Origin: Methanococcoides sp. LMO-2
Lineage (GTDB): Archaea > Halobacteriota > Methanosarcinia > Methanosarcinales > Methanosarcinaceae
NCBI RefSeq assembly: GCF_038432375.1
Contig: NZ_JBCAUS010000002.1
Span: 62,001-126,000 of the forward strand
Reading direction: 5' to 3'
Length of the DNA: 64,000 nt
The position numbers and the translations under genes were made by a program. The notes below the pieces were generated by a model. It saw nothing but the letters and a program-made list of their open reading frames with translations. It ran no database searches and was not told the origin of the DNA. This document shows positions 1 to 64,000 of the stretch, piece by piece (within the stretch, counting starts at the first letter, position 1; every line of letters begins with the position of its first letter).

Positions 1-811
1 GGACAAGTTCGCCTTCGAACGGCTTGACCAGGTCGACCGCGTCATAAGGGCATACAGCATCACACCAGCCACAGCGTGTGCATTTGTCATCGTCAACGGT
101 GACATGTCCTGAGACAACTGGCGGTTCGCAGGGACGCTCGCCCTTGACCTTGATGGCATTCTCGGGACATATATCCTGGCAGAGCATACAGTAATCGCAC
201 ATGTCTTCGTCAACGATAAGTTGCTCGAATGGCATGGGGTCGGTCGGTGTCGCTTCCTTTTCCAGCATTAGGAAGGCATCACAGAAATACGCACAAATGC
301 CGCAAAGGTTACACTTATCGGTGTCTATCTCGATCTCGCCTTTGGCGTTCTCCTTCAGTGGTGCTATCTCTTCCTTTTTAGGGAATGTGTATTCCAGTTC
401 AATGGCATCCTCCGGGCAGGCTGCTTCACAGAGAGAGCAAGGGACACATTTCTCGTTCATCTCGACCTTGTACTCCAGTACAGGGAAAAGCTCCTCTTCA
501 GGGAAATCTCCTTCAGTCCGCATTTCCAGCGCTGTTACCGGGCAGAAGTTCACGCACATGGAACAGAAGGTGCACTTCTCAAGGTCCATCATCACAGGCG
601 GTGCGTCCATGCCTGTGGCTATTTCCTTGATGGGTCCGAGCTCCAGTGCCTTTGTGGGACAGATCCTTACACAGATCCCGCATCCCATACATCGTTTGTA
701 ATCGTAATCAAGCGTCTTTTCAGACCTGTCGGAGACCAGCTTGTAAAGAATGTGGTTGTCCTGTATGTCCATCTCCCTTGAGACTTCCATGGGCTTCTCT
801 TCGTCGGTCAT
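1..811 (-). CDS. Polyferredoxin (FwdF/HdrA2-associated type), 3' end outside window
   Basis: This gene starts at the ATG at 811-809, overlaps the last bases of hdrA in an ATGA arrangement, and runs off the left edge, so only about 270 residues are visible. The protein is a string of ferredoxin modules. Reading from the N-terminus I see at least six CxxCxxCxxxC-type clusters, including CMGCGICVRICP, CTFCSMCVNFCP, CVPCSLCEAACP, a variant CNLCGICAYFC without the usual proline, CDYCMLCQDICP and CTRCGWCDAVCP. There is no signal peptide, so it should act in the cytoplasm as a multi-cluster electron wire. Polyferredoxins of this layout serve formylmethanofuran dehydrogenase (FwdF) and, in Methanosarcina, sit next to hdrA2. 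Co-transcription with the HdrA-MvhD fusion suggests it passes electrons to or from that flavoprotein. The partner assignment is inferred. Confidence 0.85.
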   Translation of the reverse strand, partial: MTDEEKPMEVSREMDIQDNHILYKLVSDRSEKTLDYDYKRCMGCGICVRICPTKALELGPIKEIATGMDAPPVMMDLEKCTFCSMCVNFCPVTALEMRTEGDFPEEELFPVLEYKVEMNEKCVPCSLCEAACPEDAIELEYTFPKKEEIAPLKENAKGEIEIDTDKCNLCGICAYFCDAFLMLEKEATPTDPMPFEQLIVDEDMCDYCMLCQDICPENAIKVKGERPCEPPVVSGHVTVDDDKCTRCGWCDAVCPYDAVDLVKPFEGELV

Positions 812-3162
812 TCATTTACCTCCGGCAACTCTGAGCCAACAGGGCCAAGTTCGGTCAGTTCGTCAACGAAATCCTCTATGGTCTTTGCAAACTTGTCGCC
901 TTCTGCTGCGGATATCCATTGCAGCTTCAGCCTTGCCGGGTCCAGTCCCATCTCGTCGAGAACTTCTTTCAGGTTCTCCATCCTGTGCTTTGCATCATGG
1001 TTTCCGAGTATGTAGTGACATTCATCGAGACGGCAGCCGGTAACGAGCACTCCGTCAGCGCCTACCTGCAGTGCTTCCAGCACAAAGTCCGGGTCCACGC
1101 GTCCGGCACACATGAGTTTGATGATCCTTACGTTAGTAGGGTACTGTATTCTTGATGTTCCTGCAAGGTCGGCTGAACCATAGCTGCACCAGTTGCAGAG
1201 GAATGCGATGATCAGAGGAAATTCGTCTTTTACCTCAAGGGCTGCCCTGATCTGTGCTATGATCTGCTCATCAGTGCTGTGGGGCATGGTGATCGCATCT
1301 GTGGGGCAAGATGCACTGCATGAACCGCATGTCTGGCAGGAGATCTCATCGACAACCGCCTTGCCTTCTATTACTTTGATGGTATTGAAATTACAGGTAT
1401 CTTCACATATACGACATCCGATGCATTTTTCAGGATCCACGTGTGCACTGAACGGGTCATTCTTAAGCTCGCCCTTTGCCAGCAGGCGGGTGGACCTTGC
1501 AGCAGCTGCACTTCCCTGTGCGATGGATGTCTGGATCTCCTTTGGACCTGAGGCACAGCCCGCGATGAAGACGCCGTTTATGTGTGCATCCACAGGTCTC
1601 ATCTTGGGGTGTGCGATTGAAAAGAACCTGTCAGGCCTTTTTGAGAGGTTCAGCATCTTTGCTATCGGATCTGAAGTTGTGCTGGCTTCCATTCCGGTTG
1701 CCAGGATTACAAGATCGTAAGGATCCTCACGGATGGCACACTCAAGTGTGTCCTCATAGCGAAGCTGCATCTGGCCCTGCGGGTCAGGCTGAACTTCTGC
1801 AACCTTGCCGCGGATAAAATTGATTCCCATTGATTGTGAGCGTACATAGTATTCCTCATACATCTCGCCGGACGCACGTACATCAATGTAATGGATCGTA
1901 ACATCACAATCCGGATAGCGTTCCTTTATCATCTGTGCGTTCTTCATGGAGGACATGCAGCATACTCGTGAGCAGTATGGGTTGCCGACGGTCTCGTCCC
2001 TGGAGCCGACACACTGGATGAAGGCGACCTTCTTAGGCATCTCTCCGGTGGATGGCACTACAACCTTGCCACGTGTTGGTCCTGATGCATTGAGCAGTCT
2101 TTCCAGTTCCATATTGGTCAGGACATCCGGATAGACGCTGTAACCATACTCCTCTTTGCGTTTTGCATCGAATCCCTGGTAACCCGTGGCAACTATCACA
2201 GCCCCGACGGTGAACGAGAACTCCTCTTCCTTCATTTCATAATCAATAGCATCTGCCGGGCAGGCCTGCTTGCACAGTCCGCAGCCAACGCAGAACTCGT
2301 TGTTGATGTAAGCCGACTGCGGGACGGCCTGCGGAATAGCCATGCTGATGGCCTTTACCTTGCCAAGGCCGCTGTCGAACGGGTTTGGTATCTCCACAGG
2401 GCAGACATTGGAGCACTGGTCGATACATCCCTTGCAGCGGTCAACGATCACGTATCTGGAGCGCTGGATGCCTTTTACTGTGAAATCCCCAACTGAACCG
2501 GAGATGTCAGTGATCTCGGCATAGGTCCTCATCTCGATGTTCGGATGGTTCTGCACGTCCGTCATCTTGGGTGCCAGCACACAGATGGAGCAGTCATTGG
2601 TGGGGAAAACCTCATTGAGCAATGCCATCTTACCGCCGATGGTGGGTTCCTTCTCCACCATGTGGACGTGCGTTCCGGCATCTGCCAGCGTCAGGGCTGC
2701 CTCGATACCGGCAACACCGCCTCCGATGACAAGGACGTCCTTGTTCGCCTTGTACGTGCGGATCTGCAAAGGCTGGAGCAGCTTCAGCTTTGCAACTCCC
2801 ATTTTGATAAGATCGAATGCCTTTTGGGTGGCCATACTCTGGTTGTGCATGTGCACCCAGGAGCACTGCTCACGGATGTTCGCGATCTCCAGGAGATACG
2901 GATTGATACCTGCTTTCTCGAGAACCCTCTTGAAAGTAGGCTCATGGAGTTTCGGAGTGCAGGCTGCGACCAGGATCCTGTCAATGTTGTTTTCCCTGAT
3001 ATCCTCGATCAGTTGTTCCTGCCCGAAGTCAGAGCACATGAACTGGATGTCTTTCACAAGGGCGACATCCCCCATCTCCTCGACCTTTTTGTGCAGTGCA
3101 TCCATGTTGATGACACTTGCAATGTTCAATCCACAGTGGCAGATATATACTCCGATTCGCAT
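808..3162 (-). CDS. hdrA: HdrA-MvhD fusion, heterodisulfide reductase flavin subunit (HdrA2 type)
   Basis: The product has 784 residues, longer than a plain HdrA (about 650). It is the FAD-carrying, electron-bifurcating subunit of soluble heterodisulfide reductase. An N-terminal Cys-containing domain (CHC at 8-10) precedes the dinucleotide fold GGGVAGIEAAL (147-157) and a GGKMA flavin motif. Ferredoxin-type motifs follow: CKGCIDQCSNVCP, CVGCGLCKQACP, CIGCRICEDTC and CQTCGSCSASCP. From about residue 648 the chain becomes an MvhD domain (FLCNWCSYG, KLMCAGRVD, VTGCRLDECHY), which binds a [2Fe-2S] cluster and normally connects a hydrogenase or F420 oxidoreductase to HdrA. Such fusions are known as HdrA2 in Methanosarcina acetivorans. 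The start has a GAGGAAG ribosome binding site. HdrB and HdrC are not in the window. The polyferredoxin follows with overlapping stop and start. Confidence 0.93.
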   Translation of the reverse strand: MRIGVYICHCGLNIASVINMDALHKKVEEMGDVALVKDIQFMCSDFGQEQLIEDIRENNIDRILVAACTPKLHEPTFKRVLEKAGINPYLLEIANIREQCSWVHMHNQSMATQKAFDLIKMGVAKLKLLQPLQIRTYKANKDVLVIGGGVAGIEAALTLADAGTHVHMVEKEPTIGGKMALLNEVFPTNDCSICVLAPKMTDVQNHPNIEMRTYAEITDISGSVGDFTVKGIQRSRYVIVDRCKGCIDQCSNVCPVEIPNPFDSGLGKVKAISMAIPQAVPQSAYINNEFCVGCGLCKQACPADAIDYEMKEEEFSFTVGAVIVATGYQGFDAKRKEEYGYSVYPDVLTNMELERLLNASGPTRGKVVVPSTGEMPKKVAFIQCVGSRDETVGNPYCSRVCCMSSMKNAQMIKERYPDCDVTIHYIDVRASGEMYEEYYVRSQSMGINFIRGKVAEVQPDPQGQMQLRYEDTLECAIREDPYDLVILATGMEASTTSDPIAKMLNLSKRPDRFFSIAHPKMRPVDAHINGVFIAGCASGPKEIQTSIAQGSAAAARSTRLLAKGELKNDPFSAHVDPEKCIGCRICEDTCNFNTIKVIEGKAVVDEISCQTCGSCSASCPTDAITMPHSTDEQIIAQIRAALEVKDEFPLIIAFLCNWCSYGSADLAGTSRIQYPTNVRIIKLMCAGRVDPDFVLEALQVGADGVLVTGCRLDECHYILGNHDAKHRMENLKEVLDEMGLDPARLKLQWISAAEGDKFAKTIEDFVDELTELGPVGSELPEVNE

Positions 3163-3213
3163 GCGATAGGCTTCCTCTTGAAGGTTTGTTAATATATGAG
3201 GTAATTATGGGTG

Positions 3214-3231
3214 TGGAATTATGAAATTCCA
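3214..3231. promoter_or_regulatory. Dyad upstream of hdrA, possible operator
   Basis: TGGAATT and AATTCCA form a perfect 7-bp inverted repeat around ATGA, about 55 bases upstream of the hdrA start codon and within A+T-rich promoter DNA. Position and symmetry suggest a regulator site; no binding protein can be named. Confidence 0.35.
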
Positions 3232-3264
3232 AATTTATTATTAATTGTTACTAAACATCAACTA

Positions 3265-3558
3265 TTATAAGTTACATTTCTTTCCAATCCCACTGCGGGT
3301 AAACATATCCCTTATATCCTGTGCAACTGCAAGATCCTCATAGGCTTCCTGAGCTGCTTCCGGACTGGGGAACATCCTGTAAAAAACGCAATCCAGCTTA
3401 CCGTCCTCGCTTGTGGTAACTACACGCATATCATGTCCATCCACAGGCATCCATATAACGATCTGTCCCATCTCCTCATTGTAGTTGAGATCAACCTTGA
3501 ACTCCTCAAGCTGCTTACTCTGCTGCACTATCTCAGGTTCTTCATTATTATCGGTCAT
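3265..3558 (-). CDS. Small acidic protein of unknown function
   Basis: I do not recognise this 97-residue protein. It is soluble and acidic at the N-terminus, contains a beta-rich middle (IVIWMPVDGHDMRVVTTSEDG) and ends with a helix that looks amphipathic. There are no metal-binding cysteine pairs, signal peptide or membrane segment. I use the ATG at 3558 because the residues after it look like a normal protein start. An in-frame ATG at 3612 would add 18 residues, and neither start has a convincing ribosome binding site. The gene lies alone between hdrA and tRNA-Val, on the same strand as hdrA but separated from it by about 100 bases of promoter-like DNA, so it is probably transcribed separately. 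Confidence 0.6.
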   Translation of the reverse strand: MTDNNEEPEIVQQSKQLEEFKVDLNYNEEMGQIVIWMPVDGHDMRVVTTSEDGKLDCVFYRMFPSPEAAQEAYEDLAVAQDIRDMFTRSGIGKKCNL

Positions 3559-3719
3559 GCTACCAACGTATGCACTACTGATTATTAATGGTTGTGATTC
3601 ATTCCTGCACATCCCCGGCCCTACACAAAAACATTATATATGACTAATGCTATTATGGGGTTGCACATCCCACACCACTAAGATTGTGGCGGATACTGAT
3701 GTGCATTATTAGCAACATT

Positions 3720-3796
3720 GGGCCCGTGGTCTAGTCGGTTATGACATCGCCTTTACACGGCGGGGGTCGTGAGTTCGAATCTCACCGGGCCCACCA
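3720..3796 (+). tRNA. tRNA-Val (anticodon TAC)
   Basis: A complete cloverleaf can be drawn. The acceptor stem GGGCCCG pairs with CGGGCCC (3786-3792). The anticodon stem TCGCC/GGCGG carries the loop TTTACAC, giving anticodon TAC for valine. The T stem GTGAG/CTCAC closes the loop TTCGAAT. The discriminator A is followed by an encoded CCA (3794-3796). A TATA-like TTATATATGA lies about 85 bases upstream. An antisense open frame enters the 3' half, a common by-product of integration next to tRNA genes. Confidence 0.97.
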
Positions 3797-4131
3797 CAAT
3801 CTTGTTCTTTTGGTTTTCGTGATGAAGAGCCGTTGGTCTGTATTGATTTCTCTAACGATTTCATCTGTTTTTCGAGGGATGTCAGGCGGGTTTCAAGGTC
3901 GGAGTTATCACATTTTTGCATAACTTTTTTGTCACCATCAAAGTTCTTGTCGAGAGATATTACAAGCAAAGGAATTCCATTGTTATCGATTTCGAAAAAA
4001 TGAGCCGTTTCTCCGATTAGATGTGAATAGGACTTTGGTAGTCGGATCAGTGGATATGTGGTATCGAACACATACAGAAAATGAGTACTTACACTTGAAA
4101 TACCATACATTAAGAATTCGGCCTTATGCAA
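3739..4131 (-). pseudogene. Coiled-coil ORF reading into tRNA-Val; probable mobile-element remnant
   Basis: The frame encodes 130 residues, but the last 15 or so are just antisense tRNA. The upstream part looks like real protein. A compact N-terminal section contains IRLPKSYSHLIGETAHFF and PLLVISLDKNFDGD, then a heptad-like coiled coil (LETRLTSLEKQMKSLEKSI) and a Ser/Lys-rich tail. I cannot name the family. Part of it recurs at 5523-5708 (ISLDEDFD followed by a Leu-rich coil), and a tail like its own recurs at 8849-8950. With no natural stop before the tRNA, I read it as the remnant of a gene joined to the tRNA by integration. A functional small DNA-binding protein cannot be excluded. Confidence 0.4.
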
Positions 4132-4163
4132 TATTCAGGTTTGAGTCCACATCATTGATCATA

Positions 4164-4529
4164 TCATAGCGTAACGATCAGTTGTCCTTCACTACAGTAT
4201 TCCAGAAGCATCTCTGCTATCTCATGCGACTCGATAAGCTCAATACCAGGAATAAGCTCTTCCTCTTTCATTCCTATAATGGATGCTCCAAGTTTGCAGC
4301 ACTTGAATTGTACACCCTGTTCCATGCATTCCCTTATCTTATCATCGTAGGCAGGAGATCCGCATTTATCAGCTTTTCCAAGGATGACTCCCATCGGCCC
4401 GAATATGATAACAACAACATCAAGACCTTTATTGCGATAGTAATTTGCAAACCGAAGGGTTTCCATGGGGCTGGTACTTTCGTAGACCATGTTCTTGAGA
4501 AGCAGTAATACTTTTGTAACTTCTGTCAT
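4164..4529 (-). CDS. DsrE/DsrF-like sulfur-relay family protein
   Basis: The 121-residue soluble protein has the alternating strand/helix pattern of DsrE-fold proteins: KVLLLLKNMVYE at the start, GLDVVVIIFGPMGVIL in the middle, and a cysteine-bearing FKCCKLGASIIGM segment where several family members carry their active cysteine. A closing acidic stretch and a short hydrophobic strand complete the fold. Family members relay persulfide sulfur or act as peroxiredoxin-like helpers. The exact role here is unknown, because no TusA, Dsr or rhodanese gene is nearby. The gene is monocistronic, and an element with terminal inverted repeats follows in the intergenic DNA upstream of its promoter. Confidence 0.75.
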   Translation of the reverse strand: MTEVTKVLLLLKNMVYESTSPMETLRFANYYRNKGLDVVVIIFGPMGVILGKADKCGSPAYDDKIRECMEQGVQFKCCKLGASIIGMKEEELIPGIELIESHEIAEMLLEYCSEGQLIVTL

Positions 4530-4674
4530 ATTTACTCCGTTTCTGTGTGCTTCAACAATCGCGTTTGTAGCGAAGATTAGTTAAGCGCTTTCATTGATGA
4601 AGGCACAATAAGATGATTGGTACTATTGTAGTAATTAATTGATGGGATGATCATATCATCAATTATGAATGTCC

Positions 4675-4804
4675 GGCTCTGTCGAAATCCTCAATAATAG
4701 AGCACAACTAATATCAGCAATAATCCGAAAAGCACTTTTAGTTGCTTGTATATTTGACATTTTCAACCTATTAATAGTAAATTTTATAGAAATTTTACAG
4801 AGCC
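4675..4804. mobile_element. 130-bp MITE-like element or IS remnant
   Basis: The segment begins GGCTCTGTCGAAATC and ends in GAAATTTTACAGAGCC, the reverse complement of which is GGCTCTGTAAAATTTC. The outer 8 bp match perfectly and the next bases partly. It is A+T-rich and encodes nothing. Ends beginning GGCTCTGT are, to my knowledge, common among insertion sequences of Methanosarcina relatives. No clear target duplication is visible, so the element may be old or a deletion derivative of a larger IS. Confidence 0.5.
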
Positions 4805-4810
4805 ATAATG

Positions 4811-5482
4811 TTAGAGATTTAAGAATTCGTCTTCAATTCTTTCAATGCCTTTGTCACCGTCTATGTTAAATTGATAGCTCAGCATACGCTTAGTAATAAT
4901 ACCTTGGTTAGCTGCAAGATTGACGGTGAGAGTGAAGACTGGAATGGGTTCATTAGAAGTACCATCATTTATTATAGGAGAAACAGAAGCTTTTCCTTCA
5001 ATATTCCAAGGCCATCGAGAGCTACATTTCAAAAAATGAACGTATGTACTTGGAATCCATTTACCTCCAACATTTGGATTTTCAGCTCCGTAGTTAGTTA
5101 TAATTTTAAAAATGACATCAAAACAATTAATTCCAAACAGATTGTCCAATTTCCACTGAATCTTATCAGATTCCCCTTTTTTACTATTAACATAGTTTGT
5201 CCAATTACTGTCTTTTTTTGAGAACACATGTAGGGCAGAATCATCTGCATCTATTGTAGGTTTACCTGACTTTATTATCTCCCATGTTAATTTGGATGCA
5301 ATCATTGTTATGTCAGGTATTGGTAATTCAGGTACAGAAAAATAAGAGGGTTCGAGAATATGTTCATCTTTTTTTGCTTTATCATGGATCTCCTCAATGG
5401 TTCCCTTTCTTCTCGAGACTTCTTTTCCATTAATTAATAGAGTTTCAATATACTTTTCATCAATTTGGTCTTCACTGCTCAT
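4811..5482 (-). CDS. Hypothetical protein, A+T-rich accessory gene
   Basis: I do not recognise this 223-residue protein. It is soluble, with no signal peptide or membrane helix. The middle is aromatic and Trp-rich (KLTWEIIKSGKP, SNWTNYVNSKK, IQWKLDNLFG, SRWPWNIEGK), and the last third looks like beta strands. The start is the ATG at 5482, with GGGAGTGA spaced correctly upstream; a TTG 15 bases earlier overlaps that site and is unlikely. The codons are much more A/T-ending than in the adjacent uraA. The gene lies between the MITE-like element and a degraded ORF. This composition and position suggest horizontal acquisition. Confidence 0.6.
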   Translation of the reverse strand: MSSEDQIDEKYIETLLINGKEVSRRKGTIEEIHDKAKKDEHILEPSYFSVPELPIPDITMIASKLTWEIIKSGKPTIDADDSALHVFSKKDSNWTNYVNSKKGESDKIQWKLDNLFGINCFDVIFKIITNYGAENPNVGGKWIPSTYVHFLKCSSRWPWNIEGKASVSPIINDGTSNEPIPVFTLTVNLAANQGIITKRMLSYQFNIDGDKGIERIEDEFLNL

Positions 5483-5522
5483 ATAAGTCACTCCCAATTT
5501 TTAAAATAAATACTCTCTTTAT

Positions 5523-5708
5523 TTAAATATATTGTATAACAATAAACTTTTTTATATCTGTCTTTATTTGTAAAATTGTAAGTTGGTTTTCAAGGGATTC
5601 GAATATTATTTCGAGGTATGGGTTGGAGATTGTCCAATTGACATTTCTATCGAAATCTTCGTCAAGTGATATTATGGATAAAGGGTGAAAGTTAAGAATA
5701 AAGAACAA
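5523..5708 (-). pseudogene. Degraded second copy of the coiled-coil ORF
   Basis: Residues HPLSIISLDEDFDRN followed by a Leu-rich segment (LEIIFESLENQLTILQ) parallel the ISLDKNFDGD plus coiled-coil region of the ORF beside tRNA-Val. The N-terminal half of that protein is missing and there is no ribosome binding site. I interpret it as a truncated paralogue left by an element or by recombination. It lies about 100 bases before uraA. Confidence 0.35.
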
Positions 5709-5802
5709 ATTTACTATCTCAGTTTATCTGTGTATTTATCATTCTATAAAAAGTTCGAATATTCCCCATCTATCAACCCCCTTTACTCTCTGGAGCTAAA
5801 AA

Positions 5803-7041
5803 ATGAAACGGATCGTTCTAGGATTTCAACACGTACTGGCGATGTTCGGAGCAACCATCACCGTCCCGCTGGTGGTAGGATCTGCCATCGGAATGCAGAT
5901 CTCGGAAATTGCCGTACTGATACAGGCCGTCCTGCTTGCCATGGGCGTGGCGACCCTTATGCAAACGTTCTTAGGTTCTAAGTACCCCATCGTCCAGGGC
6001 TCGAGCTTTGCATTCATTCCCGGCATTATCGCTATCGGTTCCGGAATGGGTATGGCTGCTGTCCAGGGTGCCCTGATAGTTGGGGGAATTATCGAAGGTA
6101 TCACCGGCGGACTTTCTCTGATCGGCAGGTTGAAGAGACTATTTTCACCCCTTGTTACCGGTATCACGATAATGCTAGTAGGTTTTTCTCTTGCTCATGT
6201 TGCCGTTAAATATTCTGTCAACTTCTTTGTGGATCCGGCCGGAACTTCCATATTCCCCTCATTGTTTGTGGCATTTTTAACTTTCACAACCACCATACTG
6301 ATCTCCCTGAAGGCAAAAGGGACCTTAAAGGCAATGCCTGTAATTTCGGGTGCACTTGTGGGTTACATCATAAGCATACCACTCGGACTTGTGGACTTCA
6401 GTCTTGTCAGGGAACTGCCGTTCTTCAGCCTTCCGAAACTGATGCCATGGGGAACACCCGTATTCGACATAAGCGCAATAATCATCCTGCTGTTCGCCTT
6501 CATGGTCAGCATCATTGAGAGTGTTGGAGACTATCATGCGATCTCGACCATAGCAGATCTCCCGATCGATGACAAAAAGGTCAACAAAGGAATTGCTTCC
6601 GAAGGATTTTCCTGTTCAATTGCCGGTATATTCGGAGCATGCGGTACCACCAGTTATTCTGAGAACATAGGTCTTGTAGCACTGACAAGGGTCTCAACCC
6701 TCCAGGTGGTGCAGATCGGTGCAGGAATACTTATTCTACTTTCATTGATACCAAAGTTCTCAGGCCTGCTTGCAACCATCCCTGCACCGGTTATGGGAGG
6801 ATTGACAGTGGCACTCTACGGTATGATAGGCGTCACCGGCCTCAAGCTGATAAAGGATAAGGTCGAGCTCAACGACAGGAACACACTGATACTTGCAAGC
6901 TCACTGGTCCTCGGACTTGGTGCACCACAGCTTCCTCCGGAATTCCTGGCCCATTTTCCACAGATCGCTGGAAGCATACTGGCATCAGGAATGGCAGTGG
7001 GGGCAATATGTGCCATAATCATGGACCAACTGTTAAAATAA
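5803..7041 (+). CDS. uraA: Uracil/xanthine permease, NCS2 family
   Basis: The 412-residue membrane protein has about 14 hydrophobic segments. It shows NCS2 (nucleobase:cation symporter-2) signatures: GFQHVLAMFGATITVPLVVG at the start, the QGSSFAF loop, a conserved acidic helix with SIIESVGDYHAIS, and the SEG/GTTSYSENIG region that contributes to nucleobase binding. It should import uracil across the cytoplasmic membrane. A GGAG site precedes the ATG. A uracil phosphoribosyltransferase gene follows after 32 bases, which makes uracil the most likely substrate over xanthine. The N-terminus is short for the family, but an in-frame TAA directly upstream of the ATG confirms the start. Confidence 0.92.
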   Translation: MKRIVLGFQHVLAMFGATITVPLVVGSAIGMQISEIAVLIQAVLLAMGVATLMQTFLGSKYPIVQGSSFAFIPGIIAIGSGMGMAAVQGALIVGGIIEGITGGLSLIGRLKRLFSPLVTGITIMLVGFSLAHVAVKYSVNFFVDPAGTSIFPSLFVAFLTFTTTILISLKAKGTLKAMPVISGALVGYIISIPLGLVDFSLVRELPFFSLPKLMPWGTPVFDISAIIILLFAFMVSIIESVGDYHAISTIADLPIDDKKVNKGIASEGFSCSIAGIFGACGTTSYSENIGLVALTRVSTLQVVQIGAGILILLSLIPKFSGLLATIPAPVMGGLTVALYGMIGVTGLKLIKDKVELNDRNTLILASSLVLGLGAPQLPPEFLAHFPQIAGSILASGMAVGAICAIIMDQLLK

Positions 7042-7073
7042 CGTTAATCTACAAAATAAATTGAGGAAAATGC

Positions 7074-7769
7074 ATGTTCAAAGACGAAAGATGGGAGGGA
7101 GTCTATTCATTCGAAGATTCCCCATACCTTATGGAGATACTTACAACACTCAGGTCAAAGCAGACAAAGAACATTAAGTTCAGGAAAGGTCTTGTCAAGC
7201 TTGGCAGGTACATGGGATATGAGCTCACAAAAACAATGGATTTCGAGAACATCAGGATAGAAACCCCCTTGGAAGGAACCGATGGTGTGGCTCCGGGCGA
7301 CAGGGACCATGTGCTGATAATAACTGTTCTCAGGGTCGCAATTCCTCTGATGGAAGGCCTCCTTAAGACATTCGAGAACGCAAAGGTGGGTATTGTTTCA
7401 GCTTCCAGGGGAAAGGCCCCGGACTTTGAAATCGACATGAGCTATACAAAGATCCCACATATAACCTCGAAGGACACAATGATCATCTCAGATCCTATGA
7501 TCGCCACAGGCTCTACTCTCCTGAAAACGGTCAAGGAACTGAAGAAGTTCGGAAACCCCAAAAGGGTCATAATTGTCGGTATTCTTGCAGCTCCTGAGGG
7601 TATAGATGCAATCAAGAAGGAGCTTCCGGAAGTGGAGATATACGTCACAAAGATCGACAGGGAGCTTAATAAGAAGGGCTATATCCTCCCAGGACTTGGC
7701 GATGCAGGCGACAGGGCATATGGAGAGCCGTTGGACATATCCCTGCCTCAGATGCACAATCTTGAGTGA
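7074..7769 (+). CDS. upp: Uracil phosphoribosyltransferase
   Basis: The 231-residue enzyme converts uracil and PRPP to UMP. The PRPP-binding loop is clear ([17 protein letters not shown], around residues 138-155), and the C-terminal uracil-binding region [16 protein letters not shown] is intact. The protein is about 20 residues longer than typical bacterial Upp because of an N-terminal extension, as in some archaeal homologues. It is almost certainly co-transcribed with uraA, giving a two-gene salvage operon: uptake, then trapping as UMP. The coding sequence is unbroken and its composition matches the core genome. Confidence 0.93.
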
Positions 7770-7989
7770 AGATTGGTTTTGTAGAATATCTACAAACCAT
7801 TTAATTTTTAGAAATAAGTTTGTTTAACAATCAGTAATAGTGCTCCCAATTGTCTTGTGCACGGCAAAACAATGAGGAGCCTTTCATATTATTTTCTATT
7901 TTTAATCATGACTTTAGGGTTCCACTTACATCCGTTTGTCCAACGAAATTAAAAAAAGGATATATAATCCCTAATAAAATCAACACACA

Positions 7990-8643
7990 TTATTTCCTGA
8001 ACAGCCGAGGGTTCCGTTCGATAAACTTTCTTTCCGCATTCTTGAAAAGATTGACATGGATATCCTTCTTCAGATACAAGTATCCCATTGTAGACATCAA
8101 GAATGCACTGGCTGTTTCGACGATCAGATCCCACATCGTATCCACAAGCCCTGATTTTTGCATATTAAGCCCGAATAATCCATCCATTACATATTCAAAT
8201 ATCTCCCAGATTGCTCCAAACGATACTGCGATGCTGAACGAAAATAATGCTATGAAAAAGGGGCTTAGATTTACTTGATGTTCAGAGTTCAAAACATATA
8301 CCAAAATAAAGCCAAGTGCTGGAAAGATTATACCTAAAGATGTGTGGAGGAAGAGGTCCCACCACCAGAATATTTCGAAATACTCTCCGTATTCACCCAA
8401 CATGAGAGATGCATAGATATAGAGCATGATCAGTACTTCAAATTCGTTGGGGAACTTGAACTTGTACCTTTTTTCGATTAGACTTGGCAGGAAGGTCACA
8501 ACCAGAACATATATGAAGAAACCTAAGTGCATCCAGTTACCCGTCAATGTTGCCACTATGCATCCTATGATCAACATCAATCTAAATATTGTAGATAGCC
8601 AGAATGCAAACTTGTCAACTCCATCCATCTCAGCCCTATTCAT
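7990..8643 (-). CDS. YjdF/DUF2238-like integral membrane protein
   Basis: The 217-residue protein has six or seven predicted membrane helices. It carries the pattern I associate with the YjdF family: a WWWDLFLHTSLGIIFPALGF segment, FGAIWEIFEYVMD, and a closing DTMWDLIVETASAF motif, with conserved Asp, His and Glu near the membrane faces. The biochemical role of the family is not established. The start is the ATG at 8643, with GGAAAGGA just upstream; a TTG five codons earlier overlaps that site and is rejected. The gene stands alone, facing away from acs, with a TATA-like dyad about 55 bases upstream. Confidence 0.8.
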   Translation of the reverse strand: MNRAEMDGVDKFAFWLSTIFRLMLIIGCIVATLTGNWMHLGFFIYVLVVTFLPSLIEKRYKFKFPNEFEVLIMLYIYASLMLGEYGEYFEIFWWWDLFLHTSLGIIFPALGFILVYVLNSEHQVNLSPFFIALFSFSIAVSFGAIWEIFEYVMDGLFGLNMQKSGLVDTMWDLIVETASAFLMSTMGYLYLKKDIHVNLFKNAERKFIERNPRLFRK

Positions 8644-8697
8644 GAGTATCCTTTCCAAATCTACTGCCCATCGTGTCTTGAAAACTCGTTCTCAATA

Positions 8698-8719
8698 TAG
8701 ATATTTATACGTATATCTA
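8698..8719. promoter_or_regulatory. TATA-region dyad upstream of the YjdF-like gene
   Basis: TAGATAT and ATATCTA form an inverted repeat around TTATACGT, 55-75 bases upstream of the start codon at 8643. It probably contains the TATA box and could overlap a regulator site. Confidence 0.3.
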
Positions 8720-8848
8720 TGGTCTTTTAACCTACTTAATAGTTTAATCATCGATAACTGTAATCGCATTAAAAAATTAATTTTATACAAAAAGTTAAAA
8801 AAGGGAGTTTTCATTCACTCAAAAGAAGAGGGGTAGCGACAGATTTAT

Positions 8849-8950
8849 TCATCTGTCCTCGGTTCCTCCGCAATTCAATTTCTCTGAAGTTTGTGATGAA
8901 GAGCTTTGGTTTTGCTGTTTTGAATCTACTATTGAAGCTTCCGTTCTGCT
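8849..8950 (-). pseudogene. Tail remnant resembling the tRNA-Val-linked coiled-coil ORF
   Basis: Read on the minus strand and ending at TGA 8851-8849, this stretch gives a Ser/Gln-rich tail with KQQNQSSSSQTSEK followed by CGGTEDR. The ORF beside tRNA-Val has a similar tail (TNGSSSRKPKEQDCGGPGE). The nucleotides CTCTTCATCAC are shared exactly. Nothing upstream continues as a protein because the hairpin repeat begins there. The match is short and low in complexity, so the relationship is tentative. Confidence 0.25.
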
Positions 8951-8951
8951 G

Positions 8952-9010
8952 TCAGTGAGGTGTTGAGCGAAGCTCACCACCTCGGTCCACGCTCCAGAAG
9001 CGAGATCTGG
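8952..9010. repeat. Intergenic hairpin repeat, copy 1
   Basis: This stretch is nearly identical to 11349-11407. It contains GAGGTGTTGAGC, a GAA loop and GCTCACCACCTC (8957-8983), a 12-bp stem with one mismatch, followed by CGGTCCACGCTCCAGAAGCG and AGATCTGG. It sits directly downstream of acs (stop at 9029), so it could form the 3' end of the acs transcript as well as being a dispersed element. Confidence 0.7.
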
Positions 9011-9028
9011 AGCTGGTGATCTGGCGCG

Positions 9029-10918
9029 TCAATCCTCCAACGTGGATACATCCCCCGGATCCATTCCAAGTTCCTGTGCCTTAAGCAATCTCCTCATGAT
9101 CTTTCCGCTACGAGTCTTTGGTAGCGAATCTACGAATTCGATCTCAGAAGGCATGGCAATTGGTCCCAGGTTCATTCTTACATGATACATGAGATCAAGC
9201 TTCAATTTATCAGAAGATGTGAAGCCCATTCGAAGTATGACGAAGGCTTTGATGGAATCCCCCTTTAGAGGATCAGGCTTTCCTATTACAGCGGCTTCGG
9301 CCACAGCCTCATGAGAAACAAGCGCACTCTCGACCTCTGCACTGCCGATGTTATGACCGGCAACGATAAGGACATCGTCGGAACGGCCCTGTATCATGAT
9401 ATAGCCATCCTCGTCCTTTACGGCAAGGTCACCTGCACTGTAGTAGTTCTGGATTGTCGTCCAGTACTGACGATATCTTTCATCATTACCATGAACTGTC
9501 CTCATCATGGAAGGCCAGGGTTGTTTTATCACAAGGAAACCACCTGTTCCTGCCGGCACCGGATCGCCATTCTCGTCCACAACATCAGCGATCACACCAG
9601 GTATGGGTCTTCCAGTGAATCCCGGTTTCATGGGTTCCCCAACTGGTGTGGTAAGCATGTGCATACCTGTTTCGGTTTGCCACCAGGTATCCAGAATGGG
9701 GCATTTCTCCTTGCCGATCACACGATAGTACCACTTGAACGCTTCCGGGTTCAGAGGTTCGCCAACCGAACCCAGGACCCTCAGGGAGCTCAGGTTGTAC
9801 TTTCCGGGCCACTCTTCACCCATTCTCATGAACATGCGTATCGCTGTTGGTGCCGTATAAAAGACGCTCACATCGAACTCCTCTATCATGCTCCACCAGA
9901 CACCCGGGTCAGGATGGTCGGGTGTTGTCTCTGAAATGAGGATCGTCGCACCCATGGAAAGAGGGCCATAAACAATGTAACTATGCCCTGTGATCCATCC
10001 CGGATCCGCAGTACACCACATGACATCGTTCTCTTTCAGATCCAGAATGTTCTTTGTAGTGTAGTAAGTGCCTACCATGTAGCCACCACAGGCATGAACT
10101 ATCCCCTTGGCCGGACCGGTTGTTCCGCTGGTGTAAAGAATGAACAGAGGATCCTCAGAGTCCATCATCTCGGGCTCACATTCCTTATCAACATCTTCCA
10201 TTATCTCATAGAAGTCAACCTCTATCTCAGAAAAGAGTTCCATTTGCGGTGTCATCCTTCTCAGGACCACTATCTTCTCAACACATGAGGCATTGACCAC
10301 AGCTTCATCCACAAGGGACTTAAGATCAATGCGCTTACCACGCCGAAGGCTTGCATCCGCAGTAATGACGATCTTTGCCTGTGCATCCTTTATCCTGGAA
10401 TGCAATGCTTTGGCACCGAATCCTCCGAATACCACACTATGGATCGCACCTATACGTGCACACGCCAGCATTGCCACGATCTGCTCAGGAACTTGTGGCA
10501 TATATATGCAGACCTTGTCCCCTTTCTCAACCCCCAGGGACTTGAGACCATTGGCAAATCTCATGACCTCACGGTAAAGCTGACGATAGGTGACAACCTG
10601 TTCTTCTCCTCCATCGCCTACCCAGATCATTGCGACCTTGTTCCTTTTCCCATTGAACACATGCCGGTCAAGGCAGTTGTAAGTGATGTTCATCCTGGCA
10701 TTGGTGAACCATTTTGCATAAGGATGGTCCCATTCCATCACCTTATCCCATTTTTCGAACCATTCAAGTTCCTCTGCAACACTTTCCCAGTGTTTTTCAG
10801 GGTCCTTAAGAGATTCACTATAGACCTTTTCATAATCCTGCATCCAGGAATTTTCTTTTACCGATGGATCAGGAAGATAGCTCTCATTGTCCAGCTTAAC
10901 ATCAAAATTCTCAGACAT
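9029..10918 (-). CDS. acs: Acetyl-CoA synthetase, AMP-forming
   Basis: The 629-residue enzyme activates acetate with ATP and CoA through acetyl-AMP. It has the ANL-superfamily signatures of Acs: [14 protein letters not shown] for ATP/phosphate binding, the acetate-pocket region with [10 protein letters not shown], the hinge and C-terminal domain [20 protein letters not shown], and the catalytic lysine in [11 protein letters not shown] near the C-terminus. Length and domain order are normal. Methanosarcina uses acetate kinase/phosphotransacetylase; an Acs here suits an obligate methylotroph that assimilates acetate or recovers acetyl-CoA. The gene is monocistronic, flanked by long non-coding DNA on both sides. 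A 693-base upstream region separates it from the divergent CPBP gene. Confidence 0.95.
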
Positions 10919-11340
10919 GTTCTCTCTATTCCTAACTATTATTCATTAGATATTTCACATGACCTGACCTCGGTTCAGGTCATTGAACTCAGCTTTGGAA
11001 CCATTCAATAATATCCATTAGGCAGAGAATTCTGTCGATGGTTATGGATGTCAATGGAACCAAATAAGGAAGAGATAGTGAAACCAGAGGTTAATAGTTC
11101 CCATCCATCATGAATAATTATGATGGTTATATTTATCTCTTGTGGTCATTTGATGAACCAAAAAAGATTAGGTATGGATGTTAAAAAACTAAAAAAAGAA
11201 TCGAATAAAAACTATAAAAGAATGACCTTCCTGAGTATCATAGGTCTGGATCTGACCAATATTATTCCACTCCCTTTTCCCTGAATTTGGGGGTGAATCC
11301 TTTGTTTTTGTGATTTTTTAATTTATGATTGAAGCTCCCA
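10919..11340. other. Long intergenic region upstream of acs
   Basis: No convincing full-length gene is present. The first 100 bases should hold the acs promoter. Further on, a 43-codon frame at 11153-11284 is preceded by a TATA-like TTATATTTAT at leaderless distance. The region then runs into the hairpin repeat and 22-bp tandem repeats. Confidence 0.5.
11153..11284 (+). CDS. Possible leaderless small protein, 43 residues
   Basis: The frame begins at ATG 11153 and ends at TGA 11282-11284. It encodes a Lys-rich N-terminus (MDVKKLKKESNKNYKR) and a hydrophobic C-terminal stretch ending in PLPFP. A TATA-like TTATATTTAT ends about 18 bases upstream, compatible with transcription starting close to the ATG, and there is no ribosome binding site. 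It could equally be chance or the start of a decayed gene. I recognise no family. Confidence 0.22.
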   Translation: MNQKRLGMDVKKLKKESNKNYKRMTFLSIIGLDLTNIIPLPFP

Positions 11341-11348
11341 TTCCACTT

Positions 11349-11407
11349 CCAGTGAGGTGTTGAGCGAAGCTCATCACCTCGGTCCGCGCTCCAGAAGCGA
11401 GATCTGG
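11349..11407. repeat. Intergenic hairpin repeat, copy 2
   Basis: The hairpin GAGGTGTTGAGC, GAA, GCTCATCACCTC lies at 11354-11380, followed by CGGTCCGCGCTCCAGAAGCG. It differs from copy 1 by only a few bases across nearly 60 nt. Weaker similarity extends some 60 bases upstream (TTGAAGCTYCC near CAGTGAGG). Confidence 0.7.
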
Positions 11408-11479
11408 CGTATGCAGAAGCGAGATCTGGCGTATGCAGAAGCGTGATCTGGCGTGTGCAGAAGCGAGATCTGGTGTATC
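11392..11479. repeat. 22-bp tandem repeat, four copies
   Basis: The unit CAGAAGCGAGATCTGGCGTATG recurs at 11392, 11414, 11436 and 11458 with one or two substitutions each. Each unit carries a small inverted repeat, CAGA...TCTG. The first unit belongs to the hairpin repeat, so the array looks like local expansion of that element's 3' end. The array is non-coding and lies about 130 bases before the CPBP gene. Confidence 0.8.
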
Positions 11480-11611
11480 TGGCGTGTGTTCAAACAGAAA
11501 ATATATATTTTAATAACAAGTTTTTACTAATACTTCTAAATTAAATTTATGCAAATGGCCAAATAGTATTTTGGTTGAAAAGCCATCGTAATTAAGAACT
11601 GGAGAAATGGA

Positions 11612-12442
11612 ATGATACCCAACTACGATTACAAACCTGGCATCTATTATCTTTCAACTTTTATCATAACCTATGCTCTCTGGTTTGCAGGAGCATATCT
11701 AAGCTTTCAGGATGGCGGAGAAGCTCTATATATGTTGCTCATGCTGCCAGGGCTTATGGCACCATTTCTGATATCAATTGTCATGATCATCAGGTCCAAA
11801 AATATGGATCTAAGAAGGGATTTTGTTAACAGGCTGATCAACATAAGACTTATACAACCAAAAATCCTCCCTGTATTCATTCTATTAATGCCTCTGTCAG
11901 TCCTTGCATCGATCTTTATCTCCCTGTTGTTCGGGGGATCTACGTCACAGTTCCAGCTTGCTGAAGGCTTCTCCTTCTCTACCGGATTTGTCCCGGTATT
12001 GTTGCTGCTTTTACTTGCAGCAGGCTTTGAAGAGCTGGGATGGCGAGGTTATGCTTTTGATAGCCTGCAGAGCCGGCACACATACTTCAAGGCCTCGCTT
12101 ATTTTCAGCACACTGTGGTCACTCTGGCACTTCCCTCTGATATTTGTCAACAATTCCTATCAGTATGAGATATTCCACGAAAGTTTCTGGTATGGCCTGA
12201 ATTTCTTTGTCAGTATCGTCCCCATGGGAATGATAATCAGCTGGATATGCATAAAGAACAGGAAAAGTATCATTGCTGCAATTGCTTTCCACTTTATTGT
12301 TAACATGTCGCAGGAGATCCTGGATATATCCCAGACCACAAAGATGATTGAAACCGGAGTTCTCATTATTGTGGCTGCTGCTATCATTGGATATGATCGG
12401 GAAATGTTCTTTTCAAGGGAACATCTTGCAGATTTAAGTTAA
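11612..12442 (+). CDS. CPBP-family intramembrane metalloprotease-like protein
   Basis: The 276-residue protein has about eight hydrophobic helices and the conserved CPBP (CAAX protease and bacteriocin-processing) motifs. These are EELGWRGYAF (the EExxxR motif), WSLWHFPLIF with the second-motif histidine, and FHFIVNMSQE with the third-motif His/Asn. Members cleave prenylated or other substrates in the membrane, and many have no known substrate. A GGAG lies about 8 bases before the ATG; an earlier ATG is followed immediately by TGA. The methyltransferase gene follows after 42 bases and may be co-transcribed. The repeats upstream make it part of a relatively fluid stretch. Confidence 0.85.
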   Translation: MIPNYDYKPGIYYLSTFIITYALWFAGAYLSFQDGGEALYMLLMLPGLMAPFLISIVMIIRSKNMDLRRDFVNRLINIRLIQPKILPVFILLMPLSVLASIFISLLFGGSTSQFQLAEGFSFSTGFVPVLLLLLLAAGFEELGWRGYAFDSLQSRHTYFKASLIFSTLWSLWHFPLIFVNNSYQYEIFHESFWYGLNFFVSIVPMGMIISWICIKNRKSIIAAIAFHFIVNMSQEILDISQTTKMIETGVLIIVAAAIIGYDREMFFSREHLADLS

Positions 12443-12484
12443 CTATATGTTCCATGGAATCTAATTATTTTTGAGGGGTATATT

Positions 12485-13042
12485 GTGAACATTCGATACA
12501 ATCGTGTATGTCCGGCTGCGATCTCAGGCATTCTGGATAACAGGATAAGAAGATGGTTCCAGAAACCCCGGGAGATACTAGATCCTTATATCAAAGAAGG
12601 AATGACAGTTCTTGATCTTGGATGCGGTCCCGGTTACTTCTCAACAGAAATGGCCCGAATGGTCGGTAGTTCCGGTCTGGTCATAGCGGCTGATCTTCAG
12701 GAGGGGATGCTTCGAAAACTCGAAAAGAAGATCCAGGGTACGGAGTTGGAGAAGCATATTGTACTACACAAGTCTGAAGAAGATATCATTGGTATATCAG
12801 AGAAGGTCGATCTCGCAATAGCCATTTACATGCTCCATGAGGTTTCAAAGCCGGAAAAGACCATCAATGAGCTGGCTTCCATTGTAAAGGCCAACGGGTT
12901 ACTGTTCATAGCAGAACCATATCTGCATGTTTCATCGAAGAGATTTAATGAGTTTGTCAGGACGGCTTTAGATAATGGTTTCACTATTGTGGAAAGGCCA
13001 AATCTATTTTTCAGCAGGGCAGTTGTTCTGAAAAAGAAATAA
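12485..13042 (+). CDS. Class I SAM-dependent methyltransferase
   Basis: The 185-residue protein starts at GTG 12485 with a clear GAGGGGT ribosome binding site. It has the Rossmann-like methyltransferase core: motif I VLDLGCGPGYFS (about residues 37-48), an acidic residue after the second strand (IAADLQEGML), and a Methyltransf_11-type body with YMLHEVSKPEKTI. The substrate cannot be told from sequence; small soluble proteins of this type are assigned to many acceptors. It follows the CPBP gene closely. The C-terminus ends in Lys residues with no added domain. Confidence 0.85.
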   Translation: MNIRYNRVCPAAISGILDNRIRRWFQKPREILDPYIKEGMTVLDLGCGPGYFSTEMARMVGSSGLVIAADLQEGMLRKLEKKIQGTELEKHIVLHKSEEDIIGISEKVDLAIAIYMLHEVSKPEKTINELASIVKANGLLFIAEPYLHVSSKRFNEFVRTALDNGFTIVERPNLFFSRAVVLKKK

Positions 13043-13081
13043 TGTTTCCTGTTTCCTGTTTTTCATATCTCAGAATATCTG

Positions 13082-13139
13082 GAGGTTTTGTAACCTCGCT
13101 TTTCGTTACTGATACGTTATCAGGTTGCAGAAGCGAGGT
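13082..13139. repeat. Hairpin and repeat fragment between convergent genes
   Basis: GAGGTT-TTGT-AACCTC (13082-13097) is a short perfect hairpin. ACCTCGCTT (13093-13101) also pairs with AAGCGAGGT (13131-13139). The sequence GCAGAAGCGAG matches the core of the 22-bp tandem repeat near 11.4 kb, so this may be a third, eroded member of that repeat family or a shared terminator. Confidence 0.45.
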
Positions 13140-13151
13140 CATTCTCCTTGA

Positions 13152-13466
13152 TCATTTTGCCAAAAACATCTTGATCATGTAAACTCCCATAACCACGACC
13201 ATCAGACTAAAGACTGCCTGCATGAGTGCCTGATACCTGGGATTAAAAAGGGCAAATATTGCTTCCTGCATGCTAAAAAAGAAGGAGAACAGGGCAATGA
13301 ATATCAGAGCCACAAGGACGATCACCACTGCAGCATTAACGAGCTTTTTGAAAGATTCGTCATTGTTGTTGCGGTTTGAAGTTCTTCCTTTTGTATTCGC
13401 ATTTTCCATTGCGGGAACTTCCTCTTCCCGTTTTTCCATATTATACCTGTCTTCTTCCTCTGTCAT
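13152..13466 (-). CDS. Small membrane protein with charged N-terminus
   Basis: The 104-residue product has a hydrophilic, Glu/Asn-rich N-terminal half and two membrane helices (roughly VNAAVVIVLVALIFIALFSF and a second ending VVVMGVYMIKMFL). I do not recognise the family. The start is the ATG at 13466, preceded by GGGGGAT; an ATG at 13481 lies upstream of that site and overlaps the preceding gene. As the last gene of a three-gene operon behind two exported lipoproteins, it may anchor or assist them, but this is inferred only from position. Confidence 0.7.
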   Translation of the reverse strand: MTEEEDRYNMEKREEEVPAMENANTKGRTSNRNNNDESFKKLVNAAVVIVLVALIFIALFSFFFSMQEAIFALFNPRYQALMQAVFSLMVVVMGVYMIKMFLAK

Positions 13467-13477
13467 ATTATCCCCCT

Positions 13478-14470
13478 TCATTTTCTTTGCTTTTTACTGC
13501 TTAGTATTCCTCTGTTAACAATCCCGGCTGTCAGAAGGATTGCTGTGAGTGTAAGCAGGATCTGGAATCCCGGCATTGCATCTTCATCTGGTTCTTCGAC
13601 TGGTTCGTCTGTTGGTTCCTCAACAATTGGTGTGCCTTCTTCTACAAGTGGATACGTATTGACAACGTCTATTTTATAGATCTCATCTAGCTTTACAGGC
13701 GCCGGGTTTTCAGATATGGCAACTTCCCGTCCGTTCTCTTCAACAACAACTGTAAATGTGTAATCGTCATTCCTCGGAAGGACAAAACGAACGTTTCCCC
13801 TAACCCTGCTCGATCCTTTGAGTATCCCGAGTTCGTCACTTTCAGTATATGCTGTGTATGGGTCCACCCTTGCTGTTACGATCATATTTAGGGACCTGGA
13901 ATCTCCTCCTTCATTGTAGATGCCAGGGGAGACATCAACCACGGCTTCTCGATCTGAGTTCACGAATTTTGTGATAACAAGGTTCATGTCAGTGAGCTTG
14001 ATATTCGCTGGCTGGTCAGCTGATGGTTTTTCTTTCACGGTAACGAAAGTGCCCATCTCTTCCAGAAGTCTGTCATCCTCAAAAAGCTGGACTTCGACCA
14101 CATACTTTCCGGCTTCCGGAACCTCAAGTGATGCACTATTGTATGCCATGGATTCAGCTTTTACGTATCCCATGTCCAGATCCTTTTCTGCTACGATCAG
14201 TTGTGTGGTTTGGTCAATCACCTTGATCTTTACAGAAAGCATTGAACTGTCAGAGCTCTGATCGTTTCGGATATAGGGAGTTACTGTCAGGAGAGCACCT
14301 TCTTCCTGGGTAGTGGACATCACATCTATGTCCTGAATAAAGACATGCTCATACTCCCTATAAAGGTCGTCTGGTGTTTCAACACACCCGGAAAATGAGA
14401 TTACGATCAAACTGATGGAAATAAAAAATAAAAATAGGGACCTTTTAGATCCCGATATTTTAAATCCCAT
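13478..14470 (-). CDS. Cell-surface lipoprotein-like protein with PGF-CTERM-like tail
   Basis: The 330-residue protein has a signal peptide with a lipobox-like FSGC (Cys about residue 28). Beta-rich, CARDB-like extracellular segments follow, then a Pro/Glu linker (EEPTDEPVEEPDEDA) and a C-terminal PGF motif plus hydrophobic helix and basic end (PGFQILLTLTAILLTAG...KKQRK). This tail resembles PGF-CTERM signals processed by archaeosortase A. The presence of both a lipid-anchor signal and a sorting signal is notable. It is probably surface-exposed; its ligand is unknown. It is co-transcribed with a related lipoprotein 15 bases upstream. Confidence 0.75.
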   Translation of the reverse strand: MGFKISGSKRSLFLFFISISLIVISFSGCVETPDDLYREYEHVFIQDIDVMSTTQEEGALLTVTPYIRNDQSSDSSMLSVKIKVIDQTTQLIVAEKDLDMGYVKAESMAYNSASLEVPEAGKYVVEVQLFEDDRLLEEMGTFVTVKEKPSADQPANIKLTDMNLVITKFVNSDREAVVDVSPGIYNEGGDSRSLNMIVTARVDPYTAYTESDELGILKGSSRVRGNVRFVLPRNDDYTFTVVVEENGREVAISENPAPVKLDEIYKIDVVNTYPLVEEGTPIVEEPTDEPVEEPDEDAMPGFQILLTLTAILLTAGIVNRGILSSKKQRK

Positions 14471-14485
14471 GGGAATCAGACCTGG

Positions 14486-15277
14486 TTAAAGTTTTACTTT
14501 AAGCACGAGGGATTGGGTATCAAGAACATAATCTCCCTGCATTAGTGTTACAGACACATCAGTTTCCCCGTTAGGTGCATCTTCAAGGATTGGAAGTTCA
14601 ACACCACGGGTATATGATGTACCGCCCCTTGCCATTGCCTGGGTTATGTTGAAACTTGCATTTCCTCCGATAAGCTCATTCTCAATATCGATATATACAA
14701 CAAGGCTATCTGCAGGGATCGTGCTCTGTCCACTATTTTTAACTGAGAATTTTACAGTAACATTTTCACCCTTTTCAGCTTCCCAGGTGGAAACTGGTGG
14801 AGTTGCAAGCAGATTATCTATATCTTCTACAAAACCTACGAATTGCAATTCTGCATCTGGGAGAACCACGGTCTGGACTGGAATGTTCTTTGTCTGGATC
14901 ACAGGTTTCTCATCTTCATCAAGGCCTGATGCATATGATATGGTCAGCATTGTGGTATCTTCTACTGAATCAAATGCAGGGGCCTGTATCCTGGCATTAA
15001 CAGTTGCTTGCTTGGTTGCAGGGATGTTTATGTTAGAAGTGTCCCCGAGAACCGTAAAGAGGCCGAAAGAACTTACGCTTACGGAATCGATCGGCTGGCT
15101 GGTATTGTTGTTCAGGACAATTACAGATATTTGCTGTTCCTGGAATTCCTTCATGACTATTGGTTCTGTACTCACGATGAGATCTCCTGATGTCACAGGA
15201 GATATGGTCGTCGTAGATACACAACCAGAAGCAAGGATTGCTAACGCGATGAATATCAGTCCTATATTTTTATTCAT
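14486..15277 (-). CDS. Exported lipoprotein with CARDB-like domains
   Basis: The 263-residue protein has an N-terminal hydrophobic segment ending in the lipobox ILASGC, then a Thr/Ser-rich linker and beta-strand repeats resembling archaeal CARDB/NPCBM-type adhesion modules (ENVTVKFSVKNSGQSTIPADS). There is no membrane helix at the C-terminus, so it is held by lipid only. It is the first gene of a three-gene operon of surface proteins. The function is unknown; such domains in methanogens are common cell-envelope adhesion or binding modules. An A+T-rich promoter region follows the start on the upstream side. Confidence 0.7.
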   Translation of the reverse strand: MNKNIGLIFIALAILASGCVSTTTISPVTSGDLIVSTEPIVMKEFQEQQISVIVLNNNTSQPIDSVSVSSFGLFTVLGDTSNINIPATKQATVNARIQAPAFDSVEDTTMLTISYASGLDEDEKPVIQTKNIPVQTVVLPDAELQFVGFVEDIDNLLATPPVSTWEAEKGENVTVKFSVKNSGQSTIPADSLVVYIDIENELIGGNASFNITQAMARGGTSYTRGVELPILEDAPNGETDVSVTLMQGDYVLDTQSLVLKVKL

Positions 15278-15438
15278 TATACATCCTCTTTGAAATTTAT
15301 AATATGTAACAAAATTAGCAAAGAAGTTATATAAATTTTACTAGTTACTGATTAATATGGATATAATTTAACGAAACAACTTCGTAAAAACGTCATGTCG
15401 TTTGAAAAGTTAAAAGAGAATCAGATTCAATTCATGTT

Positions 15439-16536
15439 TCAGCAGATACGTGGTATAAGATCGCCTGTAGGCGGGTCCACATATCTCATGCTACCAATTG
15501 GTGTCCTCATCAGAACCTTCCCTAAATTCTCTTCTGTTGCTTCTCCTATGATAGCAGCATCTTTGCCATACTCATGTTCACGAAGAATTGCCAGCACTTC
15601 TTCTGCATGTTCAGCCTTGACACAGATGACAGCTTTCCCTTCATTTGCTACTTCAAGAGGGTCTATTCCAAGCATTTCGCAGGCAGATGCTACTGATTTC
15701 TTTATAGGCAGGTCATTTTGCTCAATGAGGATCCCTGTTCCGCTTTTCTGAGCCATTTCGTTCAGTGTGCCTGCAAGTCCTCCTCTGGTAGGGTCCTTCA
15801 TGGCTGATATGGCAGGCTTTCCTTCGATAGTTCTTATCTGAACAACGTCCTTTAGCATATTCCACAAGGGAGCCACATCAGACACCAGATCGGTGGTAAG
15901 TTCGAATCCTTCCCTGTGAGCCAGAAGCGATATCCCATGGTCACCTATGGTGCCTGTAAGTATTATTTTGTCACCGGTACACAAACCGCAGTCCCTTATC
16001 ACTTCATTCGCTATTCCGATGCCTGTAGTGTTAATTATGATAGAGTCAAGTCCGTTTCTTTCCACCGTTTTCGTATCGCCTGTTATAATAGGGACATCCA
16101 CCTCTTCTGCAGCTTCGCTCATTGATCTGACTATTTTCTCAAAAGAGCTAAGTTCAAATCCTTCAGGCACAATCATTGCACATGTAAGAGCAAGAGGTTC
16201 AGCTCCCATTACTGCGAGATCGTTCACAGTGCCTGAGACAGCAAGCCTGCCAATGTTGGAATCCGGGAAAAAGGCTGGTTTGATCACATGACTGTCTGTG
16301 GTGACCACGATCTCACCAGGATTATTGCAATTGCTATTGTCATTACTGTTACCATTATTGTTGTTATTTTCAATTATACTTGAGATGTTTATCGTTGCAC
16401 CGTCATCGAGATCATCAAGTCCCACAAGTCCTGCAGATCTGCCGGTTATGTTGTTGAGGATCAGGTCACGTATCAGAGCCTGCATCGGCTCTCCGCCTGC
16501 TCCGTGTTCCATCTTTATGACATTATCGTTTGGCAT
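15439..16536 (-). CDS. hypE: Hydrogenase maturation protein HypE
   Basis: HypE dehydrates the carbamoyl group on its C-terminal cysteine to a cyanide ligand for the NiFe centre. The AIR-synthase-like fold is visible: EHGAGG near the start, GTVNDLAVMGAEPLALT, an ATP-binding GDTKTVE segment, DPTRGGLAGTLNEMA, and the C-terminal PRIC with the essential Cys. An odd feature is an Asn-rich insertion (about residues 56-73 from this start) between a beta strand and VTTDSHV. The ATG at 16536 is favoured over a GTG nine bases earlier. The gene is the last of the hypCDABE operon; HypF supplies the carbamoyl group. Confidence 0.95.
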   Translation of the reverse strand: MPNDNVIKMEHGAGGEPMQALIRDLILNNITGRSAGLVGLDDLDDGATINISSIIENNNNNGNSNDNSNCNNPGEIVVTTDSHVIKPAFFPDSNIGRLAVSGTVNDLAVMGAEPLALTCAMIVPEGFELSSFEKIVRSMSEAAEEVDVPIITGDTKTVERNGLDSIIINTTGIGIANEVIRDCGLCTGDKIILTGTIGDHGISLLAHREGFELTTDLVSDVAPLWNMLKDVVQIRTIEGKPAISAMKDPTRGGLAGTLNEMAQKSGTGILIEQNDLPIKKSVASACEMLGIDPLEVANEGKAVICVKAEHAEEVLAILREHEYGKDAAIIGEATEENLGKVLMRTPIGSMRYVDPPTGDLIPRIC

Positions 16537-16584
16537 GATTCTCACTTAGGTCTCTCAGGTTTATATCTATCAGAAACAGGTATA

Positions 16585-17241
16585 TTATTCTTCAATATAC
16601 GATTCAATATACTCTATCCATCTGTCAATGCTTATCCTGTCATTTTTAGAGGTTAGCAGTACCGGAATTGATGGTTTCAATTGCTTGATGTCAGCCTTCA
16701 TTTTTGCAGGATCAGCATCTACAGCTTCACTGATGTCAACTTTGTTAACGATGGCAAGGTCTGAGCTTTTGAAGATCATCGGATGCTTCAGAACAGTATC
16801 ATCACCTTCACTTACACTTACGATCACAACACGGACGCGTTCACCGAGTTTGTAATCAACAGGACAGATGAGGTTCCCCACATTCTCAATGAACAGGATG
16901 TCAATGTTCTTAAGGTCCAGATCCGCCAGTGACCTTTCCACAAGTTTTGCATCCAGATGACATTCACGTCCGGTGTTTGCAGCTACCGTTTTCACACCAA
17001 GCTTTTCGAAACGGGATGCATCCATCTCTGCAACAACATCCCCTGCAATGACCGCTATCCTGTAACGGTCTCCGAGTGCATTGATCGCCTCTTCAATAAG
17101 TGTCGTCTTCCCTGAACCGATGGCTCCCATGATGTTCATGGTGAAAACCCTGTTCCTGATCAAAAGCTTCCTGTTGCTCTGTGCAATTTCATTATTGGCT
17201 TTCAGGACATCCTTATTAACGTTTACAACATGCATCAGCAT
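16585..17241 (-). CDS. hypB: Hydrogenase nickel-insertion GTPase HypB
   Basis: The 218-residue GTPase delivers nickel to the hydrogenase large subunit together with HypA. The P-loop GAIGSGKTT is at residues 39-47. The conserved metal site at the dimer interface is GRECHLDA, followed by switch ENVGNLICP and base-recognition NKVD. It lacks an N-terminal His-rich nickel-storage stretch, as in most archaeal HypB. A strong AGGGGAT ribosome binding site fixes the start at 17241. It lies 21 bases after hypA. Confidence 0.96.
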   Translation of the reverse strand: MLMHVVNVNKDVLKANNEIAQSNRKLLIRNRVFTMNIMGAIGSGKTTLIEEAINALGDRYRIAVIAGDVVAEMDASRFEKLGVKTVAANTGRECHLDAKLVERSLADLDLKNIDILFIENVGNLICPVDYKLGERVRVVIVSVSEGDDTVLKHPMIFKSSDLAIVNKVDISEAVDADPAKMKADIKQLKPSIPVLLTSKNDRISIDRWIEYIESYIEE

Positions 17242-17262
17242 TGATAAATCCCCTTTCTTATT

Positions 17263-17646
17263 TCATATTTCGATATCTATCGTTCGGATCATGAGCTCAT
17301 CCCCACCCAAGAGCTGAAGAAGCTTACCGCATACCGGACAGGTCTGAATTGCATATTCGTAAAGTGATGGCTGATCTTCATCACGAAGTTTATCCGGAAC
17401 TCCTGCATCTCCTCTGTATCCGCATTCACACTCTCCGGATGGTGGAACAAAATTCACATTGACCTTCGCCCCTTCGGCAATACTATTCCGGGAAAGGACA
17501 TCAAGGCAGAATAACAACTGTTCCGGACTTACATGGGTAAGGCCGCCTATTTCCAGTGTTATGGAATTTACTGCAATCGCTTTATTTTTGTCTGCTGTTT
17601 CTATCACAGTTTCAAATATCTCACAGGCAAGTGAATACTCATGCAT
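17263..17646 (-). CDS. hypA: Hydrogenase nickel-incorporation protein HypA
   Basis: The 127-residue protein begins MHEYSL, with the His2/Glu3 pair that binds nickel. It carries a zinc-binding loop with CECGYRG and CPVCG. It partners with HypB and hands nickel to the large-subunit precursor after the Fe(CN)2CO unit is in place. The zinc loop is longer than usual between the cysteine pairs (an inserted acidic stretch, around KLRDEDQPSLYEYA), a pattern also seen in archaeal HypA. It starts one base after the hypD stop codon region and is part of one operon. Confidence 0.95.
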   Translation of the reverse strand: MHEYSLACEIFETVIETADKNKAIAVNSITLEIGGLTHVSPEQLLFCLDVLSRNSIAEGAKVNVNFVPPSGECECGYRGDAGVPDKLRDEDQPSLYEYAIQTCPVCGKLLQLLGGDELMIRTIDIEI

Positions 17647-17647
17647 T

Positions 17648-18736
17648 TTATATTCCCTTATTATGTCTGTATTTGTACCAGTTATAGCATGTGCCTTCCA
17701 GGCTTACCATACAGGGCCCGACCGGATCTTCTGGTGAACATCTTCCGCCAAAGAAAGGACATTGGGAAGGTTGGGCGCGTGCTGTCAGTATCTCAGCACA
17801 CATACATTCTTCGTAAAGGCCAGTTCGATTACTATCGGTTTCTGAAACCTTCCTGTCATGTAAGACCTTTTCATAGATCTCAGCATGGACATTCGAAGCA
17901 TCGAATTGCTCAAACTCCGTTCTCAGAGCAAGTCCTGAATTTTCGATCATCCCGATTCCCCGCCATTTGGTATCGGTCTGCTTAAAGACCTGATACATCA
18001 TTTCCCGGGCCTTAATATTCCCCTCAGCATTTACTGCACGTGGATATGCATTCTCAACAGAGGAGCTGCCGGATTCGATCTGGTTTTGTATCATGGCTAT
18101 GCCGAGCAGAACATCCAGAGCTTCGAAACCTGTTACTACGATCGGAAATCCCTTTTTTGAAATGGGTTCATATGGATCAGTTCCAATGATCGTTGAAACG
18201 TGACCTGGTGCCAGGAATCCGTCAACTTTCGTATCCTGTGTGAGTATCTCCATTGCCGGAGGCATGAGTTTATGGCTTGTCAGAATACTGAAGTTCTCAG
18301 GCACACCTCTCAGCAAGGCAGCAGCATTGGAGGGTGCAGTGGTCTCAAATCCGATCCCGAAAAATACGATCTCTTGAGTCTGGTTATCTTCTGCGATCCT
18401 TATGGCATCATCGATGCTGTAGACCATGCGAACATCACATCCCTCTGACCTTGCATCGAACAGACTTCCTGCAGTTCCGGGAACCCTCATCATATCCCCA
18501 AAAGATGTTATCACCTTTCCGGACCTCGCCAGTGCAATTGCAAAGTTGATATCCTCTGCAGGGGTCACACAAACAGGACATCCGGGGCCACTTAACAGCT
18601 GAATATCCTCGGAGATCACATCACGAATTGCATATTTTGATATGGTCCTTTCATGGGTTCCACATACATGCATTATCCGGAGAGGGGTGGCATGTTCATT
18701 GATCCTTGATATCAGCTTTTGCTCAATGTTTTCCAT
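17648..18736 (-). CDS. hypD: Hydrogenase maturation protein HypD
   Basis: The 362-residue iron-sulfur protein forms the scaffold with HypC on which the Fe(CN)2CO moiety is assembled. Family signatures are present in order: MHVCGTHE near residue 25, GPGCPVCVTP, FGIGFETTAPS, the PGHVSTIIG loop, GFEALDVL, and a C-terminal set of cysteines (EECMCAE, QCPFFGGRCSPEDPVGPCMV) that hold the [4Fe-4S] cluster. All expected cysteines appear intact. It lies four bases after hypC. Confidence 0.96.
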   Translation of the reverse strand: MENIEQKLISRINEHATPLRIMHVCGTHERTISKYAIRDVISEDIQLLSGPGCPVCVTPAEDINFAIALARSGKVITSFGDMMRVPGTAGSLFDARSEGCDVRMVYSIDDAIRIAEDNQTQEIVFFGIGFETTAPSNAAALLRGVPENFSILTSHKLMPPAMEILTQDTKVDGFLAPGHVSTIIGTDPYEPISKKGFPIVVTGFEALDVLLGIAMIQNQIESGSSSVENAYPRAVNAEGNIKAREMMYQVFKQTDTKWRGIGMIENSGLALRTEFEQFDASNVHAEIYEKVLHDRKVSETDSNRTGLYEECMCAEILTARAQPSQCPFFGGRCSPEDPVGPCMVSLEGTCYNWYKYRHNKGI

Positions 18737-18740
18737 AATA

Positions 18741-18971
18741 TCAACTGAGGTTCATCACATCTCTTAGCAATTTGAGAATTTCTTCACTCTCTTCATCAGA
18801 TACCAATGAGATGGCATAGCCGACATGGACAAGTGCATATCTGCCTATAAGGGAGCTATCAGCTCCTCCTATTAGATCAAGGTTCACTTTCCTCTTTATA
18901 CCCCCGATATCCACAGTAGCCGTATTTTCATTCAGGATCGAAGTTATTTTTCCCGGAATGGCTATGCACAT
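18741..18971 (-). CDS. hypC: Hydrogenase maturation chaperone HypC
   Basis: The 76-residue chaperone begins MCIAIPGK. Its exposed Cys2 (after Met removal) binds the Fe(CN)2CO unit and the large-subunit precursor. The rest is the small beta-barrel of the family, ending with a short helix. It leads the operon hypCDABE. There is no ribosome binding site and a TATTAAATAC promoter element lies about 25 bases upstream of the ATG, so the transcript is probably leaderless. Confidence 0.95.
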   Translation of the reverse strand: MCIAIPGKITSILNENTATVDIGGIKRKVNLDLIGGADSSLIGRYALVHVGYAISLVSDEESEEILKLLRDVMNLS

Positions 18972-19144
18972 ACTATAAAAATGGAATCTTTTGTATTTAA
19001 TATGTGGTGTCCGCTAGTAATGATTAGATTGTTATTTATATCTGAAAGTAAAATAACTACAATAGTGGGATGGGTTTTATTGATCAATTTTAGTGTGAAT
19101 TTATTTGGATCCATTTCAGCGATAATTCATATTGAGATGGTCAC
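18972..19144. promoter_or_regulatory. Divergent promoter region, hyp operon and hydrogenase operon
   Basis: This 173-bp A+T-rich gap separates hypC (minus) from the hydrogenase small subunit (plus). A TATA-like TATTAAATAC (about 18993-19002, minus-strand sense) serves hypC at leaderless spacing. GTTATTTATAT at 19031-19041 could serve the hydrogenase genes, leaving a leader of about 80 bases. Common control of enzyme and maturation genes from one region is plausible. Confidence 0.5.
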
Positions 19145-20215
19145 TTGAGTGAGGAAAATATAAATTCAGATAACAGTGGCAATGATTTTGACTTCTTAAG
19201 AATGGACTGGCACAAGTTCCTTAAGGCAAGAAAGGCGGGCGGCGGGTTCAAGCTTCTGGAGTCCTATCTGAATGATGATCCGGGAGATCATGATTTTCCT
19301 GAGACTCGTGTACTGTGGATCCAGGGAGCCCAATGTACAGGTTGTTCTGAGTCTTTACTGGATGCTTCCAATCCTGCACTCCTGAAGGCATTCGAGATAC
19401 TGAACATAGATCTGAAACGTCATGAAGCGTTCCTTGCACATCAGGGGCTATTTGTTGATGGGGAGCCTGCCAATACTTCAGAACTAAATTCAGAAATACT
19501 TCTTGATGAGATAAGTGAACAGGGCAACTATATCCTGATGGTAGAGGGTGCAATTGCGAACGGTCCCCATGGTTCGGGGAAATATTTCATGTCCGGAAAC
19601 CGCAGCAGCAAGGAAATGTTCAAAAAGGCAGCCCGGAATGCTGACCTGATAATAGCTGTGGGTACCTGTGCTGCATACGGTGGCATAAATACTGCCGGGA
19701 GCGACATCGTTGATATTCTGGATTATCGGGGTGTTGCCTTTACGAAGAAAGATCCTTCAAAAGGCATGTTGAAGCTTCTCGGGATAGACAAACCTGTGAT
19801 CAACATCCCGGGCTGTCCACCTCATCCTGACTGGATAATCTATACGTTAAGTGCAATTATATCCGGTAATGTTAAGATACCCGATGACCTGCCTGAGGTG
19901 CTGGATGAATTTGGCAGGCCAAAGGTCTTCTTCCCGCCGGATCATAACGTTCACAAGGACTGTCCCAGAAAGAAGTTCTTCGATAATAAGGAATTTGATA
20001 CCTGTGTTGGTGGGGAGAAATGCCTGCTGAGAATGGGATGCCAGGCCTTTCTTGCACATGCTGACTGTGCACTGCGCAAATGGAATGACGGGCACAGTTA
20101 CTGTGTGCAGGCAGGTTCCCCTTGTATTGCATGCGTGGAACCGGATTTTCCTGATAATGCAAGACCACTGTATTCAAGCAAGAAAAACAGGAAAAGAAAG
20201 GAGGCTGATCAATAA
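19145..20215 (+). CDS. [NiFe]-hydrogenase small subunit, signal-less
   Basis: The 356-residue protein starts at TTG 19145. It carries the electron-transfer clusters of a group 1/2-like uptake hydrogenase: the proximal-cluster CTGCSE (C64, C67), GTCAAYGG, GCPPHPD, the distal-cluster HKDCPRKKFF with later Cys, and GHSYCVQAGSPCIACVEPDF. Methanophenazine-linked (Vho/Vht) small subunits normally have a Tat leader around a DRRxFxK motif and often a C-terminal anchor. Here the matching place reads MDWHKFLKARKAGGGF (20-35), with no twin arginine and no hydrophobic stretch, and the C-terminus is simply basic (SSKKNRKRKEADQ). I infer a soluble cytoplasmic enzyme. The stop overlaps the large-subunit start by one base. 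Confidence 0.93.
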   Translation: MSEENINSDNSGNDFDFLRMDWHKFLKARKAGGGFKLLESYLNDDPGDHDFPETRVLWIQGAQCTGCSESLLDASNPALLKAFEILNIDLKRHEAFLAHQGLFVDGEPANTSELNSEILLDEISEQGNYILMVEGAIANGPHGSGKYFMSGNRSSKEMFKKAARNADLIIAVGTCAAYGGINTAGSDIVDILDYRGVAFTKKDPSKGMLKLLGIDKPVINIPGCPPHPDWIIYTLSAIISGNVKIPDDLPEVLDEFGRPKVFFPPDHNVHKDCPRKKFFDNKEFDTCVGGEKCLLRMGCQAFLAHADCALRKWNDGHSYCVQAGSPCIACVEPDFPDNARPLYSSKKNRKRKEADQ

Positions 20216-22002
20216 TGGTCCGTGTAACAGTAGACCCCCTTACAAGGGTAGTAGGTCCTTTAAGGCTTGATACTGAGGTCGATGAGAACGGTATCATAAC
20301 GGAGGCCAGAAGTTCCAACATGATCTTCAGGGGGTTTGAACGTATATATCGCGGTCAGGACCCGAGGGATTCAATTCTCCTTTCCCAGAGGATATGTGGG
20401 GTCTGTCCGGTGGCACACTCCATAGCTGCTGTCAATGCACTTGATGATTTATATGGCGTTGCCGGATCTGTTCCAAAGGATGCACTTGTTGCAAGGAATA
20501 TCAATCATGGACTCAATACGATCTCAAATCATTTACTCCATTTCTACATCCTGTGGGGTCCGGATCTTGCAAATCCTGCCTATGGTAATGTACTGTCCAC
20601 TTTCGGGAACCTGGGATCTTCGGTATGGAAAGAATTTCTTGGGAGATTTGCTCCGATCAGCTACAAGATCGATGGGGAAGCTATTCCTCCCGGTAGTTCA
20701 TATGTTGGCGTAATACCGATGAAGAAGATACTGCACGATGCCGGTGCTGTTATAGGTGGTAAGATGCCCCACCAGACCGTCATGTATCCCGGCGGAGTTA
20801 CGAACAACCCGACGGCTTCGGATGTTCAAACTATGTCATCGATCATGTCAGAAGTGGTAGATTTTCTGAATGCTACTTCGATAGGCATACCCTTCGAGGA
20901 ATGGGTTGGGAACACGTACATGGCATCTTCTCCAAAGAAAGCCGCGGATTTCTTTATTGAACATCTTCACGAACTGACCGAAAGGTCACTCCGGACAAAC
21001 GACCTTTCACGTTCAAATGGCTGGGGGGATCTTGAACTCTATTCCGCATTAGGCTCGGAACTGATCGGTGAAAAAATACTGGGACTTCCAATAAGTCTCA
21101 AGCACGACAAAATGAGTGGCTACAATGATCTTTCGAAGATCGGCTTCCTTTCATATGGGGATTTCTACAACGTGGAACACGAAGGTTATGAACCAACAAG
21201 TCCTGCAGGTGATCGTTTCCAGACCTCCGGTTTTATGACCAGCTCGCTGGAGTATCATAAATTTGATTCAGATAAGGTCACGGAAAGTGTAAAACATTCC
21301 TTTTATGACGACTATGAAGGCGACAAACATCCGTATGAAGGGGTTACTGAACCTTTTACCGATCCCGATCGGATCGATTATCAGGATTTCTCTGCGGAAA
21401 AATACACATGGTCCAAAGCTCCCCGTTATGAGGGCATCCCCTGTGAGGTGGGTCCGTTCTCCCGTCTGCTTATCATGAAAGAGCCACTTGTTACAGGTCT
21501 TGTGCAATTGTTCCAGGACAATGGATATTCTCCTTTCAACAGCTTTACCAGAATGATAGCACGCATGCAGGAATTGTTCATAATAACCAATGAAGTGATT
21601 CAATGGATAACAACAGACCTTGATCCAAATGGAAGGTTCCGGGTGGATGTTGACATGTCAGCAGCAGAGGATTCCAGGGGAATGGGTATTTGTGAAGCCC
21701 CCAGGGGTGCACTGGGTCATTGGGTCATAACAGATAACGACGCAAAGGTCGCCAATTACCAGATCGTTACACCAAGCGCCTGGAACCTGAGCCCACGGGA
21801 CAGTGAGGGGGTACCCGGTCCTCTTGAACATGCATTGATCGGTTCCACGATATCTGCTGTTGATAACTGGCTGGGAGTCGATTTCAGCAATCCGACCGGC
21901 ATATTACATGTGGGGAGGTCCTATGATCCCTGTATCACATGTGCTGTCCACACCATCGATCTGACAGGGAAGAACCCACCCGGCATGGTCAGACTGCTCT
22001 GA
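20215..22002 (+). CDS. [NiFe]-hydrogenase large (catalytic) subunit
   Basis: The 595-residue subunit holds the NiFe centre. The L1 motif RICGVCPVAHS (C61, C64) and L2 motif DPCITCAVH (C573, C576) supply the four cysteine ligands. Sixteen residues after the L2 histidine form the peptide removed by the maturation protease. The length and the GFERIYRGQDPRDSILLSQ region resemble membrane-bound uptake hydrogenases such as VhoA/VhtA more than F420-reducing or Mvh enzymes. A GGAGG site lies just before the overlapping ATG. The natural third gene of a Vho/Vht operon, cytochrome b, is absent; the protease gene follows instead. The electron acceptor is therefore unknown. Confidence 0.95.
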   Translation: MVRVTVDPLTRVVGPLRLDTEVDENGIITEARSSNMIFRGFERIYRGQDPRDSILLSQRICGVCPVAHSIAAVNALDDLYGVAGSVPKDALVARNINHGLNTISNHLLHFYILWGPDLANPAYGNVLSTFGNLGSSVWKEFLGRFAPISYKIDGEAIPPGSSYVGVIPMKKILHDAGAVIGGKMPHQTVMYPGGVTNNPTASDVQTMSSIMSEVVDFLNATSIGIPFEEWVGNTYMASSPKKAADFFIEHLHELTERSLRTNDLSRSNGWGDLELYSALGSELIGEKILGLPISLKHDKMSGYNDLSKIGFLSYGDFYNVEHEGYEPTSPAGDRFQTSGFMTSSLEYHKFDSDKVTESVKHSFYDDYEGDKHPYEGVTEPFTDPDRIDYQDFSAEKYTWSKAPRYEGIPCEVGPFSRLLIMKEPLVTGLVQLFQDNGYSPFNSFTRMIARMQELFIITNEVIQWITTDLDPNGRFRVDVDMSAAEDSRGMGICEAPRGALGHWVITDNDAKVANYQIVTPSAWNLSPRDSEGVPGPLEHALIGSTISAVDNWLGVDFSNPTGILHVGRSYDPCITCAVHTIDLTGKNPPGMVRLL

Positions 22003-22073
22003 GGATCTCTGGGATCAAAATGTTATCAGAATGCATACTGGAATATACACTGGAATTCACACAGGAGGTCTGA

Positions 22074-22574
22074 ATGTCTGAATATGATCCATCTGTTCGC
22101 ATAATCGGATGCGGGAATCTTTTAATGGGTGATGATGGCGTTGGTGTGAGGGTTGTCGAAGCTCTTGAGAAGATGGGGGATAGTCTTCCAAAGGGTATTG
22201 ATATCCTGGATGCCGGTGTGTGTGGTCTGGATATTCTGAACCTTCTGGAAGGTGTTGATAAGGTCATTATTGTTGATTCAGTGGTTGGCATTGGAACTGC
22301 AAAAAAAGGTTCGATTCTTCGTTTTGATCTTGAGGACCTTTTGAGCAAAGCCAATGAGCACGTTGGAATTTTCTCTGCCCATGATTTCGGAATTTCTGAT
22401 ATCCTGATCATTGCAAAACATGTTCAGAATCTTCCAAAGATCGTCATTTTTGGGATAGAGATAGGTGAGATCCAGCAGGATATTTCAATGGACCTAAGTC
22501 CGGAGGTTCTTGCTGCAGTGGACAGGGTCATTCCCTATATTGTTGAGGAAATAGATCATGCTCTCAAAATATGA
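22074..22574 (+). CDS. Hydrogenase maturation endopeptidase (HyaD/HycI/VhtD family)
   Basis: The 166-residue peptidase removes the large-subunit C-terminal extension once nickel is inserted. It shows the family start IIGCGNLLMGDDGVGVRVVEAL, with the nickel-sensing Glu position occupied by Asp in GDDG. It also has DAGVCGLDILNLLEG with the second acidic ligand, and SAHDFGISD with the conserved His. A strong GGAGGT precedes the ATG. Its place directly behind the large-subunit gene matches vhtD-type arrangement and implies that subunit is the substrate. Confidence 0.93.
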   Translation: MSEYDPSVRIIGCGNLLMGDDGVGVRVVEALEKMGDSLPKGIDILDAGVCGLDILNLLEGVDKVIIVDSVVGIGTAKKGSILRFDLEDLLSKANEHVGIFSAHDFGISDILIIAKHVQNLPKIVIFGIEIGEIQQDISMDLSPEVLAAVDRVIPYIVEEIDHALKI

Positions 22575-22673
22575 TTCGAGATTTTATCTAAAAAAAGTTG
22601 AATAAAAAAATAGTTGTATTCGGATGTTACTTCCCGGTTATGAGCAAGTCATCCAATTTTACGACGATTGGTG

Positions 22674-22859
22674 TTATTCTTCCTTTATTGCTGCTTTGAT
22701 CTCTTTTTGAGTTTCAGGATCATTTAGTTGTTCATCAGTGTAACCATGTTCTTCTTTGGCGTGCTTTACAGCAGTTTCCATCATTTCATCCACGGTTGTT
22801 CCTTCAGCAACAAAGGGACAAGCAACCCCAAGATCTTTACAAGCTAATTTGTATGTCAT
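22674..22859 (-). CDS. Small DUF1059-family protein
   Basis: The 61-residue protein (MTYKLACKDLGVACPFVAEG at the start, then a helical part with MMETAVKHAKEEHGY) fits DUF1059, a family of small proteins with two conserved cysteines near the N-terminus. The function is not established. A strong GGGAGGT ribosome binding site precedes the ATG. It lies between the hydrogenase protease gene and hypF but on the opposite strand, so a hydrogenase role is not implied. Confidence 0.85.
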   Translation of the reverse strand: MTYKLACKDLGVACPFVAEGTTVDEMMETAVKHAKEEHGYTDEQLNDPETQKEIKAAIKEE

Positions 22860-23103
22860 AAGTCATAACCTCCCGACTTATAGTATCTTATCCCTTCTAT
22901 TTAAGGCCGGTGCAAAATGCTCAATTCAATATAATAAAAAATTGAATTCCTGTTCGTATGAGCCTTCTATGGAAATAACATGTGAAGAAACCCATTCATG
23001 GAGTGGCTGGTGCTCAATGTTTTCTTTTAGAACTCATGCATTGCTTTTCTCTTCACTTTCATTGTCAGGCAAGAAGGGTCCCTCGAACAAGGAAATCATG
23101 AGG

Positions 23104-23113
23104 TATATTTATA
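23104..23113 (+). promoter_or_regulatory. TATA box of hypF
   Basis: TATATTTATA lies about 26-35 bases upstream of the hypF ATG at 23139, and no ribosome binding site lies between. This spacing points to a leaderless hypF transcript. Confidence 0.55.
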
Positions 23114-23138
23114 GTATTTTGAACCAGTTACATTAAAG

Positions 23139-25412
23139 ATGCAAATTCAATGCAGGAAGATCAATGTTACTGGGGTAGTGCAGGGTGTTGGCTTTCGCCC
23201 GTTCGTATATCATATTGCGACAGAGAACGGACTCTGTGGGTATGTGAAGAACACAGGAAATGATGTAGAGATAGTCGCAGAAGGTGAAATAGAGGATATC
23301 GAACATTTTCTCCACGAGCTACAGAGCAAAAGACCTCCGCTGGCATCTGTTGAGCAGGTAAGAACGAAAGTTTCCCGTGTATCGGGCTTTTCCGATTTCT
23401 CTATACTTGACAGTGAACAGGATGAATCTGTCAGGTCCATTATCCCACCTGACACTGCTATCTGTTCTGATTGCCTGCGTGATATGTATGATAGTAAGGA
23501 CAGGCATTTCCATTATCCTTTTACGTCCTGTACAAACTGCGGGCCGAGATATTCAATGGTAAGTTCTCTTCCTTTTGACCGGAAAAATACCAGTATGGCT
23601 GAATTCCCCCTCTGCTTGGAATGCAGTTTAGAGTACAAACTTCCGTCTGACAGAAGATTTCATGCACAGGCCACTTGTTGTCCGAATTGTGGGCCTGTAC
23701 TTTCACTCACCAACGAAAGCGGTGATGTCCTTGCATCTGGACATGATAGCATTGTCAAATGTGGTGAACTCATAGACGATGGATCAATTGTTGCGGTTAA
23801 AGGATACGGGGGTTTCCATCTTGTCTGTGATGCCACTTCAGACAGAGCGGTCTTGAAGCTCAGGGGTTCCCTAAACCGTCCTGCACAGCCTTTTGCGGTG
23901 ATGGCGAAAGATGTTGAGAATGCATCTTCTTTTGCTTGTATCGATGCAGAAGAGAGTTCTATGTTACAAAGCAGGCAGCGTCCAATCGTTGTGCTGGATA
24001 AAAATGATGAGTTTTCACTATCCGATCACACTGCTCCTGGTCTGCACAACATCGGGGTAATGCTACCTTATTCAGGCACACATCACCTTCTGTTAGACCA
24101 TACTGATTCGGATGTTTACGTGATGACATCTGCAAATCTTCCGGGTCTCCCTATGTTGATCGATAATGAGGAGGCATTGTTATATCTCGATAAGATAGCA
24201 GATTATTTCCTGTTTCATAATTATGCTATCGGGAACAGAACCGATGACTCCGTCATCAGACTTGTTAATGGCAAAAAAGCTTTCATAAGACGCTCCCGTG
24301 GTTTTGTACCTGAGAAGATAGAGCTTCCGTTCCCGATAGATCCAGCGATCGGTGTGGGTCCCGAACTGAACACCACCGTTACGCTGGCAAGGGACAACAG
24401 TGCATATGTTTCCCAGTATATCGGGAACACAAGGCATTTTGAGACCGCTCAGTATCACAGGAAGGTTGTTTCCAATTTAGAAAGGTTGACAAAGATCACC
24501 CCACAGCGATGGGGTTGTGACATGCATCCGGATTTCAATACCACCCATTTCGCACAGGAGCAAGGTGGGAATAACACGGTCTTCGTGCAGCATCATTATG
24601 CACACATCGTTTCGCTAATGGTGGACAATCTTTTGCCAGCCGATTCAAGTATCATTGGCATCGCTCTTGACGGTGCAGGATACGGGGAAGGTGGAGCAAT
24701 ATGGGGTGGAGAGATCCTTGAAGCCACGTATTCCGGTTATGAAAGAGTTGCTCATCTTATGGAGCAGCCGATGCCGGGCGGGGATATGGCTGCGATATAT
24801 CCTTCACGTATGGTTCTGGGGATGCTGCATGATGTTCTTGAGGCGGAAGAATTGAGGGAACTTCCTCTTTGGTTCAAGCATGGTGAACCGGAACGCGACA
24901 TTGTATTGCAGCAACTGGAAAATGGTGTGAACATTGTCAGAACGAGCAGCTTCGCAAGGGTGCTTGACAGTGCTGCAGCACTTCTTGGTGTCTGCCATTA
25001 TCGCAGTTACCAGGGTGAGCCTGCAATGAAACTGGAATCAGTTGCAAGAAAAGGTGTGCATGATCTGGATCTGCCTGTCGTTTGCAAACGAGGAGTGCTT
25101 GATACTACCAGCCTTTTGTATGGTCTGTACGAAAGGCTTGATTCACATGAAGTTTGTGATCTGGCATATTCCATAGAAGATGCACTTGCCGTTGGGGTTG
25201 CCGAACTTGCTGTGTCAGCAGCTAAAAAAAGGAACATTGATGTTATAGGGCTCAGTGGGGGAGTTGCATACAACGAGCACATAATATGTCGTATCTGTGA
25301 AGTTGTAAAGGATTCGGGGTTTGAATTCCTTACTCATAACAGAATTTCGTGTGGGGATGGCGGTGTTTCCCTGGGGCAGGCAGTTGTTGCAGGATATAGT
25401 GCTTTTACCTAG
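23139..25412 (+). CDS. hypF: Carbamoyltransferase HypF
   Basis: The 757-residue enzyme makes the thiocarboxamide on HypE from carbamoyl phosphate and ATP, the source of the cyanide ligands. Domains run in the usual order. An acylphosphatase-like domain (GVVQGVGFRPFVYHIA, about 10-25) comes first. Two zinc fingers follow (CSDCLRD with SCTNCGP; CLECSLE with CCPNCGP), then a YrdC-like domain with KGYGGFHLVCDAT, and a Kae1/TobZ-like C-terminal domain with VQHHYAHI, ALDGAGYGEGGAIWGGE and LSGGVAYN. It is separated from the other hyp genes but belongs to the same hydrogenase region. Its stop is TAG followed immediately by TGA, a notable backup in a probable pyrrolysine user. Confidence 0.96.
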   Translation: MQIQCRKINVTGVVQGVGFRPFVYHIATENGLCGYVKNTGNDVEIVAEGEIEDIEHFLHELQSKRPPLASVEQVRTKVSRVSGFSDFSILDSEQDESVRSIIPPDTAICSDCLRDMYDSKDRHFHYPFTSCTNCGPRYSMVSSLPFDRKNTSMAEFPLCLECSLEYKLPSDRRFHAQATCCPNCGPVLSLTNESGDVLASGHDSIVKCGELIDDGSIVAVKGYGGFHLVCDATSDRAVLKLRGSLNRPAQPFAVMAKDVENASSFACIDAEESSMLQSRQRPIVVLDKNDEFSLSDHTAPGLHNIGVMLPYSGTHHLLLDHTDSDVYVMTSANLPGLPMLIDNEEALLYLDKIADYFLFHNYAIGNRTDDSVIRLVNGKKAFIRRSRGFVPEKIELPFPIDPAIGVGPELNTTVTLARDNSAYVSQYIGNTRHFETAQYHRKVVSNLERLTKITPQRWGCDMHPDFNTTHFAQEQGGNNTVFVQHHYAHIVSLMVDNLLPADSSIIGIALDGAGYGEGGAIWGGEILEATYSGYERVAHLMEQPMPGGDMAAIYPSRMVLGMLHDVLEAEELRELPLWFKHGEPERDIVLQQLENGVNIVRTSSFARVLDSAAALLGVCHYRSYQGEPAMKLESVARKGVHDLDLPVVCKRGVLDTTSLLYGLYERLDSHEVCDLAYSIEDALAVGVAELAVSAAKKRNIDVIGLSGGVAYNEHIICRICEVVKDSGFEFLTHNRISCGDGGVSLGQAVVAGYSAFT

Positions 25413-25724
25413 TGAGCATTTCAATAATAAATTTTGATCATTATTTAATTTTAATCTTTTAGCTAGTTGCCAACATCTGTCTGATTAAATTCACAAATGA
25501 TTCTGCTAACCCAAAAACTATTTACCCTATTAACATGTCTAACGCAATCAATCGACTGCATTTAAAAAATTAGCAATCGGTGATGGAGCCCGTGGAAATT
25601 AACTCATCAGTCATCTGATCTGTTGGATATGGTCTTTGATAGCCACAGGTTTCGTCCATGTGTCCTGAGTCATTTCTATGTCGGTCTGATGCTTTTTTTC
25701 GCTTTCGTGCTTCATGATTAAAAA
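25413..25724. other. Intergenic region between hypF and sulP
   Basis: It is A+T-rich at first, then mixed. A 34-codon minus-strand frame (ATG at 25715, TGA at 25611) encodes a hydrophilic Lys/His/Gln-rich peptide but has no ribosome binding site, so I do not call it a gene. Pyrimidine-rich stretches are visible. No RNA gene is apparent. Confidence 0.4.
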
Positions 25725-25796
25725 ATGAATGGATTTAAAGACTTGATCTTAATGATAAAAGAACATAAAATTAGAACCTACTTTGAAGAATAGTTT
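25725..25796 (+). other. In-phase upstream extension of sulP ending at a TAG codon
   Basis: From ATG 25725, 22 codons run in phase with the SulP frame, reach TAG at 25791-25793, then one codon before the TTG at 25797. The encoded stretch (KDLILMIKEHKIRTYFEE) looks like the cytoplasmic N-terminal helix that precedes the first membrane segment of SulP transporters. Either the TAG is decoded as pyrrolysine, or it is a mutation and translation begins at TTG. Confidence 0.5.
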
Positions 25797-27416
25797 TTGA
25801 GCGACCTTAAAGCAGGTTTCATCACGGCTGTTGTAGCACTCCCGCTTGCCATCGCATTTGCACTGGCATCCGGTGTGGAACCTGTGATGGGACTTTATAC
25901 TGCGATCATTGCAGGTGTCCTTGTATCCGCTTCTGGCGGTTCACGCTATTCAATATCCGGTCCCACAGGCGCAATGACCGTTATCATCCTTTCCACTGTC
26001 AATATTCATGGTGTGGAAGGGCTGTTGCTTGCAGGATCCCTGGCAGGTCTGTTCCAGATACTCTTTGGAATCATGAACCTGGGAAAAGTTGTGAAATATA
26101 TTCCCCTGCCTGTGATCTCAGGATTTACCAGTGGCATTGGTGTGATCATCCTGATCGGCCAGCTGTCCAATTCCTTTGGCCTTGTGCTACCTGCACGTGA
26201 GCATGTCTGGGAAACCGTATATGATGTATTCATATCCCTTGGAATGGCGAACACCACAGCAGTCCTCATCTTCGGCAGTACCATTGTCCTGATGCTGTTG
26301 CTTCCAGGCATGCTCTCAGGATACCGCTATTTGAACAAAGTTCCTGCATCCATCGTGACACTTGTCATCTCGGTGATAGCTACGTATTATTTCCGTCTTG
26401 ATGTCCCGATAGTCGGAGACATCCCCGGCAATATTCCGCAGTTCCACATGCTGAATTTCGACCTTGAGCTCATGTATGCAGTTCTGCCTGCTGCTTTTAC
26501 CATAGCTTTGCTCGGTTCCATAGAATCACTTCTGTGTGCGGTGGTCTGTGATGCAATGACAAATACAAAGCATGATAGCAAGAAAGAACTGATCGGTCAG
26601 GGTCTTACAAATGTCCTTCTGCCTTTATTTGCAGGTATTCCGGCAACAGCTGCAATTGCAAGAAGTGCAGTGAACATCAGGGAAGGTGCCAGGACACGTA
26701 TGTCCGGAGTAATACATGCCCTCGTATTGTTTGCGATCCTGCTGTTCTTCGGCCCCGTCGCAAGGTACATTCCAAAGGCCTACCTTGCAGGAATCCTGAT
26801 TTTGGTATCCGTGAACATGATCAACATCGAAGAGTTCAGGACCACCATGAGGATCAGTAAGATGGATACCTTCGTCCTGCTTGCAACCTTTGCACTGACA
26901 GTTCTGACGGACCTTGTATTTGCTATTCAGGCAGGCATGTTCCTTTCCATAGTCCTGCTGTTCATACGCCTGACGAACATAATTGACATAAGTTCCATGG
27001 AGAACTATGACCCGTCTGAAGGGATCAATGCTACGATAAATTCCGATCCGTACCTTGATGAGAACGTAGCTGTCTATACGATAAACGGTCCGTTCTTCTT
27101 TGGGGCGATGAACGTGTTCGAGCACAAGGTCGATGAACAGATCAAAATGAGCAAAAAGCACATCGTAATACGAATGCGCTATGTTCCTTTCATTGATACC
27201 ACAGGCATCGAAAGGCTGAAAAGCTTCATTTCGATCCGTAAGAAAATGGGTCAGAAGGTCTATCTGACAAGTGTCCAGCCATCAGTAATGGCTGTTATTG
27301 ATTCTGACCACGATCTTAGTGGAATGATACGGGAGAAGGACGTACTTGTATTCAGCAGGACTCAGGAAGCTCTTGGTTTCCTGAAGTCTATCGGGAAGGG
27401 TGGAAATGGAAATTGA
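25797..27416 (+). CDS. SulP-family anion transporter with STAS domain
   Basis: The 539 residues from TTG 25797 comprise the SulP membrane domain and a C-terminal STAS domain. The first helix starts almost at once (SDLKAGFITAVVALPLAIAF). The conserved GPTGAMT and a long series of helices follow, and the STAS domain begins near residue 415, including NGPFFFGAMNVFEHKV and the strand-loop VPFIDTTGIERL. SulP proteins move sulfate, bicarbonate or other anions; the substrate is not decided by sequence. The TTG has no ribosome binding site and leaves almost no cytoplasmic N-terminus. An upstream ATG frame interrupted by TAG would supply the missing helix. It is transcribed alone and ended by a hairpin terminator. 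Confidence 0.9.
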   Translation: MSDLKAGFITAVVALPLAIAFALASGVEPVMGLYTAIIAGVLVSASGGSRYSISGPTGAMTVIILSTVNIHGVEGLLLAGSLAGLFQILFGIMNLGKVVKYIPLPVISGFTSGIGVIILIGQLSNSFGLVLPAREHVWETVYDVFISLGMANTTAVLIFGSTIVLMLLLPGMLSGYRYLNKVPASIVTLVISVIATYYFRLDVPIVGDIPGNIPQFHMLNFDLELMYAVLPAAFTIALLGSIESLLCAVVCDAMTNTKHDSKKELIGQGLTNVLLPLFAGIPATAAIARSAVNIREGARTRMSGVIHALVLFAILLFFGPVARYIPKAYLAGILILVSVNMINIEEFRTTMRISKMDTFVLLATFALTVLTDLVFAIQAGMFLSIVLLFIRLTNIIDISSMENYDPSEGINATINSDPYLDENVAVYTINGPFFFGAMNVFEHKVDEQIKMSKKHIVIRMRYVPFIDTTGIERLKSFISIRKKMGQKVYLTSVQPSVMAVIDSDHDLSGMIREKDVLVFSRTQEALGFLKSIGKGGNGN

Positions 27417-27508
27417 GCTCTAATCTTGTTATTCTGATATGGCTTCAGTTCTGAGATCTGAGTTGAAACTGACGTAGTTGAAATGATTGAGTAAATAGAG
27501 TATGATCT

Positions 27509-27550
27509 GAGTGGTTCGGGGGTGACATCCTCTACCACTCGTTTTTATTT
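27509..27550 (+). terminator. Terminator after sulP
   Basis: GAGTGGT (27509-27515) pairs with ACCACTC (27534-27540). The inner bases GGGTGACATCC add further pairing, and GTTTTTATTTTT follows. Position is about 90 bases after the sulP stop. Confidence 0.6.
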
Positions 27551-27654
27551 TTCTGAAATTTGATGTGGAATGCCAAAGCAGTCTTCTGTATATTTAATAA
27601 CTTTATTATAATATTACATCACAAAATCTATACTTCCATAAATGAGGTATAGAA

Positions 27655-28722
27655 ATGCTAAAAAAAACAATCCTTATCTTATTTTTATCAATATTCCTGC
27701 TATCTTCCGGTTGCTCGGATTCCACAGAAGATCTTGCCGGTTCAGTGGAGGAAGTCGCTACAGCTGCAGCCGAGGTTTCAGGTGCGATAGAAGAAATTGA
27801 AAATGAATTGAATGAGCTGGAGGAAATTGGCGAGTCCGTTGACACTGTACTTTCTGATGTAGATGATATTGAAGAGAATGCAGACGGGAATACTGCAGGT
27901 GACACTAATGAAGAAACACCTGTGATAAGCAATCCCTCGTCTGATGGCGAAGATCTCCGTATCGGTGCCTTCAACATCCAGGTGTTCGGTGTGACAAAGG
28001 CATCAAAACCGGATGTAATGCTGGTTCTTGCAGACATCGTCCGCACCTACGATATCATTGCCATTCAGGAGATCCGGGACTCTTCCCAGACCGCTCTTCC
28101 TGACCTTGTGAATCTTGTGAACAGCGATGGCTCACAATATGATTATGTCGTAAGTGAGCGCCTCGGAAGGACTTCCAGCAAGGAACAGTATGCATATATC
28201 TACGATACCACGACGGTTGCAGTAACCGGAATTCCTGAGACCTATCCTGAGCCGGAGGGAACCGATCCGTTCCACAGGCAGCCATATATCAGTTCATTCA
28301 GTGCGGTAGGTGGAGATTATGATGCAGTTCTCATGGTGATACACACCGATCCGGACGAGGCTACAGAAGAGATCAATGCTCTTGATGATGTCCTGGAATA
28401 TGCACAGATGTCCTATCCTGATGAAGGTGACTTTGTCATCATGGGTGATTTCAACGCTGACGGAAACTACTTCGATGAAGACTCATCCAGTGATCTTGAC
28501 AGTTACTTCTGGTTGATCGATGATAGTATTGATACTACCACAAAGAGCACTGACTACACTTACGACAGAATAGTCATGACCGATACTTCCGACATTGTCG
28601 GTGATAGTGGTGTTTTCAGGTATGATCTTGAATACGGTCTGTCCGAAGAAATGACTGTGGCTGTATCAGACCACTATCCGGTCTACATGGAGGTCAGATG
28701 TGATGGTGACAGTGACCTGTGA
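27655..28722 (+). CDS. Secreted lipoprotein nuclease, endonuclease/exonuclease/phosphatase (DNase I-like) family
   Basis: The 355-residue protein has a signal peptide with lipobox LLSSGC (Cys about residue 20), a Glu-rich coiled-coil spacer (about 25-85), and then a DNase I-like domain. Visible motifs are RIGAFNIQVFG, IIAIQEIRDSSQ with the metal-binding Glu, VIMGDFNADG with the Asp/Asn pair, and VSDHYPVYME with the catalytic Asp/His. It should be a metal-dependent nuclease or phosphodiesterase tethered outside the cell, possibly for nutrient scavenging from DNA. GAGGTATAG gives a good ribosome binding site. The gene is monocistronic with a strong terminator shared with the convergent gene. 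Confidence 0.85.
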   Translation: MLKKTILILFLSIFLLSSGCSDSTEDLAGSVEEVATAAAEVSGAIEEIENELNELEEIGESVDTVLSDVDDIEENADGNTAGDTNEETPVISNPSSDGEDLRIGAFNIQVFGVTKASKPDVMLVLADIVRTYDIIAIQEIRDSSQTALPDLVNLVNSDGSQYDYVVSERLGRTSSKEQYAYIYDTTTVAVTGIPETYPEPEGTDPFHRQPYISSFSAVGGDYDAVLMVIHTDPDEATEEINALDDVLEYAQMSYPDEGDFVIMGDFNADGNYFDEDSSSDLDSYFWLIDDSIDTTTKSTDYTYDRIVMTDTSDIVGDSGVFRYDLEYGLSEEMTVAVSDHYPVYMEVRCDGDSDL

Positions 28723-28756
28723 CCGTTGCAGGTGAGATCTCTTTCCGATAAAAAAG

Positions 28757-28789
28757 AAAACTACCAATTCAGTAGTAATTGGTAGTTTT
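28757..28789. terminator. Bidirectional hairpin terminator
   Basis: AAAACTACCAATT (28757-28769) and AATTGGTAGTTTT (28777-28789) form a perfect 13-bp stem with a 7-base loop, flanked by A runs on one side and T runs on the other. It can serve both convergent genes. Confidence 0.8.
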
Positions 28790-28836
28790 TGCTATTTGAT
28801 CCTGTAAGTTATTAGCTGTTTGTTATTTCCTGATGA

Positions 28837-29766
28837 TCATACTGCCAGGGAATTCATAATCATACCAACGATGATCAACACGACGGCACCCACTACCCAG
28901 AACTTGATGATCTCGCCCATTGGCAATTTCATTGCTACCGGTTCAGAAATGGTGCATTGTGGTGTTGCCTGTGGAACTGCAGCTGAACGTGAGGCGGATG
29001 GTGCCGGTGTAGGTGCAGGTCTGCTGACCGGTCTCTCTGAAACCGGTTTTGCAGCGGGCTGCTCTCTAACAGGAGCTGGTGCTTTTTCTTCTGCCGGTTT
29101 CCTGACAACAGTTGGTTCAGGTTTTGCTCTTACAGGGGTCTCTGGCTGAGCAGGGGTTGAAGCTAGCTGTTCTTCAACTTCGTTGAGCTCCTCAACGATC
29201 ACATTTGTTTCTGGTTGGGAGTATGATCCTGAGCTTGTGCTAAAGGAATCTTCGCTCTTTTTCGCTTCGTTCTCTTTTGCGATCTCAAAGATTGCCCACT
29301 TTTCGTTGTTGGCATCGGAGCTCTCTATGTTTGCCTCTGGTTCGCTTGCAGGGGTCTCAAAACCCATGGTTGCGTTGTTCTCAGGTGTTGAGAACGTTGT
29401 ATCTTCCATGAATGAGCTTCCAATCTCCTGGTTCTCTTCCTCTGCGAACATCGTGTTAGAGTTAAAGCTATTGGAATCAAATGAATTGCTTTCTGTATAA
29501 CTTTCGGGTTCCTGGCTGAATGCGCCTGCTGCACCTTCGATGTCATCTGCTCTTGCACGGCTTCCCATGGCAGCATCAATCATGCCAAGCTCATCCTGTG
29601 CATCTGCAAGAAGCCTTAGTGCCTGCACATTCTCCGGTTCTATCAACAGGCATTTTGTGAAATACTGGACCTTTTTATCCAGGCTTTTTGTCTGCACACC
29701 AAGATCGAACCAGTTCTTAGCGCTCTGGTCCTTTTGTTTATCCTTAAGATTATTTATAAAACCCAT
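28837..29766 (-). CDS. TPR-like protein with Pro-rich linker and C-terminal membrane anchor
   Basis: The 309-residue protein has three parts. Residues 1-75 look like TPR helices (QSAKNWFDLGVQ, VQYFTKCLLIEPENVQALRL). A long acidic and Ser/Asn-rich stretch follows, then a Pro/Ala/Glu-rich linker (about 200-275). Finally one membrane helix (IIKFWVVGAVVLIIVGMIMN) ends almost at the C-terminus. With no signal peptide it should be tail-anchored with its domains in the cytoplasm. The function is unknown. The ATG is followed by MGFINNLKDKQKDQ, typical for this type of protein; no operon partner is close. Confidence 0.7.
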   Translation of the reverse strand: MGFINNLKDKQKDQSAKNWFDLGVQTKSLDKKVQYFTKCLLIEPENVQALRLLADAQDELGMIDAAMGSRARADDIEGAAGAFSQEPESYTESNSFDSNSFNSNTMFAEEENQEIGSSFMEDTTFSTPENNATMGFETPASEPEANIESSDANNEKWAIFEIAKENEAKKSEDSFSTSSGSYSQPETNVIVEELNEVEEQLASTPAQPETPVRAKPEPTVVRKPAEEKAPAPVREQPAAKPVSERPVSRPAPTPAPSASRSAAVPQATPQCTISEPVAMKLPMGEIIKFWVVGAVVLIIVGMIMNSLAV

Positions 29767-30049
29767 CTGATTACCTCTGGGACAGCCCTCATCATATTTC
29801 CACAGTTATTTGCGGAAATACCTGCCCAATATAATAATATTTGAAAGCTATAAATATATGTGCCTTGATCCAGGTCTATCGCCGTACCAGTTTATTCTGA
29901 AAATACTTGTAAGGTCGATCTCAAAAAAGTCAGAGAATGGAAAAATATCATTTAAGATCAGGGATATGGGAAAGTACCATAACCGGTATGGCCATGGTGT
30001 CCATTATCTTTCCCTGTTTTCTCACTAACTTTACTTCTTATTTGCTCAC

Positions 30050-30985
30050 TCAGAGGACGTTTGTGATCTCTGATATGTATGGGACCATGCGGAAGAACAT
30101 TGAACCTGAGAATATCAGGACGAACCAGATGAATGGTTCTCCGGCTGCAAAGAGGTAGCTTTTGTGGTCCTTTCTTGACCTGTCTACCTTGTCAAGATAG
30201 TTCTGGGCGTAGAAGATCACCGGTACGATCATCAATGCTGTGTATGGTATGGCTTCGATGTATGCTCCGTAGATAAGTAGTATAGCAGTAACGAAATTGA
30301 TGGCGATCAGGGTCATAAGACCTTTCCTGTATCCGTAGATCGCAGGGAATGTGCGGAGTCCTTTCTTCTGGTCACCTTCGATGTCCCTGATATCAAAAAG
30401 GATCTGTATCCCGGTCATTCTCAGGAATATAAATGTGGAGATGATCAGAGCTTCCATTGTGATCGGATATGAGTAATATATGAACATAACATACACAAGT
30501 ATGGCCCAGACCATTGACACAAAAATATTTTTGAATGCAGTTATCTTCTTTGTCAGACCTTTAAAGTATGCCTGGTATGTCACTCCGAGGAAGAGGATGG
30601 CGAATCCGATGAGCATGTTCGGAATGTCACTGTAGAGCACGTAAATGGAAGCGATGGACACGATGGATCCGTATAATATTCGGGTTATTGTCTTTGAATC
30701 ATTTTGCCGGAAATAGTTTGCACGTGTTGAATTTGTTTTCTCATCATCTTCTGTTCCATTGAAGTAGTCATAAAGGTAGATTATGTAGAAGGTCAGGTAG
30801 ATTATGACCAGAAAATCCCATGTTATGGGTATCTCAAAAAGGATCGAACACATAAATGCAACACAGATCGCACCAAATGCGAAGATATGTCCTCCATATA
30901 TGAAATCAGCCCATAGCTCCTTAATTGTGTCTAATGTTTCTCTATATATTCTGCCATTTCCTGTTATATTGAATGCTTCGTTCAT
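30050..30985 (-). CDS. UbiA-family prenyltransferase
   Basis: The 311-residue membrane protein has about eight helices and two acidic motifs facing the active site. The first is YDYFNGTEDDEK, where the usual NDxxDxxxD is modified. The second is DIRDIEGDQKKG, the clear DxxxD motif. Family members attach polyprenyl groups to quinone precursors, protohaem or archaeal lipids. In methanogens the candidates are methanophenazine or lipid synthesis, and sequence alone cannot decide. The start codon is followed by a short hydrophilic section. Upstream DNA to the divergent paaK-like gene is A+T-rich, with promoter-like TATA stretches. Confidence 0.88.
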   Translation of the reverse strand: MNEAFNITGNGRIYRETLDTIKELWADFIYGGHIFAFGAICVAFMCSILFEIPITWDFLVIIYLTFYIIYLYDYFNGTEDDEKTNSTRANYFRQNDSKTITRILYGSIVSIASIYVLYSDIPNMLIGFAILFLGVTYQAYFKGLTKKITAFKNIFVSMVWAILVYVMFIYYSYPITMEALIISTFIFLRMTGIQILFDIRDIEGDQKKGLRTFPAIYGYRKGLMTLIAINFVTAILLIYGAYIEAIPYTALMIVPVIFYAQNYLDKVDRSRKDHKSYLFAAGEPFIWFVLIFSGSMFFRMVPYISEITNVL

Positions 30986-31218
30986 GTTTTCCCCTCAAAA
31001 AAACAAGTCTGTTCACAAAGCAGCAATATATGAACATAAGATAAGTTTTATGTCAACAAAAATATATTTCATGTATGTATGATTTTTTATATAATCTTGC
31101 AATGTCTTTTTGTGGCTCATAAAAAAATGAGGTATTTCCGGTTTGCATTTCCAATGTCCGGATGATAGGAAATAATTTAAAGATTGAATCCAATCAGAGC
31201 TGAAAAGGTGATCATCTC

Positions 31219-32520
31219 ATGAAATACTGGCAGCCAAAATTTGAAACAATGAATCACGATGAACTTCGGGAACTGCAATTGAAGCGTTTAAAGAAAACGG
31301 CTGCAGCAGTCTATGACAATGTTCCTTTCTACAGGGAGAAGTTCGATGCTCTTGGTATAACCCCTGATGACGTCAAGACCCTTGATGATATCAAGAAATT
31401 GCCTATGACCCGAAAAACAGATCTTCGTGACAACTATCCTTTCGGCCTTTTTGCTGTCCCGAAGGATGAGATCGTCCGCATCCATGCATCTTCCGGTACA
31501 AGCGGTAAACCTACCGTTGTCGGATACACTGCAAAAGATATCGAGACCTGGGCAGATATGATGGCCCGCAACTTCACAATGATCGGCCTGGATGCCAGTG
31601 ATGTTTTCCAGAATGCCGTCAACTACGGTCTTTTCACAGGCGGTCTGGGTTTCCACTACGGTATTGAAAGGCTGGGTGCCATGGCAGTCCCAAGCGGAAC
31701 CGGAAATACCGTTCGCCAGATCGAGATGATGCAGGACTTTGGTGTCACTGCTATCCACTGTACTCCTTCTTATGGCCTTTACCTTGCAGAGACCGTCAGG
31801 GAAATGGGCGTTGCAGATAAATTATCATTACGTGTAGGCTGCTTTGGTGCAGAACCATGGTCCTCCAGCACAAGGAAAGAACTCGAGGATGCTTTCCAGA
31901 TAAAGGCTTATGATTCCTACGGACTTTCCGAGATGATGGGCCCGGGTATTGCTTTTGAATGCCAGGAGCAGGACGGCCTTCACATCTGGAGCGATCACTA
32001 TATAGTAGAGATCCTTGATGAGAACGGTGAAGAGGTCGCAGAAGGAGAGAAAGGAGAGATCGTACTTACCTCACTGACAAAGGAAGCACTTCCTGTTCTC
32101 AGGTATCGTACCGGTGATATTGCCAGGCGTCTGGCAAGCGAGTGTCCATGTGGTCGTACAAGTGACCGTATCTCAAGGATCCTCGGAAGAGCAGATGACA
32201 TGCTCATTGTAAGGGGTATCAATGTGTTCCCATCTCAGATCGAGGATGTCCTTGTGAGGATCGAAAAGATCACCGACCAGTTCGAGATCTATCTTGACAG
32301 GAACAAGAAGAAGCTGGATGAGATCACTGTAAGGGTCGAGCTCGATGAGGATGCTTTCACCGGTGAGATCGGTGATCTTGCAGCAGTAAAGAGGGTAGTT
32401 GAGGGCGATCTAAAGAGCGTCCTGAACATCAGGGCCAATGTCGATCTTGTGGAAAAGGGAACCATCCCGAGAAGCACAGGCAAGGCAAAGAGGGTCTTTG
32501 ACAGAAGGGAAGCTATCTGA
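31219..32520 (+). CDS. Phenylacetate-CoA ligase-like enzyme (PaaK family)
   Basis: The 433-residue protein belongs to the ANL superfamily and carries PaaK-type signatures: an early YWQPKFETM stretch, the phosphate loop HASSGTSGKPTVVGYT, YDSYGLSEMMGPG, YRTGDIARRL and a C-terminal GRADDMLIVRGINVFPSQIEDVL. It should activate an aryl or related carboxylic acid to its CoA thioester through an adenylate. Methanogens often carry several copies, thought to recover aryl acids for amino-acid synthesis. A perfect GGTGATC ribosome binding site lies upstream. The marker 8 gene follows after 86 bases on the same strand. Confidence 0.92.
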   Translation: MKYWQPKFETMNHDELRELQLKRLKKTAAAVYDNVPFYREKFDALGITPDDVKTLDDIKKLPMTRKTDLRDNYPFGLFAVPKDEIVRIHASSGTSGKPTVVGYTAKDIETWADMMARNFTMIGLDASDVFQNAVNYGLFTGGLGFHYGIERLGAMAVPSGTGNTVRQIEMMQDFGVTAIHCTPSYGLYLAETVREMGVADKLSLRVGCFGAEPWSSSTRKELEDAFQIKAYDSYGLSEMMGPGIAFECQEQDGLHIWSDHYIVEILDENGEEVAEGEKGEIVLTSLTKEALPVLRYRTGDIARRLASECPCGRTSDRISRILGRADDMLIVRGINVFPSQIEDVLVRIEKITDQFEIYLDRNKKKLDEITVRVELDEDAFTGEIGDLAAVKRVVEGDLKSVLNIRANVDLVEKGTIPRSTGKAKRVFDRREAI

Positions 32521-32606
32521 TCCCTTCTTTATTTTCCAAAAAGTTCATATTATTTCTTATTTCATTTTTATTTCAGAATATTTCGTAAGGTTTCAGAGGT
32601 TAGATC

Positions 32607-33455
32607 ATGCCACATGTTATGGAGATCCTTGGAAAGACAAGAGTTGTAGTCGAGGACGGAAAGGTTGTAGAGGTTGGAGAGCCACAGCTTAACTGGTGCC
32701 CGCTTTTTGAAAAGGCAAGGGGTATTAAGGAGATAACCCGTGAGGCTGTGAAGGAGAACATGGAATTCCGCATAAAGGATTTCGGCCTTTTCACTCCGCA
32801 ACGCAAGCTCGAGATGGATGTCTTCGTGGGCTTTGGCGCTTCCGAGGTAATGATGACCGGCCTGAACCGTGATATGCTGGACACCACAGTGACCGTTTGT
32901 GACGGTGCAGGTACTGTGATCACCAACAATCCTTCCTTGGTTCAGGGAATGGGTGCGAGGATCTCTGGTCTGGTGGAGACCGAGCCTATTGATGAGATAA
33001 TCAATGGTATCGAGGAGAGGGGTGGAATAGTCCTCGATCCTTCAACTGCAGCTATTGACCCTGTGGCCGGTGTCCTGAAGGCCAGCGACCTGGGATTCAA
33101 GAGGATCGCTGTCACTGCTGTGGACCCTGATACTGCGAGGAACCTTCGTGAGATCGAGGAAGAGAATGACCTTGAATTGATGATGATTGGTGCTCATACG
33201 ACCGGTCTTAGCAGGGAGGATGCCCTGGAGATCATCAAGTATCTTGATATAATCACTTCCTGTGCCTCAAAGAGCATAAGGGATGAGATTAAGCCACTGG
33301 CACAGGTGGGAACTGCAGTACCTTTGTTCGCACTTACGCAGAAAGGAAAGGAACTGTTGCTTGAACGTGCCAAGGAAGTAGAAAGCCCGATATTGGTGAA
33401 TACCATGGCACTGCCTGTGCTTCCTGAGAAAAAACAGCCGAAAGATCTTGCCTGA
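32607..33455 (+). CDS. Methanogenesis marker protein 8 (DUF2099)
   Basis: The 282-residue protein matches what I know of methanogenesis marker protein 8. It begins MPHVMEILGKTRVVVEDGKV, then has QLNWCPLFEKARGI, a glycine-rich FVGFGASEVMMTG segment, VTVCDGAGTVIT, and a TIM-barrel-like second half with a cluster of cysteine and threonine (ITSCASKSIRDE). The gene family is nearly restricted to methanogens and its reaction is not known to me. Its position behind paaK suggests co-transcription, but no shared function is established. Coding composition is core-like. Confidence 0.82.
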   Translation: MPHVMEILGKTRVVVEDGKVVEVGEPQLNWCPLFEKARGIKEITREAVKENMEFRIKDFGLFTPQRKLEMDVFVGFGASEVMMTGLNRDMLDTTVTVCDGAGTVITNNPSLVQGMGARISGLVETEPIDEIINGIEERGGIVLDPSTAAIDPVAGVLKASDLGFKRIAVTAVDPDTARNLREIEEENDLELMMIGAHTTGLSREDALEIIKYLDIITSCASKSIRDEIKPLAQVGTAVPLFALTQKGKELLLERAKEVESPILVNTMALPVLPEKKQPKDLA

Positions 33456-33514
33456 TCTTTTTTGGCAAATTATTTTTTTAATTACTGACGATCAGAGTCA
33501 AAAAAGTGGGAATC

Positions 33515-33541
33515 AGATGTGAGATATCAGTTCTCACATCT
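33515..33541. terminator. Hairpin between convergent genes
   Basis: AGATGTGAGA (33515-33524) pairs perfectly with TCTCACATCT (33532-33541) around a 7-base loop, between the marker 8 gene and fwdD, which end toward each other. It is T-poor, so termination is probable but not certain. Confidence 0.55.
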
Positions 33542-33554
33542 CTGAAATTCCTTC

Positions 33555-33953
33555 TCAGATATCAAAACTGGTTATCTTCTCATCCTTTCCATCAGAGATG
33601 GTCGCTATTATCATCTTGAACTTAGGCACACCTGTGCCGTTGGTGTCAGCGGATACAAGTGCGTTGGACCACGGGCTGTTGGTCATGTAACCAATGCCTT
33701 CGTGGGCTTCCTCATACTCTGACTTCTCAACGGTAACAACGACTCGACCGGAGCTGTTCTTCAGGACAGCCCTGCCTTTGGCTTTAAGTCCCATTTTCTT
33801 GATGTCGTTCTCGTCCAGCTTTATGACCGCTGAACGGCTGATGTATTCCTCCCCGCCTCTTGAGGATTCCAGGGCAGTGTTCTGGAAAATATCCCTGTGG
33901 GTTACAATCTTTATGTCATGTTCCGGGGCTGCAAGAAACTGGCCAAATCCCAT
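33555..33953 (-). CDS. fwdD: Formylmethanofuran dehydrogenase subunit D
   Basis: The 132-residue protein is the molybdopterin-dinucleotide-binding domain that in this enzyme is split from subunit B. It has the beta-barrel pattern (VTHRDIFQNTALE, SAVIKLDENDIKKMGLK, GRVVVTVEKS) and the pterin-contact segment GYMTNSPWSNALVSADT. With FwdB it forms the tungsten or molybdenum site that reduces CO2 to formyl-methanofuran, or oxidises it in methylotrophic growth. Its ATG overlaps the TAA of fwdB (TAATG). Subunits A and C are not adjacent here. Confidence 0.92.
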   Translation of the reverse strand: MGFGQFLAAPEHDIKIVTHRDIFQNTALESSRGGEEYISRSAVIKLDENDIKKMGLKAKGRAVLKNSSGRVVVTVEKSEYEEAHEGIGYMTNSPWSNALVSADTNGTGVPKFKMIIATISDGKDEKITSFDI

Positions 33954-35197
33954 TATAGTGCCTCCATGATGCGGTTAAGTATCTCTTCATCGCTCAGGCT
34001 GTCCGTAGTTATCATCGGTTCTATGTCAATTTCAACACCGTCCATCCTTATGGCAGTGCCTCCGGAGTCAGAACCGGTTGTTGCAGATGCTATGGAGACC
34101 TTTGCTTTTGCGGATGTCATGGTCACACATGGGTCTATTGTGACCACAGGAATGCCGGAGAGTTCTTTAGCAATACATCCGGGCAGGCTTGACATGGGGT
34201 CAGAGCCGATAACAAGGGCTGCATCCACACTCTTTGTTCTCAACAGTTCTACCACCGAGCACTGCGGCCCATGTTCTACACCGTTTTCCCCAAACTTTGC
34301 GCGGTTGATGTATCCGGTCTCATCATGCAGGTTGTGGTCAAATCCACGCATGTTGAACTGGCCGACCATTGGTATGAGGTGGAAGTTTGAGACCTCGTTG
34401 AGCTTTTCCATTAGTCTGACAAGAGGTTCAACATCCGGGAGAGAGTAGATCAGTCCGAGCCCAACGCAGATGGTACCGAACTTCGCTTTCTTCAGCATGT
34501 TGGCAAGCTCAAGTATCTTCTTTGGTCCCATTCCGAAGGAGACCTTCGGGACCTTTCCTGAGAGTGCAGCGATTAGAGCATCGATAAGTTCCTCATCCGC
34601 CTGTGGGGGGATCTGGTAGAACTTGTCTGCGCAGATGATGGCGGTATCGGACTTCCTCACATCTATGCAGATGGCGGTCCTGTCCTCTTCCCAGCCGCGT
34701 TGCCTTTCTTTTCCGCGGGGGAAGTATGTGTATTTTGAAAGATGCCTTGGGTGTGAGTTGGATGGGTCAGCGCCCCAGTAGACTGTAACGTCGCCATAGT
34801 CCTTCACTTCTTCCAGTGTGCAGGTCTTTATCCTGTCCCCGAGTATGGCTTCAATGACAGGCCCCTGGCAGAAGGAAGATGTGTCGTCGATGTATGCGTT
34901 GAGCTTCTTTGCGATCCCTATGGCCTTTTTCTGGGCTCCGGTGGTGGAATTTCCCATTCCGAAGATCAGCGGTTTCTCGGCATTTTTGAGTATGCCTGCT
35001 GCTTCTTTTATGGCCTCGTCCATGCTGACGTTGTTGCCGTCTACCCTGCACTCTGCAGGTTTTTCACATTCCTTGAGGCGGGCCACGCCTTTTAAGCAGG
35101 CATTGTTAACTTTGGAGATCTTCCCTTCATTGACCTCGATTTCGATATCATCACAAAGAAGTGCACAACCTGTGCAAACGTAATATTCCTGTTCCAC
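33953..35197 (-). CDS. fwdB: Formylmethanofuran dehydrogenase subunit B
   Basis: The 414-residue catalytic subunit binds an N-terminal [4Fe-4S] cluster (CTGCALLCDD plus the later NACLKG Cys) and the metal-pterin. The metal ligand is the cysteine in DDTSSFCQGP, so this is the Cys rather than the Sec version. Downstream are the molybdopterin-family regions VYWGADPSNSHPRHL and ALVIGSDPMSSLPGC. Whether the metal is tungsten or molybdenum cannot be told from these residues. It lies 18 bases after the ferredoxin gene and overlaps fwdD, so the transcript is ferredoxin-B-D. Confidence 0.94.
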   Translation of the reverse strand: MEQEYYVCTGCALLCDDIEIEVNEGKISKVNNACLKGVARLKECEKPAECRVDGNNVSMDEAIKEAAGILKNAEKPLIFGMGNSTTGAQKKAIGIAKKLNAYIDDTSSFCQGPVIEAILGDRIKTCTLEEVKDYGDVTVYWGADPSNSHPRHLSKYTYFPRGKERQRGWEEDRTAICIDVRKSDTAIICADKFYQIPPQADEELIDALIAALSGKVPKVSFGMGPKKILELANMLKKAKFGTICVGLGLIYSLPDVEPLVRLMEKLNEVSNFHLIPMVGQFNMRGFDHNLHDETGYINRAKFGENGVEHGPQCSVVELLRTKSVDAALVIGSDPMSSLPGCIAKELSGIPVVTIDPCVTMTSAKAKVSIASATTGSDSGGTAIRMDGVEIDIEPMITTDSLSDEEILNRIMEAL

Positions 35198-35215
35198 TTA
35201 TCTCACCACGTAGTT

Positions 35216-35674
35216 TCAGACGAACTCTATTGCTTTTGTCGGGCATGTTACGATGCAGCCGTTGCACATTATCTTGTTCTTGCCAAAACGGCGGCACTGG
35301 TTCACGTTGGAGAGGCGTACAACACCATCTTCCACGCGAAGGATGACATTCTCGCTGGTGGGTGCCTTTCCTGAGCCGGCACCATGTGGGTCTTCGGCAA
35401 CATTTACCGGGCAGGCGACAACACAGTTCCCGCATCCGATGCATTTGTCCTCGTGAACGATCATTCCGGATTCCGAGGCCTCGCCTGCAGGTTTGATCAT
35501 TCCCGAGAGCTTCTCGTAGTTTTCCTTAAATTTGTCCTTTTTCAGGGGCGGACAGTCATCGACCGTAACCTCTCTTGAAAGGAGGGCGGCTGCAAAGGCC
35601 ATGCATGAGGCCTTTCCACATTCCTTGCAGTTGGTCTTTGGGAGAAGCTGGTATATCTCCAGTGCATTTGTCAT
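35216..35674 (-). CDS. Ferredoxin-like subunit of the fwdBD cluster
   Basis: The 152-residue protein has an N-terminal Fe-S domain of the NCKECGKASCMAFA...DCPP type, like that in corrinoid Fe-S proteins and Rnf/ACS partners. A ferredoxin-like part follows with CIGCGNCVVACPV and a final CNGCIVTCPTKAI. It is cytoplasmic. Being the first gene before fwdB and fwdD, it probably serves as electron carrier to formylmethanofuran dehydrogenase; FwdG/FwdF-type roles are inferred. The start has an AGGTGA site 5-6 bases upstream. Confidence 0.8.
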   Translation of the reverse strand: MTNALEIYQLLPKTNCKECGKASCMAFAAALLSREVTVDDCPPLKKDKFKENYEKLSGMIKPAGEASESGMIVHEDKCIGCGNCVVACPVNVAEDPHGAGSGKAPTSENVILRVEDGVVRLSNVNQCRRFGKNKIMCNGCIVTCPTKAIEFV

Positions 35675-35729
35675 AGGTTCACCTGATCAAATAGTCTAAT
35701 ATCAATAAAATATCAGGGAAGATGTGGAT

Positions 35730-36038
35730 TTAATCTTCCTTTTTATCTTCTTCCTGATCTTCCTTTCTGAAGAAAAGGTCACAATGGCATGATCCGTCAG
35801 ATTCGATCTCGTCCTTGTGGTATATGCAGGGACATACTATCTTTTTGTCCTCGATCTCGTCTCCTGTTACTATCCTGCAGGGACAATAGTTCTTTCCGTG
35901 AGTATCCTTGTTCTTTGCTATTCCTTCCAGTACAAGGTCCCTCATCTCTTCATCAGGGTTAAGCATGTATCCTGCTTTATCTGCATACTTTGATGTCCAT
36001 GCATGTACATCTTCTTTTGTTGTCTTTTTTTCACTCAT
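35730..36038 (-). CDS. Ferredoxin:thioredoxin reductase catalytic (beta) subunit
   Basis: The 102-residue protein has the hallmark cysteines of the FTR catalytic subunit: YCPCRIVTG, then VCPCIYHKDEI, then a final SCHCDLFF. These bind the [4Fe-4S] cluster next to the redox-active disulfide and hold the conserved histidine. It reduces thioredoxin with electrons from ferredoxin. The thioredoxin gene lies 32 bases upstream in the same operon. The start is ATG 36038; a GTG nine bases earlier is less likely. There is no separate variable subunit, as in other archaeal FTRs. Confidence 0.92.
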   Translation of the reverse strand: MSEKKTTKEDVHAWTSKYADKAGYMLNPDEEMRDLVLEGIAKNKDTHGKNYCPCRIVTGDEIEDKKIVCPCIYHKDEIESDGSCHCDLFFRKEDQEEDKKED

Positions 36039-36070
36039 TATTCTCACTCTGAATCGGGACTTCTGATCCG

Positions 36071-36478
36071 TTATTCCAAAAGGGTTTCAAGTTTTTCTTT
36101 CAGTTTCTCTTCTTCTGCAAATCCAACCACGTTTGTGATCATTTCCCCACCCCTGAAGAATAAAAGTGTTGGCACTCCAATGATCTTGAACTGCTTTCCA
36201 ATTTCCGGTGAGTTCTTCAGGTTCACTTTTATGAACTTGATCTTCCCGTCGTATTCTGCAGCTACCTTTTCAAATATTGGTGCCATTTTTTTGCATGGGG
36301 GGCATGTTTTTGTGAAACAGTCCACCACAACAGGCATCCCGGAGCTGACAACTTCACTTTCAAATGCTGCTGTGTTGATCTCGTAGAGGTTCGTACCCAG
36401 TTCTTCTACTACAGGTTCACTGGTTCTGGTTTCTTTTCCTTTTCCGAACAGGTTGCTGATAATATCTCCCAATCCCAT
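36071..36478 (-). CDS. Thioredoxin, N-terminally extended
   Basis: The 135-residue protein has a thioredoxin fold with active site CFTKTCPPCKKMAP (CPPC rather than CGPC), followed by KVNLKNSPEIGKQFKIIGVPTLLFF with the cis-proline. A basic and Gly-rich N-terminal 20 residues (GLGDIISNLFGKGKE) come first, as in some methanogen thioredoxins. It probably transfers electrons from the adjacent ferredoxin:thioredoxin reductase to disulfide targets. It is the first gene of the two-gene operon. Confidence 0.92.
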   Translation of the reverse strand: MGLGDIISNLFGKGKETRTSEPVVEELGTNLYEINTAAFESEVVSSGMPVVVDCFTKTCPPCKKMAPIFEKVAAEYDGKIKFIKVNLKNSPEIGKQFKIIGVPTLLFFRGGEMITNVVGFAEEEKLKEKLETLLE

Positions 36479-36847
36479 ATATTACACCTTCTTGCTACAG
36501 ATCTTGTTTTGAATCAAAGTTGTCTTTCAAATAAGTTTGTTCACAACGCCTGATATTGCTCCCAATGTCTATTGAAATTTCATTATTTGTGCTACAAGTT
36601 ACAAATAAAGCATATCTGAAAGTACATAGCTATTTCGATATGGGCCTGTCAGGGACCATGACATCAAGTAGCAGGCGATCTATCTACTTTTAAAGAAATC
36701 TATAAGTTGTTTATGTAGTTATTCCATCATAAACGTAACTACATATTGCTTCTCCCTTTGTACATATTATTTTTATCATCCATAAAAAAGTTTATAACAG
36801 TTAATGCCATATCGTAATAGGACTCAAATATTGATACACTTGATTAT
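36479..36847. promoter_or_regulatory. Divergent promoter region with a 9-bp dyad
   Basis: This 369-base gap between thioredoxin and the sensor kinase has no gene. ATGTAGTTA (36713-36721) and TAACTACAT (36736-36744) form a perfect inverted repeat with 14 bases between, about 105 bases upstream of the kinase ATG. A+T-rich TATA-like stretches follow. The dyad may be an operator. Confidence 0.4.
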
Positions 36848-38851
36848 ATGGGAGAGAGGCGGACGTCACAGGGAAAAACAAATTATATTGACACTGTTCT
36901 GGATTCGATCATGTCAGGCGTTGTGGTCATTGACAACGAGGATCACGTTATCGTTGATGTTAATGAGACAGCGGCCAGCATGATCGGCCTGCCAAAAGAT
37001 GCTATTATTGGAAACGTCTGCCATAAGTTCATCTGCCCGGCTGAAGCCGGATATTGTCCTGTTTCCCATCCTGACAAGGTTATGGACAGATCGGAATGCT
37101 TGCTTTTAAATAAAGATCATGGGCCTGTACCTATACTTAAGACTGTTAAAAAGGTTGAGATGAATGGCCGTTTGTGCCTTATAGAGAGCTTTATTGATAT
37201 CTCAAACCGAAAAAAGGCAGAGGAAGAGCTTTTCGTAAAAGGGAAGGCCATCGATTCATCGATCAATGCCATGGCTCTTGCTGATCTTGATGCCAATCTT
37301 ACCTATGTAAATCCTTCTTTCCTCAGGCTGTGGGGATATGATGATGAAAAAGAGGTCCTTGGAATTTCCTCCATGGGATTATGGCAGGATGAAAGGAAAG
37401 CAGAGGACGTAAAGAGGGCTTTGCTCTCCGAAGGAAGCTGGATCGGGGAACTGGAGGGTAAACGGAAGGATGGGACTAACTTTTCAGTAACACTTTCTGC
37501 AAACATTGTTTCCGATGAGAACGAGAATCCTGTATGCATGATGTCCTCTTTTGTAGATGTCTCTGAGCTCAAAAAAGCAAATTTACACATCAAGCGAAAG
37601 CTCGAAATTGAAAAGACCATTGCTTCCATTGCTTCCATGTTCATAGGTCCCAAAGATATCGATAAGACCATTGATCTTGCTCTTGAGAATATCTGTGAAC
37701 TATGCGGGTGCAGCAGGAGCTATATCTTCAGGTTCAGCAGTGACGGGAAAAGCATGAGCAATACTCATGAGTACTGCCCAGATGGTGTTTCTCCGCAAAA
37801 GGCCAACCTTCAGGAGATGCCACTGGAGCTGTTCCCCTGGTGGATGAGTAAACTGCATGGTGGGTTTTCGATCCATATCAAAGATGTCTCAATGATGCCT
37901 GAGGAAGCATCTGCAGAAAAGTCCATCCTTGAGATGCAGGGTATAAGGTCACTGATAGTCCTGCCTTTCTACATGAACAGTGAACTTACAGGTTTCCTTG
38001 GCATGGACAATGTGGTAAAGACAGGAGAATGGGAAGATGAGGATATCAACATCCTTTCTTTACTGTCCCAGATAATCGGGGCAGCCTTTGAATGCAGGAA
38101 TGCTGAAGATGCCCTGATAAATGCTAAGCTTACAGCTGAGGAAGCTAATCTTGCAAAGACCGAGTTCATTGCAAACATGAATCATGAGCTGAGAACACCT
38201 CTCAATTCAATCATCGGTTTCTCGGATGTGCTTTATGGTGAGAACTTTGGTGCTTTGAACAAGACCCAGAAAAAGTACCTATCCAATGTAATTATTAACG
38301 GCAAACATCTTCTGGGTATCATCAATGATCTTCTTGACCTTTCAAAGATCGAGGCCGGGAAGATGCAACTGTTCCCTGAGGAATTCGTTGTTACTGATGC
38401 TATCAATGGTATCAGGGCCACAATGATGCCTCTTGCACAAAAGAAGGACATCGACCTGATATGCAATATCGATATTGAGCATCCCCTTATTGTGGCGGAT
38501 GCATTAAAGTTCAAGCAGATCCTCTATAATCTTGTGAGCAATGCTATCAAATTCACGGATAATGGTGGCTCTGTGACCATCGGCGTGGACAGGTCCAACG
38601 AGCTGATATCTGTTTTTGTGGAAGATACAGGTATGGGTATCTCACAAAAGGACCTGGGCAAACTGTTCGATCCTTTCAGCCAGGTGGATGCATCGTCATC
38701 AAGGGTACACGGTGGCACAGGTCTTGGCCTTGCTCTTGTGAAGAACTTTGTCGAGATGCATGGTGGGGAGGTACGGGTTGAAAGTGAGGTTGGAAAGGGT
38801 AGCAGGTTCACTTTTACGATGCCTGCAGATTATAGCATCAAGTTGCAGTGA
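36848..38851 (+). CDS. Soluble PAS-PAS-GAF sensor histidine kinase
   Basis: The 667-residue kinase has no membrane helix, so it senses within the cytoplasm. The first PAS domain (about 10-130) has an unusual cysteine cluster ([15 protein letters not shown]), possibly for a metal or redox signal. A second PAS domain (about 135-245) contains [16 protein letters not shown] domain (about 255-415) follows. HisKA has the phospho-acceptor His in [18 protein letters not shown], and HATPase_c has the N box [23 protein letters not shown] and GGTGLGLAL. There is no receiver domain and no response-regulator gene beside it, which is common in Methanosarcinales. Confidence 0.93.
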
Positions 38852-38979
38852 GCTTTGTTTTTCATATGTGCTGCAAATCCGCAGAAAGCAAAGGACTTTT
38901 TTAAGAATTTGCATAAATTCCTGTTATCTTATGCAATCTGTTTCATTTAAATAATATCAGATATTACAAAGTGACCATC

Positions 38980-39180
38980 ATGTCACAGAGCAATATCTCC
39001 AGAAGACAGGCACAGTATGCAGGCTACATCTTTTTCGTTCTTGCTTTCGTAGCAGTGGGCTTCCCTCTTATGGTTCCACTCGGCTTTAAGATGCTTATCC
39101 TTGTACCAGCCGCTTTTGCAATTGGAATGGTGGGCTTCTGGCTCGGCGGTTTCATCCATAAGAAGATGCAGGAAGAGTAA
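38980..39180 (+). CDS. Small two-helix membrane protein
   Basis: The 66-residue protein has a short polar N-terminus (MSQSNISRRQAQ), then two membrane helices (AGYIFFVLAFVAVGFPLMV and LILVPAAFAIGMVGFWLGGF) and a basic end, HKKMQEE. I do not recognise it. I take ATG 38980 as start; a GTG three codons earlier overlaps the weak ribosome binding site. It lies about 130 bases after the sensor kinase on the same strand and may be a separate unit. Confidence 0.6.
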   Translation: MSQSNISRRQAQYAGYIFFVLAFVAVGFPLMVPLGFKMLILVPAAFAIGMVGFWLGGFIHKKMQEE

Positions 39181-39250
39181 GTTCAGAGCTTATACTTACT
39201 CATTTGATATTTCTATCTTCTATTCTTAATACCCGGTATACGAAAAAAGA

Positions 39251-39646
39251 TCAGATGATCTCAGGCTCATCCAGTTCAACATCAAGTACCGGCAGGTCTA
39301 TAGGCTCCCCGTCGGCATTGTAACACTGCCAGCTGTTCTCATCATAGGGTGCCCCCACAATGATATGATAACTTCCGGTCTTCCCGAAAAGCCGGAGGTC
39401 TGCCTTTGAAGGTGTTATGATGGGGCCCGGGTGGCTGTGTATAGATCCCACGGATGAGACATTTGGCATCATGAAGAGCTTGATGACAGCGTTCTGGTCA
39501 CTGGATTCGGTTCCGGGAAGAATGAGGACCTCAGTGATCACATCTTCTTCTGCCTGAAGCAGGCCGGCAAACTCATTGGGGGCCGAGGCCTTGCTGACAC
39601 CCAGGATGAATTCCAGCGTTTCACGTGCAATGCCTTTGACTTTCAT
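39251..39646 (-). CDS. JAB/MPN-domain metalloprotein (JAMM family)
   Basis: The 131-residue protein is a bare JAB domain. The JAMM zinc motif is visible as the upstream Glu in NEFAGLL, then GSIHSHPGPIITPSKADLRLF with the HxH...D ligands. Family members cleave isopeptide or thiocarboxylate-linked small ubiquitin-like modifiers (SAMPs) or act in sulfur-carrier processing. Here it is probably an archaeal desampylase-like enzyme, but this is inference. The start is ATG 39646; longer readings invade the DUF92 gene. It lies 40 bases after that gene and is probably co-transcribed. Confidence 0.85.
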   Translation of the reverse strand: MKVKGIARETLEFILGVSKASAPNEFAGLLQAEEDVITEVLILPGTESSDQNAVIKLFMMPNVSSVGSIHSHPGPIITPSKADLRLFGKTGSYHIIVGAPYDENSWQCYNADGEPIDLPVLDVELDEPEII

Positions 39647-39686
39647 AATAAGAAATTGTTTTGGAAGATAATATAGTTTTGCAGGA

Positions 39687-41099
39687 TCAGAAGAACAGCA
39701 GGTAAAGTCCTGCGGATACAACGGCACCTGCGAAGGTGGCCACGAAGTTGACACCACTGTTGGTCAGCACTCCCCTGCTCTGCAGGGTGGCACCCAGAAG
39801 GCTGTCGAAGTTCGTTCCCAGGAATCCTCCTGCGATTGTTATGGCCAGGGCTGCGGTGATGTTGTCCACCATTCCGAAGGCCACTGCAAGGATGGCGATG
39901 ACAGCTGATCCGCCTATGCAGGACAGCTCACCAAGCAGGGTAACTCCGCCGTCAACACCTGTCTTTACAGGTTTTAGGGTGGTTATCATCCTTGGTTTCT
40001 GGTTGGACGTGGTTCCGATCTCGCTGGCAAGGGTGTCTCCTGCAGCGGTTGCTACGGTACCGAGATATGCGAAGATGATCAGCTCGCCGTATTGAGGATA
40101 GATCCCGTATGCTATTGCCAGAATGAGCGCGGCTGTGCTGTTACTGAAAACGTTCTCGTAGGTCCTGACACCGCCTTTTCCTTCTGCGATCCCCATGGCT
40201 TCCTTCATCTTGTACTTGTATCTGGTGAATGCGCCTCCGAGGATGAAGAATGTCAGGAGCAGGACGAACCAGTAGATATTGCTGAATGCTATGATGAGGA
40301 CACCGATGAGGGTGGCGCTCAGGGTTGCGGATATGTCTGCGATCTTTGCATAGTAGGCAAGGTAGCCCAGAAGCAGTGCGAACCCAAAGGCTAATATGAT
40401 CTGCTGAGCCGGTATGGAATATCCGAAGCAGACGAAGAGCCACATTGCCATTCCGGCTCCAAGCGGGATGGATATGTTCTCATCTATCTTCGATGGTATG
40501 GATTCGAAAAGCGCGGCTGTTATTGAACCGATCACGGCTACGAAGAATACAAGGTTGTAGGATATGCCGGAGTCCTGCCAGTAGACGATCCAGGCGCCGG
40601 CCAATGATGCGACGATAATGCCTGAGACAAGCATTGAGATGCTTGATGGAATGAGGTTCAGACTATGGGGGTCGTCCTGGTACTTCTTGGAAGGATACTC
40701 GTTGTTCGTGAGATGAATGTACTTCGATTTCATGTGACAGCGGACGATGGTAGCAACTCCCAGCCCCATGGTTGCTATGCTGACTGTCTGGCCTATCACG
40801 AAGAGCGGATAGGTGGCAGAGAAGAAGTTCAGTACGAAACTTACCAGAAGCAGGATAAAGATGGATACCACCAGATACTGTGGCGATCGGATCTTCAGCA
40901 TGGGTTCAAAACCCCGTAACATGTGGGGCCTGTCCTCAAGGTACCTGAGTGCTATAAGCAGGCCGAAGAACAGTGCGATAAGGACCTCCCAGCTTACGAA
41001 GGGGAACAGCAAAAACAGGAACATGAAGGCAAAGGATAGTATCAACTGCCCGTGTGCCTGTGGTTCAGCTTCTGTGATGTGATCCGGTATCAGTTTCAT
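39687..41099 (-). CDS. DUF92-family integral membrane protein
   Basis: The 470-residue protein has about 12-14 hydrophobic helices. The C-terminal half carries the DUF92 signature (TVATAAGDTLASEIGTTS, TGVDGGVTLLGELSCIGGSA, GTNFDSLLGATLQ). The N-terminal half resembles polyprenol/CDP-diglyceride kinase-type membrane domains. Plant DUF92 relatives (VTE6) phosphorylate phytyl phosphate, so a role in isoprenoid phosphate metabolism for archaeal lipids is a reasonable guess. It leads an operon with the JAB protein. Confidence 0.82.
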   Translation of the reverse strand: MKLIPDHITEAEPQAHGQLILSFAFMFLFLLFPFVSWEVLIALFFGLLIALRYLEDRPHMLRGFEPMLKIRSPQYLVVSIFILLLVSFVLNFFSATYPLFVIGQTVSIATMGLGVATIVRCHMKSKYIHLTNNEYPSKKYQDDPHSLNLIPSSISMLVSGIIVASLAGAWIVYWQDSGISYNLVFFVAVIGSITAALFESIPSKIDENISIPLGAGMAMWLFVCFGYSIPAQQIILAFGFALLLGYLAYYAKIADISATLSATLIGVLIIAFSNIYWFVLLLTFFILGGAFTRYKYKMKEAMGIAEGKGGVRTYENVFSNSTAALILAIAYGIYPQYGELIIFAYLGTVATAAGDTLASEIGTTSNQKPRMITTLKPVKTGVDGGVTLLGELSCIGGSAVIAILAVAFGMVDNITAALAITIAGGFLGTNFDSLLGATLQSRGVLTNSGVNFVATFAGAVVSAGLYLLFF

Positions 41100-41151
41100 A
41101 GTCCCCGTTTTTCAGTTTATATATTTCTTGAGTTCCTTAAGCTTTATTCAT

Positions 41152-41901
41152 TTATATATGTTCTGAAATATTAAGACCCATTTCCTCATCCAGATAGTTG
41201 AATACCTCCACAAGGTCATCATACCTCTCCCTGGCATAATCATCGAGTGGAGTCGGCATGTTGTTAACGATCACAAGCTCACCGCCATGATCAAGGGTAT
41301 ACAACGGAAGCGTAGCCGCCGGCTGGACCACCAGTGTTGACCCAAGCACAATGATCAGGTCCGCCTTCGAGCTCTCCTCAATGGCCTTCTCGATCACATC
41401 ATGCTCAAGCATCTCCCCATAGAACACAACATCCGGCTTGATCAGCCCCCCGCACTCATTGCACATGGGAACCTCCTCCTTCTCAAGAAGCCCCACAACA
41501 TCCTCAAAGGAATACTTCTTCCCGCACGCAAGACACGTATGCTTCGCCGGAGACCCGTGAACCTCAATAACGTTCTCAGACCCCGCCCTCTGGTGCAACA
41601 TATCGATGTTCTGCGTGATCACCGCCTTAACGATCCCTCTCCTTTCAAGCTCTGCCAGGGCCTTATGGATGATGTTCGGCTCCTTCCTCTCAAGATCATA
41701 TATCAGTTCCCTGGAATGCGTATAAAAATATGAAGGGTCCTCGTGGAAGTAGTCTATCGAAAAGATGAGGTCCGCATCAAACTTGTTGTAGATCCCGTCC
41801 TTCCCCCGGAAGTCCGGTATGCCTGAAAGCGTGGATATCCCTGCTCCGGTTAGGATGACGCAGTATTTTGAGTTTTGGAGGAGGGTTAGGAGTTCTTGCA
41901 T
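41152..41901 (-). CDS. Sir2-family NAD-dependent protein deacylase
   Basis: The 249-residue enzyme has the sirtuin core: VILTGAGISTLSGIPDFRG near residue 15, ITQNIDMLHQRAG, the catalytic histidine in EVHGSPAKHTC, and a zinc module of four cysteines (CLACGKKY and CNECGGLIKPDVVFYGE). LGSTLVVQPAATLP completes the NAD pocket. It should remove acyl groups from protein lysines, with Alba or metabolic enzymes as usual archaeal targets. It lies alone and its composition is core-like, unlike the A+T-rich island that starts just downstream on the other strand. Confidence 0.94.
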   Translation of the reverse strand: MQELLTLLQNSKYCVILTGAGISTLSGIPDFRGKDGIYNKFDADLIFSIDYFHEDPSYFYTHSRELIYDLERKEPNIIHKALAELERRGIVKAVITQNIDMLHQRAGSENVIEVHGSPAKHTCLACGKKYSFEDVVGLLEKEEVPMCNECGGLIKPDVVFYGEMLEHDVIEKAIEESSKADLIIVLGSTLVVQPAATLPLYTLDHGGELVIVNNMPTPLDDYARERYDDLVEVFNYLDEEMGLNISEHI

Positions 41902-42048
41902 GAGTTAAGGTGGGGTGGTTATGGTACTTATAGGGGGAGGTGGGATGAATGATTTACTTTTGTTGTTTTGTATAGAGAAGGTTATGATATTTATTTAATA
42001 AATAAATTAAAGAACCTTGTAACCATATATTTACAGGGGGTAAAGATA

Positions 42049-42846
42049 ATGCCATTTGAACCTAGGTTATGGGATTCAAATTTAATTACAAGAATCGATA
42101 AATTCCTCAACACTATAAATATTGATGAATGGTATAAGAAGTATGATTGGAATAATGATTCTTGGAATAATGGTTTTCCTGATATTTTCGAACTTGAAAT
42201 GATCATTGGTGAGGCAGTTAAAAATAAATCTTTAACTGTAAACCACATTATAAAAGTAGCTAAGTGGGGAGGCAACAACCGTAGAATTGAATGTGATGGT
42301 ACTATAGATGTGCCGATTTATGATGGACATAATATCGCAAAGTGGGTTGAAGAGGAGCCGGAAAGATACATTGATGATATTTGTTCTCACATCAAGTACT
42401 TTGGACCAACGTATGGGAGTAAATTGCTTCGTTTTGCTCTTCCTTCTGAATATGGTGCAATTGATACAAGACTTGTTAGGGTTTTTGGGAGTTGTGATGA
42501 TTTTAAGAACTGCATTAATTTATTGAACCTTAAAGCGTCTCATCAAAATAAAGAGAAGCGATGGTCTATTGCTAAAAATAAATCCCAATGGCCAAGTGAA
42601 TACGGAACTTGGATTAATGTCTTAAGATACATTGCAAAACAAATGAATGAAAATGATGTGAATTGTCCACATCCAGACTGTTTTGTTGAGACAAAACTGC
42701 GTGATAATGGTTTATGGTGTTGTGCAGATGTCGAGATGGCTCTTTTTTCCTATGCCAGTTATTTTATTAAAACTAAAAATAAGGGGTCTGCAAATGGATG
42801 TGCTTACGAATCAACAAGAAAAAATTACTCATTATCTAATTACTGA
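42049..42846 (+). CDS. OGG/HhH-like hypothetical protein, island gene 1
   Basis: I recognise this 265-residue protein only loosely. It is helical and aromatic-rich. A segment KYFGPTYGSKLLRFALPSEY followed by GAIDTRLVRVFG resembles the region of OGG-type helix-hairpin-helix glycosylases where a lysine precedes an aspartate-containing helix. The end has CPHPDC and WCCADVEMALFSYAS. There is no signal peptide. The start ATG 42049 has a strong GGGGGT ribosome binding site 8 bases upstream. Its last 53 bases overlap the next gene, so translation is coupled. Codon use is A/T-ending. Base-excision or DNA-binding function is an inference. Confidence 0.65.
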   Translation: MPFEPRLWDSNLITRIDKFLNTINIDEWYKKYDWNNDSWNNGFPDIFELEMIIGEAVKNKSLTVNHIIKVAKWGGNNRRIECDGTIDVPIYDGHNIAKWVEEEPERYIDDICSHIKYFGPTYGSKLLRFALPSEYGAIDTRLVRVFGSCDDFKNCINLLNLKASHQNKEKRWSIAKNKSQWPSEYGTWINVLRYIAKQMNENDVNCPHPDCFVETKLRDNGLWCCADVEMALFSYASYFIKTKNKGSANGCAYESTRKNYSLSNY

Positions 42847-43555
42847 AGGGAAATTTTTTTGGGATAATGATGAAATTGATAATTTCACGAATGACCCAGA
42901 AGCAGATAAATTAGTGAAAAATATTTATGATTTTCCTCATGCATTTGTGCTTGCTGCTGTAATGGATAGAGGAATTGATGCGGAAAGAGCTTGGGCAATA
43001 CCCTACGAAATTTCAATTAAAATTGGGAATTTCGATTTCTCTAATCTTAGAAATCTATCTTTAATGGATATTGAGAAACTTTTTAATGATAACAAACTGC
43101 ATCGTTATAATAATAAAATGGCAGACTGCTTTTTCAGTGCAGTGCAAAAAATTGATACTGATTATGAGGGTGATGCATCAAAAATTTGGGATGCAAATCC
43201 AAAAAGCGCTATAGTAGTTAGACGTTTTCTTGAATTCAAGGGTATAGGTGTCAAAATTGCAACAATGGCGACTAATATGCTTGCAAGAGATTTCAAGATT
43301 CCGATGGCTGATTGTAATGGCATCGACATATCTCCAGATGTTCAGACAAAAAGGGTGTTTAAAAGAATTGGTCTCATTAGGAAGAATTCTAGTGATGAAG
43401 AATTACTTTATTCTGCCAGAGCTATTTACCCTTAGTATCCTGGAATTATGGATTATCCTTCTTGGAAAATCGGTAGGGATTTTTGTAGACCAAAAAATCC
43501 ATATTGTAAATCTTGTCCATTGAATGGGTGCTGTCCAAAAATAATTGAATTGTAA
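42794..43555 (+). CDS. Endonuclease III-like DNA glycosylase with in-frame TAG (candidate pyrrolysine)
   Basis: From ATG 42794 (AAGGGG upstream) 213 codons run to TAG at 43433-43435, then 39 more codons continue in phase to TAA at 43553. Before the TAG lies an HhH glycosylase core: FKGIGVKIATMATN (148-161), with a lysine (154) where endonuclease III has its catalytic Lys, and SPDVQTKRVFKRIGL with an aspartate (182) in the catalytic-Asp position. After the TAG comes WKIGRDFCRPKNPYCKSCPL, then NGCC. This is the exact C-x6-C-x2-C-x5-C [4Fe-4S] loop of that family (C231, C238, C241, C247). Termination at TAG would remove the whole cluster. I infer amber decoding as pyrrolysine, giving 253 residues; a nonsense mutation is the alternative. 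Confidence 0.8.
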
Positions 43556-43576
43556 TCCTGTAATTGTGGTGATATT

Positions 43577-44212
43577 GTGACTAATTCAGATGATAAGATA
43601 CTGATAATTGGATCCTGCACGAGTTCAAAAAAGTATTCCCCACTTAACGAAGCAACTGAGGATGAACTGGATGATCCCATTTTAAGAAAGCAGAAAGAAG
43701 AGGAACTAAACAGATACACAGTTGATGCACTTGATATGTATCAGGGAAAGCAGCACACATTAACATGTGAAGCATTCAAATTGTTGCAAGAACAAGGCAA
43801 AAATGTTGATTTCTGGATTATTTCTGCTGGATATGGTCTTATAAAATATGATACAAAAATTATTCCTTATGATGTGACTTTTGCTCAAAAAAGCAGGAAA
43901 TACGTAAAAAGTAGAGGAAAACTACTCAACATTCCCGATGATTTTGACAAATTGATAAAACACTACGATAAAGTAATTTTGCTTCTGGGAAAAGAATACC
44001 TTCTATCACTTGATTTTCCGCGGCCTATTGATGAAAATGTTGAAATAATAGCCATGGGGGGAAAGGAAACTAAAAAGTTGCTTCCAGACCAAAAGAACAT
44101 TCATTTTATCCCTGCTGGAAAGGAGGAAGGGAAAAAGTATGGTGCAGCATTGATTTACCTGAAAGGTGTTATTCTCAAAAAGATGGTTGAAGAACACCAA
44201 TTTGATCTTTAA
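43577..44212 (+). CDS. DUF6884/YaaA-like protein, island gene 3
   Basis: The 211-residue soluble protein starts at GTG 43577 with GGTGAT close upstream. It has CTSSKKYSPLNEA near the N-terminus, a helix with MYQGKQHTLTCEAFKLLQEQ, then WIISAGYGLIKYDTKIIPYD. The C/S-x-SKK start plus the ISAGYGL...PYD pattern is what I associate with DUF6884 and YaaA-related proteins, some of which occur with DNA-modifying systems or respond to oxidative DNA damage. The function here is unknown. It lies 21 bases after the glycosylase gene and 23 before the GIY-YIG gene, so the four genes look like one operon. Confidence 0.65.
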   Translation: MTNSDDKILIIGSCTSSKKYSPLNEATEDELDDPILRKQKEEELNRYTVDALDMYQGKQHTLTCEAFKLLQEQGKNVDFWIISAGYGLIKYDTKIIPYDVTFAQKSRKYVKSRGKLLNIPDDFDKLIKHYDKVILLLGKEYLLSLDFPRPIDENVEIIAMGGKETKKLLPDQKNIHFIPAGKEEGKKYGAALIYLKGVILKKMVEEHQFDL

Positions 44213-44235
44213 ATTTGATATTCGAAGGTGTTTAT

Positions 44236-44880
44236 ATGAGTGATAAGTGTAGGTTATTACATCAATATTTCAATGGGATGGAGAAATTGAGTTTTCCTTT
44301 CGCAAATAAGGATATTCCTCAAAATGGGATATACATTCTTTTCGAAAAAGGAGAACATGCACACGATACTGATAGGATTGTACGGGTTGGTACCCATACT
44401 GGTGAAAACCAGTTAAGGTCGAGACTTCGCCAGCACTTCCTCAAAGAAAACAAAGATCGAAGTATATTCCGAAAAAATATTGGCCGGGCTCTTTTAAACA
44501 AAAAAGATGATCCTTTTCTTGAACATTGGGAATTGGATCTAACAACCAGAAAAGCAAAAGAGAAATACAATTTTTCTATTGATCACGATAAACAAAAAGA
44601 AATAGAAAACGAAGTCACGAAATATATACAGAACAATTTCAGTTTTGTTGTTTTTCCGGTTGTTGAGAAAGACAAAAGACTTGAAATTGAACAGAAACTG
44701 ATATCGACAATATCTCTATGCAGTGAATGTGCCCCTTCAGAAGATTGGTTTGGCCATTACTCTCCTAAAAAGAAAATACGCGAAAGTGGAATGTGGCTTG
44801 TTAATGGTTTGTATAAGGAACCGATGTCAGAGAAGGATATGGAATGGTTAATGGAATTACTAAAAATAAGTAAGAACTAA
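44236..44880 (+). CDS. GIY-YIG-like nuclease, island gene 4
   Basis: The 214-residue protein shows a GIY-YIG-type start: NGIYILFEKGEHAHDTDRIV with the GIY part, then VRVGTHTGENQLRSRLRQHF, where VGTHT stands for YIG and is followed by the catalytic-arginine region. The helical KNIGRALLNK and a later IENEVTKYI may contain the metal-binding glutamate. The C-terminal third, with CSECAPSEDWFGHYSP, is unlike common members. It probably cuts DNA. AAGGTG precedes ATG 44236. As the last gene of the island it may cleave DNA opened by the two glycosylase-like proteins; this is inference. Confidence 0.75.
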   Translation: MSDKCRLLHQYFNGMEKLSFPFANKDIPQNGIYILFEKGEHAHDTDRIVRVGTHTGENQLRSRLRQHFLKENKDRSIFRKNIGRALLNKKDDPFLEHWELDLTTRKAKEKYNFSIDHDKQKEIENEVTKYIQNNFSFVVFPVVEKDKRLEIEQKLISTISLCSECAPSEDWFGHYSPKKKIRESGMWLVNGLYKEPMSEKDMEWLMELLKISKN

Positions 44881-44883
44881 TTT

Positions 44884-45702
44884 TCAAAAATCAAAAATTA
44901 AATAATCCCTCCTCTTCCTTTTTGAAATCAACAAATAAACCACACCAAGAAGCAACAACACAATACACCCAATCGTCATATTGATAATCACAGGATACTG
45001 CCCCCCAAATCCATCAGGCGATGTGTGCTTCAACAATATTCCTGAATAAGCCCAGACAATAACAAGTCCGTAGGCAACATCCCTGTTCTTCAGCATTGTT
45101 GCAAGGCCGATAACAAGTCCTAAAGCAATTACTATAACAGTCCAGGAAGCGTCACTCAAAATGAAGTCTTTCCAGCCCAGGCTGACAAGAAGTATAGTTG
45201 CATTGGCAATGGTTGCTACGGTGATCCATCCGAAGTAAACGCTAAATGGAAGCCTGATAAAGAAATATTCGTTTTCAGAAAACTGTTCCCTGCTTGTCAG
45301 TTGATTTATCAGGATCAGGCAGATGAGGATCACGATCATCAGCAACATGGATAATGGGATTATTTCATAGTGCCATGCGAAGATCCAGGATGCATTGGCA
45401 ATGGAAGATACAGAGAACAGGATTCCGATCTTATAGATGAGTTCGGTCCTTTCGGTGGTTTTGTTTCCCTGAAAAATGCCAAGCTGGTAAAGGGTGTAGC
45501 CTCCCAGTAATAGGTATATGAGTCCCCAGATCGAAAAGGTCGCTCCGGCAGGGGCAAAAAGATTGGGGTAGGAGTCTGAGAGCTGGCCGGTGGTGATGTC
45601 ATTGATGGGGAGGATGTTGGCCAGTGCGTTGACGGTGATCATTATCAGGAACGTTAGTGTGGTGATGATTTTTATTGTTTGATTTCTTTGGGTTGTGTTC
45701 AT
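44884..45702 (-). CDS. TspO/MBR-related tryptophan-rich membrane protein
   Basis: The 272-residue protein has about eight membrane helices. The helix FAPAGATFSIWGLIYLLLGG and later LPFSVYFGWITVATIANATI match the TspO-like family often labelled tryptophan-rich sensory protein; it is longer than classical TspO (about 160). Relatives bind porphyrins or small lipophilic ligands, but the long form is not characterised to my knowledge. The gene is convergent with the island, its stop only 3 bases from the end of the GIY-YIG gene, so it marks the right border of the island. Confidence 0.75.
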   Translation of the reverse strand: MNTTQRNQTIKIITTLTFLIMITVNALANILPINDITTGQLSDSYPNLFAPAGATFSIWGLIYLLLGGYTLYQLGIFQGNKTTERTELIYKIGILFSVSSIANASWIFAWHYEIIPLSMLLMIVILICLILINQLTSREQFSENEYFFIRLPFSVYFGWITVATIANATILLVSLGWKDFILSDASWTVIVIALGLVIGLATMLKNRDVAYGLVIVWAYSGILLKHTSPDGFGGQYPVIINMTIGCIVLLLLGVVYLLISKRKRRDYLIFDF

Positions 45703-45828
45703 GATTGATTTGACCCCCCGTCAACTCGAATATGACTATTAGTTTAATCTGTTAATATTTCTTTAAATAATCTTTTACAAAAGTACGACTTGTTCTGCTG
45801 GGATTTCTGTTTTTCAAGGTGATGAAAG

Positions 45829-45942
45829 TTGAAAAACAAAAAGTTCGGATTTGAAATAACGAGTGAAAAAATAGATGATCCTATTGAGAGAAAAGATGGT
45901 GGTATCAAGTCAAAGCTCAAGAAGCTTAGGATTATCAAATAA
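45829..45942 (+). CDS. Possible 37-residue small protein with TTG start
   Basis: AAGGTGAT lies at ideal spacing before TTG 45829, and 37 codons run to TAA. The peptide is highly charged (KFGFEITSEKIDDPIERKDG, then IKSKLKKLRIIK). The strong ribosome binding site is the main support. I recognise no family, and no promoter is certain. Confidence 0.4.
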   Translation: MKNKKFGFEITSEKIDDPIERKDGGIKSKLKKLRIIK

Positions 45943-46121
45943 ATTTTGTGCTATCTCCAAACATTAGTCTTTAAACGTCCATTTTTCTTTATCCTCATCC
46001 CGTTTCAGACCAGCTTTAGCCTTCTGCTTCAGTGTTAATGAGGAAGAAGAAGTTTTCGTCGTATGCTGTGGTGCAATAACATTATTGCCCATAATAACAA
46101 ATGTTAGAGAGGGGAAGAGCG

Positions 46122-46289
46122 ATGAAGCTATTATGTTTAATTGGTCTCCATAAATGGGAAACGGTGTATGAATCTGGTCCGAGAATTGTACAGGAATGCA
46201 GGAAGTGCGGGAAGCTGCGATCATCGATGTATGATGTGTCAACAGGTGGACCGTATTGGGCCGACGGAGATTGGTGGAGAGACCAATAA
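46122..46289 (+). CDS. Small zinc-ribbon-like protein
   Basis: The 55-residue protein begins MKLLCLIGLHKWETVYES and has a CRKCGKLR pair, giving a likely zinc ribbon from the early C/H (CLIGLH) and the later CxxC. It ends with a Trp-rich tail (PYWADGDWWRDQ). GAGAGGGG upstream fits ATG 46122 better than an ATG seven codons earlier. Short proteins of the form C-x-G-x-H-x-W with CxxCG are frequent in methanogens but uncharacterised. Confidence 0.7.
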   Translation: MKLLCLIGLHKWETVYESGPRIVQECRKCGKLRSSMYDVSTGGPYWADGDWWRDQ

Positions 46290-46341
46290 CCACAAATTTC
46301 ATTTATACCGCTAATACTCTTATATATTAAACGAAAAAGGT

Positions 46342-46722
46342 ATGATAATGATGATGGATATTTCTATTTTTTTCGCAAGACTTTGGGGCAGTTACTTTGT
46401 GATTTTTGGATTGCTGTTTATTGTAACAAGACAATTGGGAAAGACCATAGAGATGACTGATGATAAAGCCTTTGTCATATCTACAGGTTACACCACATTA
46501 CTCATGGGATTAGTTACCGTAATCTTGCACAATGTTTGGGTTGCTGACTGGAGAGTCGCTATAACTATTCTAGGCTGGTCCACTGTAATCAAAGGAATTA
46601 TGAAAATTGGATTTCCAGAACATATCCATAAACAAGCACAAAGATTCAAAAAGAAACAGCCACTTAGCGCCGCCATCCTACTTATCTTAGGCGCATGGTT
46701 GTTATGGATGAGTTTTTATTAA
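46342..46722 (+). CDS. Membrane protein, four helices, unknown function
   Basis: The 126-residue protein has about four hydrophobic helices: near the start with WGSYFVIFGLLFIVT, then ISTGYTTLLMGLVTVILHNVW, a third around TILGWSTVIKGIMKIGF, and a last at the C-terminus. A basic cytoplasmic loop (HIHKQAQRFKKKQP) lies between helices three and four. I do not recognise a named family. The start is ambiguous among ATG 46342, 46348 and 46351; AAAGGT overlaps the first, so one of the later ones may be used. Confidence 0.65.
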   Translation: MIMMMDISIFFARLWGSYFVIFGLLFIVTRQLGKTIEMTDDKAFVISTGYTTLLMGLVTVILHNVWVADWRVAITILGWSTVIKGIMKIGFPEHIHKQAQRFKKKQPLSAAILLILGAWLLWMSFY

Positions 46723-46787
46723 TAAGCACCCCTCCGCCCAACTTTGTTCAATAACTCATCATTTTCCTTTTCGAATTCAAAAATACA

Positions 46788-49700
46788 TCACTCCCCCTCC
46801 CACCACTCACAGATCCCCTTAAAATCACAGTAATAACAATTCGGCTCCCCATCAACCTCGAAATCATCCTTCAGAACCTTCTCCACAACAGCATTGATGC
46901 TATCCACTACCATCTCGATTCTCCCCTCATCCACATCCATCATCCGAAGCTCCTGGACCTCGGGGTTGACGTAAAGTAACCCGGCTTTTACCGGGAGTTT
47001 CCCGTACATCTCCTTCACGGCCAGGCAATAGAGGGCCAGCTGGACATCGTCCTTCAGCTTGCTCTTTGGGAGGGTGGTCTTGCCGGTCTTGTAGTCGATG
47101 ACGATGTATTCGCCTTCCGGTGTCCGGTCTACACGATCGATGACCCCTCCGAAATGGGCACCTTTCAGGTCGAGGTCGAAGAATTCTTCCACTGCAACGG
47201 TCTCGTTGGGATTGTCGGCTTCGAAGCGGAACCAGAAGTCCAGCATCTGCTTCATCTTGCCGTGTTCCTGTTGTTCCTGGGTTCTGGAAGGGTAGGCTGC
47301 GGGGTCCCAGATGTCATCCAGCAGCTTGCTGGCTGTTGTGATGTCAATGGATTCTCCTTTCATGTCCATTTGGGACAGTTGTTCGTAGACGGAGTGGACA
47401 TCTGTACCGACCTGGAAATAGGTCTTCTGCGGAGTGGGAATGTTGAGGACTGTCCCGTACTTGAACTTCAGCGGGCAGTCCTGGTATTTCTTTATCTTTG
47501 AAGCTGAGAATCTCATGTTCGGGTCCACAAGGGGCGGGATGTTGTTGTCGATCAGGTCCTCCAGTTCCTGCGGCTGCCTGGGGTTGACCTGCAGGAAATC
47601 CTTAGCATCAAAAGCTGCAAGGTTGCCTTCATCCTCGATCTCCCTGAGCTGGGCGAGGACCACAAGGGACTCCAGGGCCTGCTTTAACTGGCCCTGCTTT
47701 GAATACATGCCGAGCATCCGGAGGTATTCGTCTTTCTTCTTCATCAGGGGCGAGACATCCTCCACCTCGCTCTTCCTTTCGAACTGCTCCGCTTCGATAT
47801 ACTCGACCAGCGGGTTTGACGTGTAATCAAGCTGTGTGAGGAACTCGCTCGCAGAGACCTTCCGTTTGTTGCCTTCATACTTTTCAGGGAACATCAGGTA
47901 AAGCTCTTCCTTTGCCCTTGTCATGGCAACATAGGCCAGCCTTCTTTCCTCCTCAAGGTGCAGCACCTTCTCGTCCACATCCCTCTGTCTGCCCTTTGAC
48001 AGCTCCTTTGGGACGGTGAAGGCCTTTCTCCTGTAGGTCAGGGGTAGGTGCCTGGTGGCCATGTCGCAGACGAACACCACCTTCGCTTCCTTGCCCTTGG
48101 ACTGGTGGATGGTCATCACCTTCACAGTATCCTCATCACTGGACACGCCTTCGTCCAGGTCCAGGCCGAACACCAGCTCCAGGTCCTCAACCACTGTTTC
48201 CAGCTCACTGCCGCCGTCAACCAGCTCAAGGTCTTCCACAGTGGTCACAAGGGAGTTCAGTATGGAGATGTTCCTTCTGGATGAGAGCGTATCCTCCTGC
48301 AGCTGTGTCCTGTAGAAGTCGGTCTTCTCGGACAGCAGGTGCTTCACAGTATCCGATGGCAGGTTGCTCTTCTTGTATTCGATCAGCTCATTGAGCCGGG
48401 AAACGATGGACCTTATCAGGTCCTTCTGGCTGATGTCAAGCTCGTCAAGGTGGTAGAGCAGCACGGAATATATCCCGTCGCCTGTATCGCTGTCATCCCT
48501 GCTGATCTTCAGTGCCTGAAGGTTGATCTTCTGCAGGTTGTGCTCGCTCACACCCTCCCTTGACAGAATCTTTGCAAAGGCGATCCCGTTGTTGAACGGA
48601 TCGGCCACCACATGGAGGTATGCCATTGCTTCCCTGACCACCGGGAAACGGTTCAGCTGGAGGCTGCCTACAAATTCCACAGGCACCATCCTCTGCTTCA
48701 GTGATTCGCTGAACTTCTTCCCGTCAGCCCTTTTTCGTGTAAGTATGAAGATCTCGCCCGGCTGCACGCCTTCATTGATCATGTCCGTGATCTCTTCAGC
48801 GACCCACTCTGCCTCGCTCACATCATCAGGAGCCTTGACAACCTTCACCTCGCTCTTCTCGCCATTGTGGGCCGTGAGGTTCTTCTCCTGCCTCTGGGGG
48901 TTATTCGCAATGAGCTGCTGGGACAGCTGCACGATCTGTGAGCTTGACCTGTAGTTCTTCTCAAGCGGGATCTTCTCAAGGGTTTGGTAGTATTCCTGCA
49001 ACTGCTCGATGTTGGCAAGGTATGCTCCCCTGAAACGGTAGATGCACTGGTCATCGTCAGCCACACAGGTCAGGTTGTTGCCATCCGCTATCAGGTGTAC
49101 CAGGAACAGCTGTGCGAAATTAGTATCCTGGAACTCATCCACTAGAACATAGTCATATCTGGATCTCACCATGTTCCTGACAACATCGTTCGTCTCAAGC
49201 AGGTTGCAGGCCATGGAGATCATATCGTCATAGTCAAGGAACCCGTTGTCACTCTTGTACTGCTGGTAGTGCTCATAGAACCTTGCCAGGTCGCTCAGCT
49301 TTAGCAGGACATCCCTCTCACCCTCCTCTATGCTTGCATCTTCCAGTTTCCTGCCTGCATATTCAGCCAGCTCTGCCGGTGAGACGAGATGGTCCTTCAG
49401 CTGGGATACTCCTTCCAGCAGGCTGGTAATGAGGTCGTATGGCTTTGCTGGGATGGCAAGGTTCTGAAAGTCGAATGAGTCTATGTTCTTGATCCCCCAT
49501 ACGTGGGAGTGTTCCTTTGAGATCAGCTTTGCGTTCTGGTTTATGCCAAGGTACAGGGAGAACTCGCGTATCAGGTCGTTGCAGAATGAGTGGAACGTGG
49601 AGACCGTGATTCCGCTGCCGACACCGATCTTGATCTCTATCCTCTCCTGCATCTCCCCGGCTGCTTTTTCGGAGAAGGTCAGTGCCAGTATCTTTTCCGG

Positions 49701-49844
49701 GGAGAGGTTATTTTCGGTGAGGTCCACCACTTTCTCTGTGATGGTGAATGTCTTTCCTGAGCCCGGGCCGGCCAGGATGAGGAGCGGGCCTTCGGTGTAT
49801 GTGACTGCTTTTTGCTGGTCTGGATTAAGTTTGGTGGATGGCAA
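46788..49844 (-). CDS. UvrD/Rep-type helicase fused to RecB/Cas4-like nuclease
   Basis: The 1018-residue protein combines a superfamily-1 helicase with a C-terminal PD-(D/E)XK nuclease. Helicase motifs are AGPGSGKTFTITEKV (residues about 26-40), FSEKAAGEMQERI, VDEFQDTNFAQ, ADDDQCIYRFRGA, KNYRSS and VMTIHQSKGKEAKVVFV with AMTRAKEELYL. The nuclease shows GGVIDRVDRTPEG and YIVIDYKTGKT, flanked by an Fe-S cysteine set: one Cys in YQDCPLKFKYG and a terminal CYYCDFKGIC. This is the AddAB/RecB-like arrangement, suited to processing DNA double-strand breaks. The gene is monocistronic. Confidence 0.93.
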   Translation of the reverse strand: MPSTKLNPDQQKAVTYTEGPLLILAGPGSGKTFTITEKVVDLTENNLSPEKILALTFSEKAAGEMQERIEIKIGVGSGITVSTFHSFCNDLIREFSLYLGINQNAKLISKEHSHVWGIKNIDSFDFQNLAIPAKPYDLITSLLEGVSQLKDHLVSPAELAEYAGRKLEDASIEEGERDVLLKLSDLARFYEHYQQYKSDNGFLDYDDMISMACNLLETNDVVRNMVRSRYDYVLVDEFQDTNFAQLFLVHLIADGNNLTCVADDDQCIYRFRGAYLANIEQLQEYYQTLEKIPLEKNYRSSSQIVQLSQQLIANNPQRQEKNLTAHNGEKSEVKVVKAPDDVSEAEWVAEEITDMINEGVQPGEIFILTRKRADGKKFSESLKQRMVPVEFVGSLQLNRFPVVREAMAYLHVVADPFNNGIAFAKILSREGVSEHNLQKINLQALKISRDDSDTGDGIYSVLLYHLDELDISQKDLIRSIVSRLNELIEYKKSNLPSDTVKHLLSEKTDFYRTQLQEDTLSSRRNISILNSLVTTVEDLELVDGGSELETVVEDLELVFGLDLDEGVSSDEDTVKVMTIHQSKGKEAKVVFVCDMATRHLPLTYRRKAFTVPKELSKGRQRDVDEKVLHLEEERRLAYVAMTRAKEELYLMFPEKYEGNKRKVSASEFLTQLDYTSNPLVEYIEAEQFERKSEVEDVSPLMKKKDEYLRMLGMYSKQGQLKQALESLVVLAQLREIEDEGNLAAFDAKDFLQVNPRQPQELEDLIDNNIPPLVDPNMRFSASKIKKYQDCPLKFKYGTVLNIPTPQKTYFQVGTDVHSVYEQLSQMDMKGESIDITTASKLLDDIWDPAAYPSRTQEQQEHGKMKQMLDFWFRFEADNPNETVAVEEFFDLDLKGAHFGGVIDRVDRTPEGEYIVIDYKTGKTTLPKSKLKDDVQLALYCLAVKEMYGKLPVKAGLLYVNPEVQELRMMDVDEGRIEMVVDSINAVVEKVLKDDFEVDGEPNCYYCDFKGICEWWEGE

Positions 49845-49990
49845 GATCGAGTACCCCTTTGATAACGTGATTTGAAAATGTTGTATGAGGAGTTAAAGAT
49901 TTGAGGGGTGTTATAGTTTATGATTTATCTTTGTGGCTTGAGGGAGCAAGATAGGAATACTTAAAATGAAAAGAAATTAATTTTATTAGT

Positions 49991-50611
49991 ATGGGCAATG
50001 ACAGGAACAAGCTACTATCCCTGGAAGAGCACATTTCAGAGAGTTCCAGGATCTTAGGATTACGTAGCATTCCGCATATCGTTGTTGAAGAGCGAGGGCT
50101 TCCCAATGCTCGTACTAACCTGAGCAAGATCCTGATCACAACTGCAGCTCTGGAAATATTCACCGAAGAAGAACAATTTGCGATAATTGACCATGAATTG
50201 GGACATATATCCAACAAATACAAAGACTGGATCTTTTATGCTTACCTGATGCTGCCTTTCATAGCATTTATGATGCTTATGTGGATTGGTTTGTCTGTTC
50301 TTCCGGTCCTTTCCACAATGGTACTTCTTTTTTCATTACTGTTGTTTGTGATTCTAAGGTTCCCGTTGAATCAATGGATAATAAAATTAAAAAGGAGATC
50401 TGAATTTGAAGCAGACGGCATATCTGCAAAATTAGGGAACAAAGATGCTCTGGTATCAGCTTTAGTGAAATTGAAACCCCTCTTAAATGAGAATGGAGGG
50501 AGTCGTGACAGCTATAATTCAATTGTGCAGCTTATTTTCAGATTTTACTTTTCAAAAAACAATGTATATCCATCCATTGAAGAACGGATAGAGAGGTTGA
50601 AAAGATATTGA
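49991..50611 (+). CDS. M48-family membrane metallopeptidase
   Basis: The 206-residue protein is a short HtpX-like peptidase. The zinc site HELGH lies in FAIIDHELGHISNKY (around residue 70), two membrane helices follow (about 82-118), and the third ligand is likely the Glu in RRSEFEADGISAKLG. It lacks the usual N-terminal membrane helices of HtpX, so it is a reduced form. No ribosome binding site is seen and TATA-like AATACTTAAAA lies about 25-35 bases upstream, which suggests a leaderless transcript. It probably cleaves membrane proteins from the cytoplasmic side. Confidence 0.85.
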   Translation: MGNDRNKLLSLEEHISESSRILGLRSIPHIVVEERGLPNARTNLSKILITTAALEIFTEEEQFAIIDHELGHISNKYKDWIFYAYLMLPFIAFMMLMWIGLSVLPVLSTMVLLFSLLLFVILRFPLNQWIIKLKRRSEFEADGISAKLGNKDALVSALVKLKPLLNENGGSRDSYNSIVQLIFRFYFSKNNVYPSIEERIERLKRY

Positions 50612-50664
50612 CTAATTTACTAACGTGGAAACCCTGATAAACTATCACCAATCAATATTTTCAT

Positions 50665-51531
50665 ATGATCTGGTTCCTTTTTGCCTTCCTGGGTGCTTTC
50701 TTTGATGCCACTTATTTTATGCTGGTTAAGAAACTGCTCAAAGAGGTTGACCAGTATGTTCTTGCTACCGGAATTTTCTTTTTTGCTTTTGCCATCCTCT
50801 TCACAATTTCCTGGTTAAGGGGATTCCCTGCCCTTGGAGATGCTTTTCTTTATTCTGTGATTTCGACCACGCTACTCAATATCTTGGCCATTATTCTATC
50901 GTACAGGGCATTGAAGATCTCAGACCTGTCCCTCACTATCCCGATGATCTCCTTTACACCCGCTTTCCTGATATTGACATCATTCATCATGCTTGCTGAG
51001 TTTCCCTCCCAAGAGGGTATTTTCGGTATAATGCTGATCGTTGTGGGCTCCTATGTATTGAATTCAACTGCCGACCAGCAAAACATGTTAGAGCCTCTAA
51101 GTTCGATCTTCAGGAACCGGGGTCCTCTTTACATGCTGGTCGTTGCGTTCCTGTACAGTATCTCATCGAACTACGACAAAATGGTTGTTCTAAACTCAGA
51201 CATCTTCTTTGGCACATCGATCGTATGTTTGCTGATTAGTGTAACGTTCCTTGTGATTTCCCTATTCAAGAGGACCAGCAACATAATAACGGCATGTGTC
51301 AATAATTTGTCCGGTTTCCTTCTGATCGGTATCGTGATAACCCTGATCGCTGTATCAGTAAATATTGCATTGACCATGCAGATAGTCCCATACGTCATTT
51401 CCGTGAAACGATTTAATGCACTGTTCAGTGTAGCATTCGGGATACTGATATTCAAAGAGACAAATGTTCGGAGAAAAGGTTTTGGAGCCGTTATCATGGC
51501 ACTTGGTGCAATTATTATTTTTTTATTTTGA
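50665..51531 (+). CDS. EamA/DMT-family transporter
   Basis: The 288-residue protein has ten membrane helices in two repeated halves, the layout of EamA-type drug/metabolite exporters (FAFLGAFFDATYFMLVKKLL at the start, a second half beginning RGPLYMLVVAFLYSISSNYDK). The helix with FNALFSVAFGILIFKE is typical of the family. The substrate is not known. It follows the M48 gene after 54 bases and could share its transcript. Confidence 0.85.
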   Translation: MIWFLFAFLGAFFDATYFMLVKKLLKEVDQYVLATGIFFFAFAILFTISWLRGFPALGDAFLYSVISTTLLNILAIILSYRALKISDLSLTIPMISFTPAFLILTSFIMLAEFPSQEGIFGIMLIVVGSYVLNSTADQQNMLEPLSSIFRNRGPLYMLVVAFLYSISSNYDKMVVLNSDIFFGTSIVCLLISVTFLVISLFKRTSNIITACVNNLSGFLLIGIVITLIAVSVNIALTMQIVPYVISVKRFNALFSVAFGILIFKETNVRRKGFGAVIMALGAIIIFLF

Positions 51532-51801
51532 GATTGAAGAGTTTCCATATTTCAGGATCAAGGATTTGTTTACAGCTTGACCAACATAAGTGAGTTATTC
51601 AGGAAGATTGGCTACGATCTCTGTTTTAAAGGGCAGATACAAAATGTAACGATTAATAAGCTATTTTCTAAATTTATCACAAAAAGGAAAATCATGGCCA
51701 ATCGGACTTGGCTACCAGCAACAAATATAAGTATGCTAAGATTATTTATGCAACCCTCCAAGCGAACACCCAAAAACGATACAATCCGATGAGCTTTTGA
51801 A

Positions 51802-53727
51802 ATGGAATCGAACAACATCTCTCTGAAAAACAAGATCCTTGTTTATGTCATCTTAGGTGCTTTCCTAATTCTATCTGTATCTGCAATAGTTAGTATTTCT
51901 ACTGTAACTGGTCAACAGGAGGAAATGGCATATCAGCAGTCCATAGAAATAACCAAGAATTATGCAAATTATTTCGATGGAAATGCAAGAAAAAATCAGG
52001 CGATCACTACCACGATCTCGACAGCAATGAGCAATTACGATTCAGCTGATAGGGGTGAGGTGAATGATATGCTAAAGGGCATACTTTTGGAGAACCCACA
52101 ACTGATCGGAGTTTATGTTGCCTATGAGCCCAATGCTTTTGATGGCAGGGATGCTGATTTCATAGGAACTGAAGGACATGACGGGACCGGAAGGTTTCTA
52201 CCATTCTGGAACACGATAAATGGTCCGATAAGTGTTGAGCCTCTTGAAGATTATGAGACATCAGAATATTACCAGCTTCCAAAGGAACTTCAACAAACTG
52301 TGGTCATAGAGCCTTACTTTTACCGCGGGATACTGATGGTGAGCTATGTCTCTCCTATTATGAGAAATGGTGAGTTCGTTGGAATTGGCGGGGTTGATGT
52401 ATCGCTCGAATATTTTGATGACATCATGTCTAATGTTACTGCTTTTGAGAGCGGTTATACTTTTGTTACAAGTAACAGCGGTATACTGTTGTCCCATCCG
52501 GAGCATAAGGAATGGATCGGGACAAAGAAGCTAGATGACTTTGGAGTTGCCGAGATCTCTGAGATGGCAACTGACATCAGAGGTGGAAAAAGAGGATACA
52601 TTGAAACAACAGACCCTGACACCGGCAGGGAAGTTGTGATGTTCTATGAGCCAATTAATGGAGGTACCTATAGTTTTGTCCTCTGTGCACCCAAAGATGA
52701 GATGCTTGCAGGGGTAACGGTCCTGAGGAACAGGCTAATATTCATGTCCCTGTTCTCAATTGTTCTCGTGGGTGGAGTTGCTTATATGGTTGGTCGCTCA
52801 ACAGACCAGACCATCAAAAAGATGCTGAATGATTTTAGATTGATATCCGATAATGCACTAACCGGAAATTTTGATACAAGGGCCGATACCAACGTACAGG
52901 TCGATTTTAAGAAGATCCCTGTAGGTCTCAATCAGATCCTGGATAACATGGGCAAGCTTACAAAGGAAAATGAAAAAGCAATGGATGCCCTGTTGCATGC
53001 AAAGATCGAAGCTGAAAATGCAGATCGCACCAAGGCTGATTTCATCTCAAATATGAGCCATGAGTTAAGAACCCCTCTTACTTTGATCATCGGTTTTTCA
53101 GATATACTTGACAGTGAACATTACGGCGCTTTGAATGAAGATCAGAAAAAGTATACGTCCAGTGTGCTTAAAAACGCAAATCACCTTTTGGAGCTGATCA
53201 CTGACCTTCTTGATTTCTCAAACGTTGAGGTCGGGACGATGGAACTTCACATTAAAGATTTCTCTGCAGCCGATACTATCGATGAAATAGAAGCATTGAT
53301 AATGCCGATTGCATCAGAGAAGGACATCGACATTTCATTTGATATCGATATGGAAGTGCCTGACATGAAAGCTGACGTAATAAAATTCAAGCAGATCCTT
53401 TACCACCTCGTAAACAATGCTATTAAGTTCACAGATAACGGAGGATCAGTTATCATTGGCGGTAAAATATCTGATGATTCTGTACATATATCCATTAAGG
53501 ATACAGGGATTGGCATTTCACCAGAGGATCAGGATAAACTGTTCAAACCTTTCTATCAGGTAGATGCTTCAAGTACCAGAGAGTACGGAGGCACCGGACT
53601 TGGCCTTGCACTTGTCAGAAAATTTGTTGAAATGCACGGTGGTGAGGTCTGGGTGGAGAGTGAATTAGGCGAAGGTAGTACGTTCACATTTACAGTTCCA
53701 ACGGGCCAAATGGCTGATGAGCAGTGA
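51802..53727 (+). CDS. Membrane-bound dCache sensor histidine kinase
   Basis: The 641-residue kinase has an N-terminal membrane helix (about 10-32), a large extracellular dCache domain (about 35-305) with GVYVAYEPNAFDGRD and VSPIMRNGEFVGIGGVDVSL, and a second helix near 312-330. A HAMP-like linker comes next, followed by HisKA (SNMSHELRTPLTLIIGFSDI) and HATPase_c ([31 protein letters not shown]). dCache domains bind small molecules such as amino acids, amines or organic acids. The kinase core closely resembles that of the PAS-GAF kinase at 36.8-38.9 kb. No regulator gene is adjacent. Confidence 0.92.
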   Translation: MESNNISLKNKILVYVILGAFLILSVSAIVSISTVTGQQEEMAYQQSIEITKNYANYFDGNARKNQAITTTISTAMSNYDSADRGEVNDMLKGILLENPQLIGVYVAYEPNAFDGRDADFIGTEGHDGTGRFLPFWNTINGPISVEPLEDYETSEYYQLPKELQQTVVIEPYFYRGILMVSYVSPIMRNGEFVGIGGVDVSLEYFDDIMSNVTAFESGYTFVTSNSGILLSHPEHKEWIGTKKLDDFGVAEISEMATDIRGGKRGYIETTDPDTGREVVMFYEPINGGTYSFVLCAPKDEMLAGVTVLRNRLIFMSLFSIVLVGGVAYMVGRSTDQTIKKMLNDFRLISDNALTGNFDTRADTNVQVDFKKIPVGLNQILDNMGKLTKENEKAMDALLHAKIEAENADRTKADFISNMSHELRTPLTLIIGFSDILDSEHYGALNEDQKKYTSSVLKNANHLLELITDLLDFSNVEVGTMELHIKDFSAADTIDEIEALIMPIASEKDIDISFDIDMEVPDMKADVIKFKQILYHLVNNAIKFTDNGGSVIIGGKISDDSVHISIKDTGIGISPEDQDKLFKPFYQVDASSTREYGGTGLGLALVRKFVEMHGGEVWVESELGEGSTFTFTVPTGQMADEQ

Positions 53728-53948
53728 GGAACATATAATCATCACTTCTCCATTTTTCACTTAACATCATTAATCCCACATTTTCCAATTTTATCAATAT
53801 ATGGGTCACACCTTTTATTGTATCAGATTTTACAAAATAGATACAAAAACGGTGTATGTATTAACCAAATCATTTGATCACCCAAAATAGTATTAAACTT
53901 AAAGTAAGTAGAATACACCAAACCCCCATTTAAGGAGAATATCAAAAA

Positions 53949-55211
53949 ATGGTCTCAAAGACACTTCCGTTCACAAAGGAACAGATACTGGAGATAAAAG
54001 AACAGTACCCAACCCCTTTCCACGTCTATGATGAGAAGGCAATAAGGGAGAACGCAAGGAAGCTCAAGGATGCTTTCAGCATTCTCGAGGGATTCCAGGA
54101 ATTCTTTGCTGTCAAGGCATTGCCAAACCCTTATATCCTTAAGGTATTGAAGAGTGAAGGCTTCGGTGCAGACTGCAGCTCACTGCCAGAACTGATCCTT
54201 TCCGAGAAATCCGGTATCGTTGGTGAGAACATCATGTTCAGTTCCAATGACACCCCTGCAGAGGAGTTCGTAAAGGCAAAAGAGCTCGGTGCCATCATCA
54301 ACCTTGATGACATCAGTCACATCGAGTTCCTTGAAGAGACCGCAGGACTTCCTGAACTCGTCTGTTTCAGGTTCAACCCTGGTCCATTGAAAGGAGGAAA
54401 CGTTTTCATCGGAAATCCGGAAGATGCAAAGTATGGATTCACAAAGGAACAGCTCTTTGAAGGATACAGGATGCTCAAAGAGAAAGGTGTCAAGCGCTTC
54501 GGACTGCACACAATGGTGGCATCCAACGAACTTGATCCGGAATACTTCGTCGAGACCGCAAAGTTGCTTTTCGAGACAATTGTCGAGATCTCAAAGGAGC
54601 TTGATATCCGCTTCGACTTCGTGAACCTCGGTGGCGGTATTGGTATCCCTTACAAACCTGAGGACGAACCGGTCCCATACGATGTTATCGCAAAGGGTGT
54701 CAAAGAGCAGTATGATGCAATGATCAAAGCGAACGGTCTTGACCCGCTGAAGATCTACCTCGAGTGTGGCCGAACCATCACAGGTCCTTACGGATACCTT
54801 GTGACAGAAGTAAGACACCTCAAGCACATCTACAAGGATTACGTCGGAACCGATGCATGTATGGCAAACCTCATGAGACCAGGCCTCTATGGTGCATACC
54901 ACCACATAACCGTCCTTGGCAAAGAGGATCAGCCTGCAACAACCAAGTATGATGTCACAGGTTCCCTTTGTGAGAACAACGACAAGTTCGCCATCGACAG
55001 GATGCTTCCTGAGGTCGAACGTGGTGACATTCTTGCAATTCACGACACCGGTGCCCATGGTCATGCAATGGGATTCAACTACAACGGAAAGCTTCGCTCT
55101 GCTGAACTTCTGTTGAGGGAGGACGGTAGTTTTGTCCGGATAAGAAGGGCGGAGACCATTGAAGATCACTTTGTGACACTCGACCTTGAAGGGCTCGGGG
55201 ATTTCAGTTAA
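53949..55211 (+). CDS. lysA: Diaminopimelate decarboxylase
   Basis: The 420-residue PLP enzyme makes the last step of lysine synthesis, removing CO2 from meso-diaminopimelate. The PLP lysine lies in EFFAVKALPNPYI (about residue 58). GADCSSLPEL, FNPGPLKGGN, the glycine-rich phosphate-binding VNLGGGIGIPY, ECGRTITGPYG and the substrate-contact CENNDKFA follow. AAGGAGAA upstream fixes the ATG. It is a single-gene unit closed by a pyrimidine-rich terminator. Lysine is also the precursor of pyrrolysine, which is of interest in this window, but this gene is ordinary housekeeping. Confidence 0.94.
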   Translation: MVSKTLPFTKEQILEIKEQYPTPFHVYDEKAIRENARKLKDAFSILEGFQEFFAVKALPNPYILKVLKSEGFGADCSSLPELILSEKSGIVGENIMFSSNDTPAEEFVKAKELGAIINLDDISHIEFLEETAGLPELVCFRFNPGPLKGGNVFIGNPEDAKYGFTKEQLFEGYRMLKEKGVKRFGLHTMVASNELDPEYFVETAKLLFETIVEISKELDIRFDFVNLGGGIGIPYKPEDEPVPYDVIAKGVKEQYDAMIKANGLDPLKIYLECGRTITGPYGYLVTEVRHLKHIYKDYVGTDACMANLMRPGLYGAYHHITVLGKEDQPATTKYDVTGSLCENNDKFAIDRMLPEVERGDILAIHDTGAHGHAMGFNYNGKLRSAELLLREDGSFVRIRRAETIEDHFVTLDLEGLGDFS

Positions 55212-55271
55212 TCAACAGAACTCAGGTTCTGGTAATTACTGGCATATTTGAACGGAAGTATTTGTTCAAAA

Positions 55272-55309
55272 TATGCTCTTCTTTTCTCTTCTTTTCTCTT
55301 CTTTTTTCT
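55272..55309 (+). terminator. Pyrimidine-rich terminator after lysA
   Basis: Three near-perfect copies of CTCTTCTTTT, ending in a T6 run and TTCTTTC, follow the lysA stop by about 60 bases. Long U-rich tracts are the usual archaeal termination signal. It also forms a small tandem repeat. Confidence 0.6.
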
Positions 55310-55381
55310 TTCAAAATACCCTGTAAACAAAACGTTCTGAAGTGAAACTTTTATTAAGTTCAAGCTCTCTCTTTATTATTG

Positions 55382-55783
55382 ATGACTGATAAAGACGAAG
55401 AAAAGGATACCTTAATATTCGTGATACAGAAACATCATGCAAAGAACCTTCACTATGACCTGCGCCTGGAAATGGATGGCGTTCTCAAAAGCTGGGCAAT
55501 ACCAAAGGAGCCTCCCACAGTGGAAGGTATCAAGCGTCTTGCAATCCAGGTCAATGACCATGACATCGATTACGCTGATTTCGAAGGTACGATACCTGAA
55601 GGCAGCTATGGTGCCGGCAAGGTGGAGATATGGGATCGGGGTACATTTGAGCCCGAGAGTGTCAAAGAAAAGAAGATCGTATTCAGTCTGTCAGGTGAAA
55701 AAATGAAAGGTGAGTTCGTCCTTGTAAAGACGAACTTTGGTAAGTACGGGAATGACTGGCTCTTCTTTAAGAAAAAGGAATGA
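55382..55783 (+). CDS. Stand-alone LigD-type 3'-phosphoesterase (PE domain)
   Basis: The 133-residue protein is a complete phosphoesterase domain like the N-terminal part of bacterial LigD. Motifs are FVIQKHHAKNLHYDLRLEMD with the metal-binding His and the RLE, SWAIPKEP, and YADFEGTIPEGSYGAG with the HxD/E region, ending in KYGNDWLFFKKKE. It should trim 3'-phosphates or ribonucleotides at DNA ends before ligation in end joining. No ligase, polymerase or Ku gene is nearby. The ATG at 55382 lacks a ribosome binding site; a TATA-like CTTTTATTA about 27 bases upstream suggests a leaderless message. Confidence 0.92.
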   Translation: MTDKDEEKDTLIFVIQKHHAKNLHYDLRLEMDGVLKSWAIPKEPPTVEGIKRLAIQVNDHDIDYADFEGTIPEGSYGAGKVEIWDRGTFEPESVKEKKIVFSLSGEKMKGEFVLVKTNFGKYGNDWLFFKKKE

Positions 55784-55797
55784 GCTTTTATTTTCCG

Positions 55798-58700
55798 TCA
55801 TTCTGAATTTGTGCTTATCGTGTTGGTCTCAGTGTCATCGTACCATCTGTCAGGCAATTTGTAGTTAATAATGGGATCATACTCCTGAGGCAGGTAGAAA
55901 TTTGTTCCTCTGCCGTCCAATGCTTCTTCAAATGCCGGGTCGATAGCATCCAGCTTGTTCTTCTCAGTTTCTGCAGACACTGATTCACCTACCCTGTAGT
56001 GTGCAAATCTCTTGTTGTAGAGCACAGATTTTGATGCAGGGTTGATCTGCAACGCTTTTTCATAGTATCCAATTGCTCCTTCCACATCTCCAAGGACGTT
56101 GGCAATGAATCCCATGTTGTACCATGCTGTTATACTGAGAGGCTGTGCCTCGAGTGCTTTTGCATAGTAATCCATTGATGCGACATGACTACTTTTCAGG
56201 TATGCAGCAGTTCCTTTGTTGTACCATGCAGCGGCATTGTTCGGCTCGATCTCAAGGACTTTGTCATACTGGGCCATTGCACCGTTGTAATCTCCGTTCA
56301 TATAGAGTGCAAATCCCTTCATGTTAAGGGCTTTTGTATCTGCAGGATTACTTGTAAGTATGCTGTCATAACATTTGATAGCATTTCCATAAAGACCATT
56401 GTTTTCATATGCTTCCGCTAGTTTGTATAAAGCAGCAGAATCATTGATATTTATGGAAAGTATCAGATCATAGGATCTGATGGCATCCTCAGCCTTTCCA
56501 GCTTTTTCGAATGCTATTGCTTGTGCAAATATTATTTCTACGTTCTGGGGGTCGGTGTCCAGCACTTTTTGATAGGATACTATTGCATCCTCGTAGTTCC
56601 CAAATTTGTAGGATGTTTCACCCTGATAGTACCAGCCTTCAAGGTTTTCGGGTTCCAATTTCAGAAGTTCATCATAATATGCCAATGAATCTTCATAAAG
56701 CTCAAGGTTTTCGTATGAACGTGCTATCATGAACAATACAGTTGTATCCTGTGGTTCGATCCTCAGAACATTTTCATAGCACTCAATTGCATGATAATAG
56801 TCTCTTATGTTGTCATAATCCTGTCCGAGATAGAACCATGCATCGCGGTTGTCAGCATCCAGTTCTGTTGCTATCCTGTAATTATCAATGGCTTCGATAT
56901 GTCTTTTCAGCATATCGAATGCTCTTCCTCTCATAAGCCAGATGTTGCTGGTATTTGGATCTATCAGGACCGCTTTATTGTATGAGCTTAAGGCGGCCGA
57001 ATATTCTCCTGTATTCAATAGTGCATTTCCCTGTGCGAACCATGCATCTTCGGCATGAGGTTCAACACCTATCAGATCGATCTCAGATGTGGTAATATCA
57101 TTAGATGCAATATCATGGTAGTAACCATTTTCCAGATCAACGACCTGGAACATTTCAAACAGGTCCGGTCCGACAAAAGAGCCACTGACTGTAGGAATAC
57201 TTGACGAACGGTTTATCCTTTCCATTTTGCTGAGAGTTACCTGCATCTGGGTGTTTACAGCTTTGTTTGCCGGTTCAAATGTCAGAGCGGTCTGATAGCA
57301 GTCAACAGCTTCATGATATCGGCCAAGTTTGTTCAGTATCCTTCCTTTCCTGTAATATGCATCGACAAAATCAGGTTTATGTTCGATGACCGCATCATAA
57401 GCGTTGATGGCTTCATCATATTTCCCAAGATGATCAAGGTCAAGCGCAAGTGAATACCATGCCAGGGTGAACTCAGGTTCGCGGTCAACAGCTTTCCTGT
57501 AACAGGTTACAGCTTCGTTATACCTGCTGAGTTTGTCAAGGTCAAAACCCTTCCGATACCAGGCATCTGAGCATGAAGAATCTTCTTTCAGGGCTGCTGT
57601 ATAGCATTCTACAGCCTCGGTGTGCCTGTCCATCTCATCAAGGGCCAGAGCTTTGTTGTACCAGACAGTAGGGTGGTTCGTTTCAAGTTCAAGTGCTTTG
57701 TCAAGGCTTGCTACAGCATTACCATATTGTCCCTGTTTCAGGTAGATCGTACCCTTATCGAACCATATTTTTGTGGATTCAATGCTGAAATCAGGGGACT
57801 GGTCGTAGCAGTTCTCCTCGCTGCTAACATTCAATCGTTTAATTGCAGGATCCTGCAGGTATATCTTTGCAATGGTATCGGGATTGACACCTAAAGCCTT
57901 ATCATAGCTAATTAGTGCTTCATCATACCTTCCAAGAAGATCAAGTACGATTCCTTTTCTTTGCCATGCATTTGTATTGTCAGGGTCTAAACTGATGACC
58001 TGTCCATAACTTGTCAGTGCTTCCTGATATTTTTCGGTTGATTCGAATGCTTCACCAAGTTTGAGCCATGCATCGATATTGTAAGGGTCAAGTTCAGTGA
58101 CTTTTTGATAGGCTACTGTTGCTGATCCAGTATCACCAAGTTTCTCATAGGCCTGTGCTTTGCTCCACCATACATCGATGTTCTGGGAATCGAACTCAAT
58201 CACCACATCATATGCTTCGATCGCTTTTTCGTATTCTTCAAGGCTATTATATGCATGACCTTTGTGATACCATATGGTAATGTTGTCCGGATCGATCTTC
58301 AAGGCTTCGTCATAGAGTTCAATAGCTCCTGCAGTCTTGCCTTCTTCTACGGATTTTGTAGCTTCTTTATAGATGTAGGATGATCGTTCCAGTTGCAGTT
58401 CAAGGAAGCTTTCGTAGATTTTCATTGCTTCATCATGTCTGCCAGTATTGTCCAATGCCTGTGCTTTGTGGTAAAGTACGATAGCTTCTTCTGAGCTTAT
58501 ATCTTCTATCTCAGATTCTGGCATCTCAGGATCGATGCTACTGGAATTGTTCGGACCTCCAGCTCCACTCAGGTATTTTTCAATGGAAACAAGTGCCTGG
58601 TCGTACATTAAAATGGCAGATTCGTAGTCACCTTTTTTCGAGAATGCCATCCCCTTTTTAGTAAGTGTCATTACATCATCAGGCTGGATCCCAAGTAACA

Positions 58701-58968
58701 GGTCATACTGTTCTATTGCTTTATCGTACTCACCAAGCAGGTAATATACTGATGCTTTATTGTCAAGAGTTTCAATATACTCAGGATCCAGATCAAGGAC
58801 CATGTCGTATTTTGCCAATGCCTCTTCATAGCTGCCGTTTAATGCAAATACGGTTCCTTCTTCATTAAGTTTCATAGCCTCAAAGTTCAGACCCTGGGCT
58901 GAAAAGCCAAATCCTGAGATCAGTAGGATAATAAGTAACAAGCTTAAAATGGATTTTTTTACCACCAT
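55798..58968 (-). CDS. Exported giant TPR-repeat protein
   Basis: The 1056-residue protein has an N-terminal hydrophobic segment typical of a signal peptide (KSILSLLLIILLISGFGF), and then more than twenty tetratricopeptide repeats of about 34 residues, recognisable by W/Y-KG and AxxxYxxALxxxP patterns. Two non-TPR spacers, around residues 150-165 and 585-650, break the array. There is no C-terminal anchor. It is probably a superhelical protein-binding scaffold outside the cytoplasmic membrane. The partner is unknown. Repeats are similar to one another, which suggests expansion by internal duplication. Confidence 0.88.
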   Translation of the reverse strand: MVVKKSILSLLLIILLISGFGFSAQGLNFEAMKLNEEGTVFALNGSYEEALAKYDMVLDLDPEYIETLDNKASVYYLLGEYDKAIEQYDLLLGIQPDDVMTLTKKGMAFSKKGDYESAILMYDQALVSIEKYLSGAGGPNNSSSIDPEMPESEIEDISSEEAIVLYHKAQALDNTGRHDEAMKIYESFLELQLERSSYIYKEATKSVEEGKTAGAIELYDEALKIDPDNITIWYHKGHAYNSLEEYEKAIEAYDVVIEFDSQNIDVWWSKAQAYEKLGDTGSATVAYQKVTELDPYNIDAWLKLGEAFESTEKYQEALTSYGQVISLDPDNTNAWQRKGIVLDLLGRYDEALISYDKALGVNPDTIAKIYLQDPAIKRLNVSSEENCYDQSPDFSIESTKIWFDKGTIYLKQGQYGNAVASLDKALELETNHPTVWYNKALALDEMDRHTEAVECYTAALKEDSSCSDAWYRKGFDLDKLSRYNEAVTCYRKAVDREPEFTLAWYSLALDLDHLGKYDEAINAYDAVIEHKPDFVDAYYRKGRILNKLGRYHEAVDCYQTALTFEPANKAVNTQMQVTLSKMERINRSSSIPTVSGSFVGPDLFEMFQVVDLENGYYHDIASNDITTSEIDLIGVEPHAEDAWFAQGNALLNTGEYSAALSSYNKAVLIDPNTSNIWLMRGRAFDMLKRHIEAIDNYRIATELDADNRDAWFYLGQDYDNIRDYYHAIECYENVLRIEPQDTTVLFMIARSYENLELYEDSLAYYDELLKLEPENLEGWYYQGETSYKFGNYEDAIVSYQKVLDTDPQNVEIIFAQAIAFEKAGKAEDAIRSYDLILSININDSAALYKLAEAYENNGLYGNAIKCYDSILTSNPADTKALNMKGFALYMNGDYNGAMAQYDKVLEIEPNNAAAWYNKGTAAYLKSSHVASMDYYAKALEAQPLSITAWYNMGFIANVLGDVEGAIGYYEKALQINPASKSVLYNKRFAHYRVGESVSAETEKNKLDAIDPAFEEALDGRGTNFYLPQEYDPIINYKLPDRWYDDTETNTISTNSE

Positions 58969-59227
58969 ATTTTAACCCATCGAATGAATTTTTTCTAGAA
59001 ATAAGTTGAATTTCCGTGTACAGAAATTTTAGTAGCGTATTTTATAGCGTCATTGCTGTCATTATCTGTAAGTAATATCCCTCTGTTTTTTTCATCTTGT
59101 TATTATACTTCTAAAGTATTACTTATATCAGAGCTATTTATTGCCTTTAATAGTAACAAAAGAATAGCCCCAATACAAATAAAGTTTTCCATCAATCAGA
59201 TTTCCTTTACTTGATTTATATATTCAC

Positions 59228-59524
59228 TTATTCATCCGTTCCTTCAAAGATCTCTTCATACGCATCTGTCCAGTGCAACTGTGAACCAGCTGCAATGAAC
59301 ATGGCTACTGATATTGCTTCTGCGATCTCTTCCTCTGTTGCACCATTCTCTTTTGCCCTTTCAGAGTGGATCTTTACACATTTTTCACATCTCATCAGGA
59401 CAGCTGATGAGACTGCAATAAGCTCTTTCACTTTAACATCAAGTGAGTTTGTCCTGAATATTGCTGAACGCATGTCCCCAAATGCTTTAGCTGCTTCCGG
59501 TAAATTTTCATCTAAAAATGTCAT
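59228..59524 (-). CDS. AhpD-like carboxymuconolactone decarboxylase-family protein
   Basis: The 98-residue helical protein has the CxxC-x-x-H motif (RCEKCVKIHSERAKENGATEEE) of the AhpD-like family, where the two cysteines carry out peroxide or disulfide reduction. DVKVKELIAVSSAVLMRC before it is typical. Its role is probably antioxidant thiol-disulfide chemistry. The RibD-like gene lies 41 bases upstream on the same strand and may share a transcript. Confidence 0.9.
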   Translation of the reverse strand: MTFLDENLPEAAKAFGDMRSAIFRTNSLDVKVKELIAVSSAVLMRCEKCVKIHSERAKENGATEEEIAEAISVAMFIAAGSQLHWTDAYEEIFEGTDE

Positions 59525-59565
59525 TCTTTATCTCCATCATTATTTTGTTTAATTCAATTGCATTA

Positions 59566-60243
59566 TCATTTATTAGAAGAACGCTTAATTCCATAGACAA
59601 GCCACACATATCCCTTTTGCAGTTTCTCACATTTGAGCAGTTCCAGTTCGATATGCTTCATCTTCCCGATATTCGCGAACAGGCTTTCAGTCTCTCCTCC
59701 TGTTAAAAAGGGCAGTACTATCAGGCTTATCTCATCCACAAGTCCCTGTTCGAGCAAGGCTCCGTTAAGGCTGCTTCCACTATCGACCATAACTGTTCCG
59801 GCCTCATATCTGTCAGCCAGCAGTCTAAGCGCTTCTTTAAGGTCAGCGTGTTTTTCACCTGTTACGATGAAGTCGTAATCCCTATCTTTAAGGTATTGCA
59901 GATAATCCTCTGGCGTTGATGCTGATACAAGCACCACAACATCACGACACATCTCGAATCTCCGGAACACATGCAATGACCCTTTAAGGATACCTTTCGA
60001 GTCAACGATTGCCCATATAGGGATCGTTTCATCTCTTTCCTGCTTTCTAAGGTCATCTTCCTCTTCCGGTGGAAGACCGCCGAACATTTCGATCCCGATC
60101 TTTGCAGTGTTCGCTCCGACCAGGTGAATGTCTTCTCCAAAGTTTGAAGCTGTTCCATAATGGAGTTCCATATCGACCTCGATGTCCCTGAATGAACCAT
60201 CAAGTGTAATGGAATTATGCATTATTACCTTTGGCTTTCTCAT
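59566..60243 (-). CDS. RibD C-terminal-like (dihydrofolate reductase fold) reductase
   Basis: The 225-residue protein has the RibD_C/DHFR-like fold: VIMHNSITLDGSF near the start, the NADPH-binding PIWAIVDSKG and VTGEKHADLKEALRLL, then VMVDSGSSLNGALLEQGLVDEISLIVLPFLTGG. Archaeal homologues reduce the ribosylamino-pyrimidine in riboflavin and F420 synthesis. This copy diverges at the substrate region (EDIHLVGANTAKIG), so I hold to the general family name. It may belong with the AhpD-like gene downstream. Confidence 0.82.
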   Translation of the reverse strand: MRKPKVIMHNSITLDGSFRDIEVDMELHYGTASNFGEDIHLVGANTAKIGIEMFGGLPPEEEDDLRKQERDETIPIWAIVDSKGILKGSLHVFRRFEMCRDVVVLVSASTPEDYLQYLKDRDYDFIVTGEKHADLKEALRLLADRYEAGTVMVDSGSSLNGALLEQGLVDEISLIVLPFLTGGETESLFANIGKMKHIELELLKCEKLQKGYVWLVYGIKRSSNK

Positions 60244-60316
60244 GTAACCCCCAGACTTATATTGTTATCTTCAATAAAAAGAGTTGCCGTTGTTCAGGGA
60301 AAAACACCTATGTTCT

Positions 60317-60619
60317 TCACAGTCCAAAATCCGCAAGAAATGCTACGAAATCCTCATACTTGTCCAGGAAGTTCCTTCCCTTATCGGTAAGTGAATATAT
60401 CTTACGCTTCTCCTTGTATGGGATAGCTACGATGAGACCTTTTGCTTCAAGGTCTCCCACATATTCATCGAACATCTGGAAGGAAAGGTTCGACAACCTC
60501 TGGAGTTTTGTAGGACTGATGGTATTATTGGACTCGCGGATAACCTTGAGTATATCCCTTATGATCTCCAGACGGCTTCTTTTCTGGAAAGGTTTCATAT
60601 TGTTAGAATGCGAGTCCAT
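60317..60619 (-). CDS. Winged-helix transcriptional regulator
   Basis: The 100-residue protein has one winged-helix domain of the archaeal type (SRLEIIRDILKVIRESN, then SPTKLQRLSNLSFQMFDEYVGDLEAKGLI and a wing with YKEKRKIYSLTDKGRNFL). The ATG at 60619 has AAGGGA eight bases upstream and overlaps the end of the membrane-protein gene by 25 bases, so the two are translationally coupled. It may repress its own operon and the divergent ABC genes through the palindrome at 61410-61433; this is inference. Confidence 0.82.
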   Translation of the reverse strand: MDSHSNNMKPFQKRSRLEIIRDILKVIRESNNTISPTKLQRLSNLSFQMFDEYVGDLEAKGLIVAIPYKEKRKIYSLTDKGRNFLDKYEDFVAFLADFGL

Positions 60620-61371
60620 TTTCGAATTCCCTTAAGGATAATAAAATAGGCTATGATCGTAAGTCCGTTTATGATAATTCCTGCGGTTGTGTCTTCCGAT
60701 ACAAGATCACTGAACGTTCCCAGGAAGTTAAGTGTAAATAAAATTATGAGACCCAGATAGTAAGGATGTTTTATTGAACCTATCCTTCCGGAAGATCTTA
60801 TATTAGTTCTTATTAACAGGAGTATCAGTATAAATATTATTCCTTTGTACATAATTGTACTGGCGATTCCGTAAGACTCAGAGATCACTCCGTATGCTAT
60901 GGCATCAATCAGTACGAAGGTCATCAAAAAGACGAAAAATAGCATCTTATACTTTCTTTTCGAAGAGATGTTGTCAAAAAGCCTCCATGTTATGGTGTAA
61001 AGCAGTTCACCCTTTGCCACCCAGAAAGAGATACCTGCCAGAAACAATGCAGGGATCCCGATCACAATGAAGAACAGTATTCCTGCTTCAAGTGACAGTT
61101 TTGCAATTGCCATTGATAGTATTACCATCAGGATCGCAAGATTTCCTACCCCGAACAAGAAGAAAGCGTTCTTGAAATGCTTCAGTCCCTCATACTGGCT
61201 GATCGAATAAAGTCTGGCAATGTCGAGGTAGATCATCAATGCAAGAATTGCCATGACTGGATATGCAATAAGGTCTGGTATTACATCCGATAGTGTATAC
61301 ATGGATGTCATTTCTGTTGACATCTCCAGTATCTTCGGTGTTAGTATTGCATCAATAGCATCAATTGCCAT
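60595..61371 (-). CDS. Integral membrane protein, sensor-like, unknown
   Basis: The 258-residue protein has seven or eight membrane helices. I see no family signature that I can name; the layout is like the 7TM input domains found beside small winged-helix regulators in methanogens. It is translationally coupled to the regulator that follows. It begins near residue MAIDAIDAILTPKILEMSTE. Position suggests it may sense a membrane signal for that regulator or for the divergent ABC exporter, which is inference only. Confidence 0.65.
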   Translation of the reverse strand: MAIDAIDAILTPKILEMSTEMTSMYTLSDVIPDLIAYPVMAILALMIYLDIARLYSISQYEGLKHFKNAFFLFGVGNLAILMVILSMAIAKLSLEAGILFFIVIGIPALFLAGISFWVAKGELLYTITWRLFDNISSKRKYKMLFFVFLMTFVLIDAIAYGVISESYGIASTIMYKGIIFILILLLIRTNIRSSGRIGSIKHPYYLGLIILFTLNFLGTFSDLVSEDTTAGIIINGLTIIAYFIILKGIRKWTRILTI

Positions 61372-61394
61372 GGCCGGTCCTATGTGGGAAATGG

Positions 61395-61433
61395 TATATA
61401 AAAAAAATGTAGTTGAACTATATTTTTCAACTA
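61395..61433. promoter_or_regulatory. Divergent promoter with perfect 8-bp operator-like palindrome
   Basis: A TATA box TATATAAAAA (61395-61404) precedes a perfect inverted repeat TAGTTGAA (61410-61417) / TTCAACTA (61426-61433) separated by 8 bases. The expected start of the ABC operon transcript lies within or near the palindrome, a typical repressor layout. It is also close to the divergent membrane-protein/regulator operon. Confidence 0.6.
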
Positions 61434-61484
61434 TATTTCTTAACTACTTCTCGTTTTTATAGATGTCAGTATTTACAACGATCT

Positions 61485-62225
61485 ATGTCAGAACCACTGA
61501 TCGCTTTCAGGGACGTCTGGAAGACCTACCAGATGGGTGAGGTGCAGGTAAATGCCCTCCGGAACGTGAACGTATCCATAGACCAGGGGGAATTTGCAGC
61601 CATCATTGGTCCCTCAGGTAGTGGAAAATCCACAATGATGAACCTTGTGGGGTGTCTTGATGTCCCATCCGATGGTGAGATCTTCCTCAGGTCAAAGAAT
61701 ATATCCGAAATGACCGAATCGGACCTTTCCACACTCAGGGGAAAGACCATCGGATTCGTATTTCAGCAGTATAACCTGATCCCCGGAATGACAGCTCTTG
61801 AGAACGTTCTCCTTCCCCTTGAGATCCAGGAAGTTGAAGACGGTATTGCCATGGAAAGGGCAAAGGAAGCCCTTGAGATGGTCGGCCTGTCAGACAAGCT
61901 GAACAACAGGCCCAACCAGCTTTCGGGTGGGCAGCAGCAACGTGTCTCCATAGCCAGATCGCTGGCATGTGACCCTGAGCTTATTCTTGCAGATGAACCA
62001 ACCGGTGCACTGGACAGTAAGACAGGGCGTGAGGTGATGAACATTCTTCAAAGGCTCTGGAAAGAGAAGGGAAAGACCGTGGTTATGGTAACCCACGATA
62101 TGAACCTCGCACAGTATGCTGAAAGACACATCGTCCTGAAGGACGGTCAGATAGTTCGCGATGAACCCAATGATAATTTTTCCGCGGATGGTTCACAGAC
62201 AATTTTTGATTATCACAATATCTAA
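61485..62225 (+). CDS. MacB/LolD-type ABC transporter ATP-binding protein
   Basis: The 246-residue ATPase has Walker [16 protein letters not shown] (about residues 42-56), the Q loop [15 protein letters not shown], signature [16 protein letters not shown], Walker [17 protein letters not shown] and the H loop [10 protein letters not shown]. It is of the macrolide/lipoprotein exporter subfamily, which works with MacB/FtsX-type permeases. The start ATG 61485 has a weak ribosome binding site. It leads an operon with an exported CARDB-like protein and the permease (partial at the window edge). Confidence 0.93.
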
Positions 62226-62239
62226 ACAAAGTGATCGAT

Positions 62240-63490
62240 ATGAATTTTAAAAAGCTTTCAAGTATTTTAGTATTATTTCTCTTCATTTCAATGGCATTCG
62301 GACAAACTGCAATGGCCCTGACCAATTCAGACAGGGGCTTGATCGTCGATCTCCTGAACCAGAACCCTGATCCGGTAAAACCCGGTGATATCCTCGAGAT
62401 CAGGTTTTCCGTCCAGAACACCAGATCAAGTACAACCGATAACGTTGTTGTTGAGCTTGTACCCAAATATCCTTTCAGCAAAGTTTCCGGACAGCCGATC
62501 ATCGAGAACATCGGTAAGCTTGGAAAACGTTATGAGGATGAGAACAGCAAGGTCGTAAAGTTCGAACTTCTTGTTGATAACAATGTGAATGCAGGTCAAT
62601 ATCCTCTGGAGGTACTGGTCTATGAGCAGGGTAACAGGGATCATGCTTCCCTGAAACAGGAGGTCATGATCGATGTAGACAGTGAATCAAATGCCGAGAT
62701 CGAATCCATCAGCCTTGAAAAACTTGTTCCGGGGAAGAAGACCAATCTCTCCTTTGTGATAAAGAACGTCGGTAACTCTCCTTTGAAGAACGCAATGTTT
62801 TCCTGGGAAAGCACAAGTGACCTTATTCTTCCTGTCGGTTCAAGCAATGTGAAGTACATTAATTTCATCGATATTGGTGAGAATGCCACAGTGGAGTATC
62901 AGGTATTGACGAACGTCAACACAAAACCCGGATTATACAAGCTGGATATGACACTTGTTTACGATGATGTGGAGGAACTGCAGACCATCACACAGGCCGG
63001 AACGCTGGAGAACCAGAAACGCAAGACAATTGAGAGCAAAGCAGGTATCTACATCGGAGGCACAACTGATTTCGATATCGTTTTCGTTGAGCAGACCATG
63101 AGAGGGGATTACTCGTTCTCCGTATCCAACATCGGTAACAACAAGGCAAGTTCGGTGACCATATCCATTCCTGATCAGGAAGGCTGGAGTGTGAACGGTG
63201 GGTCGAATTCTGTTGTTCTTGGCAGTCTCCAGAAGGGTGACTACACAATAGCAGATTTTGGCATCACTCCTGATACTTACGGTGAATTCCTTCCACTGAA
63301 ATTCCAGATCGCATATACCTCAAGTGATGGTGAAAGGGAAGTCCAGGACAAGGAATTGTCAGTTCTTGCATCAAAACCGGTGATAATACAGGAATCCGCT
63401 AAAAACAGCGGCTCAAAGAGCTGGATGGTCCTTGCCTTTGCAGTAGCCTGTGTTGCAGGTTTTGTGTTCTATAAGAAGAAAAAGCTCTGA
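62240..63490 (+). CDS. Exported CARDB-like accessory protein of the ABC system
   Basis: The 416-residue protein has an N-terminal signal peptide (ILVLFLFISMAFGQTAMAL), then about three beta-sandwich modules of COG1361/S-layer-related type (KPGDILEIRFSVQNTRSS, PGKKTNLSFVIKNVGNS, DYSFSVSNIGNNKASS), and a single C-terminal helix with basic end (SWMVLAFAVACVAGFVFYKKKK). It is a membrane-anchored surface protein. The ATG at 62240 lies six bases after GTGATC. Placed between the ATPase and permease, it probably serves as the periplasm-side adaptor of the exporter. Confidence 0.87.
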   Translation: MNFKKLSSILVLFLFISMAFGQTAMALTNSDRGLIVDLLNQNPDPVKPGDILEIRFSVQNTRSSTTDNVVVELVPKYPFSKVSGQPIIENIGKLGKRYEDENSKVVKFELLVDNNVNAGQYPLEVLVYEQGNRDHASLKQEVMIDVDSESNAEIESISLEKLVPGKKTNLSFVIKNVGNSPLKNAMFSWESTSDLILPVGSSNVKYINFIDIGENATVEYQVLTNVNTKPGLYKLDMTLVYDDVEELQTITQAGTLENQKRKTIESKAGIYIGGTTDFDIVFVEQTMRGDYSFSVSNIGNNKASSVTISIPDQEGWSVNGGSNSVVLGSLQKGDYTIADFGITPDTYGEFLPLKFQIAYTSSDGEREVQDKELSVLASKPVIIQESAKNSGSKSWMVLAFAVACVAGFVFYKKKKL

Positions 63491-63516
63491 TGCTTCTTCT
63501 TTTGCAGGGTGTTCAT

Positions 63517-64000
63517 AATGAAACCGGCGAAGATATTAAAGATATCATTGAACATGGTCAAGGGCAACAAGCTGAGAAGCTGGCTTACCATAATTGGAGT
63601 TATCATAGGCATAGCCTCTGTTATGACAGTGGTGACCACTGGTGAGTTCTTCCAGGACCAGGTTACAAAGACACTGGAAGGGTTTGGAGGTGATACAATC
63701 ACCATAGTCGCTTCCACTCCTTTCCAGGTCATCGATGAAGAAGAAGTAGGTGCTGATCCGGCTGAGGGGCAGGAGTACAATGAGTACCTTGAAGACCCTG
63801 ACATGGATTCACAGGCGAAGCTGACAAGGAAAGATGTACTGACCCTTGAGAGGATCCCTGAGGTCGAGTACATCAATGTCAAAGTGGAAAGCAGTGCATT
63901 ACTGGAAATGGGCACCGAAGAGACCTCCGTATGGATAAGCGGTGTGGACCCGAAGGTCTGGGAAAAGATGGCCACGGAGAAGATCGCTGAAGGCAGGATG
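63517..64000 (+). CDS. MacB/FtsX-type ABC permease, 3' end outside window
   Basis: About 161 residues are visible. They begin with KILKISLNMVKGNKLRSWLT, then the first membrane helix (IIGVIIGIASVMTVVTTG) and the start of the large extracytoplasmic MacB_PCD domain (GFGGDTITIVAST, LTRKDVLTLERIPEVEYI, VWISGVDP). This is the N-terminal layout of MacB-type permeases, which export peptides or lipophilic compounds by mechanotransmission. AGGGTG precedes the ATG. It completes a three-gene operon with the ATPase and adaptor. Confidence 0.92.

What the first reader, a model, noticed from the sequence alone, without database searches (positions are those of the whole stretch)
42049..44880. Four-gene A+T-rich island combining two glycosylase-like proteins, a DUF6884/YaaA-like protein and a GIY-YIG nuclease
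Seen: same strand, 53-bp overlap or gaps of 21 and 23 bases, strong ribosome binding sites, A/T-ending codons, sharp borders between core-like Sir2 and TspO-like genes. Known: base-removing glycosylases plus an AP-site cutter can act in base-excision repair, and DNA glycosylases acting on modified phage DNA have been described as antiviral. Inference: the set could recognise modified or damaged bases and cleave the DNA, a repair or anti-virus module not known to me in this combination.
Basis: partly seen in the sequence, partly recalled or inferred. Interest (0 to 1): 0.78.

Follow-up and report, generated by a model that had tools for sequence, protein, structure and literature searches.

The report
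Candidate antiviral nuclease pair plus glycosylases
A foreign 3-kb DNA insert in a methane-producing archaeon carries a widespread two-gene nuclease already catalogued as a possible anti-virus system, with two unrelated base-removing repair enzymes beside it; only the nuclease pair recurs elsewhere, so the four genes are probably not one machine.

Summary
The island is real: a 2.96-kb insert (about 41936-44896) with four same-strand genes, in a slot where sister genomes carry other cargo, much of it defence-like. It is not a conserved four-gene system. Genes 3 and 4 (DUF6884/YaaA-like and GIY-YIG) are the two halves of PADLOC's uncharacterised candidate PDC-M57. The pair recurs in at least 65 of 80 bacterial and archaeal loci, usually overlapping by a few bases, fused in six; none of the 80 carries both glycosylase families. 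A second Methanococcoides shares only the C-D block (83.5% DNA identity, dN/dS about 0.1). Gene 1 is a probable HhH glycosylase whose own recurrent neighbour is an HFX_2341 regulator. The genome has PylS and tRNA-Pyl and rarely ends genes with TAG, so pyrrolysine read-through is likely. Best reading: a two-part nuclease that recognises abnormal or modified DNA and cuts it, probably antiviral, with two independently acquired glycosylases alongside. Joint action of all four is possible but unsupported outside this genome.

The parts
41936..44896 (.). inserted cargo in a variable slot between Sir2-like and TspO-like genes
   Evidence: blastn to four same-genus genomes: homology stops at 41935-41961 and restarts at 44897/44898
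42049..42846 (+). gene A: probable monofunctional HhH-type DNA glycosylase (OGG-like), 265 aa
   Evidence: PF21790 below cut-off (0.0047; 7 of 9 relatives hit, best 2.4e-4); invariant FGP.Y...D139T..VR motif
42794..43555 (+). gene B: endonuclease-III-like HhH-GPD glycosylase with Fe-S tail, 253 aa when TAG is read as an amino acid
   Evidence: relatives hit PF00730 6e-7 and EndIII_4Fe-2S 5e-4; profile hits solved Endo III 1e-8
43433..43435 (+). in-frame TAG (codon 214 of gene B), likely pyrrolysine; Glu in homologues
   Evidence: PylS, tRNA-Pyl; TAG ends only 8 of 344 ORFs
43484..43534 (+). four cysteines C231, C238, C241, C247 of the 4Fe-4S motif, downstream of the TAG
   Evidence: invariant in alignment A3
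43577..44212 (+). gene C: DUF6884 / YaaA-like, PDC-M57A (long form), CTSSK and ISAGYG motifs
   Evidence: PF21818 1.6e-7 above cut-off; PDC-M57A 1.1e-8 and DpdC 8.9e-13; motifs
44236..44880 (+). gene D: GIY-YIG nuclease, PDC-M57B; G31-I32-Y33, R50-V-G-T-H54, R63, H67, E152
   Evidence: PDC-M57B 1.7e-102; conservation; fold of a homologue matches UvrC GIY-YIG and R.Eco29kI
41152..41901 (-). flanking Sir2-like deacylase gene, edge of the slot
   Evidence: found in 10 of 11 genus genomes
44884..45702 (-). flanking TspO-like gene, edge of the slot
   Evidence: found in 6 of 11 genus genomes

Best explanation
The functional core is genes C and D, a two-part nuclease of the candidate defence type PDC-M57. 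Protein C (YaaA/DUF6884 fold) probably binds DNA and flips out an abnormal nucleotide (an abasic site, a mismatch or a modified base); the GIY-YIG protein D then cuts the strand. As cargo of a defence hotspot it most likely acts against viral or foreign DNA. Genes A and B are two base-removing HhH glycosylases of separate origin that sit upstream in the same insert; they may supply abasic sites but are not required parts. Protein B is probably made full length by reading UAG as pyrrolysine. Shown here: the families (gene A only as probable), the C-D coupling, the slot, the lack of A or B partners elsewhere, the UAG. Inferred: the DNA target, cutting, the antiviral role, pyrrolysine insertion.
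For: C lies directly upstream of D in at least 65 of 80 loci from diverse bacteria and archaea, mostly overlapping by 4-8 nt, with six C-D fusions. Model of a fused C-D chain: pLDDT 94.9; the C part matches YaaA 5caj (Z 9.8, rmsd 2.8, 126 residues) and AF0587 2q07 (Z 8.5); the D part matches the UvrC GIY-YIG domain 1yd6 (Z 5.3, rmsd 3.0, 83 of 88 residues) and R.Eco29kI 3mx4 (Z 4.7). D catalytic residues are nearly invariant; CxxxK in 62 and LSAxxG-like in 65 of 65 C proteins. Methanococcoides L100 shares only C-D, with dN/dS about 0.08 (C) and 0.09 (D). The slot carries type III R-M, TmtA/DrmD-like, McrBC, methylase and PDC-S14 genes in sister genomes. Some M57 loci adjoin type I R-M genes. 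Literature: the DUF6884 protein YfjM is reported among binders of abasic and ribonucleotide lesions (PMC11701544); DpdC, a DUF6884 protein, acts on preQ0 in DNA (PMC12839542, PMC11888242).
Against: No experimental test of PDC-M57 was found; the PADLOC label is itself a context-based guess. High conservation of D across domains would also fit a repair role. The window's long C form is only distantly similar to the common 140-aa C. GIY-YIG Z values are modest. The flanking-gene tally had no control set.
Confidence: 0.55

Rival explanations
1. All four genes form one base-excision-coupled restriction module: A and B remove modified viral bases, C recognises the abasic site, D cuts.
For: Same strand, same low G+C, tight spacing, one insert; DUF6884 protein YfjM is reported to bind abasic lesions (PMC11701544); the closest viral relative of B (47%) lies beside DpdA-, QueC- and Vut_1-type genes of DNA base modification, and C resembles DpdC.
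Against: No other locus combines them: none of 80 C-D loci has both; A occurs without C-D and has its own HFX_2341 neighbour in 6 of 9 well-flanked loci; L100 has C-D alone. The A/B overlap looks like a read-through junction.
Confidence: 0.18
2. The genes serve DNA repair of the host rather than defence: glycosylases for damaged bases and a lesion-nicking C-D pair in a horizontally spread repair cassette.
For: YaaA belongs to the oxidative stress response and YfjM binds lesions (PMC11701544); A and B resemble repair enzymes; D is strongly conserved.
Against: Patchy distribution (30 of 392 genomes in the phylum and none of the 7 other sampled genomes of the genus) and location in a slot of defence cargo are unlike housekeeping repair.
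Confidence: 0.2
3. Side question on gene B: it is a decaying pseudogene, in which a Glu codon (GAG to TAG) mutated, giving a 213-residue protein without its Fe-S cluster.
For: Homologues have Glu at that position, one base from TAG if coded GAG; the full-length B family was found in no other sampled genome of the genus.
Against: PylS and tRNA-Pyl are present; TAG ends only 8 of 344 long ORFs and most of those have in-frame continuations; the 39 codons after the TAG keep all four cysteines.
Confidence: 0.2
4. A mobile element remnant: the GIY-YIG protein is a homing-type nuclease that moves the cassette, with no immune role.
For: GIY-YIG families include homing nucleases; C-D is found as a block at different places in two Methanococcoides.
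Against: No integrase, clear border repeat or tRNA at the borders; C-D fusions and the constant C partner do not fit a homing nuclease.
Confidence: 0.05

Closest known systems
PDC-M57 (PADLOC-DB phage defence candidate, models M57A and M57B)
   Same: D matches M57B over its whole length (1.7e-102) and C matches M57A (1.1e-8); same order and orientation
   Different: C is the long 211-aa form; two glycosylase genes precede the pair and are not part of the listed system
Brig1 and Brig3 antiviral DNA glycosylases
   Same: idea of base removal as a weapon; small operon with a second protein (Brig3-BapA)
   Different: Brig1/Brig3 belong to the uracil-DNA-glycosylase superfamily (PMC13160076); A and B are HhH-type by motif; BapA is an ASCH protein, not DUF6884 or GIY-YIG
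R.PabI restriction glycosylases
   Same: base excision plus strand break as restriction
   Different: HALFPIPE fold with a cognate methylase (PMC10273834); no methylase lies in this insert
Dpd 7-deazaguanine system (DpdC)
   Same: C shares the DUF6884 domain (DpdC models 8.9e-13)
   Different: no DpdA, DpdB or DpdD-K gene lies in the insert; a GIY-YIG protein is not among the Dpd components named in PMC11888242
Endonuclease III / MutY and TIGR03252 HhH-GPD proteins
   Same: B has the GxGxK lysine, catalytic Asp and Fe-S cysteines
   Different: B is far from the TIGR03252 cut-off (60 vs 136 bits) and carries an internal UAG

Membership tests
PDC-M57 | M57B GIY-YIG protein | tested here: met
   PDLC04713 1.7e-102 over residues 1-209 of 214
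PDC-M57 | M57A DUF6884 protein adjacent and upstream on the same strand | tested here: met
   PDLC04712 1.1e-8; 23 bp upstream; same order in at least 65 of 80 loci
PDC-M57 | embedded in or beside known defence systems | tested here: inconclusive
   slot cargo in sister genomes is defence-like and some relatives adjoin type I R-M genes, but the window insert holds no known system and no control set was scanned
PDC-M57 | antiviral activity | not testable with these tools
   needs plaque assays; no report found
DUF6884 (PF21818) | CxxxK and LSAxxG motifs, YaaA-like fold | tested here: met
   CTSSK and ISAGYG in C; PF21818 32 bits vs cut-off 30; fold of a homologue Z 9.8 to YaaA
GIY-YIG nuclease | GIY...YIG motifs with catalytic R and E on a GIY-YIG fold | tested here: met
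   GIY exact, YIG replaced by RVGT, R63, H67, E152 conserved; homologue matches UvrC domain, Z 5.3; Pfam PF01541 itself is below cut-off
HhH-GPD bifunctional glycosylase (gene B) | HhH with GxGxK, catalytic Asp, 4Fe-4S cysteines | tested here: met
   K154, D182, C231/C238/C241/C247 invariant; PF00730 6e-7 and PF10576 5e-4 in relatives
OGG-like glycosylase PF21790 (gene A) | score above curated cut-off | tested here: not met
   17.1 bits vs 27; 7 of 9 relatives hit, best 2.4e-4; profile comparison with Endo III not significant
Brig1/Brig3 antiviral glycosylases | uracil-DNA-glycosylase superfamily fold | tested here: inconclusive
   A and B carry HhH-type motifs, but no Brig sequence was compared and the model of A failed
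Dpd system | DpdA transglycosylase with DpdB-DpdK | not tested
   only a DpdC-like domain is in the insert; the whole genome was not searched for DpdA

The most novel reading that the evidence does not exclude
The four genes act together as a base-excision-coupled restriction module: two HhH glycosylases, one containing pyrrolysine, remove modified viral bases (possibly 7-deazaguanines), the DUF6884 protein recognises the product, and the GIY-YIG nuclease cuts there.
Probability: 0.17. Interest if true: 0.75.

Novelty: new member of a known kind. Interest (0 to 1): 0.42.

Why it matters
PDC-M57 is a catalogued but unexplained candidate. The C-D fusions, the YaaA plus GIY-YIG architecture and the wide cross-domain spread turn it into a concrete, testable idea: a lesion- or modification-sensing nuclease. 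The same insert offers a natural test of whether glycosylases enhance it, and a possible pyrrolysine protein outside methylamine metabolism.

Tried and rejected
Conserved four-gene neighbourhood: rejected. A as a component of M57: rejected, since its recurrent neighbour is HFX_2341/DUF6293 (6 of 9 loci). A compared with B and with archaeal Endo III by profile: no significant match. A against solved structures by sequence profile: none. AlphaFold of A alone: useless (pLDDT 33). D against solved structures by sequence: only chance hits. Relatives of A in viral contigs and plasmids, of D in phages and plasmids, of the phage B protein in phages: none. Direct repeats or tRNA at the borders: none meaningful. 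PF21790 in archaea: only sub-threshold hits. Literature on PDC-M57: no paper in the held library.

Full report
What is there. Four genes on the plus strand fill 42049-44880: A (265 aa), B (253 aa with one TAG read through), C (211 aa) and D (214 aa). The genes have G+C 0.33-0.35 and are among the lowest of the window at third positions.

The insert is a cargo slot. In same-genus genomes the Sir2-like and TspO-like genes border a variable stretch. Homology to the window ends at 41935-41961 and resumes at 44897/44898 in four genomes. Their cargo differs: a PDC-S14 GIY-YIG protein (G041), a TPR protein (G032), a type III restriction enzyme and methylase with an HKD-SNF2 helicase (G095), and TmtA-like, DrmD-like, McrBC and methylase genes (G294). 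A fifth genome has Sir2 but no TspO there (G251). This makes the location a defence hotspot. No tRNA or clear border repeat was seen.

Genes C and D are a unit. C passes the Pfam cut-off for DUF6884. D matches PADLOC's PDC-M57B at 1.7e-102 and C matches PDC-M57A at 1.1e-8. A genome-contig scan with a D alignment returned 80 loci at 55-83% identity from many phyla. C was recognised directly upstream of D in at least 65 of them, usually with a short overlap, and six loci encode one fused C-D protein. The rest lack a recognised C or D, some because the contig ends there. A second Methanococcoides (L100) shares with the window only the block 43583-44861, at 83.5%, with dN/dS near 0.1. Thus C-D is kept by selection and is found without A and B.

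Fold evidence. A fused homologue was modelled at pLDDT 94.9. Foldseek alone gave YaaA at E 0.009. VIA-align 2 placed residues 1-133 on YaaA 5caj (Z 9.8, rmsd 2.8, 126 aligned) and 1-131 on AF0587 2q07 (Z 8.5, rmsd 2.7, 107 aligned), and residues 158-325 on the UvrC GIY-YIG domain 1yd6 (Z 5.3, rmsd 3.0, 83 aligned of 88) and 138-325 on R.Eco29kI 3mx4 (Z 4.7, rmsd 3.6, 108 aligned). The GIY-YIG Z values are in the range where chance is possible, but full-domain coverage and conserved GIY, RVGTH, R63, H67 and E152 agree.

Gene A. Its relatives share FGPTYxSKLLRFA and GAIDTRxVRxFG, which I read as the HhH hairpin and catalytic Asp of HhH-GPD glycosylases. The lysine of bifunctional enzymes is replaced by Thr, which would make it monofunctional (inference). 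Pfam OGG-like matches stay below cut-off and profile comparison with Endo III is not significant, though it puts the two motifs in register, so the fold is probable, not shown. In six of nine well-flanked loci A lies beside a divergent HFX_2341/DUF6293 regulator. That partner is absent from the window.

Gene B. Relatives match HhH-GPD and the Endo III Fe-S domain; solved Endo III and MutY structures are hit at up to 1e-8. K154 in GxGxK, D182 and the four cysteines are invariant. The TAG at codon 214 replaces Glu of three homologues. The genome has PylS and, next to it, tRNA-Pyl. In 464 kb only 8 of 344 long ORFs end at TAG, and most of these, including two that look like MtmB methyltransferase, continue in frame. 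Pyrrolysine read-through is therefore more likely than truncation; only protein data can settle it. Full-length relatives of B are rare: three other genomes of 294 and three viral contigs. One of these, L229, is a phage contig with a terminase-like gene and RusA, whose B-like gene faces a ParB, a DpdA-like transglycosylase, QueC and a Vut_1 transporter. With the DpdC resemblance of C this hints at 7-deazaguanine DNA, but it is a single case.

Do the four belong together? None of the 80 C-D loci has both A and B families; two weak hits (L117 B 1e-4, L164 A 0.0065) look like housekeeping or chance. In 294 genomes A occurs in 10 and close B relatives in 4, overlapping only here. A also runs about 20 residues past its homologues into B, as a join would leave.

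Mechanism. The best-supported reading is a two-part nuclease: C senses and flips an abnormal nucleotide, D cuts. The sensing step leans on the reported lesion binding and model of the DUF6884 protein YfjM (PMC11701544) and on DpdC chemistry (PMC12839542). Antiviral use leans on the hotspot and on PADLOC, whose PDC sets came from guilt-by-embedding and mostly await tests (PMC12988326). Compared with Brig1/Brig3 (PMC11078745, PMC13160076) and PabI (PMC10273834), the logic could be similar but the families differ.

Verdict. A good observation with an over-reaching interpretation: a known candidate defence pair, in a defence slot, beside two unrelated glycosylases, one with a probable pyrrolysine codon.

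Noticed in passing
window 43433-43435: In-frame TAG in the glycosylase gene of a genome with PylS and tRNA-Pyl: a possible pyrrolysine protein outside methylamine metabolism.
   Followed up: partly
L229:4711-8765: Phage contig with a gene-B relative (47%) beside DpdA-like, QueC, ParB and Vut_1 genes of 7-deazaguanine DNA modification.
   Followed up: partly
G000:C8:3627-3770: Fragment matching the last quarter of PDC-M57B: probably a decayed second copy in the same genome.
   Followed up: no
L086, L088, L089, L090, L091, L094: Gene-A relatives lie beside a divergent HFX_2341/DUF6293 regulator in several genera: a separate recurrent pair of unknown role.
   Followed up: partly
G294:C1:1395401-1398642: Partial duplication of TspO inside the same cargo slot (second copy 92% identical to the query), a trace of repeated insertion.
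   Followed up: no
L036:8486-10531 and L041:2416-4347: PDC-M57B fused to a C-terminal extension of more than 400 residues of unknown nature.
   Followed up: no

Follow-up and report, generated by a model that had tools for sequence, protein, structure and literature searches.

Does the TAG codon inside a DNA glycosylase gene of Methanococcoides sp. LMO-2 end the protein, or is it read through as pyrrolysine? The gene lies in a 64,000-nucleotide stretch of DNA, referred to here as the window. Its reading frame begins with ATG at position 42794 and runs for 213 codons to a TAG at 43433-43435, which is followed by 39 in-phase codons and a TAA at 43553-43555. Besides the TAG, the whole 253-codon frame contains no further stop and no frameshift. 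The four cysteines of the C-x6-C-x2-C-x5-C loop are part of the product only when translation continues past the TAG. The original prediction described an endonuclease III-like gene split by TAG on the 5' side of its Fe-S loop, and the frame, the cysteines, Lys154 and Asp182 were all confirmed. The features of the gene are:

42794-43555, + strand: HhH-GPD DNA glycosylase with Fe-S loop, 253 residues with TAG readthrough and 213 without
43253-43255, + strand: Lys154 (in FKGIGVK), the catalytic Lys position of bifunctional HhH glycosylases, Lys in 40 of 42 homologues
43337-43339, + strand: Asp182 (in SPDVQTKRV), the catalytic Asp position, Asp in 41 of 42 homologues
43433-43435, + strand: in-frame TAG, codon 214, occupied by Glu, Asp, Lys and others in homologues
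43448-43450, + strand: in-frame ATG (Met219) 3' of the TAG, at which a 35-residue peptide might start, though this is unlikely
43484-43534, + strand: Fe-S loop C231-x6-C238-x2-C241-x5-C247, every Cys conserved in 41-42 of 42 homologues

The product is predicted to be an Fe-S HhH glycosylase of the endonuclease III/MutY type. No match to the Pfam HhH-GPD family (PF00730) was found. Two NCBIfam models match below their cut-offs, TIGR03252 (HhH-GPD-type base excision protein) over residues 31-166 and mutY over residues 146-247, the latter spanning the TAG. Solved endonuclease III chains found with phmmer also align across the TAG (residues 179-247). An AlphaFold2 model built with 43 sequences has a mean pLDDT of 94.1, and the closest solved folds are endonuclease III-DNA complexes (1orn, 1orp), then MutY, with the thymine-DNA glycosylase 1kea at rank 19. 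The endonuclease III-like identity proposed originally is thus upheld by the HhH-GPD fold of the model, by Lys154 and Asp182, and by the Fe-S cysteines. Endonuclease III, MutY and the Mig.Mth thymine-DNA glycosylase share the fold, the Lys and Asp positions and the Cys spacing with the window glycosylase, but its identity to these solved structures is only 15-19%. Judged from its sequence, the protein represents a divergent family of its own near TIGR03252. Its likely role would be the excision of bases from DNA, either for repair or against foreign DNA, and the full-length enzyme is presumably active.

Homologues in genome contigs were recovered with an alignment as the query, a single-protein query having given no matches. 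The close ones (42-57% identity) come from Desulfobacula, WOR-3, Bacteroidetes, Clostridia, Nanoarchaeota, Methanosphaera, Methanobrevibacter, one Methanosarcina and others, a phylogenetic scatter that fits horizontal transfer. In about 42 close homologues, drawn from many phyla, the frame stays open across the TAG site, and nearly all of them have the four Fe-S cysteines; the Fe-S tail therefore belongs to the family. The exceptions are the loci L064, L079, L084 and L085, in which there is an internal stop, the gene is split or the contig end is reached. Tail-less homologues ending at the site of the TAG, which the original prediction had named as evidence against itself, were not seen among the ~42 close homologues.

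The tail has not decayed. Identity to the Methanosarcina copy is 57% before the TAG and 57% after it, and each of the other homologues is likewise about equally similar to the two parts. Because of this equal similarity, and because endonuclease III chains align across the site, the open tail is not a product of chance. In a leave-one-out comparison of profile scores (tail minus head) the glycosylase ranks 19th of 43, and the relative terminal branch length of its tail ranks 29 of 40, inside the usual range. No orthologue closer than ~57% identity was found, so these tests rule out an old loss only.

The alignment suggested with the original prediction as a check for TAG or a sense codon at residue 214 revealed no TAG in 45 aligned homologues; TAG at this codon was found in the present genome only. 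The residue is Glu in 29 homologues, Asp in 6 and Lys in 3, whereas G, S, Q, A, T, I and R occur once each. The corresponding codons are mainly GAA and GAG, with AAG found twice, and a single-base change of GAG or AAG gives TAG. The model places residue 214 in a short loop between the helices 201-211 and 216-229, where the side chain of pyrrolysine should be easily accepted. A functional (catalytic) pyrrolysine of the kind present in MtmB, MtbB and MttB is not indicated, the TAG position not being conserved among the 45 homologues, and a variable, mostly Glu, position gives no sign of a function for pyrrolysine.

The glycosylase is the second gene of a tight co-directional set of four (41968-44880). 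The other three genes are:

41968-42846, + strand: OGG-like gene with a weak match to PF21790 (E 0.006, below cut-off)
43577-44212, + strand: DUF6884/DpdC-like/PDC-M57A-like gene, matching PADLOC PDC-M57A (1e-8) and also DpdC
44215-44880, + strand: GIY-YIG-like gene, matching PADLOC PDC-M57B (E 1.9e-102)

The OGG-like gene, for which the ATG at 42049 is a more likely start than the listed TTG, overlaps the start of the glycosylase by 53 bases. The PADLOC candidate PDC-M57 consists of adjacent A and B genes, and the two genes directly downstream of the glycosylase match this pair. No PADLOC model matched the glycosylase or the OGG-like gene, and the two were not seen beside other M57B homologues within a flank of ~1.5 kb. 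None of the other glycosylase homologues examined was surrounded by the four-gene cluster. When the neighbours of ~45 homologues were clustered, no partner proved general, and only some Clostridia had a few genes in common; the glycosylase is therefore no obligate member of a multi-gene system. There is no match to it in phage records and there are only distant partial matches in plasmid records, and therefore no annotated mobile carrier.

The G+C content of the island is 33-35%, compared to 48% on its left and 43% in the gene on its right. Neither the glycosylase nor the OGG-like gene was found in the sister Methanococcoides genomes compared. The sirtuin gene adjoining the island is 98% identical in the sister genome G019, where the genes after it look like DNA methyltransferase genes and one of McrB type; G018 and G020 contain other inserts. 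The window segment 41962-44896 is thus a variable spot beside a conserved sirtuin gene, at which the sisters carry other, partly restriction-like genes. From sequence and composition, the site is a hotspot of variation whose content is defence-like, occupied here by a low-GC, genome-specific island that appears to have been acquired. A repair or an antiviral function of the glycosylase is plausible. Defence is suggested only by the island and by the candidate-defence neighbours, and a defence role for the glycosylase itself would be a guess; its homologues elsewhere are without fixed partners.

Readthrough as pyrrolysine would depend on the pyl genes. The genes for tRNA-Pyl, PylS, PylB, PylC and PylD are found together on contig C6 (B, C and D being named by position and sequence), and the set that the original prediction required, pylT, S, B, C and D, is complete. 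The genome also contains two mtmB genes with one TAG in each. The sample for TAG use covered 852 kb, or 37% of the genome; its ORFs were called by a crude method that overlooks TAG codons close to gene starts. The stops of the 656 ORFs obtained were TGA in 346 cases, TAA in 294 and TAG in 16. Four of the TAG-ended ORFs look spurious, and 9 of the ~12 plausible genes are cut, not ended, by the TAG. These nine conserved genes are the two mtmB genes, the glycosylase and the following six:

L101:13363-15243, + strand: IorA-type protein, in-frame TAG
L106:16936-18426 (G000:C2:916936-918426), - strand: biotin carboxylase (pyruvate carboxylase type), TAG at codon 412
L109:11944-13356, - strand: aldehyde dehydrogenase, in-frame TAG
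L109:16356-17996, - strand: GAF histidine kinase, in-frame TAG
L110:16554-17723, - strand: FrhB-type protein, in-frame TAG
L135:17209-19923, + strand: second histidine kinase, in-frame TAG

Pfam domains span the TAG in five of the non-methyltransferase genes, namely biotin carboxylase, aldehyde dehydrogenase, the FrhB type and both kinases. Possibly genuine TAG ends in the 852-kb sample are limited to pylB, HypF and a nucleotidyltransferase. In HypF (window 23139-25412), a TGA stands immediately behind the TAG (25410-25415), an arrangement expected where TAG is a leaky stop. The pylB gene (L093:7052-8164) ends in TAG and has a 42-codon open extension that overlaps pylC. A match with one TAG is present in 11 of 11 Methanococcoides genomes, and a pylB gene ending in TAG is already on record (PMC2933860).

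Two of the interrupted genes could be followed through related genomes. Codon 412 of biotin carboxylase is TAG in six species (G000, G018, G019, G020, G024 and G025), whereas four others have ATT (Ile) or GTT (Val); differences before the codon are mainly synonymous, and the sequence after it is conserved. Codon 208 of IorA is TAG here and TGG (Trp) in a sister at 96% protein identity, while G024 has a TAG of its own at codon 23. The change from TGG to TAG in IorA means that sense-to-TAG changes happen and are kept, and the two genes together indicate that TAG codons arise singly and persist. TAG thus serves as a sense codon in this clade. As a separate observation, codon 412 of biotin carboxylase is a better candidate than the glycosylase for a long-kept pyrrolysine in central metabolism.

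The probable answer to the opening question is that a full-length Fe-S HhH glycosylase is made by pyrrolysine readthrough of the TAG, the new residue being an incidental rather than a functional or regulatory replacement. The candidate pyrrolysine protein proposed originally retains readthrough as its best reading, given the complete pyl genes and the homologous coding sequence on both sides of the TAG. Codon 214 was formerly probably GAG (Glu), or possibly AAG (Lys), and one base change would have created the TAG. The tRNA-Pyl and PylS would decode TAG as pyrrolysine in many genes of this Methanococcoides, presumably including the glycosylase. The ribosome would insert pyrrolysine into the variable loop between two helices and continue into the Fe-S loop; some chains may end at the TAG, readthrough being perhaps partial. 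The replacement of Glu by pyrrolysine was probably near neutral. One of many TAG codons in the genome, it looks like a tolerated single-base substitution and not a special switch. The TAGs kept in biotin carboxylase and IorA are the strongest evidence for readthrough in the glycosylase, as far as sequence comparison goes, and are contrary to a decoding limited to growth on methylamine.

The alternative that survives best, although it is unlikely, is that a nonsense mutation arose recently and broke the gene, or that the assembly has a wrong base and there is no TAG. The TAG is found in one genome only, on an acquired island that is absent from the sister genomes and at a site where loss is common. 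The intact tail speaks against old loss alone, and with the nearest orthologue at 57% identity a recent event would look identical. However, TAG is regularly sense in this organism, and thus a change from GAG to TAG would act as a missense change; furthermore, the gene is otherwise undamaged and its catalytic and Fe-S residues are intact.

The original prediction went further, supposing that the enzyme is translated through the TAG only in pyrrolysine-replete cells growing on methylamine, so that the Fe-S form would be tied to diet. This is highly improbable, even though a bacterium, Acetohalobium arabaticum, is reported to regulate the meaning of UAG (PMC8211752). In this genus TAG also interrupts genes of central metabolism, biotin carboxylase in six species, and they would be cut too; these housekeeping TAGs make decoding appear general. 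Residue 214 is unremarkable, and the glycosylase has no methylamine gene near it and no other tie to methylamine. That pyrrolysine is functional at 214, or that UAG decoding gates the island glycosylase by pyrrolysine status, has a very slight probability; if true, it would constitute an island-borne DNA enzyme responsive to the expanded genetic code. The tail had also been said to have no start of its own, which proved incorrect in view of the ATG at 43448, five codons 3' of the TAG. A 213-residue protein associating with a separately started 35-residue Fe-S peptide is nevertheless scarcely credible, since no clear ribosome-binding site precedes this ATG, Met219 occupies an ordinary hydrophobic position of the family (I, M, L, F or V), and in the model a start there would cut the final helix 216-229.

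Readthrough of the TAG would have several consequences. Standard gene calling would give a truncated glycosylase that lacks the Fe-S loop. The proteins predicted to carry pyrrolysine gain a DNA glycosylase encoded on a likely defence island, and the case suggests that drift to TAG is open to an acquired gene once its host reads TAG as sense. In a recipient that lacks pyrrolysine, a TAG-bearing gene would be non-functional, and the expanded code may therefore bar the sharing of island genes.

Kivenson et al. (Science, 2025) have reportedly proposed that every TAG codon stands for pyrrolysine in some archaea, M. burtonii included. The present genome resembles these archaea in being a Methanococcoides in which TAG is rare and mostly internal to conserved genes. 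No cis element (a PYLIS-type RNA structure) appears to be required for UAG decoding (PMC8211752), and in M. acetivorans an amber codon that had been introduced was read through at 20-30% (PMC2933860). A neutral route to TAG and pyrrolysine has been described previously (PMC3639795; PMC2933860). The closest precedent is the tRNA-His guanylyltransferase Thg1 of Methanosarcina acetivorans, whose in-frame UAG is attributed to neutral evolution (Heinemann 2009, as cited in PMC2933860). According to that secondary account, Thg1 and the glycosylase are alike in being non-methyltransferase genes of pyl-bearing methanogens, with a TAG in one species, a sense codon in homologues and an apparent tolerance of pyrrolysine. 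The glycosylase is a predicted case on an acquired island, whereas Thg1, in the same account, was tested in the laboratory.
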